From the NCBI GenBank assembly GCA_024403415.1, contig JAKSRY010000002.1, forward strand, positions 1-64,000: a stretch of DNA of 64,000 nucleotides. Direction: 5' to 3'. The position numbers and the translations under genes are program-made. Source of the DNA: Lachnospiraceae bacterium (GTDB lineage: Bacteria; Bacillota; Clostridia; Lachnospirales; Lachnospiraceae). This document shows, one piece after another, positions 1 to 64,000 of the stretch; positions within the stretch are counted from its first letter, which is position 1; each line of letters starts with the position of its first letter. The notes below the pieces were generated by a model. The model was not told the DNA's origin. It did not search any database and saw only the letters and a program-made list of their open reading frames with translations.

Positions 1-401
1 TGGAAGACACCCTATTCAACAGGTAAAGAAAAGATGGTTTAAGACGAAAATTACCAGTTAAAACGTGAAAACAGACAAATGCCTGGTAAAAGAACGACGG
101 GATAATTGAATTATTACCGGTGAAAATGGAAGACACCCTATTCAACAGGTAAAGAAAAGATGGTTTAAGACGAAAATTACCGGTTAAAACGTGAAAACAG
201 ACAAATGTCTGGTAAAAGAACGACAGGATAATTGAATTATTACCAGCGAAAACGGAAGACACCCTATTCAACAGGTAAAGAAAAGATGGTTTAAGACGAA
301 AATTACCGGTTAAAACGTGAAAACAGACAAATGTCTGGTAAAAGAACGACAGGATAATTGAATTATTACCAGCGAAAACGGAAGACGCCCTATTCGACAG
401 G
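1..401. repeat. 126-bp tandem repeat built of two diverged 63-bp monomers
   Basis: Three near-identical 126-bp units (1-126, 127-252, 253-378) and the first ~23 bases of a fourth (379-401) stand head to tail; the array may continue left of the window. Each unit splits into two 63-bp halves, both beginning ATTACC. Aligned without gaps, the halves agree at about 33 of 63 positions, well above chance, so the 126-bp unit is itself a diverged dimer. All three plus-strand frames contain stops. One minus-strand frame stays open through the array but has no ATG. The array ends about 30 bases before the next gene. Function is unknown. Confidence 0.9.
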
Positions 402-432
402 TACAAACAAAACAGGTAACGAATAATAAATA

Positions 433-1584
433 ATGAAAAAGAAACTTCTTACAACTTTATTAGTGATAGCGTTACTGCTGCTTCTTTGTGGAGGAGCAGT
501 TGTTGTCATTGACCCGTTTATGCACTTTCATGGGCCGTTAGCCGGACTGGAATATCCACTTAAGGACGAAAGGTACATAAACGATGGTATTCAGAGACAC
601 TACGATTATTCGGTTATGATCACAGGTACAAGTATGTCGCAAAATATGCGTCCGTCATTATGGGAAGATCTGACCGGGGATAAAGCAATTAAAACCTGCT
701 ATTCTAGTGCGTCTTTCTATGAATTATCACAAAGCATGGAAAGAGCCATCGCTTATAACAGTGGACTAAAGGTTATTATCTCAAGTCTTGACCCTTCTAT
801 GATGGCAACCGATCCTGAAGAAGTGTCTTATGAGGGAATACCGACATATTTGTACGATGATAATGTATTTAACGATGTGAACTATATATTTAACAAGGAT
901 GTACTGCTTAAGTGTCTGGCAGTTATAAACTATACAAGGGCCGGTAATAAAACTACAGATTTAGATACCTACGGTAGATATGATATCTATCATTCGTTTG
1001 GAAAAGAGAGTATTCTCCAAACTTTCACAAGAGCAGAGAAAATCGACGTCGAATTGGATGAAAGTCAACCTGTAACAGCCGAGAACCAATCGGCGGAAGA
1101 CCAACCTGTAACGGCCGAAAACCGACCGGTTGAAGAACAGCTTGAAACAACCGAGAACCGACTTAAAACATCAGAAAGTATGCTTGATAAAGCTACAACT
1201 AACCTTGAAGAAAACTATCTTTCTTTAATAAGAAAGAATCCGGAGGTGAACTTCAAGTTCTTCATTCCGGCATATAGTGTGTATTACTGGGATAATCTTT
1301 CAAGGAAAGGACTGATTGACGATACTATTGAAGTAGAAAAATATGTAGTGTCCGAACTACTGAAGGAACAGAATGTTGAAGTATATGTTTTTGATGACCT
1401 GACAGAGATAACTAATAATCCTGACAGATATATGGATATGCTGCATTATGATGGTGAGATGGCAGATTATATACTTGAATCTGTTGCAGATGGCAGACAT
1501 AAAATTGAGTTGGGAACTGCCGAACAGTATTTTGAGGATATCCTTGATTACTATAATAATTTGGACTTTGAAAAATTCTTTTAG
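433..1584 (+). CDS. Membrane-anchored SGNH/DltD-like protein
   Basis: 383 residues with one N-terminal membrane segment (about 5-27), so the body should lie outside the membrane. A GTSMS motif at 65-69 (Ser67 the likely nucleophile) and DMLH at 335-338 fit the block I and block V (DxxH) motifs of SGNH hydrolase-like proteins. The DltD/AlgX-like members act beside MBOAT acyltransferases in acylating surface glycans. No MBOAT gene lies next to it here; one could lie left of the window. Residues 212-247 are three 12-residue repeats rich in Glu, Gln and Asn, probably a flexible linker. No clear ribosome binding site precedes the ATG. The family call rests on motifs and topology; the substrate is unknown. 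Confidence 0.6.
   Translation: MKKKLLTTLLVIALLLLLCGGAVVVIDPFMHFHGPLAGLEYPLKDERYINDGIQRHYDYSVMITGTSMSQNMRPSLWEDLTGDKAIKTCYSSASFYELSQSMERAIAYNSGLKVIISSLDPSMMATDPEEVSYEGIPTYLYDDNVFNDVNYIFNKDVLLKCLAVINYTRAGNKTTDLDTYGRYDIYHSFGKESILQTFTRAEKIDVELDESQPVTAENQSAEDQPVTAENRPVEEQLETTENRLKTSESMLDKATTNLEENYLSLIRKNPEVNFKFFIPAYSVYYWDNLSRKGLIDDTIEVEKYVVSELLKEQNVEVYVFDDLTEITNNPDRYMDMLHYDGEMADYILESVADGRHKIELGTAEQYFEDILDYYNNLDFEKFF
1066..1173 (+). repeat. Three 36-bp in-frame repeats
   Basis: Units at 1066-1101, 1102-1137 and 1138-1173 encode the 12-residue pattern QPVTAENxxxED, more diverged in the third copy. They lie inside the SGNH-like gene and keep its frame, so copy-number change would alter only linker length. 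Confidence 0.85.
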
Positions 1585-1657
1585 TATAATAAACTCGTTC
1601 AATTATTTGAAATAGAAAGAGAATCGCATCAGCAAAAAGCAACAAAGGAAAAAGATT

Positions 1658-3349
1658 ATGAAAAAGATAAAAAATACTAACAACAGAATGGGTATTAAGG
1701 CCATTGCACTTATTATTGCTGCAGCGCTTTCGTTAACAGCATGTTCTTCAGAGAATGCTGCTGAAATCACAAGAAAAGAAAATACAACCGATGTGACAAC
1801 TTCCGAGCAGTCTACATCAGAACAGACTGCAGCCCCGGAGGAAAGTCCGGAACCGGAGGCTGAAGAAATAAAGCTTGAGACACCTGATGGGGTTAAAGAG
1901 GCCAAAGTGGTTGATGGAAAAACGGTTTGGGAAGTAAAGGATGGATCCCACGTTCTTGTTAACTGCGATAAGATTATCTTTATGCCTTTTGAAGTTGAAA
2001 TACCGGCAGAATGGAAGGAACTTGTTTACGTTGACACGAATAATGGTAATCTGACCTTCAGTCAGAAGTCTTCCTATGATTATTATGAAGACATGCCGGG
2101 ACTGGGTTTTATCTTTTCGTTTTGTAACTGGGACTTTTTAAGCCCAGGATATGCCGGTGAAAGACTTATTGCCTATACACTCAAGGATTATTATTACATT
2201 AATTATCCAACAGATGTTCCTTTTGTTTATGAAGATGAAGCAATTACGCAGGAATATTCAAAACTTGCTTCATTTGATAAGGCTATGCTGGATACGCTTG
2301 TTATTCACGTTGATGATATTAAGTATGATGTATATGCCCATGTGATAGTAAATTCTGACAAGGTTGTCATAGATGATGAGTATATTTCCAACATGGAACT
2401 TTGCGACATGAAGCGTGCAAGAAATGAACTCTATGCAAGACACGGGGCAATGATAGATGATTACCACGATTTTTGTTATTTCAGATCGCTTGGCTGGTAT
2501 CATTTTGATCTGGACAAAGATATGAATAGTGTAGAAGCAGAATTTAATGAAGAAGAAAAGGAAAATCTTAATCGCCTGAATGATGCCATTGCTCAAAAAA
2601 CTTCACAACTGTTTCTTCCAAAGAAAACAGATATGCGAGCCCTTACTAAAGTTATGTTTCATGAAGAAATTGGTGATGAATATGTTACAATTTCCATTAC
2701 CGGGTCTGAAGGGAATTACGACGGAGTAATTAATGTAGATGGTGCAGAGTATGCAATTTCGGATTTTAAGGGTGCTGTGCTTGAAAATCCTGATACCGAG
2801 TATTATTACATAACTGATATTAATCCATATATACCTGGCCAGGAAATAGCCATATACAATCGTGGAAAAGATGGCAATGACTATACCTTATTCTTTGCAG
2901 AAGATGATGCCGCAATTCTCAGGTTCATTGGAACAGTGAATGGATGCCCGTTTGAAGATGAATTCGACTACAATGGCATGGGATTCGATTATATGGGAAA
3001 TGTGGTAGCCAATGAGAAGCTTGCTATTTTCAATGAGGCCGAGATTTATCGTCCAATGCGCTACGATGTGACAGAGCATAAAATCTGTGACAGCACCGAT
3101 TACGATGGTTATGTATATACAATTGTTCCGGGATTCCCAAGAGTTGCAATTCAGGATTTTAAGGGATATCTTAATCCGGATGGAAGCGGAGAATATGAAA
3201 TAAAGAAAGAGACTACATATTTCTTCCTTGAAACAGATAATAAAACCTATATCAAACTGCGTGATGCAAATGGAAAAACAGGATATATTAAGGTAACGCC
3301 TGAAATGACCAAAGAACCATATAATTATTTCTTTGAGGCAGATATATAG
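1658..3349 (+). CDS. YARHG-domain lipoprotein
   Basis: 563 residues. The N-terminus is a lipoprotein signal: a basic start, a hydrophobic stretch (about 13-28) and the lipobox LTAC, so the protein should be lipid-anchored outside the cytoplasmic membrane. A Glu/Thr/Ser/Pro-rich spacer follows (about 32-70). Near residue 260 the segment NELYARHGAMI and the following aromatic/charged residues match the YARHG domain, a small extracellular module of unknown function. The C-terminal half is probably beta-rich and unrecognised. An AAAGGA ribosome binding site precedes the ATG. It lies 73 bases after the SGNH-like gene in the same direction and may share its transcript. Confidence 0.75.
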   Translation: MKKIKNTNNRMGIKAIALIIAAALSLTACSSENAAEITRKENTTDVTTSEQSTSEQTAAPEESPEPEAEEIKLETPDGVKEAKVVDGKTVWEVKDGSHVLVNCDKIIFMPFEVEIPAEWKELVYVDTNNGNLTFSQKSSYDYYEDMPGLGFIFSFCNWDFLSPGYAGERLIAYTLKDYYYINYPTDVPFVYEDEAITQEYSKLASFDKAMLDTLVIHVDDIKYDVYAHVIVNSDKVVIDDEYISNMELCDMKRARNELYARHGAMIDDYHDFCYFRSLGWYHFDLDKDMNSVEAEFNEEEKENLNRLNDAIAQKTSQLFLPKKTDMRALTKVMFHEEIGDEYVTISITGSEGNYDGVINVDGAEYAISDFKGAVLENPDTEYYYITDINPYIPGQEIAIYNRGKDGNDYTLFFAEDDAAILRFIGTVNGCPFEDEFDYNGMGFDYMGNVVANEKLAIFNEAEIYRPMRYDVTEHKICDSTDYDGYVYTIVPGFPRVAIQDFKGYLNPDGSGEYEIKKETTYFFLETDNKTYIKLRDANGKTGYIKVTPEMTKEPYNYFFEADI

Positions 3350-3407
3350 ATAGCTATCATGGGCGGACCAACCGACTGACCGGAGAAATATATAGACTAA
3401 CGTAGGC

Positions 3408-3510
3408 CAATTGCTTTGCCTGAAAAAGATATCGGTTAGCAGTAGTTCAACTGCCTTACCTGAAAAGATATCGATTAGCAGTAGTTCAAGTGCCTTACCA
3501 GGGAAATATT
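3408..3510. repeat. ~40-bp tandem repeat before the hydrolase gene
   Basis: Two units (3408-3447, 40 bp; 3448-3486, 39 bp) and the start of a third (3487-3500) share a CAAnTGCnTTnCC opening followed by a GATATCG(G/A)TTAGCAG core. The repeat fills most of the gap between the lipoprotein and hydrolase genes. No coding frame or hairpin was evident. Confidence 0.8.
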
Positions 3511-3532
3511 AGCATTAAGTGTGGGTGAGAGA

Positions 3533-4687
3533 ATGGAAATATTTATAGATATACTGGCAGTAATATTTGTCATCATACTGCTTATTTTTCTTGGATGTTT
3601 TCTTCTTACACAAATGTTTTTTGTAAGACGAAAAGACCAGAACACCATTGATGATTTCTCGAATAATACGGGTTCAAAGAATCCTCAGTATGACATAATG
3701 TGTCAGCAGGCAAAGGAAACTATCGAATGGGCCAGACAGGTGGGCTGTGAAGAAGTTTCAACAGAAAGCTTTGATAAACTCAAACTCAAGGGACTGCTCA
3801 TCCAGGCTGAACCTAAGTCAGAATGCAATGAAGAACAAAACTCAGAATCCCTGGCGGAACCTAAAGTTGCCATCTGTGTTCATGGATACAGATCATTCGG
3901 TCTTTATGATATTGGCCCCAAGGCTAAGCTTCTAAGGGATGCCGGATACAACCTTCTTATAGTTGATAACCGCGCACACGGAATGTCTGAGGGCAAATAT
4001 ATAGGTTTTGGAAATCCTGATTCGTACGACATAATGAAGTGGTGCGAGTTCATTAAGGACAGGTTTGGCGATAATGTGGAAATACTTCTTGCAGGACTTT
4101 CAATGGGAGCAGCCACGGTTCTGACAACTGCAGGAGTAATTGCTTATAACAAAAAATGTAAAGAAAATGGCGAAAATGTTGCAGCGAACATCAAGGAAAA
4201 AGTTGCCACAACGAACGCAAATAACATTAAAGAAACAGAAAATGCAGCGGAGGAAGCAGACGGAAGCGTTAAAGCAAAACTTGATGCTTCGGTGAATATT
4301 CCGGACGTAAACATAGTGGCAGTTTTGGCAGATTGTGGATTTTCATCAGCTCTTGATGAAGTGAGCAGTGTTGCCTCTAAATATTTGCACCTTCCATATT
4401 TCCCATTTGTGGTAATAACGGCCTGGTGGGTTAAGGTACTTGCGAAATATAAACTTAAGGATATGGCAGCAAAAGATTATATCGAATATTACGAAGGCCA
4501 CCTCCTGATAATTCATGGAGGTAAGGATGATTTTGTACCGACGTCCATGGCTTCTGTTATCTATGATCAGGCAAAATGTGACAAAGATATACTCATAGTT
4601 GAAGATGCCGAGCATGCATTAAGTTATGTGGTTGCAGAAACTGAATATAAGTCGGCTGTAGAAAGACTTTTAAGTAAAGTCAAATAA
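3533..4687 (+). CDS. Membrane-anchored alpha/beta hydrolase
   Basis: About 384 residues from the ATG at 3533, preferred over the in-frame GTG at 3521 because the GGGTGAGAG run between them can act as its ribosome binding site. One N-terminal membrane segment is followed by an alpha/beta hydrolase fold: HGY in the oxyanion region, the nucleophile elbow GLSMGAA, the acid in GGKDDFVP and the base in EHALSY. A complete Ser-Asp-His triad is therefore visible. A Lys/Asn/Ala-rich low-complexity insert of roughly 60 residues follows the nucleophile helix and probably loops out. Relatives are putative esterases or peptidases; the substrate cannot be told from sequence. Confidence 0.8.
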   Translation: MEIFIDILAVIFVIILLIFLGCFLLTQMFFVRRKDQNTIDDFSNNTGSKNPQYDIMCQQAKETIEWARQVGCEEVSTESFDKLKLKGLLIQAEPKSECNEEQNSESLAEPKVAICVHGYRSFGLYDIGPKAKLLRDAGYNLLIVDNRAHGMSEGKYIGFGNPDSYDIMKWCEFIKDRFGDNVEILLAGLSMGAATVLTTAGVIAYNKKCKENGENVAANIKEKVATTNANNIKETENAAEEADGSVKAKLDASVNIPDVNIVAVLADCGFSSALDEVSSVASKYLHLPYFPFVVITAWWVKVLAKYKLKDMAAKDYIEYYEGHLLIIHGGKDDFVPTSMASVIYDQAKCDKDILIVEDAEHALSYVVAETEYKSAVERLLSKVK

Positions 4688-4716
4688 TAACTTATATAAT
4701 TATTCAGATCTATGTC

Positions 4717-4818
4717 ATGAATAAACGATGCGAATGGTGTGACTTTTTGGATGCAGGTTATGCAATGTATATTTTTAGTGCTGGTAAAAATGTTCCCTGC
4801 GGAATAGAAAACAAGTAA
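4717..4818 (+). CDS. Possible 33-residue Cys-containing peptide
   Basis: A short frame encodes 33 residues with a CxxC pair (Cys5, Cys8) and a third Cys at 28, filling most of the gap between the hydrolase and acyltransferase genes. No convincing ribosome binding site is seen. It could be a small zinc-binding protein, a fragment of a lost gene, or chance. Confidence 0.2.
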   Translation: MNKRCEWCDFLDAGYAMYIFSAGKNVPCGIENK

Positions 4819-4823
4819 TTGAG

Positions 4824-4889
4824 ATGAATACTATTTTGGAAAAAGAGAGAAATTAAATGAATACTGTTTTGGAAAGAAAAGAGAGAAAT
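4824..4889 (+). repeat. Duplicated gene start making a 10-codon mini-ORF
   Basis: The first ~30 bases of the following acyltransferase gene appear twice in tandem, at 4824-4853 and 4857-4889. The upstream copy encodes ten codons (MNTILEKERN) and a TAA that directly abuts the ATG of the downstream gene, whose protein starts MNTVLERKERN. The arrangement could allow termination-reinitiation coupling or may be a slippage scar. Confidence 0.75.
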
Positions 4890-6128
4890 TCAGGAATAGA
4901 GTTATTGAGAATAGTCGCTATGTTTGCGATAATGGTACTTCATGTATTAGGACAGGGCGGTGTGCTTGGTGCTGCGGAATACATGTCAAAATCATACGAA
5001 ATTGCATGGCTGCTTGAAACACTGTGTTTCTTTGGTGTGACGGCTTACGGACTGATATCCGGATATGTAGGTGTGGATGGAAACTACAAAATAACCAATA
5101 TCATTTACACCTGGCTTCAGATATTCCTGTTTAATGCAATTGGAACCATAATGCTGTGTGCATATCTTGGAAGCTGGCCGCTCGGAATAGTAATTAAAGC
5201 CATTCTGTTTCCGGTTCTGACAGAAAGCTATTGGTATTTTACAGCATATTTTGGACTGTTTTTCCTTATTCCGGTTCTTAATCTTGCATTTAAGAATCTG
5301 AAGAAGCAGTATCTAAAAGCCATGGTTATAATAAGTATTCTGCTTTTTAGCGTAGGTCCGATTTTTATTGATACGGATGCTTTTGGATTAAGGGAAGGTC
5401 TTTCGGTTGTATGGCTTATTACTGTCTACATTATAGGTGCTTATGTAAAAAAATATAACATACTTGATAAATTTTCAGTATCGAAGTCATTTGTTATATT
5501 CTTGGTTGCGGTTGTTCTTTCGTGGGGGGCTAAGTTCCTGCTTGAAAAATATGTCATATCCAGTGGGACACTTTATAATGATGGCGGAAATATTCTGATC
5601 AGTTACACTTCTCCGACGATACTTATAGCATCACTTGCACTAATATCTTTGTTCTCAAAGCTTAACATCGGAAAGAAGGGAAGTAAGTGGATTAACAGGG
5701 TTGCTGCCCTTACCTTTGGTGTATATCTTGTCAACTGCAGTCCTTATGTATGGAATGTATATATGCCAAAACGTTTTGCCGACTATGCCGGATATCCGGT
5801 GTGGAAAATGCTTCTTTGTGTATTAGTGACAGCACTGTATCTCCTTTTGGTGGGAATTGCAATTGACGGAATAAGATTTTTAATATTTGAACTATTTAAG
5901 CTTAGAGAAAGACTTGCTGTTTTGAACGAGAAGATTATGCTTGATAAATGTCCTGTTTGCGGAAAACGAAGACTTGAAAAATTTGAAATATGTGATAATT
6001 GTGGCTGGGAAAACGACCCCGTTCAAAGAAATAATCCTGATTTCGAAGGCGGTGCCAACAAACAGTCATTAAATGAGTATAAAGAAGCGTACGAGAACAA
6101 TGGTGCGTCCGGTTGTTCGAAAGAATGA
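4857..6128 (+). CDS. Acyltransferase-3 protein with C-terminal CPCC-type Cys-rich domain
   Basis: 423 residues. Residues 1-355 form a multi-pass acyltransferase-3 domain of the WecH/OafA type (RNSGIELLRIVAMF, then LHVLGQGG carrying the membrane-proximal His). These proteins move acyl groups across the membrane onto surface sugars. Residues 365-423 form a separate cytosolic-type module with CPVC and CDNC pairs, then WENDPVQ and GGANKQSLNE, matching the Cys_rich_CPCC family, which usually occurs as a small stand-alone protein. The frame is continuous, so this is a fusion. The role of the tail is unknown; a zinc-stabilised partner-binding knob is a guess. Confidence 0.8.
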   Translation: MNTVLERKERNSGIELLRIVAMFAIMVLHVLGQGGVLGAAEYMSKSYEIAWLLETLCFFGVTAYGLISGYVGVDGNYKITNIIYTWLQIFLFNAIGTIMLCAYLGSWPLGIVIKAILFPVLTESYWYFTAYFGLFFLIPVLNLAFKNLKKQYLKAMVIISILLFSVGPIFIDTDAFGLREGLSVVWLITVYIIGAYVKKYNILDKFSVSKSFVIFLVAVVLSWGAKFLLEKYVISSGTLYNDGGNILISYTSPTILIASLALISLFSKLNIGKKGSKWINRVAALTFGVYLVNCSPYVWNVYMPKRFADYAGYPVWKMLLCVLVTALYLLLVGIAIDGIRFLIFELFKLRERLAVLNEKIMLDKCPVCGKRRLEKFEICDNCGWENDPVQRNNPDFEGGANKQSLNEYKEAYENNGASGCSKE

Positions 6129-6142
6129 ATTATGATATACTC
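6113..6142 (+). promoter_or_regulatory. Predicted promoter for the pseB-like unit
   Basis: TTGTTC at 6113-6118, an 18-base spacer, and TATACT at 6137-6142 preceded by TGA (extended -10). It overlaps the 3' end of the acyltransferase gene and leaves a leader of about 90 bases. Confidence 0.5.
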
Positions 6143-6238
6143 TAATTTGGTACATTGATTGAAAATATGGTGGTTTATCTGAACTTTGTTTACTTACAGA
6201 GAAAAGAAGCTTACCTGATTATATGAGAGGAAATTAAA

Positions 6239-7237
6239 ATGTTACTTGATGACAAGACAATACTTATAACCGGTGGAACAGGTTCCTTCGGTAAGTGCTT
6301 TACAAAATATATTCTGGATAACTACAATCCAAAGAAAATTATTATTTACAGCCGTGATGAATATAAGCAGTTCATTATGCAGAACGAGTTCAAGGAATAT
6401 AGTGATAAGCTTAGATTTTTCATTGGAGATGTAAGAGATAAAGACAGACTTTACAGAGCTTTTAAGGGTGTTGATTATGTTATTCATGCAGCAGCTCTCA
6501 AGCAGGTTCCGGCATGCGAATACAATCCAAATGAAGCAATTAAGACAAATATTCACGGAGCAATGAATATTATTGATGCAGCACTTGATACCGGTGTCAG
6601 AAAGGTAGTTGCTCTTTCGACAGATAAGGCAGTTAATCCGGTTAATCTCTATGGTGGTACAAAGCTTGTTTCAGACAAACTTTTCATTGCAGCCAATGCA
6701 TATTCAGGACTTAATGAAATTAACTTCTCAATAGTAAGATACGGAAACGTTGCAGGTTCAAGAGGCTCGATTATTCCTTTCTTTAACAAACTGATTCAGT
6801 CAGGATGTAAGGACCTTCCAATCACTGATTACAGAATGACAAGATTCTGGATCAGCCTTGAGGAAGGAGTTAAGCTTGTTATTAAAGCTCTTGAAGAAGC
6901 TACAGGAGGAGAAACCTTTATTTCCAAGATTCCTTCATTTAAGATTACCGATCTTGCAAAAGCAATGCTTCCGGATTGTAATATGCCTGAAGTGGGAATC
7001 AGACCGGGTGAAAAACTTCACGAAATAATGGTTACCACAGAAGACTCCATGACAACTTATGAATATGACAAACATTTTATTGTTTATCCACAGACAGTTT
7101 ATTCTGACAGACAGAAGATTAACGAAAGCGGAAAGAAAGTACCGGATGGATTTTCATACAGCTCAGGCAACAACACTGAATGGCTTAGCGTAGAAGATAT
7201 TCAGAAGCTTCTTAAGACAGTTGATTTAGAACATTAA
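6239..7237 (+). CDS. pseB: UDP-GlcNAc 4,6-dehydratase (PseB/CapD-like)
   Basis: 332 residues, the usual length for the short soluble form of this extended SDR family. ITGGTGSFGK near the start is the nucleotide-binding loop, YGGTK carries the Tyr/Lys pair, and GIRPGEKLHE near the C-terminus is characteristic. PseB-type enzymes convert UDP-GlcNAc to a 4-keto-6-deoxy sugar, the entry step to pseudaminic acid and related amino sugars. A GAGAGGA ribosome binding site precedes the ATG. The following genes for UDP-GlcNAc synthesis and 4-epimerisation fit this role. No other complete pse gene set is present, so the final sugar is open. Confidence 0.85.
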   Translation: MLLDDKTILITGGTGSFGKCFTKYILDNYNPKKIIIYSRDEYKQFIMQNEFKEYSDKLRFFIGDVRDKDRLYRAFKGVDYVIHAAALKQVPACEYNPNEAIKTNIHGAMNIIDAALDTGVRKVVALSTDKAVNPVNLYGGTKLVSDKLFIAANAYSGLNEINFSIVRYGNVAGSRGSIIPFFNKLIQSGCKDLPITDYRMTRFWISLEEGVKLVIKALEEATGGETFISKIPSFKITDLAKAMLPDCNMPEVGIRPGEKLHEIMVTTEDSMTTYEYDKHFIVYPQTVYSDRQKINESGKKVPDGFSYSSGNNTEWLSVEDIQKLLKTVDLEH

Positions 7238-7252
7238 AATAAACATTTATCA

Positions 7253-7287
7253 GGATATGGATGTCTTGCGGGATATCCATATTTTTA
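7253..7287 (+). terminator. Possible intrinsic terminator after pseB-like gene
   Basis: An 8-bp stem (7255-7262 with 7275-7282) is followed by a short T run. The next gene begins 29 bases later in the same direction, so read-through or attenuation is possible. Confidence 0.45.
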
Positions 7288-7315
7288 TAAATATACAAAT
7301 AAGGGAGGTTACGAT

Positions 7316-8539
7316 ATGTTAGAGAAGGTTAAAGCTAAATTAAAAGAATATGATCAGGAACATTTACTTAAATATTATGATGAGTTGAGTGACGGTGAAA
7401 AGAAGGCACTTTTGGAGGAAATTGAAGCTACTGATTTTGATGTGCTCAATTCCTTGAAAAATGCTTTACATGCTCCAAAACGTGGGGTTATTACACCGAT
7501 TGAATCTATGGAACTGCCGGAGATTAAGGAAAAAGAAGCTGCTTTTCGAGCTAAAGGACTTGAAGCAATTAAAAAAGGTGAAGTGGCAGCAGTGCTTCTT
7601 GCAGGCGGTATGGGAACGAGACTTGGATCTGACGATCCTAAGGGAATGTATAATATCGGATTAACAAAGGAAGTATATATTTTCCAGAGACTTATAGAAA
7701 ACCTTATGGATGTTGTCAACGAAGCGGGAGTTTTTGTTCCCCTCTACATAATGACTTCAGATAAGAATAATGACAAGACTGTCAAATTTATGAAGGAAAA
7801 GAACTATTTTGGATATAATCCGGATTATATACATTTCTTCAAACAGGAGATGGCCCCGGCATCAGATTATGAGGGACATATTCTTCTTGAAGGCAAGGGA
7901 AAACTTGCAACATCACCTAACGGAAACGCAGGCTGGTATGTATCAATGCATAAGGCAGGTCTTTCTGCACAGGCAATAGCTGATGGAGTAAAGTGGATTA
8001 ATATCTTTGCAGTAGACAATGTTCTTCAGAGAATTGCCGATCCTGTTTTCGTAGGAGCGGTTATTGAAGGTAACTTCGTATCGGGTGCCAAGGTAGTAAG
8101 AAAGGTTGCTCGAGATGAAAAGGTTGGAGCAATGTGTCTCGAGGATGGACGTCCTTCAATTGTTGAATATTATGAAATGACAGACGAACTGATGGATGCG
8201 AAGAATGAAAAGGGTGATCCGGCATATAACTTTGGAGTTATTCTGAATTATCTGTTCAGTATCGATGAGCTTGAAAGAATCAGAGAAGGAAATCTGCCTC
8301 TTCATGTTGTTGAGAAAAAGATTCCATATATTGATGAAAACGGAAATTTTGTAAGCCCTACGGAGCCGAATGGTTACAAGTTTGAACAGCTTGTTCTTGA
8401 TATGATTTATGAGATGAAAAACTGTCTTCCGTTTGAGGTTGTAAGAGAATTTGAGTTTGCGCCTATTAAGAACAAGACAGGTATTGATTCTGTTGAGAGC
8501 GCACGTGAATTGTGTAAGAAGAACGGAATTGAATTATAA
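7316..8539 (+). CDS. UDP-N-acetylhexosamine/UDP-sugar pyrophosphorylase (UAP type)
   Basis: 407 residues. LAGGMGTRLG with PKGM is the nucleotide-binding signature of the UDPGP family. PNGNAGWY, VDNVLQRIADPVF, LHVVEKKIP and NGYKFEQLV line up with motifs of the eukaryotic-type UDP-N-acetylglucosamine pyrophosphorylases rather than bacterial GlmU or GalU. It should join a sugar-1-phosphate and UTP into a UDP-sugar in the cytosol. A strong AGGGAGG ribosome binding site precedes the ATG. Sitting between genes that use UDP-GlcNAc and a 4-epimerase, it probably feeds the same pool. GlcNAc-1-P versus Glc/Gal-1-P specificity cannot be settled from sequence. Confidence 0.8.
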   Translation: MLEKVKAKLKEYDQEHLLKYYDELSDGEKKALLEEIEATDFDVLNSLKNALHAPKRGVITPIESMELPEIKEKEAAFRAKGLEAIKKGEVAAVLLAGGMGTRLGSDDPKGMYNIGLTKEVYIFQRLIENLMDVVNEAGVFVPLYIMTSDKNNDKTVKFMKEKNYFGYNPDYIHFFKQEMAPASDYEGHILLEGKGKLATSPNGNAGWYVSMHKAGLSAQAIADGVKWINIFAVDNVLQRIADPVFVGAVIEGNFVSGAKVVRKVARDEKVGAMCLEDGRPSIVEYYEMTDELMDAKNEKGDPAYNFGVILNYLFSIDELERIREGNLPLHVVEKKIPYIDENGNFVSPTEPNGYKFEQLVLDMIYEMKNCLPFEVVREFEFAPIKNKTGIDSVESARELCKKNGIEL

Positions 8540-8623
8540 TTCCGGTTTGACAGATTATTTTAGATTTTAGTAACTGGTCCGATGGGATACCGCTGTTGGA
8601 ACAGTTGGAAACGGAGATGAAAT

Positions 8624-9640
8624 ATGGCAATTTTGGTTACAGGTGGAGCAGGATTTATCGGAAGCCACACAGTTGTTGAATTACAGAATGCAGGTATGGA
8701 TGTGGTAGTCCTTGATAATCTTGCAAATTCCTCTGAGGAAAGCTTGAAGAGAGTAGAGAAGATTACAGGAAAGCCTGTTAAATTTTATCGCGCAGATATT
8801 TTGGACAGGGAAGCTTTGGAAGACATTTTTTCAAAGGAAGAAGTGGATTGTGTAATTCATTTTGCGGGACTTAAGGCTGTTGGTGAATCAGTTGTGAAGC
8901 CCTGGGAATATTATAATAACAATATTACGGGAACTCTGACACTTGTAGATGTTATGAGGAAGCATAATGTTAAGAATATGATTTTCAGTTCATCTGCTAC
9001 GGTTTATGGAGATCCTGCTGTTATTCCTGTTACGGAAGATTGTCCTAAAGGAGTATGTACAAATCCTTACGGATGGACTAAATCAATGCTAGAGCAGATT
9101 CTATCGGATATTCAGAAGGCAGATCCTGAATGGAATGTTATTTTGCTTAGATACTTTAATCCAATCGGTGCTCATAAATCCGGAACTATCGGAGAGAATC
9201 CTAACGGAATTCCCAATAACCTTATGCCTTATATTACTCAGGTTGCTGTTGGAAAACTTAAAGAGCTTGGCGTATATGGAAATGACTATGATACACCGGA
9301 TGGTACCGGCGTAAGAGATTATATTCATGTAGTTGACCTTGCAAAGGGTCATGTTGCGGCAATCAAGAAGATTAATGAAAAATGCGGTCTTGAAATATAT
9401 AATCTGGGAACCGGTGTTGGATACAGTGTACTTGATGTTGTTAAGAACTTTGAAGCTGCATCAGGTGTTAAGATTCCTTATGTAATTAAGGAAAGAAGAG
9501 CAGGTGACATTGCAACGACATATTCTTCAGCTGAAAAGGCTAAAAAGGAACTCGGATGGACTGCTGAATATGGTATTAAAGAAATGTGTGAAGATTCGTG
9601 GAGATGGCAGTCGAACAATCCTAATGGATATGCAGAGTAA
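8624..9640 (+). CDS. galE: UDP-glucose 4-epimerase
   Basis: 338 residues, the standard length. [12 protein letters not shown] is the NAD-binding loop, SSSATVYG gives the catalytic Ser/Thr, and PYGWTK gives the Tyr and Lys. It interconverts UDP-Glc/UDP-Gal, and in many Gram-positives also UDP-GlcNAc/UDP-GalNAc. ACGGAGATG supplies the ribosome binding site. It follows the pyrophosphorylase gene by 84 bases and precedes a DUF6056-type membrane protein by 34 bases, suggesting it supplies galacto-configured donors for surface glycan. Confidence 0.92.
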
Positions 9641-9674
9641 TAAGTGATAAGAAACCCGGACGGTAAAAGATTTT

Positions 9675-11150
9675 ATGACAGACAATTCTATGGCAAATAA
9701 TATGAATACGACGGCGATAAGTGAAAAGAAGGCGAGAAAATGGTTCTTCTTTCTTCTTGCAGTATCATTTGTGACTGTTTTTATATTTAATTACCTTACG
9801 CCGTTTTTTAACGATGACTACTGTTTTATGACAAAACTTAAAACAGCTGAAAACTTTGGTGATCTGTTCAGTCAGCAGTATGAAGAGTACATGGAGATGA
9901 ACGGAAGAGCTATCCTGCTGTTTTTTGTAAGACTCAGTCTTTATTTTCCAACGATTATTTTTAAGGTAGCCAATTCGCTTATATTTGTCATTATGACACT
10001 GCTGATGTACGCAAATATCAGTAATAAGAAAAAGTATGATATCAGGTTAATGATACTTATTACGTTGTCCGTATGGTTTGGATCTGTAGTGCCTGAAGAG
10101 ACTATTTTCTGGCAGACAGGAGCCTGCAATTACCTTTGGGGCGCAGTCATTATTCTTGGATTCATCACCCTTTACAGGTACTTTATAAAAAGAGAAAAAT
10201 CATCCGTGATGACCGCAATAGGAATGTTTATTTTCGGTATTTTTGCCGGTTGGTGTAACGAGAATACTTCAGGCGGCGGAATTATTGCCACGCTTGCACT
10301 GCTTGTTAACTACAGATACCTGGAACCTAAAGTGTTAACTAACGATAACACCAATGTCAGCCCGGAGAGTGGTGACTCAGGTAATGATAAAAATATATCT
10401 TTGTCAGAGCGAAAAGTTAAGCCATGGATGATTTCGGGAATTGCCGGTCAGCTATGCGGATTCCTTATTATGGTATTTGCTCCGGGATATCAGAGCAGAA
10501 TTGTAACAATGACTGAGAATCATGACGGACTGCTGGGACTGATGGCACGCTTCCAGAAGATTACTCTGGTTATGAAGAATGAATTTTTTATTCTGATAGC
10601 CATTTTTATAGCACTGTTTATTGTGTGTCTCTTTCAGGGAAGAAAGCTGTTTGAATTAAGAAATGCTATTCTCTTCTTTGTTCTGTTTGTTTTGACTTCT
10701 TACGCATTGATTCTGATTCCGGAACCTCAGGTCAGAGCATATTTTGGAGCAGGAATTTATTTGCTCATAGCAATAGCGCAGCTGTTTGTTCAGATAGTGG
10801 ATAACGAAAAATATCCCTGGTGTGAGATGGTCAAGACTATTGCAGTTACATTGATGAGTCTGTATTTTGTTCTTTTATACTTTGATGCAGGTGCAAGTCT
10901 CGACAGAATACGCCGACAGTCCAATGAACAGGTTGAAGCCATTAACGAAGCAATTTCAAATGGGAACACAGATGTAATTTATGTAAAAGAAATAGACCCG
11001 AGTTTTGAAAATCCGTATACATATGTATATACCGGAGGACTTAAAGAAAATCCTGAATATTGGGTTAATATAGCTTATTGTGAATATTTTGAAGTGGGAA
11101 GTATTGTAGTACTTCCGAGAAATGCGGAAGAAACGGAACAATCAGAATAG
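9675..11150 (+). CDS. DUF6056-like polytopic membrane protein, putative GT-C glycosyltransferase
   Basis: 491 residues with about ten to twelve membrane segments and a soluble C-terminal tail. The first outer loop carries an acidic pair in FNDDYCF, and a later loop has FWQTGACNYLWG; both recur in the proteins at 38414 and 55844. I place it in the DUF6056 family. An acidic pair in the first outer loop is typical of GT-C glycosyltransferases that use polyprenyl-phosphate sugars, so such activity is plausible but inferred. It is the last gene of the pseB-galE unit. A polar insert (about 225-245) separates the two halves. Confidence 0.65.
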   Translation: MTDNSMANNMNTTAISEKKARKWFFFLLAVSFVTVFIFNYLTPFFNDDYCFMTKLKTAENFGDLFSQQYEEYMEMNGRAILLFFVRLSLYFPTIIFKVANSLIFVIMTLLMYANISNKKKYDIRLMILITLSVWFGSVVPEETIFWQTGACNYLWGAVIILGFITLYRYFIKREKSSVMTAIGMFIFGIFAGWCNENTSGGGIIATLALLVNYRYLEPKVLTNDNTNVSPESGDSGNDKNISLSERKVKPWMISGIAGQLCGFLIMVFAPGYQSRIVTMTENHDGLLGLMARFQKITLVMKNEFFILIAIFIALFIVCLFQGRKLFELRNAILFFVLFVLTSYALILIPEPQVRAYFGAGIYLLIAIAQLFVQIVDNEKYPWCEMVKTIAVTLMSLYFVLLYFDAGASLDRIRRQSNEQVEAINEAISNGNTDVIYVKEIDPSFENPYTYVYTGGLKENPEYWVNIAYCEYFEVGSIVVLPRNAEETEQSE

Positions 11151-11183
11151 AGTAACAGAGTAGAGAATCAATTTAATTGAGAA

Positions 11184-11234
11184 ATAATCTGAATAGCGAA
11201 ATGATTGAAATAGCGAAACAATCTGAATGATGAA
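11184..11234. repeat. Three 17-bp tandem units after the DUF6056 gene
   Basis: Units 11184-11200, 11201-11217 and 11218-11234 share the core AATCTGAATAGCGAA with two to five changes each. They fill the gap between the gene end and the terminator hairpin and have no evident coding role. Confidence 0.6.
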
Positions 11235-11254
11235 AAATGAATATCATAAAAATA

Positions 11255-11283
11255 AAATAGCAGACCAATACGGTCTGCTATTT
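11255..11283 (-). terminator. Bidirectional terminator between convergent genes
   Basis: A perfect 12-bp stem (11255-11266 with 11272-11283) and 5-base loop lie between two convergent genes. The minus strand continues into a T-rich run, so it should chiefly end the relQ-like transcript; the plus strand has a shorter T run. Confidence 0.8.
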
Positions 11284-11330
11284 GTTTCCGGCTGTTTCTG
11301 TATGTTTACTGTCTTTATTCATTATTATTT

Positions 11331-11972
11331 CTATTCGTTGCCTGTCTTGATACGTTGGATTTCGTCATTGAGTGATAACATCTTGGCATCAAGAGCTGAA
11401 ATCATATCAGAACAGTCTCTTAAGGACTGCTTAAGAGAGTCCGGAGTATCGCCTTCGAATTTATACTTGATTTTGTGCTCAAGTGAAGCCCAGAAATCCA
11501 TTGCAACGGTCCTAATCTGAATTTCAACCTTTGTTTCGACAATCTTGTCTGAAAGATGTACGGGAATAAGAACGTGCATATGGTATGAACGGTATCCGCT
11601 TGGCTTGGGATTTGCAATATAATCCTTAACATACTGCACTTCGACATCTGACTGCGAAGCAATGATATCTGCTATTTTATATATATCTGATGTAAACGAG
11701 CAGATGATTCGAATACCTGCTATGTCGTTTACATGATCTATCATATTCTGAATGGTAGATTCGTAGCCCTTTTTCTTAAGCTTTTTGACTATGCTTTCTG
11801 AAGATTTCAGTCTGCATTTAATATGTTCAATAGGATTGTACTGATGTACATTCTGGAATTCCTGATTTAATATTTCAAGTTTGGTCTGCATCTGCTTGAT
11901 TGCAGAATTATATATCAGAATGACCTCTGTCCAATTATCTATTTCATTATCTTTTGTAACCTTTATTTGCAA
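11331..11972 (-). CDS. relQ: Small alarmone synthetase (RelQ-like GTP pyrophosphokinase)
   Basis: 213 residues, the length of a stand-alone synthetase with no hydrolase or regulatory domain. DIAGIRIICSF, PKPSGYRSYH and the Glu of EIQIRTVAMDFWASLEHKIKY match the RelA/SpoT synthetase core. It makes (p)ppGpp from ATP and GDP/GTP in the cytosol and links stress to growth control. The start is TTG, supported by AAGGAG eight bases upstream. It is transcribed alone, opposite to its neighbours, with a terminator just past its end. The RelQ rather than RelP assignment is by overall resemblance. Confidence 0.88.
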   Translation of the reverse strand: MQIKVTKDNEIDNWTEVILIYNSAIKQMQTKLEILNQEFQNVHQYNPIEHIKCRLKSSESIVKKLKKKGYESTIQNMIDHVNDIAGIRIICSFTSDIYKIADIIASQSDVEVQYVKDYIANPKPSGYRSYHMHVLIPVHLSDKIVETKVEIQIRTVAMDFWASLEHKIKYKFEGDTPDSLKQSLRDCSDMISALDAKMLSLNDEIQRIKTGNE

Positions 11973-12093
11973 TTTACCTTCTCCTTATTGTTTAAGATAT
12001 CCCCTTTTTAATAATACCACAGCATAGTGCGTAATTGCAGAATAATACTGAAATTTTAAGAATATTTTAAGAAAAAGATAGATATGCTTCGGG

Positions 12094-12122
12094 TTGTTAA
12101 AACAAAGACGGCAATGTATTAT
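12094..12122 (+). promoter_or_regulatory. Predicted promoter for the 87-residue protein
   Basis: TTGTTA (12094-12099), a 17-base spacer and TATTAT (12117-12122) lie about 60 bases before the start codon at 12184. Confidence 0.5.
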
Positions 12123-12183
12123 TGTGATGTGAGATTCGATTGCAAGTCAGTAATGAAATGAAAATAGGAATGGGATCATTTAT

Positions 12184-12447
12184 ATGTTTAGATTATGGGC
12201 AAAGATAGTTAAAGACAATCATATGATAAAGGACACCGTTATTGAAAATGATACGGATGATACTCGCACGCATAAGATATTTGAAGCACTTGAAAAAGCC
12301 TGCTATAACTTTGACCTTGCGGTACCGGTGTGGCTTGATCAGAATATTAAGGATTTTAAGAGAACTTCCAAAACCAGATTTACGAAAGACAGTTTTATAG
12401 AAACAATCGAGTTTGATTATCTGGAGATTCAGATAATAGAAGAATAA
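12184..12447 (+). CDS. Conserved small protein of unknown function
   Basis: 87 residues, acidic, no membrane segment or signal peptide. It opens MFRLWAKI and contains VPVWLDQNIKDFKR and a closing FDYLEIQIIEE. I recall similar short proteins in other Clostridia, but no function. It has its own promoter-like sequence and a dyad downstream, so it is probably monocistronic. An AATAGGAATGGG ribosome binding region precedes the ATG. Confidence 0.75.
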   Translation: MFRLWAKIVKDNHMIKDTVIENDTDDTRTHKIFEALEKACYNFDLAVPVWLDQNIKDFKRTSKTRFTKDSFIETIEFDYLEIQIIEE

Positions 12448-12465
12448 CCCCTATAAATGAGGAGT

Positions 12466-12491
12466 GCCCAGATACATTTCTGCACCTGGGC
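12466..12491 (+). terminator. Weak terminator-like hairpin
   Basis: GCCCAG at 12466-12471 pairs with CTGGGC at 12486-12491 after the small conserved gene. There is no clear T run, so termination is uncertain. The rest of 12448-12747 is AT-rich and holds only the promoter at 12648. Confidence 0.3.
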
Positions 12492-12647
12492 TATTATGAA
12501 AAATTTATCTATGTGTGAATCACCTTCTCGATATATTTACTATATCCTACAAATATGAATAAAATATGAATTAATTAAAAACATATGGTTAATTAGAACA
12601 ACGATGTAGAAAAAATCGAGAGAAATTTGTGCAATATATACAAAAGG

Positions 12648-12676
12648 TTGAAAAAGCAGCTTAAATATGCTAATAT
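12648..12676 (+). promoter_or_regulatory. Predicted promoter for the coiled-coil/M23 unit
   Basis: TTGAAA (12648-12653), a 17-base spacer and TAATAT (12671-12676), a close fit to the sigma-A consensus, leave a leader of about 65 bases. Confidence 0.6.
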
Positions 12677-12747
12677 CACAGATAGTGTATTCATATGATT
12701 ATAAAGGAAGATGGTATTGGTACACTTGTTTCATTCGGAGGATTATG

Positions 12748-13377
12748 ATGGATAATTTTGTTGAGAGTATTACACATAAATTTACATCTACAGATATGAT
12801 TAGAGCCAATCAGCAGGCAGATGCTGCCATGATTGATAATCAGAAGGAACAGATTGCAAGATTTGAGGTACAGCTTGAAAAGGTTGATGCTTCTCTTAAA
12901 CAGATGCATGAGGTTTCTGATATGTCAATTGATGGAATTAATAAAACCTCCGAGGCATCAATTGCAGGTATTAACAGGACTTCTGAAGCTTCAATTGCCG
13001 AAATTAATAAGGCTTCCGGAGCATCAATCGATGGAATTAATAAGACTTCTGAGGCGTCAATTGCAGGTATTAACAAGACAGTTGATGAAAGTCTTGCTAA
13101 GATTGCCAAAATCAGTGATGATAATTCCACTGTAGCTGAACTTGCAGAAAAATTGGAAAAGATGCAGAAGGAGATGGAAGAATATCTCCATTCTGATCAT
13201 GTTAAAATATACAGAAATATGCAGACATCAATTGCCGAAGAAATAGTTAAGCAGTCTGATGATATTAAGAAGGATTGTCGAAGAAACAAGGCACTTCTTC
13301 CGATTGCAATCATTACTATGCTTGGGGTTTTGGCTCATTTGGCTTTTGATATCTTAAAGATATACGGAATTTTTTAA
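12748..13377 (+). CDS. Tail-anchored coiled-coil protein with 11-residue repeats
   Basis: 209 residues from the ATG at 12748, which has GGAGG six bases upstream; an upstream in-frame extension lacks such a site. Residues 60-125 are six consecutive 11-residue units of the form SIxGINKTSEA, a hendecad pattern expected to form a slightly right-handed coiled coil. A heptad-like stretch follows (AELAEKLEKMQKEMEEYL). The only membrane segment is at the C-terminus (about 185-205), so the protein should be tail-anchored with the long coil in the cytoplasm. It lies three bases before an M23 peptidase gene. I do not recognise the family; a role in envelope organisation is only suggested by the neighbour. 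Confidence 0.75.
   Translation: MDNFVESITHKFTSTDMIRANQQADAAMIDNQKEQIARFEVQLEKVDASLKQMHEVSDMSIDGINKTSEASIAGINRTSEASIAEINKASGASIDGINKTSEASIAGINKTVDESLAKIAKISDDNSTVAELAEKLEKMQKEMEEYLHSDHVKIYRNMQTSIAEEIVKQSDDIKKDCRRNKALLPIAIITMLGVLAHLAFDILKIYGIF
12925..13122 (+). repeat. Six 33-bp coding repeats (hendecads)
   Basis: Six in-frame 33-bp units beginning at 12925 encode the SIxGINKTSEA pattern; the last two are the most diverged. Near-identical neighbouring copies suggest recent slippage or unequal recombination. Confidence 0.85.
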
Positions 13378-13380
13378 TAT

Positions 13381-14973
13381 ATGCACATTACCCGACACTA
13401 CAAACGATTAAGACTGAAGAGACTGAAAATAGCAGTGTATGCACTGATTATCAGTCTTTTTTTCGTGCCCTCATACATTGCATATGAGTCATCGGGTGAT
13501 AATTTTTTTGCTATTAAGGTTAATGGTGTTGATGTTGGAACCACAAATTCCGTTGAAAAGGCAGAGGAACTGCTGCTTACAGCCAGAAAGCATGTGAGCG
13601 CTCAAAGCGAAGAACTTACATTTCTTGAAGCAGACCTGACATATACCGGTTCGGAAGTCCTTTGGGGAAAGACAGACTCTGAAGAAACCGTGCTTGCCAA
13701 TATGGAAAAGGTGCTTAATGATTCTGTTCAGGAAACCTTGAACAGAGCCTATCTTGTTAAAATAAATGGATATCTTGTTACGCTTGATAACAAGGATGAG
13801 GTTACAAGACTTCTTCAGGCTGCAATCGATAAATATGATGAAGAGAGAAAGTTTGAGGTTAATCTTACCTCGGATCCGACAAGGGAGCTTCCTGTTCTTA
13901 TACCGCAGATTAGTACGCACGAGGATGCTGAAGCAGAAGAAACGGCCAAAGAGACTGAATATTTTGCAGCAGGATTTGAGCAGGATATGATAGATACCTT
14001 TAATGCGGTTGAACCCGATAAAGATACTCTTTCGTTTGAAAACTATGAGGAAGGAATTGTTGCAATTGAATTTGGAGATCCCATTGAAATCGTAGAAGTA
14101 TACAGTGATCCTGATGAAAAGACGGATATAGAAGTTGCTATTAAGGATGTTACGGAGGAAGAACTTAAGAATGATGTTTATGTAGTTGTATCGGGTGATA
14201 CACTTTCGGGAATTGCACTTAAAGTCGGAATACCGATGGAAGATATTATTGCGATGAATGATTCTCTTGAGGATGTTCGCTCCCTGATAAGACCGGATGA
14301 TGAACTTATCATTACGGTACCCGAACCGAAGCTTACCGTTCTCAGGACTGAAGAGATTTATACCGAAGAAGGCTTTTCTGCTCCTATTCAATATATTGAT
14401 AATGATGACTGGTATACTACCGATAAGGTAGTTCGCGTTCAGCCGTCTGACGGATTCCATAGAGCCATATCACTTGTTTCATATAGAAATGATAAGAAGG
14501 TTGAAAGTGTTGTTATCAAGGAGGAAATCCCTGAAGGCTGCGAGCCTGTTGCTAAGGTTGTTGAGCGAGGAACGAAGGTGCCGCCTTCATACATCAGACC
14601 GATTTATGGCGGAAGACTTACATCCAAATTCGGACCAAGAAGCAGACCGACCAAAGGGGCAAGTACATACCACAAAGGAATTGACCTTGCTACTCCTGTA
14701 GGAACTCCGGTATATGCATCATGTGGTGGTACTGTTGCCAAAGCCGGATGGGGAAGTGGATATGGTTATGTTGTATATATCAACCACCCTGATGGAAAGC
14801 AGACACGTTACGGACATCTGTCAAAGGTGCTGGTATCTGCAGGACAGCAGGTTTCTCAGGGTCAGAAGATTGCATTGAGTGGTAATACCGGTGTAAGTAC
14901 CGGACCTCATGTCCATTTTGAAATACTTGTGCGAGGAGTACAGGTAAATCCTTTCCTTTATATAAGTGGCTGA
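13381..14973 (+). CDS. LysM-G5-M23 cell-wall metalloendopeptidase
   Basis: 530 residues. An N-terminal membrane segment (about 15-32) anchors the protein outside the cell. A long acidic region follows. A LysM domain (about 267-312, VVSGDTLSGIALKVG) should bind peptidoglycan, a G5-like domain follows (about 330-402), and an M23 peptidase domain fills 405-530. The zinc and catalytic residues are present: HKGID near 431 and HVHFE near 511, with GNTGVSTGPH between. It should cleave peptide bonds in peptidoglycan during growth, division or spore formation. The ATG lies three bases after the stop of the coiled-coil gene with no good ribosome binding site, suggesting translational coupling. Confidence 0.92.
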   Translation: MHITRHYKRLRLKRLKIAVYALIISLFFVPSYIAYESSGDNFFAIKVNGVDVGTTNSVEKAEELLLTARKHVSAQSEELTFLEADLTYTGSEVLWGKTDSEETVLANMEKVLNDSVQETLNRAYLVKINGYLVTLDNKDEVTRLLQAAIDKYDEERKFEVNLTSDPTRELPVLIPQISTHEDAEAEETAKETEYFAAGFEQDMIDTFNAVEPDKDTLSFENYEEGIVAIEFGDPIEIVEVYSDPDEKTDIEVAIKDVTEEELKNDVYVVVSGDTLSGIALKVGIPMEDIIAMNDSLEDVRSLIRPDDELIITVPEPKLTVLRTEEIYTEEGFSAPIQYIDNDDWYTTDKVVRVQPSDGFHRAISLVSYRNDKKVESVVIKEEIPEGCEPVAKVVERGTKVPPSYIRPIYGGRLTSKFGPRSRPTKGASTYHKGIDLATPVGTPVYASCGGTVAKAGWGSGYGYVVYINHPDGKQTRYGHLSKVLVSAGQQVSQGQKIALSGNTGVSTGPHVHFEILVRGVQVNPFLYISG

Positions 14974-15047
14974 TAAAAATTAGAGATTGATGGATAATCG
15001 GGCCTGGATATATGCTTTGAAAGTGTAGTATATTTAGCCCTGATATA

Positions 15048-15103
15048 CTTAAAGAACACGCGTTCTCTTTACAAGAGAGCGCGTTTGTGCTATATCTTTA
15101 AGT
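15048..15103 (+). terminator. Terminator-like hairpin after M23 gene
   Basis: A 12-bp stem with one G-T pair (15058-15069 with 15073-15084) and a 3-base loop is flanked by a second pairing (ACTTAAAG with CTTTAAGT) that can extend it. The T run is broken. Confidence 0.55.
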
Positions 15104-15132
15104 GGTATAGTGCGGTAAAAGCCTATATGGTA

Positions 15133-15162
15133 TTGGGAAAATTAATTATTACTATATATAGT
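15133..15162 (+). promoter_or_regulatory. Possible murA promoter
   Basis: TTGGGA (15133-15138), an 18-base spacer and TATAGT (15157-15162) lie just before murA in an AT-rich region with short palindromes. Confidence 0.4.
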
Positions 15163-15188
15163 ATTACATATAATATATGTGAGGAAAA

Positions 15189-16487
15189 ATGGAACAGTAT
15201 GTTATTAAGGGTGGAAATCCTTTAGTTGGTGAAGTTGAAATCGGTGGTGCAAAGAATGCAGCACTTGGTATTTTGGCTGCAGCAGTTATGACGGATGATG
15301 TCTGCCTTGTTGAAAATATACCGGATGTCAGAGATACGGCTGTTATGCTTCAGGCTATACAGAGTATAGGTGGAACTGTTGATCGAATTGACAGACATAC
15401 AGCGAAGATATCAGGTGGAAATATAGTAGATCAGACAATTGAAGATGATTATATAAAGAAAATCAGAGCATCATATTACCTGTTGGGAGCGCTTCTTGGT
15501 AAATACAGGAAAGCTAAGGTTGCTCTTCCGGGTGGATGCAATATCGGTTTACGTCCGATTGACCAGCATCTTAAAGGCTTCAGAGCTCTTGGCGCCAAGG
15601 TTGCTGTAATCCCCGGCGGAATGATTGTTGCAGAGGCAGAGAGACTGATTGGAGCGCATATCTATATGGATGTGGTTTCAGTTGGAGCAACTATTAATAT
15701 TATGCTTGCAGCTGTAATGGCTGAAGGCCAGACAATAATAGAGAATGCAGCTAAAGAGCCTCATGTCGTTGATGTTGCCAACTTCCTGAATACTATGGGA
15801 GCTAACATCAAGGGAGCAGGTACTGATGTTATAAGAATAAAGGGTGTTCAGAGACTTCATGGAACTGAATATGCCATTATTCCGGATCAGATTGAAGCAG
15901 GAACCTTTATGTTTGCAGCAGCGGTTACTAAAGGTGATATAACTGTTAAAAATGTAATTCCCAAGCATCTTGAGTCTATAAGTGCTAAATTACAGGAAAT
16001 CGGATGTGAAATAGAAGAGTCGGATGATGCAGTACGAGTTGTAGCATCAAAACAACTTAGTCATACTCAGGTTAAAACACTTCCGTATCCCGGTTTCCCA
16101 ACAGATATGCAACCGCAGATTACAGTTGCCCTCGGTTTGTCAAAGGGTACAAGCATCGTTACGGAAAGTATATTTGAGAACAGATTTAAGTATGTTGATG
16201 AACTCACTCGTATGGGCGCAAATATAAGAGTTGAAGGTGGCAGCACAGCCATAGTTGATGGCGTAACTCAGTATAACGGAGCTAACATAACTGCACCTGA
16301 CTTGCGAGCAGGGGCTGCACTGGTAATAGCAGGACTTGCTGCAGATGGAATAACAACTATTGATGAAATCAAATATATTCAGCGAGGATATGAAGATTTC
16401 CATTTGAAGCTCCAGTCTCTTGGAGGACTTATAGAACTTGTAGATTCTGAAAAGGATATTCAGAAGTTTAAGCTGAGAGTTGGATAA
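15189..16487 (+). CDS. murA: UDP-N-acetylglucosamine 1-carboxyvinyltransferase
   Basis: 432 residues, full length. It catalyses the first committed step of peptidoglycan synthesis, adding enolpyruvate from PEP to UDP-GlcNAc in the cytosol. The N-terminus (VIKGGNPLVGEVEIGGAKNA) and the loop PGGCNIGLRPID, whose Cys117 is the PEP- and fosfomycin-reactive residue, are diagnostic. TGAGGAAAA precedes the ATG. It has its own promoter-like region and a strong terminator, so it is probably monocistronic. Gram-positives often carry two paralogues; which one this is cannot be told. Confidence 0.95.
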   Translation: MEQYVIKGGNPLVGEVEIGGAKNAALGILAAAVMTDDVCLVENIPDVRDTAVMLQAIQSIGGTVDRIDRHTAKISGGNIVDQTIEDDYIKKIRASYYLLGALLGKYRKAKVALPGGCNIGLRPIDQHLKGFRALGAKVAVIPGGMIVAEAERLIGAHIYMDVVSVGATINIMLAAVMAEGQTIIENAAKEPHVVDVANFLNTMGANIKGAGTDVIRIKGVQRLHGTEYAIIPDQIEAGTFMFAAAVTKGDITVKNVIPKHLESISAKLQEIGCEIEESDDAVRVVASKQLSHTQVKTLPYPGFPTDMQPQITVALGLSKGTSIVTESIFENRFKYVDELTRMGANIRVEGGSTAIVDGVTQYNGANITAPDLRAGAALVIAGLAADGITTIDEIKYIQRGYEDFHLKLQSLGGLIELVDSEKDIQKFKLRVG

Positions 16488-16516
16488 ATTAATTTAAAAA
16501 TTACAGTATAACCAGT

Positions 16517-16547
16517 AAAGACCCGATGCGATGAGCATCGGGTCTTT
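16517..16547. terminator. Strong bidirectional terminator, murA / HD-GYP gene
   Basis: A perfect 13-bp GC-rich stem (16517-16529 with 16535-16547) and 5-base loop lie between two convergent genes, with A/T runs on both sides. Confidence 0.9.
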
Positions 16548-16578
16548 GAATTTAAGATATATTTGTAAACAGTTGCTT

Positions 16579-17655
16579 TTAAATAATTGCCTCAATTTTG
16601 ATATCAGGTCTGTGACTCAAATCGATAAAATCTGATTCGGTTCTTACTGTAGGAGCCGATAATTTATCTTTGTTAATATAAACGATAGTTCCACGTTCAC
16701 CGTTTGATAATCTTACGCTGTTAAGAAGATATGTGTTAACTACGTTTTCGAGGAAACACATTATGAACTGAGGGTCGTACTTGTGAAGTCCCTCTTCTTC
16801 AAATATTTCAATTGTTTTGAAAGGACACAACGGGCCGCGATATACTCTTGCGGAAGTCATTGCATCGTATACATCTGCTATTGAAACAAGCTTGGCAAAG
16901 GTTGGAAGCTGATTTCCATTAAGCCCAAGTGGATATCCTGTACCATCGCAACGCTCATGGTGCATAAGCACTGCATTCAGTATATGTGGATCAAGATCTG
17001 ACTTTTTGAGTAATTCATAACCTGCCTGGGGGTGCCTTTTGATAATCGCATATTCCTGTGGAGATAATTTAGCAGGTTTTTTGATGATACTGTCAGGAAT
17101 CTGTGTCTTTCCTATATCGTGTAAAAGTCCGGAAATTGTTGCGAGCTTGATTTCTTCGCCGGACATTCTTAACCATCTGGCCATTACATTGCATATGAGA
17201 GCAACATTCATGCTATGAACAAAAGTCGCATCGTCATATTCACGCATGCAGTGAAGCATATCCAAAATATTAGGAGTAGTTGCGGAGATGTCAAGAATGT
17301 TGAGTGTGTGATTCATCAACTTATCAACATCCAAAGGAGCTCCTTTGATAACTACGTCGTTGATAACGTTCTTGAAGCTTTCGACATCGGCGTCAAACTC
17401 TCGCTTGAAACGAACAAATTCAGGACTTGATTTAACTCTTTCAGAATATGATTTTGCATATTCCTGAGTTTTGTGCTCAGTCTGAACAGCCTCGTCTTCG
17501 ATTCTGACACTCAATATTGAATAGTAGTCGAGTTTCGCTATATTTTTATCATCGAGAATAACACCTTTGGGCATTATCAGCTGATTGTTATAGTTATAAA
17601 CATCCTCAGCGGTAATCATACCTGGTGTCAGATTGGCTGTACCAATTCTTCGCAT
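16579..17655 (-). CDS. HD-GYP domain cyclic-di-GMP phosphodiesterase
   Basis: 358 residues. An N-terminal region of about 130 residues, a common partner of such domains, precedes the HD-GYP domain. HD at 179-180 (HDIGK), HH at 232-233 and GYP at 240-242 (HHERCDGTGYP) are all present, then ADVYDAMTSAR. Such enzymes hydrolyse cyclic di-GMP. No receiver or membrane domain is fused, so the controlling input is unclear. GGAGG precedes the ATG, and a consensus-like promoter lies upstream on the minus strand. It stands alone in its orientation. Confidence 0.9.
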   Translation of the reverse strand: MRRIGTANLTPGMITAEDVYNYNNQLIMPKGVILDDKNIAKLDYYSILSVRIEDEAVQTEHKTQEYAKSYSERVKSSPEFVRFKREFDADVESFKNVINDVVIKGAPLDVDKLMNHTLNILDISATTPNILDMLHCMREYDDATFVHSMNVALICNVMARWLRMSGEEIKLATISGLLHDIGKTQIPDSIIKKPAKLSPQEYAIIKRHPQAGYELLKKSDLDPHILNAVLMHHERCDGTGYPLGLNGNQLPTFAKLVSIADVYDAMTSARVYRGPLCPFKTIEIFEEEGLHKYDPQFIMCFLENVVNTYLLNSVRLSNGERGTIVYINKDKLSAPTVRTESDFIDLSHRPDIKIEAII

Positions 17656-17701
17656 ATTGTAACCTCCAAACCCCTTGTAGACTTTTATCTACCAGAATAC
17701 T

Positions 17702-17731
17702 ATTCTATCGTATGGGAAGTGGTTATGTCAA
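17702..17731 (-). promoter_or_regulatory. Predicted promoter for the HD-GYP gene
   Basis: On the minus strand TTGACA (17731-17726), an 18-base spacer and TAGAAT (17707-17702) lie about 50 bases before the start codon. Confidence 0.6.
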
Positions 17732-17822
17732 CGAAATATGCCTTTCAGCTACTAGGCATTTTAATATATTTGTTTAAGAAATATGGGAAAATGGAATTGC
17801 ATTGGCAAAAATGAAAAATTCA

Positions 17823-17851
17823 TTGACACATGAAGTTGCCGGTTGTATCCT
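17823..17851 (+). promoter_or_regulatory. Predicted promoter for the SAM riboswitch-metK transcript
   Basis: TTGACA (17823-17828), a 17-base spacer and TATCCT (17846-17851) lie about 45 bases before the riboswitch aptamer. Confidence 0.7.
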
Positions 17852-17896
17852 ATTTATGTACCTTGATAGTAGGTATTGAAATCTAATATTGGTTTT

Positions 17897-18049
17897 CTCT
17901 TATTCAGAGTGGTGGAGATACATAGGATCTGTGAAGCCACGGCAACCCCAATGATGGAAGGTGCCAGCCTGAGCGAGATTTATTCGAACAATAAGAGGAT
18001 TTGAGTATCGATTATCGATTTTAAGTCCGCTTTGATTGCGGATTTTTTT
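17897..18049 (+). promoter_or_regulatory. SAM-I (S-box) riboswitch with terminator
   Basis: The P1 arms CTCTTATT (17897-17904) and AATAAGAG (17990-17997) enclose the conserved S-box core, including GTGAAGCCACGGCAACC and AAGGTGCCAGCCTGAGCGA. A terminator stem (18023-18030 with 18038-18045) and T run follow. With S-adenosylmethionine bound, transcription should stop before metK, giving feedback control of SAM synthesis. Position and gene partner are textbook for Firmicutes. Confidence 0.95.
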
Positions 18050-18073
18050 ATTGGAAAGAAAGAGGGAAAAAGA

Positions 18074-19255
18074 ATGGAAAAGAGATTATTTACTTCCGAA
18101 TCAGTTACAGAAGGACATCCCGACAAGGTTTGTGATGCCGTATCTGATGCAATTCTTGATGCTTGTATGGCACAGGACCCAATGAGCCGTGTTGCCTGTG
18201 AAACAGCATCATGTACAGGTTTTGTACTTGTAACAGGTGAAATTACAACAAATGCGCAGCTGGATATTCCGGCAATCGTACGTGATACAGTACTTGAAAT
18301 CGGATATGATGACGGTAAGAAGGGACTTGACGGAAATTCATGTGCAGTTATGGTTGCCCTTGATAAGCAGTCTGCAGATATCGCAATGGGTGTTGATAAG
18401 GCTCTTGAAGCTAAGGCCGGTGAACTTAAGGATGATCTTGATACAGGTGCCGGAGACCAGGGTATGATGTTTGGTTATGCTACTAACGAAACAGAAGAAT
18501 ATATGCCTTATCCTATCTCACTTGCACATAAGCTTGCACTTAAGCTTACAGAAGTCAGAAAGAATGGTACTCTTAAATACCTTCGTCCTGATGGAAAGAG
18601 CCAGGTTTCTGTTGAATATGATGAAAATAACAAGCCAATCAGACTTGAGGCTGTTGTTCTTTCAACACAGCACGATGAAGATGTTACTCAGGAACAGATT
18701 CATGAAGATATTAAGAAATATGTATTTGATCCTGTTCTTCCTAAGGAACTTGTTGACGATGAAACCAAGTTCTTCATTAATCCTACAGGTCGTTTCGTAA
18801 TTGGTGGACCTCACGGAGATGCAGGACTTACAGGAAGAAAGATTATCGTTGATACTTATGGTGGATATGCTCGTCACGGCGGCGGTGCTTTCTCTGGTAA
18901 GGACTGTACTAAGGTTGACCGTTCGGCAGCTTATGCAGCAAGATATGTTGCTAAGAACATTGTTGCGGCCGGTCTTGCAGACAAGTGCGAGATTCAGCTT
19001 TCATATGCAATCGGTGTTGCTGAGCCTACTTCAATCATGGTTGACACATTTGGAACAGGTAAAGTTTCAGAAGATACATTATTGAAGGCTATCAGAGAAA
19101 ACTTTGATCTTCGTCCTGCAGGAATCATTAAGATGCTTGATTTGAGACGTCCTATCTACAAGCAGACTTCTGCTTACGGACACTTTGGACGTAACGATCT
19201 TGATCTTCCTTGGGAGAAGACAGATAAGGCTGCTGATCTTAAGAAGTACGCATAA
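18074..19255 (+). CDS. metK: S-adenosylmethionine synthetase
   Basis: 393 residues from the ATG at 18074; an earlier in-frame TTG lies inside the riboswitch terminator and is rejected. [16 protein letters not shown] at the start and [24 protein letters not shown]-type and [17 protein letters not shown]-type segments (here [11 protein letters not shown] and [17 protein letters not shown]) are the nucleotide- and metal-binding signatures. It makes SAM from methionine and ATP. AGAGGGAAAA is the ribosome binding site. It sits directly under the SAM-I riboswitch. Confidence 0.97.
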
Positions 19256-19308
19256 GCAGAACGCTTAATAGAATAATAAAAAGTGATTGTAGAGGATGGA
19301 TTCGGTAA

Positions 19309-19644
19309 TTCCTCTATTATGATGAATTATCGCAATATGATTATATCGAAGAGACTACAGGCATATCTTTACGTCCAATAATAGAAACGGGATCAAAAGC
19401 CAATGGAGCAATTTTGTTTTGGGTTTTCTTAGGGATTGGCTTTTGGATGATGGATGTTTATGGTTGGAGGAACATCATTATTATTATGCCTCAAATATCA
19501 TTATGGATTACACTTATGATAGCGACTCCATGGGCTATTTGCTTTAGATATATATCACCACTTCTTTTTACATTGCCGATATTACTGATATTGCCAGGCG
19601 TTTTATCGGAAAAAGGAAATGGATTGCAAAGTAAAGAAGTATAA
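19309..19644 (+). pseudogene. C-terminal remnant of a polytopic membrane protein
   Basis: From the in-frame stop before 19309 to the stop at 19644 the frame reads as a continuous protein tail: a soluble stretch with EETTGISLRPIIETG, two or three membrane segments and a short polar end. There is no proper start with a ribosome binding site, and metK ends only about 50 bases upstream, so the N-terminal part is missing. It resembles the C-terminus of the large multi-pass glycan-related membrane proteins found in Lachnospiraceae. A real short protein from the TTG at 19414 is possible but less likely. Confidence 0.5.
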
Positions 19645-19661
19645 TATATGCTCAATAAAAA

Positions 19662-19694
19662 TGTCGGTACCTAAACTGAGTTTGGGTATCGACA
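19662..19694. terminator. Bidirectional terminator, metK side / acyltransferase operon
   Basis: A 15-bp stem with two G-T pairs (19662-19676 with 19680-19694) and 3-base loop, A-rich before and T-rich after, lies between convergent units. Confidence 0.75.
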
Positions 19695-19730
19695 TCTTAT
19701 ATTGTGAATTATAACAATAAGTGTTGGGTT

Positions 19731-20699
19731 CTATGTAACTAATTGTTTACCCCACTTTAAGGGTAATAGCGAAATCAGGTAAGCGGTTAACCAACTAACC
19801 ACAAAAATAATAAGGGCTTCGACTATTTCATGTTCAATAATCATGTTCTTTTGTCTTAATACAGATAGTATAAAGATATATCCCCAGTGAATGCAAAACG
19901 TCCCCATTGTATATTTTGAGATAAAAGAAATGCACAATTTAATTTTATTCTTAAACCTTGCTACAGGAATAAAATAAAAAATGATAATAAGTAAAATGGT
20001 TAATATTATATATTTGACACCACCATATACAAACATTTCTTCAGGAGTATCGATGAAGAAAATGGCTACTAAAATAAATGTGATAATAGAAATTAATAGT
20101 ACTGGTAGCTTCTTTAATTTTGGTAATATATTGAAGTGGCTAAATATAATACCCAAGATAGCATATACTATCATGTTACATAGGTTACCATATGACCATG
20201 AAATTTTAGCAAATACATAAACATTAAAGCCGCTATAAGAAGAAAAAAGTGCCCCCACAATGATGATAGAGTAAATACACATAATGGCTTTTTGGTTCTT
20301 AACTATATATGCTATGCTTGTAAGTACTATGGTTAGTATAATGACAGAATTAATATACCACAAAGGCATGTCCGAAAAAGGATTATGACCAGTTAAAAGT
20401 TGTAATCCCAAATCATATATTCGAGGTCTTTCCATATTGACAACAAATGATAACGCGTAATTCGCAATATAAAATAAAATGCTCCAAAAACAATACGGAA
20501 TAAGCAGGCGAGCTAATCTTTTCTTTATTTTGCTAATATCATGATTTAATATGGCATCTGCTGTGAAATAAAATGATAGAAACATAAAACAAGGAACGGC
20601 TAAATCCTGGAATAACCCTTTAGATGGAATGTGAGTCAAAACAACAAAAAAACTCATTATTATTTTTAATATATCAAATTGTACAACTCGATTATTCAT
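19731..20699 (-). CDS. Acyltransferase-3 family membrane protein
   Basis: 322 residues from the ATG at 20699, chosen because AGGAG lies eight bases upstream; a start eight codons earlier lacks this. About ten membrane segments. FDILKIIMSFFVVLTHIPSKG carries the conserved His, and KKRLARLLIPYCFW matches the basic loop of the family, which acetylates or otherwise acylates exported sugars. It is the third gene of a leftward operon after a MaoC-like hydratase and an SDR. It is visibly more AT-rich than its partners, hinting at separate origin. Donor and acceptor are unknown. Confidence 0.8.
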   Translation of the reverse strand: MNNRVVQFDILKIIMSFFVVLTHIPSKGLFQDLAVPCFMFLSFYFTADAILNHDISKIKKRLARLLIPYCFWSILFYIANYALSFVVNMERPRIYDLGLQLLTGHNPFSDMPLWYINSVIILTIVLTSIAYIVKNQKAIMCIYSIIIVGALFSSYSGFNVYVFAKISWSYGNLCNMIVYAILGIIFSHFNILPKLKKLPVLLISIITFILVAIFFIDTPEEMFVYGGVKYIILTILLIIIFYFIPVARFKNKIKLCISFISKYTMGTFCIHWGYIFILSVLRQKNMIIEHEIVEALIIFVVSWLTAYLISLLPLKWGKQLVT

Positions 20700-20766
20700 T
20701 CTTTGACTCCTATATGTTTTCAATGTAATGATATAAAGTTTGAGAGTGGTTTAACAAATATTATTT

Positions 20767-21516
20767 TTATAATTCAGAAATGTTTCCGTTGTTGGTATTA
20801 CAGGTATTAAGCAGTCTGTATATTTCTTTGGCCACTTCTTCAGGAAGCAGAAGTCGTCCTTCTTTCATGGATGCAGCTGTCATAAGCTTGATTCGCTCAT
20901 CTATATTATCAAGGAACTTAGATTCTGTCATGTCAGGAGCTATTCCAATAATGCTTAGGCAACTGTTGCCATACTCACTTGCAAGAGCTTTCATTGCGCC
21001 CGTAAGAGCATATTTGGTAATTACATAATCTGCCATCATCTTTGGAGGAAGTTCTTCAGTAACGACCTTTGAGAGTACGCAGACAAGTCTTGAGTTTTCA
21101 ATCTTCCTCATATTTGGAAGGAAATTCTGCATTATTTTAAGAAATGAATATATGCTTATTTCCATCTGCTTCTTAAGTCTTTCAAGATCCAGTGACTTAA
21201 GTTTCGTGTATTCAAGGGGCATCGCAGGAAGAAAGACAATTTTGTTAATGCCATCCAGTGCACAGGCTTCGATGGAAACGATTAGATCTTTAACCTGCTT
21301 TTCATCTGAAAGATCAGCCTGCAGCGGTTTGATAAATATATTATTGCATTGTGCCGCAAGCTCTGTTAAAGGCTGTATATCTGATCTGTAATGTGCAATT
21401 ACAAGCGGTTTTTCGGCAGAGACACCCGGACAGGCATCAGCAGCTGTTTCTGCATCTATTTTTTTGATTAATGCTTTTCCCATATCGGAAGAAGCTCCAA
21501 TTATCAGATAAGTCAT
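20767..21516 (-). CDS. Short-chain dehydrogenase/reductase
   Basis: 249 residues from the ATG at 21516, preceded by GAGGAAAAG; an upstream in-frame start overlapping the previous gene is less likely. LIIGASSDMGKA is the nucleotide-binding loop and YVITK holds the catalytic Tyr and Lys, with a Ser in VCVLSK before it. FabG-like reductases of this type reduce 3-ketoacyl or keto-sugar substrates. It follows a MaoC-like (R)-hydratase by ten bases. The pair could make or process a 3-hydroxyacyl group, or modify a sugar. Confidence 0.8.
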   Translation of the reverse strand: MTYLIIGASSDMGKALIKKIDAETAADACPGVSAEKPLVIAHYRSDIQPLTELAAQCNNIFIKPLQADLSDEKQVKDLIVSIEACALDGINKIVFLPAMPLEYTKLKSLDLERLKKQMEISIYSFLKIMQNFLPNMRKIENSRLVCVLSKVVTEELPPKMMADYVITKYALTGAMKALASEYGNSCLSIIGIAPDMTESKFLDNIDERIKLMTAASMKEGRLLLPEEVAKEIYRLLNTCNTNNGNISEL

Positions 21517-21526
21517 ATACTTTTCC

Positions 21527-21943
21527 TCATTCGTTGACACCAACTGTAAGATTGGCAGAAGATACTTTAACTCCTGCCTGATTGCGTATGGTGGCTTTGA
21601 TTTTGACTCTTTTAAAGAGCTCGTGAGTTTCCTTTACCGTTCCTTCTACTGTGAGCATATCGCCTACATAGACAGGAGCATTGAATTTGACATCTATCTC
21701 ATGAAAAATGCAATGCTCTCCGGGAAGATACATACCAACCAGAGTTGAGTACAGGGAGGCAGTTGCCATACCATATACCAGCTTATGATCATAGCCGTGA
21801 GCTTTTGAATATTCTTCATCCATGTGCATTGGATTCTCATCCCCGGAGAGGGCGGTGAACATATTATGTTTTTCCTCTGTCATGGTAACTGTGAACGAAT
21901 GAGATAATCCGATTTTAATTTCATCAAAAGTATAGTGATTCAT
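21527..21943 (-). CDS. MaoC-like (R)-specific hydratase
   Basis: 138 residues, a single hot-dog domain. SGDENPMHMD holds the Asp35/His40 catalytic pair of (R)-specific enoyl-CoA or enoyl-ACP hydratases (PhaJ/MaoC type). Such enzymes interconvert trans-2-enoyl and (R)-3-hydroxyacyl thioesters. It is first in a leftward operon with an SDR and an acyltransferase-3. Together they could supply and attach a hydroxyacyl decoration to a surface glycan; that is inference. The divergent dnaE gene starts about 200 bases away. Confidence 0.82.
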   Translation of the reverse strand: MNHYTFDEIKIGLSHSFTVTMTEEKHNMFTALSGDENPMHMDEEYSKAHGYDHKLVYGMATASLYSTLVGMYLPGEHCIFHEIDVKFNAPVYVGDMLTVEGTVKETHELFKRVKIKATIRNQAGVKVSSANLTVGVNE

Positions 21944-22146
21944 ATTGTTATTGTCCGTTCCTGATAGATGTATCGGTTTTCTGTGAGTATATCATATTTT
22001 GATTGTATTTTTCTATTTCTTAATGAATTTTTATAAGGTATACTAATTATGTATGACAATTTGTCGGATACCGGATGAATCTGCCAAAAGAGGATGGTAT
22101 CAGCGGTCATATAAGAATTGATTCAGGTCATAAAGTGGGGAAATAA

Positions 22147-25100
22147 ATGGCTTTTACTCATCTTCACGTGCATACGGAATACAGTCTTTTGGATGGTTCC
22201 AATAAGATTAAGGAATATGTTAAGCGTGTTAAAGAACTGAATATGACTTCTGCGGCAATTACTGACCATGGAGTTATGTATGGCGTAATTGATTTTTATA
22301 AGGAGTGTAAGGCTAACGACATCCATCCCGTTCTTGGATGTGAGGTTTATGTAGCTCCGAATTCGCGTTTTGATAAGGAAATGACAGGTGGTGAAGAAAG
22401 ATATAACCACCTTGTTTTGCTTGCAGAAAATAATAAGGGCTATGACAATCTGATGAAGATTGTTTCAAGAGGTTTTACGGAAGGCTATTATTACAAGCCT
22501 CGTGTGGACAAAGAAATACTGCGTGAATACCATGAAGGTATTATAGCTTTGTCTGCCTGCCTTGCCGGTGAGGTTCCAAGATATATTCTTAAAGGATTCG
22601 TTGAAGAAGCTAAGAAAATTGCACTTGAATATAAAGAAATATTCGGAGAGGGCAATTATTTTCTTGAACTTCAGGATCATGGAATAAGCGAGCAGCAGAC
22701 GGTAAATATGGCGCTCATGCAGATATCCAGGGAATTAAATATTCCGCTTGTCTGCACCAATGATGTGCATTATACCTATGCGGATGATGTGAAGCCCCAC
22801 GATCTTCTGCTTTGTCTGCAGACCGGTAAGAAGGTTACAGACACAGACAGACTTCGTTATGAAGGCGGACAGTACTATGTTAAGAGTGAAGATGAGATGA
22901 GACTCCTCTTCCCCTATGCAGTTGAAGCATTGGAGAACACCCAGAAGATAGCTGAACGTTGTAATGTAGAGATAGAATTTGGTGTTACAAAATTGCCGCA
23001 TTTTGATGTCCCTGAAGGATATGATTCCTGGACGTATCTTAACAAATTATGTACTGATGGAGTTAAGGAAAGATACGGAGATGAGAATCTTCCGGCGGGT
23101 AATACAGGACTTACTTTCAGAGAAAGACTCGACTATGAACTTTCGGTAATTCAAAAAATGGGGTATGTTGATTACTTCCTTATAGTATGGGATTTTATCA
23201 ACTATGCCAAGTCAAACGGAATTATGGTAGGCCCGGGAAGAGGTTCGGCTGCAGGCTCTATAGTTTCATATGCACTTAAAATAACCAATATAGATCCAAT
23301 CAGATATAATCTTTTGTTTGAAAGATTTCTTAATCCTGAGCGTGTATCCATGCCGGATATAGATATAGATTTCTGCTATGAAAGAAGGCAGGAGGTTATT
23401 GATTATGTATCCCGTAAGTATGGCGCGGAGAAGGTTGTTCAGATTGTAACTTTTGGTACAATGGCAGCCAAGAATGCAATCAGGGATGTCGGAAGAGTTA
23501 TGGATCTTCCATATAACTATGTGGATCAGATTGCTAAGATGATCCCAATGGAACTGAATATCACCATCAGTAAGGCTCTTGAGATGAATCCGGAGCTGTT
23601 AAGAGTTTATAATGACGATGATCAGGCACATGAACTGATTGATATGGCGAAGAGACTTGAGGGCCTTCCAAGACATACATCAATGCATGCGGCAGGAGTA
23701 GTTATCTGTTCAAGACCTGCAGAAGAGCTTGTACCGCTTTCAAGAGGTGCGGACGGTTCGATAACAACCCAGTTTACCATGACAACCATTGAGGAACTGG
23801 GACTTTTGAAGATGGATTTCCTGGGACTTAGAACTCTTACGGTTATTCAGGATGCAGTAAAGCTTATTAAAGCAGGTACCGGCAAAGATATAGATATTGA
23901 TAACATAGATTATGATGATGCGAAGGTGCTTCAGTCAATCGGAACCGGAAGGACTGACGGCGTGTTCCAGCTTGAATCGGCAGGTATGAAATCCTTCATG
24001 AAGGAACTTAAGCCTCAGAACCTTGAGGATGTCATAGCAGGTATATCTTTGTACAGACCGGGCCCTATGGATTTCATTCCAAGTTATATTAAGGGTAAAA
24101 ATAGTGGTGATGTTAAATATTTAACACCTGAACTTGAGCCAATCTTAAGTCCAACTTATGGTTGTATAGTATATCAGGAACAGGTTATGCAGATAGTACG
24201 AGATCTTGGAGGATATACACTCGGAAGATCTGATCTTGTAAGACGAGCCATGTCCAAGAAGAAGCAGGCTGTCATGGAGAAGGAGCGTGCCAACTTCGTA
24301 TTCGGTAACGAAGAAGAGAATGTTCCTGGTTGTGTATCCAAGGGAATAGACAGTGAGGTCGCTTCTACTATTTATGATCAGATGATGGACTTTGCAAAAT
24401 ATGCATTCAATAAGTCGCATGCTGCATGCTATGCGGTTGTTGCCTATCAGACAGCTTATCTTAAATATTATTATCCTGTTGAATTTATGGCAGCGCTTAT
24501 GACCTCTGTTATCGATAATTCCGCCAAGGTTGCAGGTTATATAATGGTCTGCAAAAATATGGGGATTCAGATTCTGCCACCTGATATTAATAAAGGTGAA
24601 AGAGGATTTTCGGTAGATAACGGATGCATCAGATACGCACTTAATGCAATCAAAAGCGTTGGCGGACCGGTTATAGATACTATTGTTGAAGAACGTAAGG
24701 TTCGTGGTGAATATACAAGTTTAAACGATTTTATCACAAGAATTTCTGACAAGGATGTCAATAAGAAGGCTGTTGAGAACTTTATTAAGGCAGGTGCTCT
24801 TGATTCACTCAATGGAACAAGAAAACAGTATATGAGTGTTTTCCTTCAGCTGATGGATAATATAAACCATACCAAGAAAAGTAACCTTCCCGGTCAGATG
24901 ACATTATTCGATCTTGCGCCCGAAGAGGAAAAGAGCTCGTTTGATGTTCAGCTTCCGGATGTTGGTGAGTACACGAAAGATATTATTCTGAGTTTCGAAA
25001 AGGATGTACTTGGTATATATTTATCCGGACATCCAATGGATGAATATCAGGCTCTGTGGGAGAAAGGAATAACCAATACAACGGCTGATTTCATCCTTGA

Positions 25101-25632
25101 TGAAGAAACAGCCACCTGTATTGTTAAGGATCAGGCAAGGGTTGTCATCGGAGGTATGATTGCCGAAAAGAAGATTAAATACACTAAGAATGATAAGATA
25201 ATGGCCTTCCTTAGAGTGGAAGATCTCGTGGGAAGTGTCGAAGTAATTGTATTCCCTAAGGATTATGAGAGGAATTCCGATAAGCTTATCGAGGATAATA
25301 AAGTATTTATTACCGGTAGAAGTTCCGTAGAAGAGGAAAAGGATGCCAAGGTTCTTCTTGAAAAGATAACGCCTTTTGACGAGCTTCCAAAGAAACTATG
25401 GGTTAAGTTTGATGACATGGAAACCTTCGAAGCTAAGAAAGGTGAACTGGAAGAAATATTGAGTACTTCTGACGGAAGAAGCAGTGTAGTTGTATATGTT
25501 TCCAAAGAAAAGGCCATGAAAAATCTGCCGGCTTCAATGACAGTACAGATTGATGAGGACCTGCTGGGAAGACTTAGGGAAAAGTTTGGTGAAGATAATA
25601 TTAAATTCACTTATGATACAGGAAAGCTATGA
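22147..25632 (+). CDS. dnaE: DNA polymerase III subunit alpha, DnaE type
   Basis: 1161 residues, full length. The PHP domain opens the protein (THLHVHTEYSLLDG), the palm motif GPGRGSAAGS and the catalytic MPDIDIDF follow near residues 360-410, then the fingers, helix-hairpin-helix and an OB-fold near 1000. In Firmicutes DnaE works with PolC in replication. GTGGGGA before the ATG is the ribosome binding site, and a TATACT box at 22039-22044 may be its -10. The next housekeeping gene, pfkA, is its usual neighbour in many Clostridia; here two glycan genes separate them. Confidence 0.96.
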   Translation: MAFTHLHVHTEYSLLDGSNKIKEYVKRVKELNMTSAAITDHGVMYGVIDFYKECKANDIHPVLGCEVYVAPNSRFDKEMTGGEERYNHLVLLAENNKGYDNLMKIVSRGFTEGYYYKPRVDKEILREYHEGIIALSACLAGEVPRYILKGFVEEAKKIALEYKEIFGEGNYFLELQDHGISEQQTVNMALMQISRELNIPLVCTNDVHYTYADDVKPHDLLLCLQTGKKVTDTDRLRYEGGQYYVKSEDEMRLLFPYAVEALENTQKIAERCNVEIEFGVTKLPHFDVPEGYDSWTYLNKLCTDGVKERYGDENLPAGNTGLTFRERLDYELSVIQKMGYVDYFLIVWDFINYAKSNGIMVGPGRGSAAGSIVSYALKITNIDPIRYNLLFERFLNPERVSMPDIDIDFCYERRQEVIDYVSRKYGAEKVVQIVTFGTMAAKNAIRDVGRVMDLPYNYVDQIAKMIPMELNITISKALEMNPELLRVYNDDDQAHELIDMAKRLEGLPRHTSMHAAGVVICSRPAEELVPLSRGADGSITTQFTMTTIEELGLLKMDFLGLRTLTVIQDAVKLIKAGTGKDIDIDNIDYDDAKVLQSIGTGRTDGVFQLESAGMKSFMKELKPQNLEDVIAGISLYRPGPMDFIPSYIKGKNSGDVKYLTPELEPILSPTYGCIVYQEQVMQIVRDLGGYTLGRSDLVRRAMSKKKQAVMEKERANFVFGNEEENVPGCVSKGIDSEVASTIYDQMMDFAKYAFNKSHAACYAVVAYQTAYLKYYYPVEFMAALMTSVIDNSAKVAGYIMVCKNMGIQILPPDINKGERGFSVDNGCIRYALNAIKSVGGPVIDTIVEERKVRGEYTSLNDFITRISDKDVNKKAVENFIKAGALDSLNGTRKQYMSVFLQLMDNINHTKKSNLPGQMTLFDLAPEEEKSSFDVQLPDVGEYTKDIILSFEKDVLGIYLSGHPMDEYQALWEKGITNTTADFILDEETATCIVKDQARVVIGGMIAEKKIKYTKNDKIMAFLRVEDLVGSVEVIVFPKDYERNSDKLIEDNKVFITGRSSVEEEKDAKVLLEKITPFDELPKKLWVKFDDMETFEAKKGELEEILSTSDGRSSVVVYVSKEKAMKNLPASMTVQIDEDLLGRLREKFGEDNIKFTYDTGKL

Positions 25633-25707
25633 TATTGACATTTGCGTGATTGATGGCGAATGTTGAAAGCATGATAACATTTAGTAACAGGGAGGAGATT
25701 CAAAATA

Positions 25708-26688
25708 ATGGAATCAAAACCAATATTGTATATAGTAGTTCCGTGCTATAACGAGGAAGAAGTTATAGAATGGTCGGTTGGACAGCTTGATAATAAATTA
25801 AATCAGCTTATAAGCGATGATATTGTCAATGAAAAGAGCAAGCTGTTGTTCGTAAACGACGGAAGTGCTGACCGAACTGCGGAAATGCTTACTGCTTTTT
25901 CAAAAGAAAATGACAAAATATGTCTCATCAATTTTCTTAAAAATGAAGGTCATCAGAGCGCAATACTGGCCGGAATGCTGACAGCCGGAGAGTATGCGGA
26001 TATTGTTATTACGATAGATGCAGACCTGCAGCAGGATATTGATGCCATGGAAAGCTTTATCGAAGAATATAAGAAGGGAAATGAAGTTGTCTATGGTGTG
26101 AGAAATGACCGTAAGACGGATGGATTTTTTAAGAAGTTTACAGCGAAATTCTTTTACAGACTAATGAAAATGATGGGCAGTAAGACCATTCCCAACAGTG
26201 CAGACTACAGGCTTATGTCCAAGAAAGCCATTAAAGCGCTTTCAATGTATCAGGAAACAAATCTTTTCTTAAGAGGACTTATTCCAATGATGGGATTTAA
26301 GTCGAGCATCGTATACTTTGATGTTAAAGAGCGCACAGCAGGAAAGTCAAAATATACATTTAAGAAGATGATGTCACTTGCAATGAATGGAATAACATCC
26401 TTCAGTATCACACCAATAAGAATGATAAGCTTCTTTGGAGTTATTTTTATTATTATAAGTATAGCTATTATTATATACAGTGTTGTATGCTTTTGCTTGG
26501 ATAAGAATGTGCCGGGATATACAACTGAGGTTGTGTCACAGTGGTTCATAGGTGGAGCGTTGATGTTCTCTATGGGAATTCTTGGAGAATATATAGGAAA
26601 AATATATTCCGAAACTAAGAAGAGACCAAGATATATTATCGACACAGCTATTCTTCCGGAGAAAGAAGAAAAAGAAGAGGATACATAA
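25708..26688 (+). CDS. GT2 glycosyltransferase, GtrB/DPM1-like
   Basis: 326 residues. The GT-A domain has VVPCYNEEE, FVNDGSADRT and the metal-binding D104-A-D106 (IDADLQQD). Two membrane segments near the C-terminus (about 243-265 and 278-300) are typical of GtrB-like enzymes that move a sugar from a nucleotide donor to undecaprenyl phosphate on the inner face of the membrane. GGGAGGAG precedes the ATG. Its stop overlaps the start of an acyltransferase-3 gene by one base, so the two are coupled. The pair sits between dnaE and pfkA like an inserted module. Confidence 0.88.
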   Translation: MESKPILYIVVPCYNEEEVIEWSVGQLDNKLNQLISDDIVNEKSKLLFVNDGSADRTAEMLTAFSKENDKICLINFLKNEGHQSAILAGMLTAGEYADIVITIDADLQQDIDAMESFIEEYKKGNEVVYGVRNDRKTDGFFKKFTAKFFYRLMKMMGSKTIPNSADYRLMSKKAIKALSMYQETNLFLRGLIPMMGFKSSIVYFDVKERTAGKSKYTFKKMMSLAMNGITSFSITPIRMISFFGVIFIIISIAIIIYSVVCFCLDKNVPGYTTEVVSQWFIGGALMFSMGILGEYIGKIYSETKKRPRYIIDTAILPEKEEKEEDT

Positions 26689-27737
26689 TGAAGGATAGTA
26701 ATTGTTTTGATTATTTAAGATATTATGCATCTATAGCCGTTATTCTGTTACACGGAACTGGATATGCATATCTTACTATTGAGGGAATTGATTTTAAAGC
26801 AATAAATCACTTGAATAGTATTGCAAGTTTATTTCCAGGAGTTGTAATACTTTTTTCTATAAGTGGATTTGTTTGTGTATTGTCTTATGAAGGGAATTCG
26901 GAAGGTTTTCTTAAAAGAAGGATTAAAAGAATATATCCACATCTTTGGTTGTCAATGATTATTAATTTAGTAGTTATTAGCATCACTCTTGGGGGGATAT
27001 CTTGGGCAGATGGGTCTCTATTAGAATGGATTGGAATTCAAGGTTTAGGAGTGGCCTTTACTCCAAGTTGCTTAAAAGAGTTTGCAACAGGAAGTATTAA
27101 CGGTGCATTATGGACTATAATGGTTCAACTACAGTTTTATGTAATATTGGTGGTATTCTATAAGCAAATGGTTAAATGGTCAATGAGTTTCTGGATAACG
27201 ATAATATTGCCATTTGCAATTTTATTGAATGTAGGAGCTAATTATATTAGCATTAGATTCTCTGGTCTGGAGAAAGTAATTGAGCGTTCGTTTGTACCGT
27301 ATTTAATATGGTTTTTGTTGGGAGTGTTTTGCGGATTATTTTATGAACAAATAAAAGAGTATAAGACTAAGATATTATTGATATGTGCTTTTTTGCTTGG
27401 GATGCTTCTATTTTTATCAAACACCGATAAGAATATTATTAATTTAATAGTGAAATATGGTTATTACGAAGGGGTTATTAAGTCTGTACTTTGTAGTTTG
27501 ATAGTTATTATGATTGGAATTGGGGCACTTGGATTTTTACCAAAGAAACGTATTAAAACAGATATTTCTTATGAAATGTTTTTGTATCACTGGATAGTGC
27601 TTAATGTACTCGTCTATTTTGATACCTATAATAAAGTTGGGTGGATATGTACTTTAGTATTATTGTATTTATTTAGCATTTTATTAGCCTATATAGCTCA
27701 TAAGATGGTTAGTGTGGTTGCTCGAAAGTGTTTTTAG
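26688..27737 (+). CDS. Acyltransferase-3 family membrane protein
   Basis: 349 residues, about ten membrane segments. FDYLRYYASIAVILLHGTGY gives the conserved N-terminal region with His, LKRRIKRIYPHLWLS the basic loop, and YEMFLYHWIV the usual C-terminal signature. It should acylate a lipid-linked or exported sugar. Translation is coupled to the GT2 gene through a one-base TAATG overlap. The coding sequence is more AT-rich than dnaE or pfkA around it, which suits a horizontally gained decoration module. Confidence 0.85.
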   Translation: MKDSNCFDYLRYYASIAVILLHGTGYAYLTIEGIDFKAINHLNSIASLFPGVVILFSISGFVCVLSYEGNSEGFLKRRIKRIYPHLWLSMIINLVVISITLGGISWADGSLLEWIGIQGLGVAFTPSCLKEFATGSINGALWTIMVQLQFYVILVVFYKQMVKWSMSFWITIILPFAILLNVGANYISIRFSGLEKVIERSFVPYLIWFLLGVFCGLFYEQIKEYKTKILLICAFLLGMLLFLSNTDKNIINLIVKYGYYEGVIKSVLCSLIVIMIGIGALGFLPKKRIKTDISYEMFLYHWIVLNVLVYFDTYNKVGWICTLVLLYLFSILLAYIAHKMVSVVARKCF

Positions 27738-27914
27738 TATTATAGGTAAATCATAACTGTAAATAATATACAATAGATATATAGATAGTCTTGAGAAATT
27801 CAGAGGAGGTATCTTGAAATACTGAGATTATTGTTAATGGTTCATCAGATGGTATTTGTGAATGAGTCAAGTTTGTTACTAAATTATTTTTTAACATAAA
27901 AAATTTGTAATATG

Positions 27915-27923
27915 TGATATAAT
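27915..27923 (+). promoter_or_regulatory. Extended -10 element before pfkA
   Basis: TGATATAAT at 27915-27923 fits an extended -10; no good -35 is seen. The rest of the 27738-28006 gap is AT-rich with no recognised feature. Confidence 0.45.
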
Positions 27924-28006
27924 TTAGAAGTTTAATAAGTTAATTATAGATATATGCTTTTAATGATATTGACATTCATATGAGACTTTTATGGAAAGGG
28001 CAAGTT

Positions 28007-28981
28007 ATGGCTAAAAAAATCAATACAATTGCAGTACTTACATCAGGTGGTGATGCGCCGGGAATGAATGCAGCAATTCGTGCTGTCGTAAGAAAATCTC
28101 TTCAGAACGGACTTAATGTTAAAGGTATTAAAAAGGGTTATGCCGGTCTGCTTAATGAAGAAATCATAGATTTGCAGAAGAAGGATGTTTCGGACATTAT
28201 CCAGAGAGGTGGAACAGTTCTTGGAACGGCCAGATGTCCTGAATTTGCAGAACTTGAGGTTCAGCAAAAGGCTGCTGAAATATGCAGAAAGCATGGAATA
28301 GACGGTATTGTTGTTATCGGAGGAGACGGTTCCTACAGAGGAGCATTGGCACTTTCAAGACAGGGAATCAATACTGTTGGACTTCCAGGAACAATCGATC
28401 TTGATATCTCATGTACAGATTATACTATCGGTTTTGATACAGCCATTAATACTGCTATGCAGGCTATCGATAAGGTCAGAGATACATCAAGCTCACATGA
28501 GAGATGTTCAATCATCGAAGTAATGGGAAGAAATGCAGGATATATTGCATTATGGTGTGGTATCGCAAATGGTGCCGAGGATATTCTTATTCCCGAAAAA
28601 TACGATTATAATGAGCAGAGTATCATTAATAATATTATTAACAACCGTAAGCGCGGTAAGACACATCATATCATAATTAATGCTGAGGGAATCGGACATT
28701 CAACATCTATGGCAAGAAGAATTGAAGCAGCTACAGGTGTTGAGACCAGAGCGACTATTCTTGGATACATGCAGCGTGGTGGTTCTCCAACCTGTAAGGA
28801 CAGATTCTTTGCATCAGTAATGGGTGCATACGCAGCAGATCTTCTTGCTGATGGCAAGACTAACAGAGTTGTATGTCATAAAAACGGTGATTTTTGTGAC
28901 TTTGACATTGAAGAAGCTCTTCAGATGGAAAAGCAGATTTCCGAATATCAGTTTGAAGTAGCAAGACAATTATCTTTATAA
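28007..28981 (+). CDS. pfkA: ATP-dependent 6-phosphofructokinase
   Basis: 324 residues from the ATG at 28007, with GGAAAGGG just upstream; an upstream in-frame start is rejected. TSGGDAPGMNAAIR opens the Rossmann domain, GGDGSYRGA carries the Gly associated with ATP rather than PPi use, and DTSSSHERCSIIEVMGR and GYMQRGGSPTCKDR are family signatures. It phosphorylates fructose 6-phosphate in glycolysis. The catalytic segment reads TIDLD (131-133 DLD) where most bacterial enzymes have TIDND; both Asp residues are kept. The methyltransferase gene begins two bases after its stop. Confidence 0.95.
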   Translation: MAKKINTIAVLTSGGDAPGMNAAIRAVVRKSLQNGLNVKGIKKGYAGLLNEEIIDLQKKDVSDIIQRGGTVLGTARCPEFAELEVQQKAAEICRKHGIDGIVVIGGDGSYRGALALSRQGINTVGLPGTIDLDISCTDYTIGFDTAINTAMQAIDKVRDTSSSHERCSIIEVMGRNAGYIALWCGIANGAEDILIPEKYDYNEQSIINNIINNRKRGKTHHIIINAEGIGHSTSMARRIEAATGVETRATILGYMQRGGSPTCKDRFFASVMGAYAADLLADGKTNRVVCHKNGDFCDFDIEEALQMEKQISEYQFEVARQLSL

Positions 28982-28982
28982 T

Positions 28983-29795
28983 ATGATAACGAGTATTTCA
29001 AATGCAAAAATCAGGCATTTGGTGGAACTGAATCAAAAAGGAAGAACCAGAAATAAGGAAGGTCTTTTTCTGGGAGAAGGGATTAGACTTTTTGGTGAAG
29101 CACCTGAGAATCTGATTAAAGAAATATATATAGATGAAATGACTTTTGAGGAGATGAAGGAGTGCTCTGTGAGGACTCCTTTAACTCGTTTAGGGGAAAC
29201 ATATAATAAGGTCATGACCTGTAGAGAACTAGGGATACCGGTAGAGACTGTTTCGTCAGATGTTTTTCGTAAGGCCTCAGATACAGATTCACCGCAAGGT
29301 ATACTTTTCGTGGTTAAGAAGCCGGTTTATTCAATGAATGATATTATAGGTGGAAATATATTAATCCTTGAGGATATTCAGGATCCCGGGAACCTTGGAA
29401 CGATGATGAGAACCGGAGAAGGCGCGGGAATTTCCGGAATTATCATGACTAAGGGTACAGTCGATTTGTTTAACCCAAAGACTGTTCGTGCCACCATGGG
29501 ATCTTTGTTCAGAGTTCCATATATTTATACTGATGATGTAAAGTCTGTGTGTGATGAACTTAAGAAGAATTCAGTAAAAATATATGCTGCTCACTTAAAA
29601 GGAGAAGTTTTCTTTGATGAGATAGAATATGCAGGTAACAGTGCTTTTATGATTGGAAATGAGGGCAATGGATTAACTGATGAGGCTGCAGCCTTGGCGG
29701 ATAGTTACATTAAGATTCCGATGGGTGGACAACTGGAATCTTTGAATGCAGCTGTGGCAGCAGCTCTTCTTATGTATGCAGGCAGAAGAAAGTAA
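28983..29795 (+). CDS. TrmH/SpoU-family RNA 2'-O-methyltransferase
   Basis: 270 residues. An N-terminal substrate-binding domain (ISNAKIRHLVELN, then RNKEGLFLGEG) precedes the SPOUT domain with the three knot motifs: DPGNLGTMMRT, IGNEGNGLT and IPMGGQLESLNAAVA. Relatives 2'-O-methylate 23S rRNA or tRNA. The exact target is not clear. It starts one base after the pfkA stop without its own ribosome binding site, so it is probably translationally coupled. Confidence 0.92.
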   Translation: MITSISNAKIRHLVELNQKGRTRNKEGLFLGEGIRLFGEAPENLIKEIYIDEMTFEEMKECSVRTPLTRLGETYNKVMTCRELGIPVETVSSDVFRKASDTDSPQGILFVVKKPVYSMNDIIGGNILILEDIQDPGNLGTMMRTGEGAGISGIIMTKGTVDLFNPKTVRATMGSLFRVPYIYTDDVKSVCDELKKNSVKIYAAHLKGEVFFDEIEYAGNSAFMIGNEGNGLTDEAAALADSYIKIPMGGQLESLNAAVAAALLMYAGRRK

Positions 29796-29898
29796 TTCTT
29801 TTTATTAATAAGCAGATGCCACTTTTAGAGTGTATTGCATCTATAGAACCTACCGATATTGGAAGTGAGTTTAATAATATAGACAGGAGAGATTAAAA

Positions 29899-30693
29899 AT
29901 GGTTATTGGTTTTGTTGGACTTGGAAATATGGCAAAGGCCATGATTAGCGGTATTCTTGGTAAAGGACTCTATGCACCGGAGGAAATTATAGGTTCTGCC
30001 AGAACAAAAGAAACCTGTGATAAAGCCAAAAAAGAATTTGATATCAGTACAACAACAGATAATATAGAGGTTGCAGCCAATGCCGATATACTGGTTCTTG
30101 CAATCAAACCACAGATGTTTAAGGGAGTAGTTCCAACAATCGCCGGAATGATTAAGAAAGATGCCATAGTGGTAAGTATTGCTGCCGGCAAAACTATCAA
30201 TGAGCTTGAAGAGATGTTGGGAAAAGACAAAAAAATCGTAAGACTTATGCCCAACACCCCTGCAATGGTTAATGCCGGAATTACGGCTGTTACTCCCAAT
30301 TCGAATATTTCAGAAGAAGATTTGGCAAAAGTCATTAAGATTTGTGAATCCTTCGGACTTGCCGAAAGAATTCCGGAATCAATGATGGATGCTTTTGTTG
30401 CAGTTGCAGGATCGTCACCTGCGTATGTGTTTATGTATATGGAAGCTCTTGCCGATGCTGCAGTACAGGCCGGAATTCCGAGAGCTCAGGCCTATAAATT
30501 TGCTGCAGCATCAACAATGGGTTCTGCAAAGCTTATGCTTGAAACAGGAAAACATCCCGGGGTTTTGAAAGACATGGTATGTTCTCCGGCAGGTACTACA
30601 ATTGAAGCTGTGCATGTTCTTGAAGATGCAGGTTTCAGAGCAGCAGTTATGGATGCTGTTGAGGCGTGCGTTGAAAAGTCCAAGAGGTTGTAA
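29899..30693 (+). CDS. proC: Pyrroline-5-carboxylate reductase
   Basis: 264 residues. GFVGLGNMAKAMISG is the NAD(P)-binding loop, LAIKPQ and VSIAAG follow, and the dimerisation domain has the signature SSPAYVFMYMEALADAAV through SPAGTTIEAVHVLE. It performs the last step of proline synthesis. ACAGGAGAG precedes the ATG. An MBOAT gene follows after two bases, which would place a glycan-modification pair on the same transcript. Confidence 0.95.
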   Translation: MVIGFVGLGNMAKAMISGILGKGLYAPEEIIGSARTKETCDKAKKEFDISTTTDNIEVAANADILVLAIKPQMFKGVVPTIAGMIKKDAIVVSIAAGKTINELEEMLGKDKKIVRLMPNTPAMVNAGITAVTPNSNISEEDLAKVIKICESFGLAERIPESMMDAFVAVAGSSPAYVFMYMEALADAAVQAGIPRAQAYKFAAASTMGSAKLMLETGKHPGVLKDMVCSPAGTTIEAVHVLEDAGFRAAVMDAVEACVEKSKRL

Positions 30694-30695
30694 TA

Positions 30696-32177
30696 ATGTT
30701 ATTTAATTCGTATCAATTTTTGGTATTTTTTCCGATAGTTTGTCTTTTGTACTTTATATTGCCCCAAAAGGTGAGATGGATATGGTTACTGGCATCTAGC
30801 TATTATTTTTATATGTGTTGGAATCCGGTTTACCTTATATTGATTGTGATATCTACGATAATAACTTACCTTTGTGCAATTTTTGTTGAAAAGGCAGAAA
30901 TGAATTCCACGAAGCGGCTTATTATTGCTGTTAGTATAGTGCTAAATATAGGGATACTGGGGTATTTCAAGTATACAAATTTCTTCGTCGATTCAATTAA
31001 TTCTATATTTTCTTTCTTAAAAATTAATCCAATTGGCAAATTGGATATTGTTTTGCCTGTGGGAATCTCTTTCTACACCTTTCAGGCTATAGGTTATACG
31101 ATTGACGTATATCGGAATGAAATAAATGCAGAGAAAAATATATTTAGATATGCACTATTTGTGTCTTTCTTTCCACAACTTGTAGCAGGCCCTATCGAAA
31201 GATCGAAGAATCTTATGATTCAAATTAGAAATGAGGCACATAACAAGGTATGGGATTATAGACGAATAACTCAGGGACTTATAATGATGCTCTGGGGACT
31301 ATTTATGAAGATGGTTATTTCAGATAGAATAGCCATTATTGTTGATCATATTTTTGACAATTATGAAGAGTATCATATGACGGGACTTTTTGTTGGTGCT
31401 GTGGCATTTGCTATTCAGATATATACCGATTTTAATGGATATTCGACAATTGCAATTGGTGCTGCCAAAGTACTGGGATTTGAACTTATGGAGAACTTTA
31501 ATACACCATTTTTTGCGCGTAGCATTGCGGACCTGTGGAGAAGATGGCATATTTCAATGAGCTCATGGTTTAGAGATTATATTTATATACCTTTAGGTGG
31601 AAATCGTAAGGGAAAACTCAAGAAGTACAGAAATCTTATGGTTACGTTCATGGTTTCCGGCCTATGGCATGGAGCAAATTGGACTTTTGTATTTTGGGGA
31701 GCTATAAATGGATTTTATCAGGTAATAGGTGATTTATTAAAACCGATTAAAAATAAAATCAATGGTGTTATGCATACCAAGACTGAATCTTTTGGATATA
31801 AGCTCATGCAGGCGCTTATAACCTTTGGATTGTTTGCTTTTTCATTTATTTTCTTTCGAGCCGAGACAATTACAGATGGTTTCCATTATATTGGAAGAAT
31901 GATTAAGTATAGAGACTGGTGGGCATTATTTGATGGAAGTATTCTTACTTATGGACTCGAAGGTTTAGATATGCAAATTTTGGTAATATCTTTGATTATA
32001 TTACTCATTGTGAGCATAGTAAGGTACAAGAGGTCTCTTAACATAGCACAGTACCTTGATAGACAATGTTTAGCATTCAGGTGGATGGTACTAATAATAT
32101 TGATAATGTTTATTCTCAATTTTGGATTTTATGGACCTCAATTTAATTCTGCACAATTTATATATTTTCAATTCTAA
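30696..32177 (+). CDS. MBOAT O-acyltransferase (AlgI-like), module 1
   Basis: 493 residues with many membrane segments. PVGISFYTFQAIGY, LVAGPIERSKN, WRRWHISMSSWFRDYIYIPLGG and SGLWHGANWTF, whose His is the expected catalytic residue, are the AlgI/DltB-type MBOAT signatures. Such proteins carry acyl groups across the membrane for O-acylation of surface glycans. The following SGNH gene is the expected partner. The gene starts two bases after proC and is clearly more AT-rich than it. Confidence 0.92.
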   Translation: MLFNSYQFLVFFPIVCLLYFILPQKVRWIWLLASSYYFYMCWNPVYLILIVISTIITYLCAIFVEKAEMNSTKRLIIAVSIVLNIGILGYFKYTNFFVDSINSIFSFLKINPIGKLDIVLPVGISFYTFQAIGYTIDVYRNEINAEKNIFRYALFVSFFPQLVAGPIERSKNLMIQIRNEAHNKVWDYRRITQGLIMMLWGLFMKMVISDRIAIIVDHIFDNYEEYHMTGLFVGAVAFAIQIYTDFNGYSTIAIGAAKVLGFELMENFNTPFFARSIADLWRRWHISMSSWFRDYIYIPLGGNRKGKLKKYRNLMVTFMVSGLWHGANWTFVFWGAINGFYQVIGDLLKPIKNKINGVMHTKTESFGYKLMQALITFGLFAFSFIFFRAETITDGFHYIGRMIKYRDWWALFDGSILTYGLEGLDMQILVISLIILLIVSIVRYKRSLNIAQYLDRQCLAFRWMVLIILIMFILNFGFYGPQFNSAQFIYFQF

Positions 32178-32260
32178 GATTTGTTTATGAGTTCTATTTT
32201 GATGAATGAAGAGAATGAAAACAGGTATAGTATATTATTTTAAAGAATGCAAATGGTTAA

Positions 32261-33715
32261 ATGGAGCAATTATTGATGAATGCGAAGATAATAAATATGT
32301 TGAAAATGATAGGATTTATAGCCTTAGTATCATTATGCATTAGTTTCTCGTTTAAGGCTCTTGTTTATAAAGATACTGGCGGAGGCGGTGGATTTGATAG
32401 ATTAGAAAACCTTCCTGAAAATTCTGTAGATGTTATTTTTTTTGGAAATAGTCATTGCCATTGTACTGTAGATCAAGGATTTCTTTGGGATAATTACGGT
32501 ATGGCAGGGTTTACTTTTACTGCTGGAAGTCAGCCGATTGATAGTACTGCTAGCTTTGTGGAGTATGCTGTTTCAATCCAAAATCCTAAGGTTATTGTAG
32601 TTGAAATAAGTGGAATATTTGCAGATGAATTAGACTCAGATTATGTGGACATATACAGAAATTTAGTGGGAATGGATTACTCACTTGATTATGTTGATAG
32701 AGCATTAACTATGGCTAAATCAATAGGAAACACTTTTGAATGTAAGTTTGAATTACTGACAAAATACCCCCTTGTCCATAACAGATATAGGGAATTAGGA
32801 CGTGAAGATTATGTATTGGATATTCCCTATATGATGGGTTATAAAGGAAGTATGGAGACGGTGCCTTATGAAAGGCCCAGTGTTGAAGAATGGACATCAT
32901 CTGACCCTATTTCAGAAGATGTACTAAGTCAAGTAGAAAAAATAGTGGATATAGCAAAAGAGAACAATGTTGAATTAGTTTTTTTTGCAGCACCGCTTGT
33001 AATTAATCAGCATAAGCAAGAACGTTATAATGCCTTTGAAAAATATGCAGATAGCAATAGTCTTTTATTTGTAAATTTTAATAATCTTTATGATGAATTA
33101 GCATTAGATTTTGCAACAGATTTTAGAGATCCGGATCACCTTAACAATAGAGGAGCGGTTAAGGTGACAAGTGTCCTTGCCGAAAAGATTAAATCAAAAT
33201 ATAAGATTCCTGATAGGCGTGGTGATAAAAAATACATATTATGGGATATGAATAGTCGTTATCTTCAGGATAAATCGATAAGAAATAATTTATCTCCTGA
33301 AGTAGATTTCAATACTTACATGAATGCAGTTAATCTTATCAGCGACCGATATGTTTCAATTATTAGATTGTCAGGAAATTATATGGCTATTCCAGAAAAT
33401 TATTCTAATGGGCTTGAAGATTGTGGAATAACAAGAGAAGATTTTAGCGAAGGTGGCTGTATCATTGTTGAAAATGGAAAAGTGTCAAAGCAATTGACTG
33501 GTGAATATTCATACTGCATATCTACTCCAAAAGAAGAAATACATATTGATTCAAAAAGAAATAGATTTCTTATTGACGGAGTTAATTATGAACTTCCGGA
33601 TAATAGTATTGGAGTAATAATATATGATTTTGAATTAGGATATCTTGTAGATGTTGTTAGTGTTGATATTTATCAAGATGGAACTATAGTAAAACATCCC
33701 AGCATTGATTTGTAG
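32261..33715 (+). CDS. SGNH/DltD-like acylation partner, module 1
   Basis: 484 residues. One N-terminal membrane segment, then an outer SGNH-like domain: FFGNSH (Ser64 the likely nucleophile), VVEISG, and DPDHLNNRGA with the DxxH pair. A C-terminal region of about 150 residues beyond the SGNH fold is unrecognised and probably beta-rich. In analogous systems (AlgX/AlgJ, PatB, DltD) the SGNH partner transfers the acyl group delivered by the MBOAT protein. The ATG at 32276, nine bases after a GGAG, is an alternative start. Confidence 0.8.
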   Translation: MEQLLMNAKIINMLKMIGFIALVSLCISFSFKALVYKDTGGGGGFDRLENLPENSVDVIFFGNSHCHCTVDQGFLWDNYGMAGFTFTAGSQPIDSTASFVEYAVSIQNPKVIVVEISGIFADELDSDYVDIYRNLVGMDYSLDYVDRALTMAKSIGNTFECKFELLTKYPLVHNRYRELGREDYVLDIPYMMGYKGSMETVPYERPSVEEWTSSDPISEDVLSQVEKIVDIAKENNVELVFFAAPLVINQHKQERYNAFEKYADSNSLLFVNFNNLYDELALDFATDFRDPDHLNNRGAVKVTSVLAEKIKSKYKIPDRRGDKKYILWDMNSRYLQDKSIRNNLSPEVDFNTYMNAVNLISDRYVSIIRLSGNYMAIPENYSNGLEDCGITREDFSEGGCIIVENGKVSKQLTGEYSYCISTPKEEIHIDSKRNRFLIDGVNYELPDNSIGVIIYDFELGYLVDVVSVDIYQDGTIVKHPSIDL

Positions 33716-33737
33716 ACTATATTTAAAATGTATTAAT

Positions 33738-33766
33738 TTGACTTTTATAGTCAACTTTGCTATTAT
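33738..33766 (+). promoter_or_regulatory. Predicted promoter with overlapping dyad
   Basis: TTGACT (33738-33743), a 17-base spacer and TATTAT (33761-33766). The -35 box is also one arm of a perfect 6-bp dyad, TTGACT-N5-AGTCAA (33738-33754), a possible operator. Confidence 0.6.
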
Positions 33767-33817
33767 GTGGTTTACGTAATAACAACGATAGCTTTTGCTA
33801 TGTTTAGATTTTAAAAA

Positions 33818-33845
33818 GTCAAAATGACACACATGTCATTTTGAC
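33818..33845. promoter_or_regulatory. 12-bp inverted repeat before the ribosome binding site
   Basis: GTCAAAATGACA (33818-33829) and its exact complement (33834-33845) with a 4-base loop end one base before the AAAAGG ribosome binding region. It could be an operator, sharing GTCA half-sites with the upstream dyad, or an RNA hairpin affecting translation. Confidence 0.7.
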
Positions 33846-33859
33846 AAAAGGTGACCGCG

Positions 33860-35023
33860 ATGAACAAGGTGAAAAATCAGCTCATCCTTGGTACATTAAT
33901 CATTGGATTATTACCGCTGTTTTGGATGGCTGATCAGGTTACGGCTGAGACCTACGAAGGGGCAGGATATTCTTTCCCCAATGCAGGATTTGCAACTGTA
34001 ATTAACCAGTCTTCTTTGGAAGTCGAAGAAGTCGAAAACACAGAAGAAGTTAAATTAAATATTTACGAGAAGTTTGATGTTGAGAAGACGCGTATGTTAA
34101 CAGAGCTTGTTATGGCTAATGTTAATAATACGCTTAATGTGCGTTCAGATGCCACAGAGGATTCTCAAAAGGTCGGCTATATGTACAGAGACTGTGGAGG
34201 CACCATTCTTGAAAAGGGAGAAGGCTGGACCAAAATTCAATCAGGTGCGCTGACCGGATGGTGTTCAGATGACTATCTTATTTTCGGTGATGAAGCAGTA
34301 TCAATGGCGGAAGATGTTGGTAACTGGTTGGTGACAAGCAGATCCGATGCAATGCGACTCAGAGAGGAACCTGCTGAGGATGCAGAGGTTATTTCAATTA
34401 TGTCTAAGGCAGATATTGCAGACTTCGTTGAAATTATCAATGATGACTGGATAAGCGTTGAACTTGATGGCGAATTTGGCTATCTTATGGCTGATTATGT
34501 TGATGTAACCTTCCATATTGATGAAGGTGAGACGATGGAAAATGTTAAGGCCAGACTAAAGATAGAGGAACAGCTTCGAGAAGAAGCAGAGAAGGCAGCT
34601 AAAGAAAAAGCAGAAAAAGAGCGTGCCGAAAGAATTGCTGCAGAACTTGCGAAGGATAAAAATAAGAACAGAGGTAAGCTTCCGGCTACTGCAGATGAAT
34701 TAAGACTTTTGGCTGCACTGATATACTGCGAGGCAGGTAACCAGCCATATGAAGGACTTATAGCAGTTGGTGCGGTTGTTATGAACAGAGTTAAGTCTCC
34801 GGCATACCCTAATACCATTTATTCAGTTATTTATGCATCGGGACAGTTTACTCCGGCTTTATCGGGCAAGGTTGCAAGAATTTATGAAAGCGGACCGCCT
34901 GACAGATGCATTCAGGCAGCTGTAGAAGCCATTAACGGAGAGACTACAGTGGGTGGAGCAACTCACTTCAGAAGAAATAACGGAAGACCAGGTCTTGTAA
35001 TAGGAGACCATGTATTCTGGTAA
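33860..35023 (+). CDS. SH3-domain SleB/CwlJ-like cell-wall hydrolase
   Basis: 387 residues from the ATG at 33860 with AAAAGG at normal distance; the GTG at 33851 is less likely. A signal peptide or anchor (about 5-28) is followed by two bacterial SH3-like domains (LNVRSDATEDSQKVG near 100; MRLREEPAEDAEVIS near 180), a charged helical linker of about 40 residues, and a C-terminal Hydrolase_2 domain whose YCEAGNQPYEG carries the catalytic Glu, ending GDHVFW. The SH3 domains should bind the wall and the hydrolase cleave glycan strands, as in spore germination or wall turnover. It appears to have its own promoter. Confidence 0.9.
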   Translation: MNKVKNQLILGTLIIGLLPLFWMADQVTAETYEGAGYSFPNAGFATVINQSSLEVEEVENTEEVKLNIYEKFDVEKTRMLTELVMANVNNTLNVRSDATEDSQKVGYMYRDCGGTILEKGEGWTKIQSGALTGWCSDDYLIFGDEAVSMAEDVGNWLVTSRSDAMRLREEPAEDAEVISIMSKADIADFVEIINDDWISVELDGEFGYLMADYVDVTFHIDEGETMENVKARLKIEEQLREEAEKAAKEKAEKERAERIAAELAKDKNKNRGKLPATADELRLLAALIYCEAGNQPYEGLIAVGAVVMNRVKSPAYPNTIYSVIYASGQFTPALSGKVARIYESGPPDRCIQAAVEAINGETTVGGATHFRRNNGRPGLVIGDHVFW

Positions 35024-35054
35024 TAAATTTAACACTTAAAACTGAATTTAGTAT

Positions 35055-35188
35055 GGATGGATTTATAAATTCTGTCGCAGACACGCTTTCGCTCCGTTGA
35101 AAAACGTTGCCCTACTAAATTCACACTACGTGTTCATTAAGTAGAGACGTTTTTCAAGGGTCAGCGAAGCAGAACTATAAATCCATCC
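35055..35188. repeat. 134-bp imperfect palindromic element
   Basis: The two ends are near-perfect inverted copies: GGATGGATTTATA (35055-35067) is repeated in inverse at 35176-35188. Inner blocks also pair, including TTGAAAAACGT near 35097-35107 with its complement near 35147-35157, down to a small loop near 35127. The left arm carries about ten extra bases. It could be a miniature mobile element, a genome-wide palindromic repeat, or a structured RNA. No target-site duplication is evident. Confidence 0.75.
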
Positions 35189-35216
35189 TTGAAAAGATTT
35201 CAGATTGGAGAATGAT

Positions 35217-36206
35217 ATGATTAATTTAAAAGGACGCAATTTCCTTAAACTTTTAGATTTTACCCCGGAAGAGATATTATATCTTGTTGATTTGGCAGCA
35301 GATCTTAAGGACAAGAAAAAGAAGGGAATTCTTACAACAGATATGCATAAGGGAAAGAATATTGCCCTTATATTTGAAAAGACAAGTACCCGTACAAGAT
35401 GTTCCTTTGAGGTTGCAGCACATGATCTTGGAATAGGAACTACTTATCTTGATCCCAAGGCTTCACAGATAGGAAAGAAGGAATCAATAGAAGACACAGC
35501 ACAGGTACTTGGTTCGATGTTTGAAGGAATCGAATACAGAGGCTTTGAGCAGACTAAGGTTGAAACACTTGCAAAATTTGCAGGAGTACCGGTATGGAAT
35601 GGACTGACTAATGAATTCCATCCGACACAGATGCTCGCTGACGTGCTTACAATAAGAGAGAAGCTTGGCAGAATTAAAGGCGTAAAGCTTACATACATGG
35701 GTGATGCAAGATATAACATGGGTAACTCACTTATGGTAGTGTGCGCAAAACTTGGAATGCACTTCACTGCCTGCACATCAAAGAAATATTTCCCTGAACA
35801 GTCTCTTATTGATGAGTGTCTCGAGGTTGCAAAGACAACCGGTGCAACACTTACCTTCACAGAATCTGTTGAAGAAGGAACCAAGGATGCTGATGTTATC
35901 TATACTGATATCTGGGTATCAATGGGAGAACCTGAAGAGGTATGGAAAGAAAGAATAGATGCTCTTTTACCATATCAGGTTAATGCAAAGGCAATGGCTA
36001 ATGCCAAGAAAGAGGCTGTATTTATGCATTGTCTGCCTTCGTATCATAATCTGGAAACAGAGGTTGGACGTGAAGTATATGAGAAGTTCGGACTTGCTGA
36101 ACTTGAAGTTACTGATGAGGTATTCAAGGGTCCTCAGTCAGTAGTATTTGCAGAAGCTGAAAACCGTATGCATACAATCAAGGCGGTTATCGCAGCAACA
36201 TTATAA
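35217..36206 (+). CDS. argF: Ornithine carbamoyltransferase
   Basis: 329 residues from the ATG at 35217, six bases after a GGAG; an upstream TTG is rejected. STRTRCSFEVA binds carbamoyl phosphate, FHPTQMLAD and MGDARYNMGNS bind ligands, and MHCLPSYH holds the catalytic Cys of the ornithine-binding loop. It forms citrulline from ornithine and carbamoyl phosphate, in arginine synthesis or, in reverse, catabolism. No arc genes are adjacent, which slightly favours the biosynthetic role. The palindromic element lies directly upstream. Confidence 0.95.
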   Translation: MINLKGRNFLKLLDFTPEEILYLVDLAADLKDKKKKGILTTDMHKGKNIALIFEKTSTRTRCSFEVAAHDLGIGTTYLDPKASQIGKKESIEDTAQVLGSMFEGIEYRGFEQTKVETLAKFAGVPVWNGLTNEFHPTQMLADVLTIREKLGRIKGVKLTYMGDARYNMGNSLMVVCAKLGMHFTACTSKKYFPEQSLIDECLEVAKTTGATLTFTESVEEGTKDADVIYTDIWVSMGEPEEVWKERIDALLPYQVNAKAMANAKKEAVFMHCLPSYHNLETEVGREVYEKFGLAELEVTDEVFKGPQSVVFAEAENRMHTIKAVIAATL

Positions 36207-36227
36207 TTCTTAACGATTAGTGTGTGA

Positions 36228-36599
36228 ATGAATACAGGTGATTTGAGGTTAACTATGGATGATTCAAGAGTAATTTGCGGCTCAAATGCCTACGACCAAA
36301 AATATTATTTTAATGAGAAATATAATTCTATTCCCGATTCCATCAAGGAGGAACTCCATATAATTGCGGTTCTTTTTACAGAAGAGGTCGGAGGAATCTT
36401 TACGATTGAGTTTGATGATGAGGGAAATGTTGCAATGAGGACGGAGTACGCTCCTGAGGATTATCTTTACGATGAAATAGGTTCCGGGCTTCTAATCAGC
36501 GAAATCAGAAGAAAAAGACAGGAACTGTTTGAATCCTTATCATTGTACTATAAGGCTGTTATTCTGAAACAGGATATAGCAGGTCTTCTAGACGAATAG
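36228..36599 (+). CDS. Conserved Clostridia protein, DUF6145-like
   Basis: 123 residues, acidic and soluble. VICGSNAYDQKYYFN near the start, VLFTEEVGGIFTIEFDDEGN in the middle and a helical C-terminus resemble short Lachnospiraceae proteins I place, with some doubt, in DUF6145. No function is known. It lies 21 bases after argF and 26 before coaX, so it is probably cotranscribed with both. Confidence 0.7.
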   Translation: MNTGDLRLTMDDSRVICGSNAYDQKYYFNEKYNSIPDSIKEELHIIAVLFTEEVGGIFTIEFDDEGNVAMRTEYAPEDYLYDEIGSGLLISEIRRKRQELFESLSLYYKAVILKQDIAGLLDE

Positions 36600-36625
36600 A
36601 CATTTTAGAAATATAGAGGTTTTGA

Positions 36626-37411
36626 ATGTTATTAACTATAGATGTCGGTAATACGAATATAACACTTGGTTTTTTTGATGGGGACAAGCTGCTTAACACA
36701 TGCAGAATGATGTCCAAGATTGAAAGAACATCAGATGAGTATGGCATTACAATCAGCCAGCTTTTGAATGTTAATGGAATTGAGGTTGACGATGTTGAAG
36801 GTGTTGTTATAGCTTCGGTTGTACCCAAGGTAATGCATTCGCTTACAAGCGGGGTTGTAAAATATTTACATCATAAGCCACTTATTGTTGGACCCGGCAT
36901 TAAGACAGGAATCAAGATTGTTACGGAGAATCCAAGAGAAATTGGTGCTGACAGAATTGTTGATGCTGTCGGGGCGTATATGAAATATGGCGGGCCGGTT
37001 CTGGTCCTTGATTTTGGAACAGCCACAACTTATGACCTTGTGGATGGAGACGGAAAATTTGTTGCCGGTATTACGGCACCGGGAATCAGGATTTCGGCAA
37101 AGGCTTTATGGGAGGACACTGCAAAGCTTCCGGAAATAGAAATTAGGAAGCCTGCGTCAATTCTTGCACAGGAAACAATCAGCAGTATGCAGGCAGGCCT
37201 TGTATACGGACAGATTGGACAGACAGAATATATCATCAACAAGGTAAGAGAAGAATCAGGCTACAAAGATATGAAGGTTATAGCAACCGGAGGTCTTGGA
37301 AGCATTATCTGTGATGAAACCAATCTTATTGATGTTTATGACAGAAATCTGACACTTGATGGATTGAGATTGATATATGAAAAAAATCAGGATAGGAAAC
37401 ATAGAAGTTAA
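36626..37411 (+). CDS. coaX: Type III pantothenate kinase
   Basis: 261 residues. [17 protein letters not shown] is the phosphate-binding loop of the ASKHA fold, [11 protein letters not shown] and [12 protein letters not shown] supply catalytic Asp residues, and GITAPGI and ATGGLGS follow. It phosphorylates pantothenate, the first step of coenzyme A synthesis. Its 3' end overlaps the dusB start by 35 bases in another frame, indicating coupled expression. Confidence 0.95.
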
Positions 37412-38393
37412 TAATACTTTTTTGGCACCGATGGCAGGAATAACAGACCTGCCATTTCGTTTGTTATGTCATGAAATGGGAGCCGGAGTTGTCTGCATGG
37501 AGATGGTTTCTGCCAAAGCCATTTTATATAATAACAAAAATACGGAGGAGATGCTGGAAATAAGGGAGGATGAACGGCCTGTTTCACTGCAGCTCTTTGG
37601 CTCAGACCCCAAAATAATGTCTGAGATTGCCAAAAGAATAGAAAATCGTCCGTTTGATATCATTGATATCAATATGGGATGTCCTATGCCCAAGATAGTG
37701 AATAATGGCGAGGGGTCTGCATTGATGAAGAATCCTAAGCTTGTTTATGATATTGTCAGCAGTATTTCAAAGGCAATATCTAAACCGGTCACTGTTAAAA
37801 TACGAGCCGGTTTTGACCGTGAGCATATTAATGCTGTTGAAATCGCAAAGGTGGCAGAAGAAGCGGGCGCAAAGGCTGTTGCAGTTCATGGCAGAACTAA
37901 GGAGCAATTGTATGAAGGAACTGCAGATTGGAATGTAATTGCAGAAGTCAAAAGAGCAGTTAATATTCCGGTTATTGGAAACGGTGATATTGTTGATGGG
38001 CCATCGGCTGTGAAAATGATTAAAGACACCGGAGTTGATGGAATAATGATAGGCCGTGCTGCAAGAGGAAATCCATGGATTTTCAGGGATGTAAACAGAT
38101 ACCTTGAAAACCATTATGAGAATCTTTTGTCCCAAAATGAATCAAATTCCTACAGCTTACCTACGATAGGTGAGAAGGTGGAGATGATGAAGCGGCACTA
38201 CGCATTACTTATTGAAGCCAAGGGTGAGTTTATTGCTACACGAGAGATGCGAAAGCATATCGGATGGTACACGGCAGGAATGCCTAATTCAGCTGCAATG
38301 AGAAGAAAAGTCAACATACTTGAGGACTCTGCAACTATGTACGATTTTATGGATGAAATATGTGTATGTCCGTGCTATAATTCCATTGGATAA
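37377..38393 (+). CDS. dusB: tRNA-dihydrouridine synthase
   Basis: 338 residues. [12 protein letters not shown] opens the flavin TIM barrel, [18 protein letters not shown] has the catalytic Cys, and [18 protein letters not shown] and [15 protein letters not shown] are FMN-binding signatures. It reduces uridine to dihydrouridine in tRNA with NADPH. The coaX-dusB order is seen in other Clostridia. It is the last housekeeping gene before the long glycan operon, which starts 20 bases on. Confidence 0.94.
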
Positions 38394-38413
38394 TTGTTAT
38401 TTATGAGGGAACA

Positions 38414-39880
38414 ATGATAAATAGAATTGAAAAATTTTTTTCGGAGAAGAAAATACTTGTTATTTCTGTCGTATTCCTTGTTGTGCTATTAATACCTATT
38501 TTGTATTTAGCACCAATAGATATGGCAACTGGAGATGACTATGGTTATGGAATTGTTGTAAAAAGAGCAATAGATAATGGAGATTCATTAATAACTATTT
38601 TGGGGAAAGTTAATAGGCAGATTGTCGAAATATATAATGATTGGCAAGGTACATGGTTTTCTGTGTTTCTTTTTTCATTTAATCCAGCAGTTTTTTCAGA
38701 AAAAGCATATTTCGTTGTACCATTTATTATGATGTTATCCTTGATGTTAGGGATTCTTTACTTGGTAAAGGCTGTGCTTGGTAATGTCTTTGGATTTGAC
38801 AAGGTTAAAACATATATTATCTCACTATTGTTTTTTATTGTGAGCATAGAGTTTGTATATAGCACTGCGTCTGCAATATATTGGTATAATGGTGGAATGC
38901 ACTATACAGTTCCGTATGCAATGTGCTTATTTTTGATTGCTTTTTCTATTCATTATGTTAGGACGTATCGCGTAAAATATTATATCGGAGTATTGATATT
39001 AGCCACATTATTAGGAGGGTCAAATTATCTTGCATCGATACTATCGCTGGTTTCGTTAGTATTTGTTATCGTTTATTCAATTATTATAAATACGAGAAAG
39101 CGCCGACCATTATTGTTAATTTTCCCAATTGCGATTGAAAGTATTGGTTTGATTGTTAGCATGTTGGCACCGGGAAATAAAGTTAGAGGTGGAGAAGAAT
39201 TTGGTTTTTCTTTTTCAAAGATTATTTATACTATTTTCAAATGTTTTGGAAGCCTTGGAAGAGATTTGTTGAAGTTATTAACCGAAAAAACTATAGTTGT
39301 ATTCATTTTAGCTGTTATTTTTTGTTTGTTATTAGGTTTCTTTGCACATACAGATTGGATAAAGATTCGATATCCGGGTATTCTTGTTGCAATGATGATA
39401 TGTGTATCAGCAGCGGTATATGCGCCGAATGAATTTGTAACGGTGGATGTGTCGGGAGGTGTTCCCAATACAGAATACTGGGTAATGATTGCTATGTTGC
39501 TTGGAATTGAAGTGGTAGCATCTTCTATCATTAGTAAATCTGTTAAATTCAAATGGTCGACAATGATTCTCACAATTTTGGTGTGTTTTCTGTCGTGTTT
39601 ACTAGTAAAAGGGCAAATAAAGGATTCAACAAGCTATAAGGCATATGAATATATAAAAAGTGGTGAAGCAGCGGATTACAAAAGACAGATGGATGAGCAA
39701 ACAAGAATTTTGAAGTCTGATGAAGCGAATGTAATTGTAGAACCCATCAATGATGTTCAAGGTCCGTTGGTTCATATGCCAATAAGCGATGATCCAACTG
39801 CTTGGACAAATAGAGTAGTGGCAGAGTTTTATGGAAAAGAATCTGTTGTTGCAGCAATTGATGAGGAAGAGAATCAATAA
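38414..39880 (+). CDS. DUF6056-like membrane protein, putative GT-C glycosyltransferase
   Basis: 488 residues, about twelve membrane segments and a soluble tail. The first outer loop has DMATGDDYGYG with an acidic pair, and a later loop IYWYNGGMHYTVPYA; both correspond to motifs in the proteins at 9675 and 55844. The GtrB-like GT2 gene that follows would make the polyprenyl-linked sugar such an enzyme needs, a Gtr-like two-gene set without a visible flippase. The gene is strongly AT-rich compared with dusB next to it. The catalytic role is inferred. Confidence 0.65.
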   Translation: MINRIEKFFSEKKILVISVVFLVVLLIPILYLAPIDMATGDDYGYGIVVKRAIDNGDSLITILGKVNRQIVEIYNDWQGTWFSVFLFSFNPAVFSEKAYFVVPFIMMLSLMLGILYLVKAVLGNVFGFDKVKTYIISLLFFIVSIEFVYSTASAIYWYNGGMHYTVPYAMCLFLIAFSIHYVRTYRVKYYIGVLILATLLGGSNYLASILSLVSLVFVIVYSIIINTRKRRPLLLIFPIAIESIGLIVSMLAPGNKVRGGEEFGFSFSKIIYTIFKCFGSLGRDLLKLLTEKTIVVFILAVIFCLLLGFFAHTDWIKIRYPGILVAMMICVSAAVYAPNEFVTVDVSGGVPNTEYWVMIAMLLGIEVVASSIISKSVKFKWSTMILTILVCFLSCLLVKGQIKDSTSYKAYEYIKSGEAADYKRQMDEQTRILKSDEANVIVEPINDVQGPLVHMPISDDPTAWTNRVVAEFYGKESVVAAIDEEENQ

Positions 39881-39927
39881 AGAATTATATGACATTGTTA
39901 AAGGTGCGATAGTGAAAAGGAAAGCAG

Positions 39928-40872
39928 ATGAATTATATATTATATGTTGTTGTTCCTTGTTATAATGAGGAAGAGGTGCTTTTAGAAACATCATCAAGAT
40001 TATTGGCAAAACTTAATATATTAGTGAGCAAACAAATTATTTCAGCGAAATCTAAAATATTATTTGTTGATGATGGATCTAAGGATGCAACTTGGCAGAT
40101 GATTAAGTCATTCAATGAAAAGAATAAGATGGTTACCGGAGTAAAATTAAGCAATAATAAAGGGCATCAGAATGCATTAATGGCAGGAATTATGACAGCT
40201 ATGCAAAAGGCAGATATAGTTATTTCTATGGATGCAGATCTTCAGGATGATATTGAAGTCATTGATGATATGATTTGTAAGTATTCAGATGGATGTGATA
40301 TTGTATATGGTGTCAGAAAAAATCGTGATAAAGATTCTTTTTGGAAACGATTTACAGCTAACACTTTTTATAAGATGATGAATTGGCTTGGGGCAAAAAC
40401 GGTTTCTAATCATGCCGATTATAGGTTAATGAGCAAGAGAGCGCTAGAAGCTTTGTCGGGTTATAAGGAAGTAAATCTTTTTATGCGCGGAATGATTCCG
40501 ACGCTTGGATTTAAATCAGGCATTGTATATTATGAAAGAGCTGAGAGATTTGCTGGTGAAAGCAAATATACCATAGGGAAGATGTTTTCGCTTGCTATTA
40601 ATGGGGCAACTAGTTTTTCTGTAAAACCTATTAGAATGATTACATGGTTGGGTTTCTTTGTTTTCATAGGGAGCATTGCAATCTTTATATATAGTTTGAT
40701 ACGACATTTTATGGGAGAGACTATTAGAGGATGGACCACGCTTATGGTTTCTATTTGGGCTATAGGTGGTTTAATACTTTTGGCATTAGGCGTAGTGGGG
40801 GAATATATTGGTAAGATATATTTAGAAACTAAGGGAAGACCTAGATATATAATAGAGGAATATATTGATTAG
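39928..40872 (+). CDS. GT2 glycosyltransferase, GtrB/DPM1-like
   Basis: 314 residues. VVPCYNEEE, FVDDGSKDA and D102-A-D104 (MDADLQDD) form the GT-A active site, and two membrane segments lie near the C-terminus (about 233-255 and 270-292). It is close to the protein at 25708 throughout, so the two are paralogues. It should load a sugar onto undecaprenyl phosphate. It lies between a DUF6056-like gene and an acyl carrier protein gene in the same direction. Confidence 0.88.
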   Translation: MNYILYVVVPCYNEEEVLLETSSRLLAKLNILVSKQIISAKSKILFVDDGSKDATWQMIKSFNEKNKMVTGVKLSNNKGHQNALMAGIMTAMQKADIVISMDADLQDDIEVIDDMICKYSDGCDIVYGVRKNRDKDSFWKRFTANTFYKMMNWLGAKTVSNHADYRLMSKRALEALSGYKEVNLFMRGMIPTLGFKSGIVYYERAERFAGESKYTIGKMFSLAINGATSFSVKPIRMITWLGFFVFIGSIAIFIYSLIRHFMGETIRGWTTLMVSIWAIGGLILLALGVVGEYIGKIYLETKGRPRYIIEEYID

Positions 40873-40932
40873 AGATAAGCGTAAATAATTTCAAAAGAAT
40901 TTTTGTTTATTATTATAGTGGAGAAGTGTTTG

Positions 40933-41175
40933 ATGAGTAGAGAAGTTATTTTAGCAAAAGTAAATGAGATATTTTGGGATGTGTTTGATGATGAGAGTCT
41001 TGAAATCACTGAAGCAACTAATGCAGACGATATTGAAGATTGGGATTCGCTTACACATATATCACTTATAGAAGCGGTTGAATCGGAGTTTGATTTTAAG
41101 TTTGCTATGAAAGATGTGGTTGGAATGAAAAATGTCGGAGAAATGATAGACATTATCGAAAGAGAAATGGCATGA
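40933..41175 (+). CDS. Acyl carrier protein
   Basis: 80 residues from the ATG at 40933, preceded by GGAG; an upstream TTG is rejected. The acidic four-helix sequence and WDSLTHI, with Ser39 as phosphopantetheine site, identify a carrier protein. Its stop overlaps the MBOAT start by four bases (ATGA). In the dlt system, carrier, MBOAT and SGNH-like DltD work together to move an activated acyl group outside. No adenylation gene (DltA-like) is adjacent, so how it is charged is open. Confidence 0.9.
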   Translation: MSREVILAKVNEIFWDVFDDESLEITEATNADDIEDWDSLTHISLIEAVESEFDFKFAMKDVVGMKNVGEMIDIIEREMA

Positions 41176-42725
41176 CATTAGTTTCGTTTTCATTTATTTG
41201 TTTTTTGTTAATAGTATTACTTTTATATTACCTACTGCCAAGCAAATGGCAGTGGGTAATTTTGTTGTTCGGAAGTACTGCATTTTATATGCTAGCAGGT
41301 ACTCCGATTACATTTATTTACGTTATAATCAGCATTTTGTCTGTATATCTTGGAACCCATTTTATGGAGAAGAAACCGAATAGTAAGAAAAAGATATACG
41401 TATTCACATTACTGATAAATATTCTGATGCTGGTTGCTCTGAAATACACTAATTTCATTCTTACAAATATTACAGCTGTCGGTAGCCGATTCTCGGATAA
41501 CATTCATGAAGGTGACTGGTCTGTAAAGTGGATAGCTTCACTCGGAATAAGTTTTTACGCATTACAAATGATAGGTTATCTTACGGACTGCTATTGGGGA
41601 ATTACCGCTCCGCAGAAAAACATAGGTAAGCTGGCTCTTTACAACATATATTTTCCGCAAATGGTTTCGGGACCTATTAATAAGTATTCGAATTTAAGCA
41701 GTTCCTTGTTTGCTGAACATAAATTTGATGCGAACAATCTTCGTGAGGGTGGTTTTCGTATACTCCAGGGTTTCTTCAAGAAACTTGTTGTTTCAGAACA
41801 GTTAACCGGAATAGTAGATTACCTTTATGCTAATTATGCAGAATATAATGGCATTTATGTCTGGATTGGAACTGCTCTATATCTTTTGCAGCTCTATTCT
41901 GATTTTAGCGGATGTATGGATATTGTTCTTGGAGCCTCAAAGTGCTTTGGCATAGATCTGGCAGAGAATTTTAAGGCACCCTTTGCTTCAACATCCGTAC
42001 AGGAATTCTGGCAAAGATTTCATATGTCACTCGGGGCATGGCTTAAGGACTATATAATGTATCCGCTTATGAGAAGCAGTGCTTTTTCGAAAATGACAAA
42101 GAAATTGAAAAATAAGTACGGCAAGAAGGCCGCAAAGATGATACCTACCTTTGCTGCTATGTTTGTTGTATGGTTCTGCATGGGATTATGGCATGGTGGC
42201 GGATGGAATTTTATAGGTGAAGGAATCTGGTTCTGGTTAATGATAGTTTTGGGTCAGCTTCTTGAGAAACCATTAAAGTCACTTGGGAAGAATTTGCATA
42301 TAAATGGTGAATCCAAATTTATGCACAGTCTGAAGTGTGTGGGAACAAGCTTCTTAATAGGTATTGGTATTCTCTTTTTCAAGGCGGTTTCCCTGAGAGC
42401 AGCTTTTACTATGATAGGAAGTGCATTTAATCTGTCAAGACTGATAGCTTCTGTCGGAACGGTAGGGGAATCTTTGTCTCTGCTTGACAGTTCGATAGGA
42501 ACAAACAGGATTGTATGGGCAGCTATTTCGGTAGCTATAGGCCTTGCGGTAATGATACTGTTTGGACTTAAGGATAAGGCAGAAGAAAGATTCCATGTAT
42601 ATATATCCAAAAAGAATTTTTGGATTAGACTTTTGGTTGGTTATTTGCTGATTATGTCTATTATTTTCCTTGGCGCATATGGCCCGGGATATAGTGCAAG
42701 CGAATTTATTTATGGTGGTTTTTGA
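41172..42725 (+). CDS. MBOAT O-acyltransferase (DltB/AlgI-like), module 2
   Basis: 517 residues, polytopic. SLGISFYALQMIGY, MVSGPINKYSN, VQEFWQRFHMSLGAWLKDY and CMGLWHGGGWNF, with the catalytic His, are MBOAT signatures. It is more diverged from modules 1 and 3 than they are from each other. Overlap with the carrier protein gene and a one-base overlap with the SGNH gene tie the three into a translationally coupled set. The transferred group is unknown. Confidence 0.92.
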   Translation: MTLVSFSFICFLLIVLLLYYLLPSKWQWVILLFGSTAFYMLAGTPITFIYVIISILSVYLGTHFMEKKPNSKKKIYVFTLLINILMLVALKYTNFILTNITAVGSRFSDNIHEGDWSVKWIASLGISFYALQMIGYLTDCYWGITAPQKNIGKLALYNIYFPQMVSGPINKYSNLSSSLFAEHKFDANNLREGGFRILQGFFKKLVVSEQLTGIVDYLYANYAEYNGIYVWIGTALYLLQLYSDFSGCMDIVLGASKCFGIDLAENFKAPFASTSVQEFWQRFHMSLGAWLKDYIMYPLMRSSAFSKMTKKLKNKYGKKAAKMIPTFAAMFVVWFCMGLWHGGGWNFIGEGIWFWLMIVLGQLLEKPLKSLGKNLHINGESKFMHSLKCVGTSFLIGIGILFFKAVSLRAAFTMIGSAFNLSRLIASVGTVGESLSLLDSSIGTNRIVWAAISVAIGLAVMILFGLKDKAEERFHVYISKKNFWIRLLVGYLLIMSIIFLGAYGPGYSASEFIYGGF

Positions 42726-43810
42726 TGAAGAATAAAAAGGTGATCAAAAACTTAATAAGAATATTTGTAGTCATAGCATTGATTGGAGTGACGCTTTGGG
42801 GAATGGTGATAGTTTCATATGTTATGAGACCTATTTCACATAGCAGGCAGAATTTTTGCGGATTTTATGCGGAACCTGATAATTCTCTTGACGCTGTTAT
42901 GATAGGTTCTAGCTCATGCTACTATGCATGGCAGCCTCTTCGAGGTTTTAATGAATATGGTTTTACTTCGTATAACCTTGGAAGTGACGCGCTGCAACCG
43001 CAGAGCATTGAATATGAGGTAAAAGAGATTATTAAAACGCAGTCCCCCAAGCTTCTTATGATCGACTTAAGACCATTTCAATATGGTAATGTGATGAGCA
43101 ACTCAGAAGATTCAGTAAATATGGAGCGAGTTGCCCCATTTAGAAATGTTTCAGATAACATGAAATATTCCATGAACAGATATGAATTTATTCATAAAGC
43201 AGCGCCGACTGCAGAAGATGAATGGACTTATCAAATTGATATCTCAAAATATCATGCTCTCATCAGTGAACTCTTTTCGGCAGAAAACTGGAAGTATGCA
43301 TTTAACAGCTATCCGCTGACTGCCAAGGGTTTTTGGTATCATTATGAAAGCCGTATTATTGAATTTGATCCAAGAGATAATAAAGAGGAATATGCTGCAC
43401 TTAATGACAAGATAAAAGATATGTTTATCAGCCTTCTTGATACTGTCAAATTAGAATGTCCTGATACAGAGGTTCTGTTCCTTGTCATGCCGCATAAGGA
43501 TTATGGAAAGGTAGAAGGTGTATATAATTCATTATATAAGATAATTGATGAGTATGGATATGATTATCTTAACCTTATGGATTATATGGACTATATGAGA
43601 CTGGACAGATTATATGATTTCAGGGATGGAGATCATCTGAATCTTTCGGGAGCAACAAAGGTTTCCGAATTTATTGGTAGCTATATAGATATGCGTTATA
43701 ATCTGCCTGACAGACGGAACGACAGTGAATATGAAAACTGGAATGAATGTTATAGAACCTGGAATGAGGAAATGTCACAAGTTCAAATCATAGAGATGGA
43801 CTATGATTGA
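42725..43810 (+). CDS. SGNH/DltD-like acylation partner, module 2
   Basis: 361 residues from the ATG at 42725, which shares one base with the MBOAT stop. An N-terminal membrane segment (about 10-32) is followed by an SGNH-like domain: MIGSSSCYYAW (block I, 59-69), DLRPFQ, and RDGDHLNLSGA with the DxxH pair. It should act outside the membrane as the transferase partner of the MBOAT protein. A pyruvyltransferase gene overlaps or follows directly. Confidence 0.82.
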   Translation: MKNKKVIKNLIRIFVVIALIGVTLWGMVIVSYVMRPISHSRQNFCGFYAEPDNSLDAVMIGSSSCYYAWQPLRGFNEYGFTSYNLGSDALQPQSIEYEVKEIIKTQSPKLLMIDLRPFQYGNVMSNSEDSVNMERVAPFRNVSDNMKYSMNRYEFIHKAAPTAEDEWTYQIDISKYHALISELFSAENWKYAFNSYPLTAKGFWYHYESRIIEFDPRDNKEEYAALNDKIKDMFISLLDTVKLECPDTEVLFLVMPHKDYGKVEGVYNSLYKIIDEYGYDYLNLMDYMDYMRLDRLYDFRDGDHLNLSGATKVSEFIGSYIDMRYNLPDRRNDSEYENWNECYRTWNEEMSQVQIIEMDYD

Positions 43811-43833
43811 TTAGGTATAAATGGGTAAACTGG

Positions 43834-45072
43834 ATGGAAAAAGTGTTGGATAAAAATATTCTTTTATATATGCATGCAGGCTCCGGAAATCATGGATGCG
43901 AGGCTATTGTAAGCAGCCTTGCAGATATTATGCAGAATGCCGGAATGGCGCAAGATGGTGAAAACGATAAAAAGGAAATGACACTATTGTCATATAGAGC
44001 GGCAGAGGATGAAAAATATACTCTTTCCGGAAAATGCAATATAGTTAATGAAAGAAGCTTTGATGACCATAAGCTTGCGCATATTCTGTACTATATTTAC
44101 AGGAAGATTACAAAAGATGAAGAAAGCTTTATCAGGTATCGTTACAAAGGTTTGATTAATCCGGAGAAGATAGATATTGCAGTATCAATCGGTGGAGATA
44201 ATTACTGTTATGATTCCATGCTTAAGGATTTAAGGCTATCCAATAATGCGTTTAAGAAGGCCGGTATACCGACGATTCTGCTCGGCTGTTCAATTGAACC
44301 GGATTTGTTGAAAAGAGATGATATAATTGATGATCTTGGTAATTATTCTAGAATTATTGCACGTGAATCCATTACATATAATGCCATTATAGCAGCATTT
44401 AAAGAAAAAGGTATTCCTGGGGATAAGGTTTTTCTTGTTCCGGATCCGGCATTTTCACTTAAAACAGAAAACATACAGGACAGTGCTCTTCCAAAGGAAT
44501 TTGCTGCCGGTAATACAGTTGGAATCAATATTAGTCCAATGATTCAGAGCAATGAAAAGATAGAAGGAATTACGATAACTAATTACCGTAAGATGATTTC
44601 GTATATTCTTGAGAATACAGATATGAGCGTTGCGTTAATACCGCATGTTGTATGGGCTAATAATGATGACAGAATACCATGCCATAAACTATATGAAGAA
44701 TATGCAAAAGAGTATCCGGGACGCGTTTGTGAGATTGGTGATTGTTCGGCATCTGAATTAAAGGCTTATATCAGCAGATTGAGATTTTTTGTCGGAGCAA
44801 GAACGCATTCTACCATAGCCGCATATTCAAGTCTTGTGCCAACGCTTGTTGTCGGTTATTCAGTTAAGGCTATAGGAATTGCCAAGGATTTGTTTGGAAC
44901 AGATGAAAATCATGTGATTCCGGTGCAGACACTTAAGGAAGATGATGATCTTCTTGACGCCGCACGATGGCTGTTTGAACATGAAGTAGAAATAAAAAAC
45001 AGATTAACTGATATTATTCCAAAGATAAAAGAAGATAATCTTATGTATAAAGACATATTAGTAGTAGAATAG
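43834..45072 (+). CDS. Polysaccharide pyruvyltransferase family protein
   Basis: 412 residues from the ATG at 43834; an in-frame TTG at 43807 that overlaps the preceding gene is the alternative. YMHAGSGNHGCEAIV at the start, SIGGDNYCYDS in the middle and FVGARTHSTIAAYSSLVPTLVVGYSVKAIGIA near the end match the CsaB/WcaK family, which has a GT-B-like fold and adds pyruvate ketals from PEP to sugars. Such ketals add charge to a wall polymer and can anchor SLH proteins. Some family members do other chemistry, so the substrate is not fixed. Confidence 0.85.
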   Translation: MEKVLDKNILLYMHAGSGNHGCEAIVSSLADIMQNAGMAQDGENDKKEMTLLSYRAAEDEKYTLSGKCNIVNERSFDDHKLAHILYYIYRKITKDEESFIRYRYKGLINPEKIDIAVSIGGDNYCYDSMLKDLRLSNNAFKKAGIPTILLGCSIEPDLLKRDDIIDDLGNYSRIIARESITYNAIIAAFKEKGIPGDKVFLVPDPAFSLKTENIQDSALPKEFAAGNTVGINISPMIQSNEKIEGITITNYRKMISYILENTDMSVALIPHVVWANNDDRIPCHKLYEEYAKEYPGRVCEIGDCSASELKAYISRLRFFVGARTHSTIAAYSSLVPTLVVGYSVKAIGIAKDLFGTDENHVIPVQTLKEDDDLLDAARWLFEHEVEIKNRLTDIIPKIKEDNLMYKDILVVE

Positions 45073-45114
45073 AAACGTTGATTATAGTATATATTTATCA
45101 TAATGGAGACTTTC

Positions 45115-45708
45115 ATGAGTAGTAACTGGTACAAAATTATAATGAAAATGACACATGTGAAATATGGAAAAAAGATTCTTCTTAAGGGAATACCTGTTAT
45201 ATATAACAAAAAGGGTGCTGAACTTCAGATTGGAGAAAATTGTGTTATCAAAAGTTCATTCATGTCAAACCTTGTTGGTTTATATAGTAAGTCAATTATT
45301 GTTACAAGGGCTGAAGGAGCTAAAATCTCCATTGGAAATAATGTAGGTATTTCAGGAGCAACAATCTATGCAAGAAAAGGGATTACTATTGGTGACAATA
45401 CCTGCATAGGTGGAAATGTTAAAATTTTAGATAACGATTTTCATCCTATAGAGTGGGAAGAGAGAAACAGGCTTTTGCTTGATGAAAAGGGTGGAGATGC
45501 AACTGAACTTATTCCTGCAAAACCAATCAGTATCGGTAAGAACTGCTTCATAGGATGTAATAGTATTATTTTGAAAGGAACCACTTTGGGCGATGGCTGT
45601 GTTGTTGGGGCCGGAGCTGTGGTTTCTGGAAACTTTCCGGATAATAGTATTATAGTTGGTAATCCGGGAAAAGTAATAAAAAGAGTAGGAGAGGGACCCC
45701 AATGTTGA
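45115..45708 (+). CDS. Hexapeptide-repeat (left-handed beta-helix) acyltransferase
   Basis: 197 residues from the ATG at 45115, six bases after a GGAG. Repeated I/V-G-D/E-N hexapeptide turns (GENCVI, GNNVGI, GDNTCI, GKNCFIG, GDGCVVG) build the beta-helix, and DNDFHPI supplies the likely catalytic His of the WcaF/Maa class. It is a cytosolic O- or N-acetyltransferase acting on a sugar before export, unlike the membrane-bound MBOAT and acyltransferase-3 proteins around it. It overlaps the next gene by seven bases. Confidence 0.9.
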   Translation: MSSNWYKIIMKMTHVKYGKKILLKGIPVIYNKKGAELQIGENCVIKSSFMSNLVGLYSKSIIVTRAEGAKISIGNNVGISGATIYARKGITIGDNTCIGGNVKILDNDFHPIEWEERNRLLLDEKGGDATELIPAKPISIGKNCFIGCNSIILKGTTLGDGCVVGAGAVVSGNFPDNSIIVGNPGKVIKRVGEGPQC

Positions 45709-47057
45709 AAAAGGAAGCTATCCAGTGGTTGAAATATTTTATAATTATTTTGTTTAGTGCCTTTATAGGATGTATTTTAATGACGTTGGCATATTCATTG
45801 CCAATTTCATCAATTGAGCATAACGCAAAAGCTTCGATAGATTTTATGAAACAGGAGGGAGTTAATCCTCAATTGCTTGGGGATAGTTATGTTTCGTCGC
45901 AAATAGATACATATACAGATGCATGGATGATTAGAATGGCTGTATATAATGGTTCTGAAAATGTACTTGAGAAAAGTCTACTCAACAAATATACAGGATT
46001 TAGTGAAGGAATTGCAGATGTTCATGATGGTACTATTCAATATTTGGAAGGCAGAAGGGATGGCGCAGAAACATATAATTATGCAAGATATTGGCATGGA
46101 TATATGGTTTTTCTTAAACCATTGATGACACTTTTTGACTATGCGGACATTATAGCTATATATAGAAGCGTTTGTCTTGCACTTACAATTTTTGTATGCC
46201 TAATGATTGTGAAGAAACAACATTATATTTTTGCTATTCCATTTGTCGCAGTTTTAATTTGTATAGATTTCTGGACTATTAGTTTTTCGATGCAGTATAT
46301 GTGGGTATATATGGTATCGATGATAGGTATAATGCTTATTTTGACTAGGAAGAAGAAGGAAGATTGTAAATATGTTTTTTTATGTATAGGTATTCTGACT
46401 AGTTTTGGGGATTTTCTGACATATCCCCTATTTGCTTTGGGATTACCTTTGACAATATATTTGATAGAGAGAAAAATGAAATATGAACTTAATGGCTCAT
46501 ACTTAAATAAAAAGAATTATTATGCTATTTGGGACACTTTATATAACATATTGATATGGTTTGTAGGATATCTGGGAATGTGGCTGATGAAATGGATTTT
46601 TGCATCTTTATTGACCAGTGAGAATATTATTAAGGATGGTCTGGATGCACTGGCATTTAGGACTGGAGAGGTCACAGATGGAAGCGATGAAATAATCACA
46701 TTTATGGATGTTATTAGAAAAAATGTGAGCTGCTATTTGAAATGGGTAGATGTGATAACAGTAGTTATATCTGTTATTATTATTGTTTTTATAGTTAAGA
46801 AGAGAATGAAATGTGAAAGAGAGAATATATGTATAGTTAGAAGCAATATATACGATATCGTATCTTTACTGATAGTAATGTTGTTGCCTTTTGTGTGGTT
46901 TTTTGTTTCAAAAAATCATTCGGATAATCATTTCTGGATGACATTTAGAATTTTAGGTGTTTCTATTATGGCCGGATTGGTACTCTTGACCGTGTGGCTT
47001 ATACAAAATAAAAGTGTAAGTCCTGCTGACATTAACAATAATAAAATGGCTAGATAA
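45702..47057 (+). CDS. Polytopic membrane protein of unknown family
   Basis: 451 residues. A first membrane segment (about 10-32) is followed by an outer loop of roughly 110 residues containing LLGDSYVSSQIDTYTDAWM and YNYARYWHGY, then about nine further membrane segments. This layout is like GT-C glycosyltransferases, with acidic residues in the first large outer loop, but I do not recognise the family. It lies between a sugar acetyltransferase and a glycosyltransferase gene and is AT-rich relative to both, so a glycan role is likely but unproven. Confidence 0.6.
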   Translation: MLKKEAIQWLKYFIIILFSAFIGCILMTLAYSLPISSIEHNAKASIDFMKQEGVNPQLLGDSYVSSQIDTYTDAWMIRMAVYNGSENVLEKSLLNKYTGFSEGIADVHDGTIQYLEGRRDGAETYNYARYWHGYMVFLKPLMTLFDYADIIAIYRSVCLALTIFVCLMIVKKQHYIFAIPFVAVLICIDFWTISFSMQYMWVYMVSMIGIMLILTRKKKEDCKYVFLCIGILTSFGDFLTYPLFALGLPLTIYLIERKMKYELNGSYLNKKNYYAIWDTLYNILIWFVGYLGMWLMKWIFASLLTSENIIKDGLDALAFRTGEVTDGSDEIITFMDVIRKNVSCYLKWVDVITVVISVIIIVFIVKKRMKCERENICIVRSNIYDIVSLLIVMLLPFVWFFVSKNHSDNHFWMTFRILGVSIMAGLVLLTVWLIQNKSVSPADINNNKMAR

Positions 47058-47072
47058 GGAAGGATTGGCTTT

Positions 47073-48101
47073 ATGATATTTGCAACCCTTTTTGATAGTT
47101 ATTATCTTGACAAGGGAATAGTCCTTTATAACTCTCTTGAAGCTGTAACAAAAGATTTCAAATTATATATTTTTTGCTTTGATGACAGATCGAAGCAGAT
47201 ACTTGAAGATATGAAACTTGAGCATGCAGTCATTGTTCACCATTCGGAATTTGAAGATGAGGCATTGCTTAAACTAAAGGCAGAGCGGTCCAAGGCGGAG
47301 TATTGCTGGACATGTACTCCTGTTATTGTTGATTATGTTTTGAAACAATACAAGGAGGAGAACTGCACATATATCGACTCTGATCTGTATTTCTTTAAGG
47401 ATCCACAATGTCTCTTTGACGAAATTGAAGAGGCTAAAGCTGATGTGGTTATTACTCCGCATAGATTTTCAGATACAGGAAAAGATCAAAAGACACAGAA
47501 ACGAAGTGGAAAATACTGTGTGGAATTCAATTATTTTAACCAGACAGACAATGCCTGGGAAGCACTTAACTGGTGGCGTGAGCGATGCGCGGAATGGTGC
47601 TTTCACCTGTATGAACCGGAACGTATGGGAGATCAGAAGTATCTGGAAAAATTTCCGGTATTATTTAAAGGTGTTCATGAATTGCAGCACCTGGGCGGAG
47701 GTGTAGCGCCTTGGAATCTAAAGCAGTATAAACTGGTGTCCCGGGTAACCGAAAATGCGGATGCAGGTAATGAATCGGATTCTGTATCAAAGGCTGTTCG
47801 TCTTGCAAAGAAGGATACCAATGAAGAATTTGATCTGGTATTCTATCATTTTCAGAACTTGAGATATATAAGTGAGCATGTGATAAATATAAGTTCAGGT
47901 TCACATGATAAGAAGATAAAGAAAGCAATATACCCGGTATATCTTAATCAAATATACGAAGTCAGAAAAATGCTTTCAGATAAATACGATGTTTCATTTG
48001 ATGTTAAGAAGAAATATTCAAGTAATAAGCTGATAGCGTGGTTACAGGGTGGACTGCTGAGATTCAAAATTAAGAGCTTATCGGATATATACAGAATATA
48101 A
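47073..48101 (+). CDS. Nucleotide-sugar glycosyltransferase, GT-A type
   Basis: 342 residues, soluble. It begins FATLFDSYYLDKGIVLYNSL, resembling GT8-like enzymes, and has a DxD metal site in YIDSDLYFF, then GDQKYLEKFP and LGGGVAPWN, which fit retaining GT-A transferases. It should add a sugar to a lipid-linked intermediate in the cytosol. GAAGGA precedes the ATG. The exact GT family and donor are uncertain. Confidence 0.78.
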   Translation: MIFATLFDSYYLDKGIVLYNSLEAVTKDFKLYIFCFDDRSKQILEDMKLEHAVIVHHSEFEDEALLKLKAERSKAEYCWTCTPVIVDYVLKQYKEENCTYIDSDLYFFKDPQCLFDEIEEAKADVVITPHRFSDTGKDQKTQKRSGKYCVEFNYFNQTDNAWEALNWWRERCAEWCFHLYEPERMGDQKYLEKFPVLFKGVHELQHLGGGVAPWNLKQYKLVSRVTENADAGNESDSVSKAVRLAKKDTNEEFDLVFYHFQNLRYISEHVINISSGSHDKKIKKAIYPVYLNQIYEVRKMLSDKYDVSFDVKKKYSSNKLIAWLQGGLLRFKIKSLSDIYRI

Positions 48102-48176
48102 CAGGAATAATAATTCAGAATGTCATGGGTTGTTGACAGACATCTGGGAAATTGTCAAAAAGGATTGTGGAACATT

Positions 48177-49307
48177 ATGAAAACATCAGTCAAAAGACAA
48201 TCGAATATTGAATTACTAAGACTTCTTGCTATGCTTGGAATTGTTCTTGTGCATATTGTGAATCATGGGGGAATAATAGATCTTTCGCATCCTTTTGAGG
48301 GAAGCTTTATAGGCGGATGGCTGTTGTTTTCACCGGGATTTTGTTCAATTAACATATTCTTGCTTATAACAGGATATTTTATGGTTGAACAAAGATTTTC
48401 AACATGGAAGATAGTGAGACTTATAGGTCAGGTTCTTTTTTATGCATTGGGAATAACAATTCTGTTTGCAATCTTTTCAGATAGAACAATTCAGGGAAAA
48501 GAGATGTTGTATTCAATATTACCGGTTTCATCAGACCTTTACTGGTATGCTTCAATGTATGTGGCGCTTTGCCTGTTATCACCGCTTCTTAACAGATTTA
48601 TCAAAGCGCTTACGAAATCACAGCTTAAATGTGTATGTATTCTTTTGTTTGTATTGTTTAGTGTATGGAGCAATGTTTTCTTCTATTCCTCAGCCCTTAA
48701 TACTGCCGGAGGAGTCAGTATTGCCTGGTTTGTATGCGTATATATCTTTGGCGCATATATAAGATTGTATTATGTTCCTGACGGGAAATGGGGAAAGAAG
48801 CTTTTATGTTCTATATTGCTGTTGCTTTTGCTGCCCCTCAGCAAATTTTTCCTTGAGTGGATTGTTACTACTCCGGTTGGAAATATAGGATTTTTGAAGG
48901 ACCTTCTTTGGGGATATAGTATTTTTTATACGTATAGTTCAATTCTGGTGGTTATCGTTTCAATCAGTGTCTTTATCGCTTTTTTGAATATGAAGATAGA
49001 ATCACCGTTTGCCTGCAGACTGATAAATGTAAGCGCAGGAGCTTCATTTGGCGTATACCTGATTCATGACCATATGTATATGAGGGATAACCTTTGGAAC
49101 TGGGTAGGAGTATCGGACTGGTATTCAAAATGGTATCTGGTTCCTATGTGTCTTGCACTCATGATAGTCTTATATATTGCCTGTATGTTCATTGAACTTT
49201 TGAGACAGAAATTGTTTTCTTTATGGGAAAAAGACAGTGCATTGAAAAGATGGTTTTTGCGATTGGATGATAAGTTAAGAGACAAGTGGAACGGAACACA
49301 TTTATAA
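48177..49307 (+). CDS. Acyltransferase-3 family membrane protein
   Basis: 376 residues from the ATG at 48177, where the family homology starts; an in-frame ATG at 48120 would add 19 residues. QSNIELLRLLAMLGIVLVHI and VNHGG match the WecH-type N-terminus and closely resemble the protein at 4857, which has an extra C-terminal domain that this one lacks. About ten membrane segments. It should acylate an exported or lipid-linked sugar. It lies between a GT gene and the third MBOAT gene. Confidence 0.85.
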   Translation: MKTSVKRQSNIELLRLLAMLGIVLVHIVNHGGIIDLSHPFEGSFIGGWLLFSPGFCSINIFLLITGYFMVEQRFSTWKIVRLIGQVLFYALGITILFAIFSDRTIQGKEMLYSILPVSSDLYWYASMYVALCLLSPLLNRFIKALTKSQLKCVCILLFVLFSVWSNVFFYSSALNTAGGVSIAWFVCVYIFGAYIRLYYVPDGKWGKKLLCSILLLLLLPLSKFFLEWIVTTPVGNIGFLKDLLWGYSIFYTYSSILVVIVSISVFIAFLNMKIESPFACRLINVSAGASFGVYLIHDHMYMRDNLWNWVGVSDWYSKWYLVPMCLALMIVLYIACMFIELLRQKLFSLWEKDSALKRWFLRLDDKLRDKWNGTHL

Positions 49308-49385
49308 GAAAATGGTGTTTACGATCGCATAAAAATATAATGAATCTGTTATTTATATTTGAAATATTGGTGCGAAGGGATATAT

Positions 49386-50813
49386 ATGCTTTTTAATTCT
49401 ATTTCTTTTGGTATATTTTTAATAATTGTATTCGCATTATATTGGATTGTTCCTAATAAATTCAGGACTATCCTTCTTTTTATCTCCAGCTGTTATTTTT
49501 ATATGAGCTGGAATCCAAAGTATATTTTACTGATTTTCTTTATGATTACCGTAAGCTATTTTTCCGGGAAAATCATTCAGAGAAGTGACAACAAAAGAAA
49601 GCGGAAAGCGATTCTTACGCTAACCATATGCTTGTGCATTGGAGCACTGTTTTTCTTTAAATATTTTAATTTTATATCAGACAATATAGTTAATTTAGCA
49701 AAATTATTATCGATACAGCTACAACCTGTAACGCTGGATATTCTTCTGCCGGTTGGAATTTCGTTTTATACCTTCCAAACTTTAAGTTATGTGATTGATA
49801 TATATCGTGGTAAAGTCGAAGAAGAACGCAATTTTATTGTATTTGCTACATTTATTTCTTTTTTTCCACAATTGGTTGCAGGCCCTATAGAAAGATCGAC
49901 AGATTTGCTGCCTCAAATTAAAAGTGAGAAGCGCTTTTCTTATGAAAATGCATCATATGGCTTAAAATTAATGGCCTGGGGGTTTTTTAAGAAACTTGCA
50001 ATAGCAAATCTTGTGGCACCATATGTAGACAAAGCATATTCTTCGATAGCTTCCTGCACAGGATTTGACATCTTATTCATGATGCCAATGTTTGCAATTC
50101 AGATATATTGTGATTTTTCAGGCTACTCAGATATCGCAATTGGTACAGCGAGGCTGTTTGGAATAAAGTTATCGAAGAACTTCATTAGTCCATATTTTGC
50201 AAATAGTATTAGTGATATGTGGCATAGATGGCATATTTCATTATCTACCTGGCTTAGAGATTATATTTATATTCCCTTAGGAGGAAGCAGAGTCTCGAAA
50301 GTGAGAAGGGTTTATAATCTGGTTATAACATTCTTTGTAAGTGGTCTTTGGCATGGGGCTAACTGGACTTATGTAATATGGGGATTATTCCATGGATTTG
50401 CCCAGGCAATAGCGGGATTGTTTCCCAGAAGAAACAAAAAGAAGTCAGGAGCAAGGAATCTGTTTTCGATGCTGGCAGTATTCATTTTCTGGTGTGTTAC
50501 ATGGGTGTTTTTTAGAGCAGATTCAATTACAGATGCTTTTGAAGTATTTAAAAAGTTGTTTGGTTCAGTAACGAATCCTTCGACCTTTGTTCATCAGAAT
50601 ATAGGCCTAACGCCTATGATTGGAATAGAGATGCTGGTTGGAGTTATTATACTTGCTATTTTTGACTATGCATCCTTGAGGGTGGATGTTATTGAATGGC
50701 TGTCGAAGAAAAAGACATTAATACGCTGGTCGGTATATGTATTACTAATATGGCTTACTGTAACCTTTATGCCCTTTGACAGCGGTGCACCTTTTGTATA
50801 TTTTCAATTTTAG
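49386..50813 (+). CDS. MBOAT O-acyltransferase (AlgI-like), module 3
   Basis: 475 residues from the ATG at 49386 with GAAGGG upstream; an earlier TTG is rejected. PVGISFYTFQTLSY, LVAGPIERSTD, WHRWHISLSTWLRDYIYIPLGG and SGLWHGANWTY carry the MBOAT signatures and catalytic His. It is close to module 1 at 30696 over most of its length, indicating paralogy. The SGNH partner gene follows after a few bases. Confidence 0.92.
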   Translation: MLFNSISFGIFLIIVFALYWIVPNKFRTILLFISSCYFYMSWNPKYILLIFFMITVSYFSGKIIQRSDNKRKRKAILTLTICLCIGALFFFKYFNFISDNIVNLAKLLSIQLQPVTLDILLPVGISFYTFQTLSYVIDIYRGKVEEERNFIVFATFISFFPQLVAGPIERSTDLLPQIKSEKRFSYENASYGLKLMAWGFFKKLAIANLVAPYVDKAYSSIASCTGFDILFMMPMFAIQIYCDFSGYSDIAIGTARLFGIKLSKNFISPYFANSISDMWHRWHISLSTWLRDYIYIPLGGSRVSKVRRVYNLVITFFVSGLWHGANWTYVIWGLFHGFAQAIAGLFPRRNKKKSGARNLFSMLAVFIFWCVTWVFFRADSITDAFEVFKKLFGSVTNPSTFVHQNIGLTPMIGIEMLVGVIILAIFDYASLRVDVIEWLSKKKTLIRWSVYVLLIWLTVTFMPFDSGAPFVYFQF

Positions 50814-50825
50814 TGGATTTTGAAC

Positions 50826-51761
50826 ATGAAAAAATTTATTAAAAAAATCTTTATATTTATAAGCATATTCATAGGCTTTTTTATCCAATTGTTTCTGTTC
50901 GACTGGCTTGTTATCGGTGACCAGTATCAGGGAGTATATAACGCGTCTATTAACGATAAGATTGAAAGACTTCAGAGTATAGAAGGACCTAAAATAATAC
51001 TGGCAGGAGACTCGAATCTTGTATATGGAATCAATTCTGAACTTATAGAACAGGCATTTGAAAAACCGGTTGTTAATTTAGGACTGAATGCTCTGCTTGG
51101 AAATGCTTTTTTAGAGAATATGATTAAGTTTGGAGTGTCAGAAGGAGATATTGTCATACTTAGTCACTGGAATTTTAATGACAGTGATGAAATTATGGAT
51201 CCGCATGTAGCTCTTACTACAGTAGAGCATAATTGGGAATATTGGAAACTATTTAGGTTAAAGGATTATCCGGGACTTATAAGGGACTATCCCCATTATC
51301 TGATTTATTCAATGTTTCATTGGGTGACAGGAGAATCTGAAAATCAAATCAAAGATGGAACGAGTAACTCCAGGGCCGCTTTTAATAAATATGGCGATAT
51401 TTGTAAAAGATTTGATACATCGTTTAGCTTTTCAGAGGGTTCTGGGTGGGTTCCTGAGACATCAGAAGAATGTATGAAAAGAATTAACGAACTTAATGAA
51501 TACGTTAAATCAAAGGGTGCTACTTTACTGATTACCGCATATCCAATTGGAATGGGTGAGTTTACACCGGATGCCTCTCTTTTTGAAGAATTTGAAAAGG
51601 AACTAACTGCTAAAGTGAATTGCGAAGTGATTTCTCATTTTACGGATTATTTTTTTGATTATAGTTTATTTTATGATGCGGCTGTACATCTCAATGCCGA
51701 AGGCGCAGATATTAGGACGCAGCGGCTTATTGATGACCTAAAAAGATGGATGAATAAATGA
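50826..51761 (+). CDS. SGNH-like acylation partner, module 3
   Basis: 311 residues. One membrane segment at the N-terminus, then IILAGDSNLVYGI (block I) and, near the C-terminus, YDAAVHLNAEGA. In that last motif the Asp and His are separated by three residues, not two as in modules 1 and 2, so either the spacing differs in this subfamily or the Asp is not part of the active site. It should be the outer transferase partner of the MBOAT protein. It is the last gene of the operon. Confidence 0.75.
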   Translation: MKKFIKKIFIFISIFIGFFIQLFLFDWLVIGDQYQGVYNASINDKIERLQSIEGPKIILAGDSNLVYGINSELIEQAFEKPVVNLGLNALLGNAFLENMIKFGVSEGDIVILSHWNFNDSDEIMDPHVALTTVEHNWEYWKLFRLKDYPGLIRDYPHYLIYSMFHWVTGESENQIKDGTSNSRAAFNKYGDICKRFDTSFSFSEGSGWVPETSEECMKRINELNEYVKSKGATLLITAYPIGMGEFTPDASLFEEFEKELTAKVNCEVISHFTDYFFDYSLFYDAAVHLNAEGADIRTQRLIDDLKRWMNK

Positions 51762-51768
51762 TAGTTGC

Positions 51769-51806
51769 AGATACCCGATGGTTAATTCAGCGGGTATCTT
51801 TTTTTT
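51769..51806 (+). terminator. Strong intrinsic terminator ending the glycan operon
   Basis: AGATACCCG (51769-51777) pairs with CGGGTATCT (51791-51799), followed by eight consecutive T. It separates two same-strand glycan operons. Confidence 0.92.
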
Positions 51807-51871
51807 GATAACTGTATGTGCCAAGATACGATTTTAAAGGCATAAAAGGTGCAATATGCCTATATTTGTTG

Positions 51872-51886
51872 TATAATAAAATTTGT
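51872..51886 (+). promoter_or_regulatory. -10 element giving a possibly leaderless transcript
   Basis: A perfect TATAAT at 51872-51877 ends nine bases before the ATG at 51887, so transcription would start within about three bases of the start codon. No ribosome binding site is present. The -35 region (near 51849) is weak. Confidence 0.5.
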
Positions 51887-53026
51887 ATGTGTACATATGA
51901 CAAAATCATAATTGGTGCAGGATTGTATGGACTATATTCTGCTTTATATTGTGGACGTTTAGGTCAGAAGGTGCTGGTTCTTGAGAAGGATAAAGCGCCT
52001 TTTAGTCGTGCTACTTACATTAACCAGGCAAGAGTTCACATGGGCTATCATTACCCAAGAAGTCTTACTACAGCAATGAAGTCTGCGGGTTATTTTAAGA
52101 GGTTTGTTGATGATTATGGATTCTCTGTACATAAGACCTTTGATCAGGTGTATGCAACCTCAGCTTCTTTCAGTTGGACAGGTGCAGAGGAGTTCAGACT
52201 TTTTTGCAAGGCCGCCGGAATAAGATGCGAAGATGTTTCTGCATCACGCTACTTTAAGCCCGGAATGTGTGATGGAGCTTTTCTTACGGAAGAATATACC
52301 TATGATGCCATGATTCTCCGTGATTATTTCCTTGATGAAATAGCTAAGTACAAAAATATAGAAATGCAATATAGCATTGATCTTAAGTCAATTTGTGAAG
52401 ATGACGACAATTATGTAGTCCGTTTTACAGAAGGAGATGAAAAAACTTCAAATTCGAAAGAAGCCATTGCACCATTCATTCTCAATGCAACATATGCATC
52501 CGTCAATCAGATTCTTAAGGTTGCTGACAGAGAGGATATGTTTGATATTAAATATGAGCTTTGCGAAATAATACTCTGTGAGGTTGCAGAGGAATTAAAA
52601 GATACAGGCATTACTGTTATGGATGGTCCGTTCTTTTCAATAATGCCCTTTGGTAAAACAGGACTTCACTCACTTACGGCCGTAACCTTTACACCGCATG
52701 TGACCTGCCGTGACGAATTACCACGTTTTAGCTGTCAGGAAGGAACAAGATGTGGAAGAGAGAGGCTTGAAAACTGTAATTTGTGTCAAAATAAACCGCA
52801 GTCGGCATGGCCTTATATGTCTCATCTTGCAGACAAATATTTACGTGAAGAACTGAAATATACATATAAAGAATCACTGTTTTCGATGAAACCAATACTG
52901 AAGAGTTCAGAGGTTGATGACTCAAGGCCGACAGCCATTAAGGTTCATTCAACGGAGCCAACCTTCATAAGTGTATTATCAGGAAAGATAAATACAGTTT
53001 ATGATTTAGATGAATTTTTACAATAA
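51887..53026 (+). CDS. FAD-dependent oxidoreductase (DAO-like)
   Basis: 379 residues from the ATG at 51887, where the family fold begins; an upstream in-frame extension runs through the promoter region. IIIGAGLYGLYSALYCGRLG then LVLEKD is a classic FAD-binding dinucleotide fold, and SRATYINQARVHMGYHYPRS resembles D-amino-acid-oxidase-like proteins. Several Cys in the middle (CREELP-type and CNLCQ segments) are unusual. It leads a unit of glycosyltransferases and an aminotransferase, so it may oxidise a sugar or its amine; the substrate is unknown. Confidence 0.75.
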   Translation: MCTYDKIIIGAGLYGLYSALYCGRLGQKVLVLEKDKAPFSRATYINQARVHMGYHYPRSLTTAMKSAGYFKRFVDDYGFSVHKTFDQVYATSASFSWTGAEEFRLFCKAAGIRCEDVSASRYFKPGMCDGAFLTEEYTYDAMILRDYFLDEIAKYKNIEMQYSIDLKSICEDDDNYVVRFTEGDEKTSNSKEAIAPFILNATYASVNQILKVADREDMFDIKYELCEIILCEVAEELKDTGITVMDGPFFSIMPFGKTGLHSLTAVTFTPHVTCRDELPRFSCQEGTRCGRERLENCNLCQNKPQSAWPYMSHLADKYLREELKYTYKESLFSMKPILKSSEVDDSRPTAIKVHSTEPTFISVLSGKINTVYDLDEFLQ

Positions 53027-53036
53027 TGAGGAACAT

Positions 53037-53972
53037 ATGGAAAAGAAATTTGTATCACTGGTAGTCTATCTCCACAATGATGAAAATAGAATAAATAGTT
53101 TCTTAAATGAGATATATTCAACAATAAGCAAATCATTTGAGCAGTATGAATTTGTATTTGTGGATGATGCCTGCAGTGATTCGACCATGGATGTTATAAA
53201 GGACTTCATTAGCAGTGAAAAGATAGAATCGCTGGTATCGGTTATCCATATGGGATTTTATCAGGGAAGAGAAGCTGCAATGAATGCAGGCCGTGATGTC
53301 TCCATAGGAGACTTCATTTATGAATTTGATGACGTTATTGCAGATTATCCGGGAAAACTCATTATGGATGCCTATAACAGACTGATAGAGGGCTATGATA
53401 TAGTCTCTGCCTGTGCAGATTCAAAACAGAAATTTACTTCAAAACTGTTTTACAAGGTTTTTAATAAATTCAGCAGGGGCAGCGGACGTATAGGAGCAGA
53501 GAGCTTCAGGATAGTAAGCAGAAGAGCTGTAAACAGAATCAAATCCATGGGTTCATATATTCCTTATCGAAAGGCTGTATATGCAAACTGCGGTTTGAAA
53601 ACAGACATGATTAAATACGAGTGCCTGAATTCCGACAGAATGAAGAAAAAGAACAAATTCAAGGAAAGAAGAAGTCTTGCCCTTGATTCATTTATATATT
53701 TTACCAACATTATGGAAAAGATATCGGCATTGGTAAGCGGTGTATTTCTTTTATTAACAATAGTAATGCTCACTTATACCGCTGTGGATTATTTCACGGA
53801 CAAAGGAATAGCCGAAGGATGGGCATCTACAATGGGCTTTATGTCGCTTGGATTCTTTGGTGTGTTTGCCCTTTTGACAATAATACTTAAATATCTTTCC
53901 GTAATGCTTAATCTTATTTTCAGGCAGCAGAAGTATCTGGTTTCGGATATTGAAAAGATAGGTGGACAATAA
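53037..53972 (+). CDS. GT2-like protein with altered DxD motif
   Basis: 311 residues from the ATG at 53037 with TGAGGA upstream. The fold is GtrB-like: VVYLHNDENR, FVDDACSDST and two C-terminal membrane segments (about 225-250 and 265-290). Where the paralogues at 25708 and 39928 have DADLQ, this protein has F97-D-D-V-I-A-D-Y-P105, so metal and donor binding may differ or activity may be lost. Its stop overlaps the next GT2 start by one base. Confidence 0.75.
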   Translation: MEKKFVSLVVYLHNDENRINSFLNEIYSTISKSFEQYEFVFVDDACSDSTMDVIKDFISSEKIESLVSVIHMGFYQGREAAMNAGRDVSIGDFIYEFDDVIADYPGKLIMDAYNRLIEGYDIVSACADSKQKFTSKLFYKVFNKFSRGSGRIGAESFRIVSRRAVNRIKSMGSYIPYRKAVYANCGLKTDMIKYECLNSDRMKKKNKFKERRSLALDSFIYFTNIMEKISALVSGVFLLLTIVMLTYTAVDYFTDKGIAEGWASTMGFMSLGFFGVFALLTIILKYLSVMLNLIFRQQKYLVSDIEKIGGQ

Positions 53973-54697
53973 TGACTATTAATTTACTGTTTCCGGTTCT
54001 GAACGAAAGACTTCGTTTGGAAAAGGGAATTACCAACTGCATGAACTATCTTAAAGAGAATGTGGATATACCTTATAAGCTTACGATTCTTGATAATGGT
54101 TCCGAGGATGAAACTCCTGACATAGCAAGGAACCTTGAAGCTAAATATGAAGAAGTAGAGTACGTAAGAATTGATGAGAAGGGTGTAGGAATAGCATTTA
54201 AGACAGGTATCGAAAGAACCGATGCAGATATCGTGGGATACATGGATATTGATCTTTCGACAGACCTTAAATATCTTTCAAAGACGATTGAAATGTTCCG
54301 GGAAGACACTGAACTTCAATACGTCAACGGAACAAGATTCAGTAAGGAATCTGACACCCGTGGCAGAAAGTGGTATCGAAAGATAACCTCAGCAGGACTT
54401 GTTTTTATTCTTAAAAAGAAATTTAAGATGAAGGCCTCTGATGCGCTGTGCGGATTTACTTTTTTAAGGACTCCGCTTGCAAAGGAGCTGGTTTCGGAAT
54501 GCTCTGACGATCATGGCTGGTTCTATACCGTTGAATTTTTGCTTCGTGCTGAAAGAAAGAATGTAAAAATATATGACATGCCGGTTCTGTGGGTAGAAGA
54601 TTATGACACTACCGTCAAGGTGTGGAAGACAATTAAAAATTATTTAAGACAGATGAAACGCTTGAAGAAGTTATTTAAGGAAGAGGGCATATTATAG
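53972..54697 (+). CDS. GT2 glycosyltransferase, DPM1-like, soluble
   Basis: 241 residues. LLFPVLNERLRLE, LDNGSEDETPDIA and the metal site GYMDIDLSTD near residue 90 are intact. It has no membrane segment, like the short dolichol/polyprenyl-phosphate mannose synthase type. Translation is coupled to the preceding altered GT2 through a one-base overlap; the two may act as a pair, one catalytic and one anchoring. That pairing is inference. Confidence 0.85.
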   Translation: MTINLLFPVLNERLRLEKGITNCMNYLKENVDIPYKLTILDNGSEDETPDIARNLEAKYEEVEYVRIDEKGVGIAFKTGIERTDADIVGYMDIDLSTDLKYLSKTIEMFREDTELQYVNGTRFSKESDTRGRKWYRKITSAGLVFILKKKFKMKASDALCGFTFLRTPLAKELVSECSDDHGWFYTVEFLLRAERKNVKIYDMPVLWVEDYDTTVKVWKTIKNYLRQMKRLKKLFKEEGIL

Positions 54698-54746
54698 TTG
54701 ATATTGTAAAATAGGTGCGACTTTAAGGCGGATGGAGAATAATTTG

Positions 54747-55847
54747 ATGTTAAAGAGAATAGATCTTGCAAGAGATTATGAAAAACATAAAGATGAATAT
54801 CTTAAAGCAATTGAGGAGTGCTGCAAGGTTACGGCATTTTCCGGAGGACCATTTGCAGATAAATTTGATAAAGAGTTTAAGGAGTACCTTGGTGCAGAAT
54901 TTGTCCAGGGGGTTAACAACGGAACTTCAGCAATTCACTGTGCCTTAGCGGTCCTTGGAATAGGCAAGGGAGATGAAGTTATTGTTCCTGCAAACACCTA
55001 TATTGCTTCTGCCTGGGGAGTTACCTACACAGGCGCAACACCGGTATTTGTGGACTGTACGGCAGATACCTGGGAAATCGATGCGTCTCAAATTGAAAGC
55101 AGGATTACCGAAAGAACCAAGGCAATACTTGGTGTTCATCTTTACGGACAGCCTTTTGACTTTGCTGCTGTTAAAAAGATAGCAGATAAATATAATCTCT
55201 ATGTGGTGGAGGATTGTGCCCAGGCACATGGAGCAAAATTTGAGGGTAAAATGGTTGGAACACTGGGTGAACTCGGATGCTTCTCTTTTTATCCCGGTAA
55301 GAATCTGTATGCTTTTGGTGAAGGCGGTGCAGTAAGTACCAATAATGCCGAGTATGATAAATATATAAATGTCATGAAGAATCAGGGATGCAATGTGAGA
55401 TATTATCACGAGATGATAGGCTACAATTATCGTCTTGAAGGACTTCAGGGAGCAGTTCTCAGTGTATCCTTAAAATATCTTCCGGAGTGGACCAAAAGGC
55501 GAATTGAGATTGGACACAAATATATAGAGAACATCAATAATTCGCTGGTGACTCTTCAGTATCACCCTGATAATACAGAGCCTGTCTTCCATCTTTTCGA
55601 GATAGAAGTCGAAGGTGATCCGGAAAAATTCCTCGAGTATATGAAGGAGAAGGATATAGAGTGCAATCGTCACTATCCGGTGCCATGTCATCTTCAGGAA
55701 GCATATGCAGATCTTGGATACAAAAAGGGTGATTGTCCGAATGCTGAATATCTTGCAGAGCATTGTGTGACTCTGCCGTTATTCCCGGAAATGACAGAAG
55801 AAGAAATTGAAAAAGTTATTGATGCAGTGAATGGATACAGAATATGA
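54747..55847 (+). CDS. DegT/DnrJ/EryC1 sugar aminotransferase
   Basis: 366 residues from the ATG at 54747, with GGAG nine bases before; the ATG at 54732 is an alternative. GVNNGTSAIHCALAVLGI, VEDCAQAHGA and FSFYPGKNLYAFGEGGA, with Lys185 binding PLP, are family signatures. It transfers an amino group to a keto-sugar nucleotide. Its N-terminus resembles 3-amino sugar enzymes (FdtB/QdtB), but a partner for the PseB-like dehydratase product is also possible. Its stop overlaps the next start (ATGA). Confidence 0.88.
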   Translation: MLKRIDLARDYEKHKDEYLKAIEECCKVTAFSGGPFADKFDKEFKEYLGAEFVQGVNNGTSAIHCALAVLGIGKGDEVIVPANTYIASAWGVTYTGATPVFVDCTADTWEIDASQIESRITERTKAILGVHLYGQPFDFAAVKKIADKYNLYVVEDCAQAHGAKFEGKMVGTLGELGCFSFYPGKNLYAFGEGGAVSTNNAEYDKYINVMKNQGCNVRYYHEMIGYNYRLEGLQGAVLSVSLKYLPEWTKRRIEIGHKYIENINNSLVTLQYHPDNTEPVFHLFEIEVEGDPEKFLEYMKEKDIECNRHYPVPCHLQEAYADLGYKKGDCPNAEYLAEHCVTLPLFPEMTEEEIEKVIDAVNGYRI

Positions 55848-57370
55848 AAATGACAGACAAAATTACTAAGATAGTTACTCCTAAGCGATTCTCAATATTT
55901 ATGGGTATAGTGTTTCTGGTGACACTCATACCAATGATCATATTGGGTTTTTATAATCATCCAAGTGCTGATGATTTCTCAATCGGATACGCGGCGTATC
56001 ACACTTTTAGTGACAGCGGTAATATCTTTGCGACAATCGGAACGGCTATCGCACATGCGTTCGATGACTGGCTGAACTGGATGGGTTATTTTACATCAAC
56101 CTTCCTGATGTCTCTGCCACCGAGTGTTTTTGGAGAGTTTGCATATAAGTTCAGTACATTAATATTGCTGACTGCTCTTTGCTCGAGTATCTGGTATCTT
56201 TTCAGAATGATTTTCAGTAAGGCTCTCGGTGCGGACAAATATATCGTAAATGCAATTGTTTTTATTATGCTGACAGGGCTTATACAGTGTATGCCGGTGA
56301 GCGCAGCTCAGGAGTCTTTTTACTGGTATTGCGGTGCTGCTAATTATATTCTCGTAGCATCACTTGCAATGTGGGAGATGGGTCTTTTGATATCTTTGTA
56401 TGTGGATATTAAAAGTCAGTCCCCAAAGAAGCACCTTGTTAAGAAGATTGCTACAGTTTTCTTGGGATTTTTAATTGGTGGCGGTAATCACCTTACAGCA
56501 CTTAATACAGTGCTTATAGCTATTATTATGTGGTTTGTCTTTTTAGTAACTAAATCACTTAAGAAAAAAGAAGTTAGAAGTATGATTTTGCCAACGCTGG
56601 GGCTCCTTATTGGTTTTGCACTTAATGTAATGGCTCCGGGAAATTCAACCAGAGTTGCTATTACCGAAGGAATGAGCCCTCTTAAGGCTGTATTGGTTTC
56701 GCTGTTTTACTACTTCAAGTACTGCATTAATGAATGGCTGACATGGCCGGTTATCATTATGCTTGTTCTGCTAATACCGCTGATGATACGTGCTGTCAGG
56801 AAGACAAATTTTGAATTCAGATATCCACTTATTATCGTATTTTTAGGATATGGGCTTACTTCTGCGATGATGACACCGAGTCTTTTTGCACTGGCCAATA
56901 TTGAAGCAGGCAGATTAAGGGCTCTGACATATATAATGTTCATTCTTACTCTTGTAATATCCGAAGCATATGTGATCGGATGGGCAGTTAAAAAATCTGC
57001 ATTCATCAAAAAGGATGTGAATATTTCAGACGGAAATTTTGGAAAAAATGAACTTTTGATGATTGTGTCAGTACTTCTGTTTACATTATTTGCTGTTGGA
57101 ATAACCGCTGTTCCGGAACCTGACTATTTTATTTCAACAGAAGCTATGTTAGAAGTAGCAGGTGGAGAGGCTGCCACATATTCTGCTGAATTAAATGAGC
57201 GTTATGAAAAATATATGTCAGGTGACAAAAATATAGTAGTTAAGCCATTAAGCGTTCATCCTAAACTTATCTTTTTTGTCGATATGGAGGGTGAAAATGA
57301 AGAGTGGATTTCGAATGCTGTCCGCAGATATTACAGATTGGAATCCGTAAAGATTGACGGGGAAGAGTGA
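55844..57370 (+). CDS. DUF6056-like membrane protein, putative GT-C glycosyltransferase
   Basis: 508 residues, about twelve membrane segments. The outer-loop acidic pair is in NHPSADDFSIG, and FYWYCGAANYIL matches the second motif of the proteins at 9675 and 38414. Four-base overlaps with the aminotransferase before it and the acyltransferase after it place it in a tightly coupled operon. It is the third member of this family in the window. Use of a polyprenyl-linked sugar is inferred from topology. Confidence 0.65.
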   Translation: MKMTDKITKIVTPKRFSIFMGIVFLVTLIPMIILGFYNHPSADDFSIGYAAYHTFSDSGNIFATIGTAIAHAFDDWLNWMGYFTSTFLMSLPPSVFGEFAYKFSTLILLTALCSSIWYLFRMIFSKALGADKYIVNAIVFIMLTGLIQCMPVSAAQESFYWYCGAANYILVASLAMWEMGLLISLYVDIKSQSPKKHLVKKIATVFLGFLIGGGNHLTALNTVLIAIIMWFVFLVTKSLKKKEVRSMILPTLGLLIGFALNVMAPGNSTRVAITEGMSPLKAVLVSLFYYFKYCINEWLTWPVIIMLVLLIPLMIRAVRKTNFEFRYPLIIVFLGYGLTSAMMTPSLFALANIEAGRLRALTYIMFILTLVISEAYVIGWAVKKSAFIKKDVNISDGNFGKNELLMIVSVLLFTLFAVGITAVPEPDYFISTEAMLEVAGGEAATYSAELNERYEKYMSGDKNIVVKPLSVHPKLIFFVDMEGENEEWISNAVRRYYRLESVKIDGEE

Positions 57371-58416
57371 TGGAGATGAAGGATAACATCAGAAAAAAGC
57401 ATATTGAGCTGGTGCGAGTCTTGGCAATATGTCTGGTGGTATTTCATCATACAGACATATGTTACGGTGTATACCACAATTCAGATAATCCTGTTGCGTA
57501 TGCCCTTTCATTGTTTGTGACAGTTTTATGTAATGTTGATGTTCCATTATTCTTTATTGTATCAGGCTATCTGTTGCTGAATAAGGAAGAAAGTATAAGG
57601 GACCTGTTCAAAAAAAGAGTATCGAGAATGTTAATGGTTCTCATTATCTTTTCAGTAATAATGTATGTCTTCTGGGTTCTTCGTGGGACCATAGAAACAC
57701 CTTCTGTTGGGGATTTCTTGAACAGGTTGTATACAGGAGATATACAGGGAACTTATTGGTTTTTATATAGTTATATAGGCTTTTTGCTCATATCTCCATT
57801 CTTGAGAATGATTGTAAGCAGGATAAAGCTTAATGAGTATTTTTATTTTTTTATATTTATGATTGTCCTTGAAATTGTATATATGATAGGAGATGGTACG
57901 GGAGTAAAACCGAGTGTTGATTTCAGATCTATTGTAAGATCTGTTTCAGAATATTCATTTTTTGCAATATCAGGCGGAGTTTTCAAAAAGTATGAAAAAG
58001 AACTGGAAACTATGTTCAAAACCAAATATGTGATATGGGCAACAGCTTTTAGTATTCTGACTCCAATGCTGATTGTCAGCATAAGTTTGCTTAGTGGAAA
58101 CGGATATGCCGAATGGGGAAGGTCAGCGTTTAGTACATTGCTTGGATTATCTCTATACTTTGTCATACATAAACTTGTGCATGCCCATGCGGAATCAAAA
58201 ATTTTAGGATTCCTGGCAAGAGGGGGAAAGTATGTGTTTGCTGTTTATCTTATTGAGCAGCTTATGCGTTCTCTTTATTTAATACCATATAAACACATGT
58301 TGGAAATCCTTCCTGCTACTGTAGTGGAGTTTATGTACGGCAGTATTGCAATTGTTACAGGTTTTTGTGTTGCCTTTGTACTAAAGAAAATACCCGGAAT
58401 CAAGAAATTGTTGTAG
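57370..58416 (+). CDS. Acyltransferase-3 family membrane protein
   Basis: 348 residues from the ATG at 57370, which overlaps the previous stop; another ATG lies six bases on. IELVRVLAICLVVFHHTD with the conserved His, DVPLFFIVSGYLLL and KKRVSRML are family motifs. About ten membrane segments. It should acylate a sugar of the polymer made by the surrounding transferases. It is the fifth member of this family in the window. Confidence 0.87.
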   Translation: MEMKDNIRKKHIELVRVLAICLVVFHHTDICYGVYHNSDNPVAYALSLFVTVLCNVDVPLFFIVSGYLLLNKEESIRDLFKKRVSRMLMVLIIFSVIMYVFWVLRGTIETPSVGDFLNRLYTGDIQGTYWFLYSYIGFLLISPFLRMIVSRIKLNEYFYFFIFMIVLEIVYMIGDGTGVKPSVDFRSIVRSVSEYSFFAISGGVFKKYEKELETMFKTKYVIWATAFSILTPMLIVSISLLSGNGYAEWGRSAFSTLLGLSLYFVIHKLVHAHAESKILGFLARGGKYVFAVYLIEQLMRSLYLIPYKHMLEILPATVVEFMYGSIAIVTGFCVAFVLKKIPGIKKLL

Positions 58417-58445
58417 AGCTGATATAAAGGCAGATATGAGGAAAT

Positions 58446-59579
58446 ATGAAAGTTTTATATCTTACTAATCTTCCGGCACCATATACCGTTGAGTTTTTGA
58501 CAGAGCTTGGAAAACACTGTGAGCTGACAGTTGTTTTTGAACGTCATTCTGCCTCAGACAGAGATAAAAAATGGGTGTCGGAGGCAAAAAAAACATATAA
58601 AGAAATATTCCTTAAGGGGATAAAGGTTGGACCGGAAAATTCAATATGTCCCGGAATAAAGAAGATACTTAAGGAAAAATACGATCATGTGATAATTGGG
58701 ATGTACAGCACATTCACTGCGATGATGGCCATAAAATACCTAAACAGGAAAGGGATTCCTTATATTATAAGTACCGATGGCGGACATATAAGAGAGAATG
58801 AAAATCCAAAGAAGAAGGCGTTTAAAACCGGACTTATAGGTGGTGCAAAGGCATGGCTGTCAACCGGACGTGTTGCAGACCGCTATCTGATGCATTATGG
58901 CGCAAAACCAGAGGGTTTGTATGAATATCCTTTTACTTCATTAAAAAAAGAAGAAATATTGGAAGCATCGGTAACTGATGAGAAAAAGGCAGAACTTCGG
59001 AAAAAGCTTGGTATTGAAGGAGAATATGTAGTTATTGCGGTTGGAAGATATATACCTCTTAAAAGATGGGAAATACTTGTCGAATCAATGCGTATGTTTA
59101 ATAACGAAGGTGATAATAAAGTTCACTGTTATCTCGTGGGAGGAGAAAGGGAAGAGCTTGTTCCTTTATTAGACGGAGCGGGAATACCTGAAAATTTCCA
59201 TACAATCCCATTTATGAAAACCAGGGAATTATTTGAATACTACCAGGCAGCAGATGTATTTGTCATGACAACAGAAACCGATGTGTGGGGATTGGTGGTT
59301 AATGAAGCAATGGCTAATGGACTTCCAATTGTTTCTACAGTGAAGTGTAATGCAGGAGTAGAACTTATAGAAGAAGATGTTAATGGTAAACTCATACCTG
59401 TCGGTGATAGTGAAAGTTTGTACAACGCTGTAAAGGAATTACTTTCGAAGCCTGAAAGGCTTACCCAAATGGGAGAGAACAATCTTAAAAAAATCAGTTC
59501 ATATACTTATGAAATGATGGGAATCAAAGTATATGAGGCTTTACTTGCAATAGGAAGTACAGATGGAGAACAAAAATAG
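58446..59579 (+). CDS. GT4-family glycosyltransferase
   Basis: 377 residues, GT-B fold. LYLTNLPAPYTVEFL opens the acceptor domain, VIAVGRYIPLKRWE begins the donor domain, and ETDVWGLVVNEAMANGLPIVST is the donor-binding EX7E-like region. It transfers a sugar from a nucleotide donor with retention at the inner membrane face. TGAGGAAAT precedes the ATG. Its 3' end overlaps the next GT2 gene by 17 bases. Confidence 0.92.
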   Translation: MKVLYLTNLPAPYTVEFLTELGKHCELTVVFERHSASDRDKKWVSEAKKTYKEIFLKGIKVGPENSICPGIKKILKEKYDHVIIGMYSTFTAMMAIKYLNRKGIPYIISTDGGHIRENENPKKKAFKTGLIGGAKAWLSTGRVADRYLMHYGAKPEGLYEYPFTSLKKEEILEASVTDEKKAELRKKLGIEGEYVVIAVGRYIPLKRWEILVESMRMFNNEGDNKVHCYLVGGEREELVPLLDGAGIPENFHTIPFMKTRELFEYYQAADVFVMTTETDVWGLVVNEAMANGLPIVSTVKCNAGVELIEEDVNGKLIPVGDSESLYNAVKELLSKPERLTQMGENNLKKISSYTYEMMGIKVYEALLAIGSTDGEQK

Positions 59580-60537
59580 ATTAACGATAATAACACCCTT
59601 TTATAAGGCTGAAAAATATATTGAGGACTGTATTAAATCATTGCTTGATCAGGACTTGGAAGAAGTACAGTATATATTTGTAAATGACGGAAGTCCGGAT
59701 GATGCAGATAAAATAGTTCAAAAATATGCAGAAAAGGATAAAAGAATGCTTCTGCTTACCAAAGAAAACGGTGGCCAAAGCTCAGCCAGAAATATGGCTA
59801 TGAAATATGCCAATGGTGAATATATTCTTTATGTGGATGCAGATGATTATCTTGAACCTAATGTTCTTGGAACTATGGTTAAGGCAGCTGAAGATAACAG
59901 TCTTGATATATTAAGGGCTATTATCTGTGATGTCAAGGGTGATGAAAAAATTCAGATTGATGAACTCGATAATCCCGGGACTGTTATGACGGGCAGGGAG
60001 AGATTAAGCCATAATATGATTTCATATTCTCTTTGCGCGCATATGTACAGAAGAGATTTCCTATTTAAGAACAATATAGTTTTTATGGAAGGTGTGTATC
60101 ATGAAGACATGGATTATGTTCCGAGGACCTTGTATTATGCTAAAAGAGTGATGGATCTTGATTTGTTCTTCTACGATTATGTCGTGGTAGAAGGTTCGAC
60201 AACAAACCATTACAGCTTAAAGAGAGTGGAAGATGTGTATCGGGTTGCTGTAAATGTGTCAGAATTTGTAGATAAAGAAGTATCTGCCGATGATTACGAC
60301 AACTATTTCAGAGAATATCTGGCATTTATGTTTGCACATGTTATTAGTCTTTGTATTGTAAGCGGACATTCATTAAAGGATTTTCTTGCATCAGGAAATA
60401 AGAAGCCTGAAGTCTTAAAACATCTTAAAACTTCAAAACAAAAGAAATATAAGTTACTAGGCATTATGTTGAAATTGAAGTTATATAAGCTTTACACCAG
60501 AATGTATCTTTTAAGAGAAAAGAAAGTTGAGAAATGA
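59563..60537 (+). CDS. GT2-family glycosyltransferase (EpsJ-like)
   Basis: 324 residues. IITPFYKAEKYIEDCIKSLL, FVNDGSPDD and the metal site YVDADDYLEP are intact, followed by HEDMDYVPR, typical of capsule and exopolysaccharide GT2 enzymes. No C-terminal membrane pair, so it differs from the GtrB-like GT2s here. It starts inside the preceding GT4 gene and ends 46 bases before the long fusion gene. Confidence 0.92.
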   Translation: MENKNRLTIITPFYKAEKYIEDCIKSLLDQDLEEVQYIFVNDGSPDDADKIVQKYAEKDKRMLLLTKENGGQSSARNMAMKYANGEYILYVDADDYLEPNVLGTMVKAAEDNSLDILRAIICDVKGDEKIQIDELDNPGTVMTGRERLSHNMISYSLCAHMYRRDFLFKNNIVFMEGVYHEDMDYVPRTLYYAKRVMDLDLFFYDYVVVEGSTTNHYSLKRVEDVYRVAVNVSEFVDKEVSADDYDNYFREYLAFMFAHVISLCIVSGHSLKDFLASGNKKPEVLKHLKTSKQKKYKLLGIMLKLKLYKLYTRMYLLREKKVEK

Positions 60538-60583
60538 TAGTATACGGAAAAAGAACCGGAACTTGCAACTAAAAGGATTATAA

Positions 60584-63500
60584 ATGATGGAATGCTCTGT
60601 TAAAAATAAATTGCATATAAGTGAGCTGTTTTACTATCTCATGCTGTTTTGTTTTCTTTCAGTAAGAGCAGTAGGAATTCAGGATGGCCAGTGGCCCTTT
60701 AAGGTGGCACTGATCCTTGGATTTATTTTCTTTGTACCCAAATATTTCACTACGAAATATAGCCTTTTGGAGCATATTCTGAATTTCCTTCTGATAACAC
60801 TTGGAATAGCGATATTTCTGAACAATGGGCATTTAGAAGCTCTTGTGGGATTTAGTATCGTAATTGGAATGAAAAATATCAAAATCAGAAATGCCATGGT
60901 ACTTACTCTTGGTATATGGGGAGGTTTCTTCATTCTGTCTGTCATAAGGGCTCTGCTCAGATTTTTTCCGGGATATGTTGGAACTGCAACAAAGACAGGA
61001 ATGTCTTTTGGAATCGTGAGATATTCTCTTGGTTTTACACACCCCAATGTTCTGCACATGACTTATCTCATTATTGTACTTCTCATTCTTTATTTTATCA
61101 GGAACAGCGGAAAGAAAAGCCTTTTGGCCGCAGTACTGCTGATGATAGGTAATATTTATATTTTTGCTTATTCAGTAAGTTATACCGGAGTTTTGGTAGT
61201 GACCTTTGCAATCGGTGTTTTTCTGTTCTTTGAATTGCGAAAGAAACTTACAATCATAGATGGGGTTCTTTCCGGTTTGTTTGTTGTCGGATGTTCACTG
61301 GTATTGATCGTCGGTGCTCTTCTTGTTGACGGAAGCCTAAAAGAACTATTTAACAAGGTTCTTAATGAAAGAGTTGAGATGACATCTACAGTATTTTCGA
61401 CGTACTCGCTGTCTTTGATAGGAAGGGTTGAGGATATTCATGCATTAGACTGTAATCTTGACTGTTCTTATGCATATATGATTTATTATTCGGGCATCAT
61501 TGTTTTTGCTCTGTTTGTTATCTCATATGTTATGACTGTTTTTAATGCCGTTAAGAAAAATGACAGGAGGTCACTTACAGTTTTACTCTCTGTCTCACTG
61601 GCAGGAGTTACTGAGCAGTTTGTCGGTAATCTTTCCTTTAAGAATTTGTCATTGTTTTTTATAGGTGACTATCTTTACAATGGATTTTTCAATTCCCTTG
61701 GAGAAAAATATACACTTCTTTCAAAACAGTATTCCCTCATTAGTGCTGAAGATATGTATTTGTCAAAGGAGTGGATGAATACTGTCAAAAAGAAGGTTTT
61801 GAATTATTTTTCAGGTACAAGGTGGTTAAAGTGCATATTGCCGGCGGTCGGCGTGGCAGTTATATGTAATCTTGTATTTAATATTTTTTGGACAGAGCCT
61901 AAACATGTATATGCTGCAGTAACGGATTATTCAGAAGGTGAAATGATACCTTATTCCGAACTTCAGGTATCAGCAAAAAATGAAAAATATATTGTTATAG
62001 GAGAACCAAAAGACGGAGATTATGTTGCAATTCTCGACTGGGTTAGTACTAAAGCAGAAACCTATCGAGGAGAAGTAAGCTCAGTTTTATGGGGATTTCT
62101 GTTTGGATTCCTGCTTTCGGCATTCATTCTAAATACAAGAAAGCTAAATTCTGTTTTCATTGAAGAAACAGTAGAAAAGTCCGGAAATATCGGTCTTCCC
62201 AATATGACAAAATGTTCTATTTTGGGAACGAACATAGCTGTGACCAATATGGGAAATACAGTCTCTTATTTAACACAGAATCTTGATCTTTTGCGGGGAA
62301 AATATATTTGTGTGTCCAATGTACATACGACGGTAATGTCATACAAGGATGCGGAATATCAGAAGGTGCAGAATAATGCAGTTCTTGCTCTGCCGGATGG
62401 AAAACCGCTGTCTTATGTCAGCAGAAAAAGAGGATATTTTCAGGCGGACAGAGTTGCAGGTCCCGATCTTATGACGGAAATATTTAAGATTTCGGCTGAA
62501 AAGGGATACAGACATTTCTTTTTTGGAAGTACAGAAGATACTTTGGATAAGCTTACAAAGAAACTTGAAGAAAGATATCCCGGGATTAATATTGTCGGAA
62601 CATATTCACCTAAATATTATGCAAACGTGAACGATATTCCGAAAGAAGAAAACGAAGAACATATCAGACTGATAAATGATGCAAAGCCTGATTTTATCTG
62701 GATTGGTCTTGGGGCTCCAAAACAGGAGTTGTGGATGGCTGCTCATGAAGGCTGTTTTAACGGCATCATGCTTGGCGTAGGGGCAGGATTTGATTTCCAC
62801 GCAGGAACTGTCAAAAGAGCACCCAAAATTCTTCAGATGTTATATCTTGAATGGTTCTATCGTCTGTTACAGGATCCCAAGCGTCTCTTTAAGAGATATT
62901 TCGATACAAATATGACCTTTATCAGAAAGACTCATATTGAAAATAAGAAACTTAAGAAAAACGAAATTTCTCATGAAAAGAAGAGACTCCTTATATATGC
63001 ACATTATTATGCTCCGGATGTCGCATCCACCGGTCAGATTCTGACAGAGCTTGCAGAGGGAATCGAAGATAAATTTGATGTAACGGTAGTTGCTGCTGTT
63101 CCGTCATATAGTGGAAAAATAGACGATTATTATAAAGAACACAGATTTTATCAGCAGAGCCTTAGAGGCGTCCGAGTTCTCAGAGTCAGAGTTCCTGAAT
63201 TTACCAAAGCCAATAAACTCAGCCGTGTAAGAAATATCGCCCAGTATTATTTCAGAGCACGTAAAGTGACTAAGAAGGTTGGCGGACAGGATTATATTCT
63301 TTCAATTAGTCAGCCACCAATTCTGGGCGGAATGCTTGGAAGATATGGTAAGAGAATTAAGAAAGCCAAGTTCATTTACAATATTCAGGATTTTAATCCC
63401 GAACAGATTGAATCGGTATCTTACAGTAAGAACAAGCCGCTTATTTCAGTGCTTAAATATCTTGACTATAAGAACTGCCGTAAGTCTGATTTGATAATTA

Positions 63501-64000
63501 CTGTTGGAAGAGATCTGGGTGAGACGATCGAAAGGCGATTTGCGAAAGAAAAGAAGGTTCCACATTATACAATTATCAATAACTGGATTGATGAAACTGC
63601 GATATATCCACTTGAAGAAAGAAATGAGGAAGTCGTTTCATTTAAGAAAAAAAACGGCCTTGAAAATAAGTTTATCTTTATGTATTCAGGTAATCTCGGA
63701 TTATACTATGATCTGGAAAATATGCTTAAGGTAATTGAAAAGATTCCGGAGAAGAAGTCTGCAGATGGGCGCGAGGTGGCATATGTTTTTATAGGAAACG
63801 GAACGCTTAAGTCAAAACTCGAAGAATATGTAAAATCTCATAATATGGATAATGTCATATTTTTGCCATATCAGGATAAAGAGAAACTGGTGTACAGCCT
63901 GAATGCCGCAGATGTCCACATTTGTGTAAATGCAAAAGGAATTAAAGGTGTAAGTTGCCCAAGTAAGTATTATGGAATAGCGGCAGTCGGCAAACCGGTG
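60584..64000 (+). CDS. Wzy-like membrane region fused to GT26 and GT4 domains (partial, runs off window)
   Basis: An uninterrupted frame of 1139 codons from the ATG at 60584 (AAAAGG seven bases upstream) to the last base, with no stop. Residues 1-415 are polytopic and look like an O-antigen polymerase/ligase: GFTHPN at 150-155 and DCSYAYMIYYSGI at 293 on. Two more membrane segments (about 417-438 and 500-517) flank an outer loop of about 60 residues. Residues 541-785 are a WecG/TagA/CpsF (GT26) domain with PDG at 604-606 and PKQE at 712-715. Residues 802 on are a GT4 domain (HYYAPDVASTGQ, MYSGNLG), still open at AAVGKPV; roughly 60 residues are probably missing. One protein could thus both extend and polymerise a repeat unit. 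Polymerase function is inferred from topology. Confidence 0.85.
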   Translation, partial: MMECSVKNKLHISELFYYLMLFCFLSVRAVGIQDGQWPFKVALILGFIFFVPKYFTTKYSLLEHILNFLLITLGIAIFLNNGHLEALVGFSIVIGMKNIKIRNAMVLTLGIWGGFFILSVIRALLRFFPGYVGTATKTGMSFGIVRYSLGFTHPNVLHMTYLIIVLLILYFIRNSGKKSLLAAVLLMIGNIYIFAYSVSYTGVLVVTFAIGVFLFFELRKKLTIIDGVLSGLFVVGCSLVLIVGALLVDGSLKELFNKVLNERVEMTSTVFSTYSLSLIGRVEDIHALDCNLDCSYAYMIYYSGIIVFALFVISYVMTVFNAVKKNDRRSLTVLLSVSLAGVTEQFVGNLSFKNLSLFFIGDYLYNGFFNSLGEKYTLLSKQYSLISAEDMYLSKEWMNTVKKKVLNYFSGTRWLKCILPAVGVAVICNLVFNIFWTEPKHVYAAVTDYSEGEMIPYSELQVSAKNEKYIVIGEPKDGDYVAILDWVSTKAETYRGEVSSVLWGFLFGFLLSAFILNTRKLNSVFIEETVEKSGNIGLPNMTKCSILGTNIAVTNMGNTVSYLTQNLDLLRGKYICVSNVHTTVMSYKDAEYQKVQNNAVLALPDGKPLSYVSRKRGYFQADRVAGPDLMTEIFKISAEKGYRHFFFGSTEDTLDKLTKKLEERYPGINIVGTYSPKYYANVNDIPKEENEEHIRLINDAKPDFIWIGLGAPKQELWMAAHEGCFNGIMLGVGAGFDFHAGTVKRAPKILQMLYLEWFYRLLQDPKRLFKRYFDTNMTFIRKTHIENKKLKKNEISHEKKRLLIYAHYYAPDVASTGQILTELAEGIEDKFDVTVVAAVPSYSGKIDDYYKEHRFYQQSLRGVRVLRVRVPEFTKANKLSRVRNIAQYYFRARKVTKKVGGQDYILSISQPPILGGMLGRYGKRIKKAKFIYNIQDFNPEQIESVSYSKNKPLISVLKYLDYKNCRKSDLIITVGRDLGETIERRFAKEKKVPHYTIINNWIDETAIYPLEERNEEVVSFKKKNGLENKFIFMYSGNLGLYYDLENMLKVIEKIPEKKSADGREVAYVFIGNGTLKSKLEEYVKSHNMDNVIFLPYQDKEKLVYSLNAADVHICVNAKGIKGVSCPSKYYGIAAVGKPV

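Follow-up and report, generated by a model that had tools for sequence, protein, structure and literature searches.

We have found that a single open reading frame at the right edge of the window, i.e., the whole stretch of 64,000 nucleotides analysed here, joins a Wzy-like membrane part, a GT26 (WecG/TagA/CpsF) domain and a GT4 domain in one protein. The window corresponds to bases 1–64000 of a contig of 171,256 bases (C12 of the host genome G000), so the numbering of the two is identical. The frame opens with an ATG and, as the initial annotation had read it, contains no stop up to the window edge (1139 aa). Reading on into the host contig brings it to its stop, which corrects the right end and gives a protein of 1218 aa with no internal stop (Table 1). 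A second species of the same genus (G003) carries the same three parts in one frame of 1210 aa, unbroken by stops or frameshifts between the domains, and the two proteins are 54–55% identical end to end (42% in the polymerase-like part, hereafter POL, 37% in its tail, 71% in GT26, and 62% in GT4). The architecture is thus present in another member of the Lachnospiraceae, and the three-domain fusion is confirmed as a real single-frame protein, neither a product of chance nor an assembly fault.

Table 1 Features of the fusion gene and of the upstream polysaccharide cluster, in window coordinates
Feature	Position	Strand	Basis
Acyltransferase_3 protein, upstream in cluster	57367..58416	+	Pfam 6.5e-34
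GT4 glycosyltransferase, upstream in cluster	58446..59579	+	Pfam 7.6e-30
GT2 glycosyltransferase directly upstream of fusion	59563..60537	+	Pfam 1.6e-32
AGGA, Shine-Dalgarno-like, 6 nt ahead of fusion ATG	60574..60577	+	by eye
Three-part fusion CDS	60584..64000 in the window; last base of the stop codon at 64240	+	open frame; twin in G003
POL, polytopic Wzy-like part, residues 1–400	60584..61783	+	hhalign and conserved residues
POL tail, TM helix / outer loop of roughly 65 residues / TM helix, about residues 414–520	61823..62143	+	hydropathy
Met541 codon at polymerase/GT26 junction	62204..62206	+	window and G003 sequence, by eye
GT26 domain, residues 541–792	62204..62959	+	Pfam 2.6e-57, TIGR00696
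GT4 domain, WcaI-like and presumably WbuB-like, residues 799–1218	62978..64000 (continues to 64237)	+	Pfam, NCBIfam

The proposed order of the three parts also holds. Of the profile matches that had been anticipated, those to WecG and Glycos_transf_1 were obtained with Pfam, while the Wzy_C model was not matched above its cut-off, and the N-terminal part is linked to the Wzy-like proteins by profile comparison. Actually, residues 1–540 show no Pfam match over the cut-off, Wzy_C included, and a PDB sequence search with the polymerase part gave no match; among 24 relatives, the Wzy_C model matched one, at 2.6e-4. When the POL family (21 rows kept out of 35 profile hits) was compared by hhalign with 28 rows of the Wzy_C family (28 of 30 fetched loci used), the probability was 95.9 over 238 columns (P 6.2e-9), while the five control sets all stayed under 1 (MOP 0.5, Wzz 0.6, MBOAT 0.5, DUF6056 0.3, and the cassette flippases 0.1). 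A smaller Wzy_C set, with 9 of 30 loci and one reading direction only, gave 74. R146, N155, R263 and D293 are present in all 21 rows, and H153 and E344 in 19 of them, with D293 aligned onto the His of the Wzy_C consensus. According to PMC10920833, the Wzy/WaaL clan GT-C1 has one or two conserved outer Arg, and an Asp or Glu where ligases have His; the Arg/Arg/Asp pattern of R146, R263 and D293 agrees with this in every POL row. This comparison indicates that POL is related to the Wzy_C polymerases and ligases, as first suggested for the N-terminal part, and since the Pfam cut-off is not reached we keep the label "Wzy-like".

The membrane/cytosol layout that had been drawn is consistent with hydropathy and charge, which are its only basis. 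A script counts 10 helices in the polytopic part and we count about 14 by eye. The putative inner loops are rich in Lys/Arg (173–178, 219–221, and 324–329), the long outer loop 248–300 holds R263 and D293, and Arg519-Lys520 follow the final TM helix. In the tail, hydropathy peaks at residues 426 and 507. Its outer loop had been interpreted as a separator between the polymerase and the cytosolic enzymes; since polymerases encoded by separate genes carry the same TM-loop-TM tail, the loop is a feature of the polymerase family rather than a spacer. In total, 16 of the 21 aligned POL rows have the tail, and it is reduced in the other loci (L097, L101, L109, L112, and L166). This tail-bearing family escapes Pfam and could account for loci seemingly without a polymerase. 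An identification of the tail as a Wzz co-polymerase was rejected, as hhalign against PF02706 members (30 of 30 fetched loci used) gave a probability of only 16.6 over 37 columns. The host genome has no PF02706 (Wzz) match. In the family sample, PF02706 occurs in 3 of 13 tail-bearing genomes versus 216 of 384 others (Fisher p 0.023, uncorrected, for genomes that are not independent by descent).

For the GT26 domain, the only one found in the host genome, Pfam WecG matches residues 600–772 (PF03808, 193.7 bits versus a cut-off of 27.4), and TIGR00696 scores 156.7 bits versus 69. The PDG and PKQE motifs reported earlier are intact at the site level (D605-G606 and K713-Q714-E715). In the alignment to 7mpk, TagA Asp65 is kept as D605 and the appendage residues Arg214, Arg221 and Arg224 as R760, R767 and R771, while V577 occupies the position of Thr37, and therefore the donor need not be ManNAc. 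The score against the TagA/TarA equivalog model is 118.9 bits, below the 350 required. The GT4 domain, which we take to be WbuB-like, matches Glycos_transf_1 (PF00534) over residues 1021–1189 (4.1e-13, 49.7 bits versus a cut-off of 26.4) and is similar over its full length to the WcaI model NF007640 (2e-42), though both WcaI scores lie under their cut-offs (NF007640, 145.6 versus 276 bits; TIGR04007, 77.6 versus 800.45 bits). It is 56% identical to a one-domain GT4 of G020.

The fusion belongs to a cassette shared with G003, with identities of 43.5% for GT2, 54% for the fusion, 54% for a second GT2 (GT2'), and 56% for the flippase; in G003, the relative of the upstream GT2 (43.5%) immediately follows the fusion. 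Pfam and NCBIfam give no useful match for the cassette flippase. Hhalign of the flippase set against PF01943-family rows (19 of 20 flippase loci used) gives a probability of 98.5 over 469 columns. Four Bac_transf PGTs are found in the host genome, none of them on the contig of the fusion.

We consider it likely that the fusion is a membrane-anchored assembler of repeat units, and also their polymerase, in a Wzx/Wzy-type surface polysaccharide pathway whose flippase is a separate protein. A PGT encoded elsewhere in the genome would make Und-PP-sugar, the GT26 domain would add the second sugar as the committed step, and the GT4 domain would add the third, where the order of transfer and all the sugars are predictions. 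The GT2 enzymes would then complete the repeat unit, the separate MOP-type flippase would turn it outward, and POL of the same protein would join the repeats outside. The likely benefit would be anchoring together with a fixed 1:1:1 stoichiometry, with the commitment of Und-PP intermediates limited, in place and in amount, to the polymerase that is present. That the two transferases and POL share one protein suggests that the building and the polymerising of repeats are physically tied. On the other hand, the fusion would not form a transmembrane channel: the initial annotation proposed that intermediates could be channelled, and this is unsupported for their passage into polymerisation, because the predicted topology puts the transferases on the cytosolic side and turns the conserved residues of POL outward, and the flippase has its own gene. 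According to the abstract of PMC11813082, bacteria can remain viable when periplasmic steps are disrupted, and to that extent the Und-P argument for coupling is weakened.

A broader proposal is offered only tentatively, and we would sooner doubt it than assert it. In the polysaccharide pathways of Lachnospiraceae, adjacency of genes, two-part fusions and the three-part protein may mean that the committed transferase (GT26), the one acting after it (GT4) and the polymerase work as a single functional unit. The three-part protein would then be a starter-carrying polymerase that sets Und-PP commitment by stoichiometry, and the tail may be a built-in, non-homologous substitute for Wzz in a genome seemingly without it.

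The fusion could also be passive, i.e., the loss of a stop codon joined neighbouring genes and the enzymes act as if apart, with no effect of the join. Polymerase genes do precede GT26-GT genes closely, directly ahead of a gene for GT26 and another GT by about 15 nt in G089 and about 170 nt in G398, and in G654 the polymerase gene precedes a truncated-GT26-GT4 gene whose reading frame it shares, stop codons separating the two; small changes could therefore fuse such pairs. (A reading of G654 as one frame of 1174 aa was discarded, since these are two genes.) Besides, Met541 lies near the point where separate-gene WecGs start, in both species the GT26 part opens with a Met, and this codon is possibly the former start of a GT26 gene. 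However, the fusion has been kept, with its cassette, in two species 45% diverged, and fusions combining these functions are seen repeatedly in other clades, although the independence of the GT26-GT4 joins is only moderately supported. We judge a passive fusion unlikely.

It is distinctly unlikely, in our estimate, that the membrane part is instead a ligase, or some other lipid-PP-sugar transferase, handing the glycan over to a different acceptor as WadA does. The POL relatives do fall in Wzy_C, a mixed family of ligases and polymerases, WadA itself exemplifies a ligase-GT fusion, and in some relatives two Wzy-like genes share a locus, one tail-bearing and one short. But in C12 55,000–114,999, BLAST finds no other ORF matching POL, no ORF of this region or of the window matches the short Wzy-like type, the two Wzy_C matches of the host genome sit on other contigs, and POL has Asp where ligases carry the acceptor-activating His. 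Alongside these, there are unprofiled polytopic ORFs such as L002:14254-16035.

That two products are made, by a restart at Met541 or by proteolysis at the junction, releasing a soluble GT26-GT4 protein and leaving little or no fused machine, appears quite improbable. The Met shared by both species would allow it, but by eye no Shine-Dalgarno sequence stands at normal spacing before Met541 in the window, and the junction of G003 offers only GAAGG, 13 nt from the Met. Lastly, the source assembly is fragmented (77 contigs, 87% complete), but an assembly or frameshift artefact is hardly conceivable because another genome has the same architecture in one frame at the identity given above.

Enzymes of the two membrane faces of the Wzy pathway have mostly been studied as separate proteins, and a natural protein that joins starter transferases to a polymerase offers a direct test case for coupling across this pathway. 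In an open-access literature search, chiefly by listings, we found no described enzyme of the exact Wzy-like/GT26/GT4 architecture, in line with the earlier statement that none was known. WadA, an O-antigen ligase GT121 fused to GT25 (PMC10920833), is by analogy a precedent for fusing a membrane enzyme with a glycosyltransferase. Like the fusion, it joins a membrane enzyme of the Wzy/WaaL kind, acting on lipid-PP-sugar, to a globular glycosyltransferase, but it has a ligase and a single GT25, whereas the fusion combines a tailed Wzy-like part with GT26 and GT4, and has no Pfam match to GT25. TagA/TarA, WecG and EpsA share with the fusion the GT26 family, the catalytic Asp and three C-terminal arginines; TagA binds the membrane peripherally (PMC6493773), while the GT26 domain of the fusion hangs on a polytopic part, scores under the equivalog cut-offs, and has Val for Thr37. 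Compared with WcaI-type GT4s, the GT4 domain differs in its sub-threshold score and in being joined to GT26.

To regard separate genes as the norm for such parts goes too far, because relatives contain GT26-GT4 and Wzy-GT fusions and the WadA ligase-GT25 is described. The three-part fusion occurs in 2 of 6 genomes of the genus, and no third was found in samples of 397 genomes of the family and 392 of the order; relatives mostly make these enzymes as separate or two-part proteins. Two-part GT26-GT4 proteins are found elsewhere in Lachnospiraceae (Butyrivibrio, Kineothrix and kin), with the same transferase types in the same order, and usually beside a short Wzy-like gene. Among 15 loci of their clade (5 with a truncated GT26 half), such a gene directly adjoins in 14 and lies directly downstream in 13. 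They differ from the fusion in the separate polymerase-like gene and in their place in the GT4 tree, where the GT4 of the fusion falls in another clade. In three other groups of Lachnospiraceae (G123/G419, G385/G070, and G194) a Wzy-like N-terminal part is followed by a C-terminal GT, either a GT4 or a galactofuranosyltransferase-like part, as in the fusion, but without a GT26 domain or a match to the tail. Pfam recognises the first two groups; the galactofuranosyltransferase part of G194 matches at 4.8e-77, below the cut-off of that model. The two-part genes of G123 and G419 have a one-domain GT26 gene immediately ahead of them. Such related joins within one bacterial family hint that coupling is favoured there.

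Descent of the GT26-GT4 part of the fusion from the two-part clade is disfavoured. With clade and fused rows grouped as one clade, and with groups named after the first trees, p-AU was 0.0126 for GT4 (13 clade and 2 fused rows versus 38 others, with the best 36 of 63 one-domain rows) and 0.0541 for GT26 (10 clade rows). The trees thus give moderate support to the join having arisen separately in the fusion and in the two-part clade. Any preference for the join would depend in part on this separate origin elsewhere, which the GT26 tree (p-AU 0.054) neither establishes nor contradicts. L103 lies apart from the two-part clade, and the GT26 gene of G005 begins at a contig end (L036). Candidate "PGT-WecG" fusions were rejected, as no PGT match was obtained in the four tested or in L051, which is a VanZ-GT26 protein.

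We have translated the frame that the initial annotation had read as unbroken up to the window edge, and it is indeed open from its ATG to that edge. On the contig, C12, whose positions 1–64000 are the window, it is closed by a stop, and the product is 1218 aa. It comprises an N-terminal polytopic Wzy-like part (POL), a tail of two membrane segments with an outer loop, a WecG/TagA/CpsF domain (GT26) and a GT4 domain. The host genome is 2.71 Mb in 77 contigs and 87% complete. The fused protein is no artefact, and the suggested search in other Lachnospiraceae has found the three parts again in a genome of the same genus (G003), in 1210 aa and at 55% identity. Between the two proteins, conservation is highest in GT26 and lowest in POL and the tail. 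Both loci contain the fusion, a flippase and a pair of GT2 genes, at 43.5–56%, as well as an acetyltransferase-like gene (69%), while the other surroundings mostly differ. This cassette flippase has no Pfam match; together with seven kin it matches PF01943-family rows by profile (probability 98.5). The two fused proteins cluster together in the GT26, GT4 and POL trees, and their closest POL in the tree is a separate gene of G136.

Within the genus, two of six genomes carry the fusion; in G001 and G002 the tail-bearing POL is encoded separately, and the GT26 gene of G005 is interrupted by a contig end. The POL profile at 1e-10, with three candidates scored per genome, matches 48 of 397 family genomes, and a 1200-aa frame is seen only in the same two. 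The whole-protein profile finds matches at 1e-60 in 40 of the 392 genomes of the order, full-length only in these two; at most two candidates were scored per genome, and weak cases may be missed. Among the best 80 of 536 relatives in named genomes there is no such frame, and the host's near kin are perhaps absent from that set.

The profile searches proposed earlier have matched both transferase domains directly, and have related POL to Wzy_C by profile comparison. For residues 1–405 no Pfam model matched even at E 10; residues 1–545 gave a single unrelated model (E 1.2), and residues 346–545 alone three models, all below cut-off (best 0.051). Both the genus and the family contain relatives of POL encoded by separate genes (519–561 aa). 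A 21-row profile, built from both fused proteins and 19 others, matches a set of 28 Wzy_C-family rows taken from relatives with probability 95.9 (P 6.2e-9, 238 columns), while the control sets MOP, Wzz, MBOAT, DUF6056 and cassette flippases all score ≤0.6. R146, N155, R263 and D293 are kept in 21/21 rows, H153 and E344 in 19/21. This arginine/Asp pattern is of the kind described for clan GT-C1, where extracts of PMC10920833 mention outer arginines, and Asp or Glu replacing the ligase His. Residues 1–400 appear Wzy-like and are a putative polymerase. Hydropathy and charge, read by hand, put the long loop 248–300 outside and the GT domains inside.

The outer loop had been regarded as a separator between polymerase and cytosolic enzymes. 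Actually, the same two segments and loop end 16 of the 21 aligned rows, both fused proteins counted, and are reduced in the other five; judged by this alignment, the tail belongs to the polymerase family. Profile comparison does not relate it to Wzz. Wzz (PF02706) has no match in the host genome despite four PGTs (Bac_transf transferases, which would make Und-PP-sugar), which may mean a different chain-length control or a gene within the missing 13%.

GT26 is matched by Pfam (2.6e-57) and NCBIfam (156.7 bits, cut-off 69), and is the sole such domain found in the 87%-complete host genome. GT4 is matched by Pfam (4.1e-13) and, below the NCBIfam cut-off, by the WcaI family (2e-42); its stretch within the window has no PDB sequence match. 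In an alignment to TagA (7mpk), with positions matched by hand, catalytic Asp65 corresponds to D605 and appendage arginines 214, 221 and 224 to R760, R767 and R771, their roles being as given in extracts of PMC6493773. Thr37, reported there as contacting ManNAc, is replaced by V577, so the donor sugar need not be ManNAc.

The pathway would start from a PGT encoded elsewhere (none of the four is on C12), followed by GT26, GT4, the GT2s, the flippase and the polymerase. Direct channelling of intermediates, as once proposed, is unlikely, because transferase and polymerase sites would lie on opposite membrane sides with the flippase between; anchoring and fixed stoichiometry are plausible gains. 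In the extracts of the cited papers, WecG-family enzymes catalyse the committed second-sugar step (PMC11340318), disturbed Und-P recycling is harmful (PMC11813082, PMC12826051), and cells survive loss of periplasmic steps (PMC11813082), which counts against a strong need for coupling. The nearest described case, from extracts of PMC10920833, is WadA (ligase + GT25); titles and abstract openings of the open-access literature searched name no Wzy-GT26-GT4 protein.

GT26-GT4 proteins of 667–719 aa occur in 11 loci, 10 of which form one clade. A join shared with the fused pair has p-AU 0.0126 in the GT4 tree and 0.0541 in the GT26 tree, so a separate join is likely, though not firm. Of 15 clade loci, 14 have a short Wzy-like gene as immediate neighbour of the GT26-GT4 gene (downstream in 13, upstream in L110); in L108 two genes intervene. 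These 15 include five truncated members, three placed by tree and two (L263, L265) by similarity, with L149 and L264 counted as one locus. L103, outside the clade, has no such gene. The short-gene profile scores 97.4 over 330 columns to Wzy_C-family rows and 83 to POL. The adjoining gene (~370–420 aa; L097, L104–L107, L109–L112, L149, L166, L167, L263, L265) is nearly invisible to Pfam; a second copy lies upstream in L105 and L107, and one further upstream in L104. In the truncated Butyrivibrio-type members (L149, L166, L167, L263, L265) only ~130–170 residues precede GT4, and the catalytic PDG Asp and KQE motif are gone; this half is a pseudo-enzyme domain, perhaps serving GT4 as membrane or partner dock. 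The Kineothrix alysoides GT26 half may be inactive, since Glu replaces the catalytic Asp and one appendage Arg.

Other joins exist. GT26 carries another long C-terminal part in G002, G005, G008, G089, G346 and G398; in G008, the sole one so tested, it is GT4 by Pfam. Polymerase-like parts are joined to a GT without GT26 in G123 and G419 (both with a GT26 gene just upstream) and in G385 and G070, and to a galactofuranosyltransferase-like part, also without GT26, in G194. Proteins with GT26 behind 3–4 TM helices may represent another way to anchor GT26; those of L044, L098, L101 and L266 have no PGT match, and that of L101 matches CoA_binding_3. The remaining observations are listed in the table.

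Positions of the fused protein and of other features (window numbering, or locus:positions)
Feature	Position	Remark
Fused protein (+)	60584–64240	ATG to end of stop
Acetyltransferase-like gene	45103	
MBOAT-like O-acyltransferase + SGNH-like pairs	30696–33715, 41172–43810, 49359–51761	presumed, by eye
Fourth such pair, after the fusion	L002:11825–14219	presumed, by eye
Short-chain reductase-, ketoacyl-synthase-, AMP-ligase-, thioesterase-like genes	L047:6670–19319 (C12 ~81.7–94.3 kb)	within polysaccharide region, by eye
3–4 TM-GT26 proteins	L044:7740–9230, L098:7161–8579, L099:8856–10301, L101:7181–8701, L266:2499–4115, L267:10534–12135	GT26 C-terminal
Kineothrix alysoides GT26-GT4	L112:5974–7998	
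VanZ-GT26 fusion	L051:7416–8663	Pfam VanZ 6.9e-18, GT26 3.6e-61
Two tandem GT26 matches in one ORF	L268:3628–5181	62% and 38%
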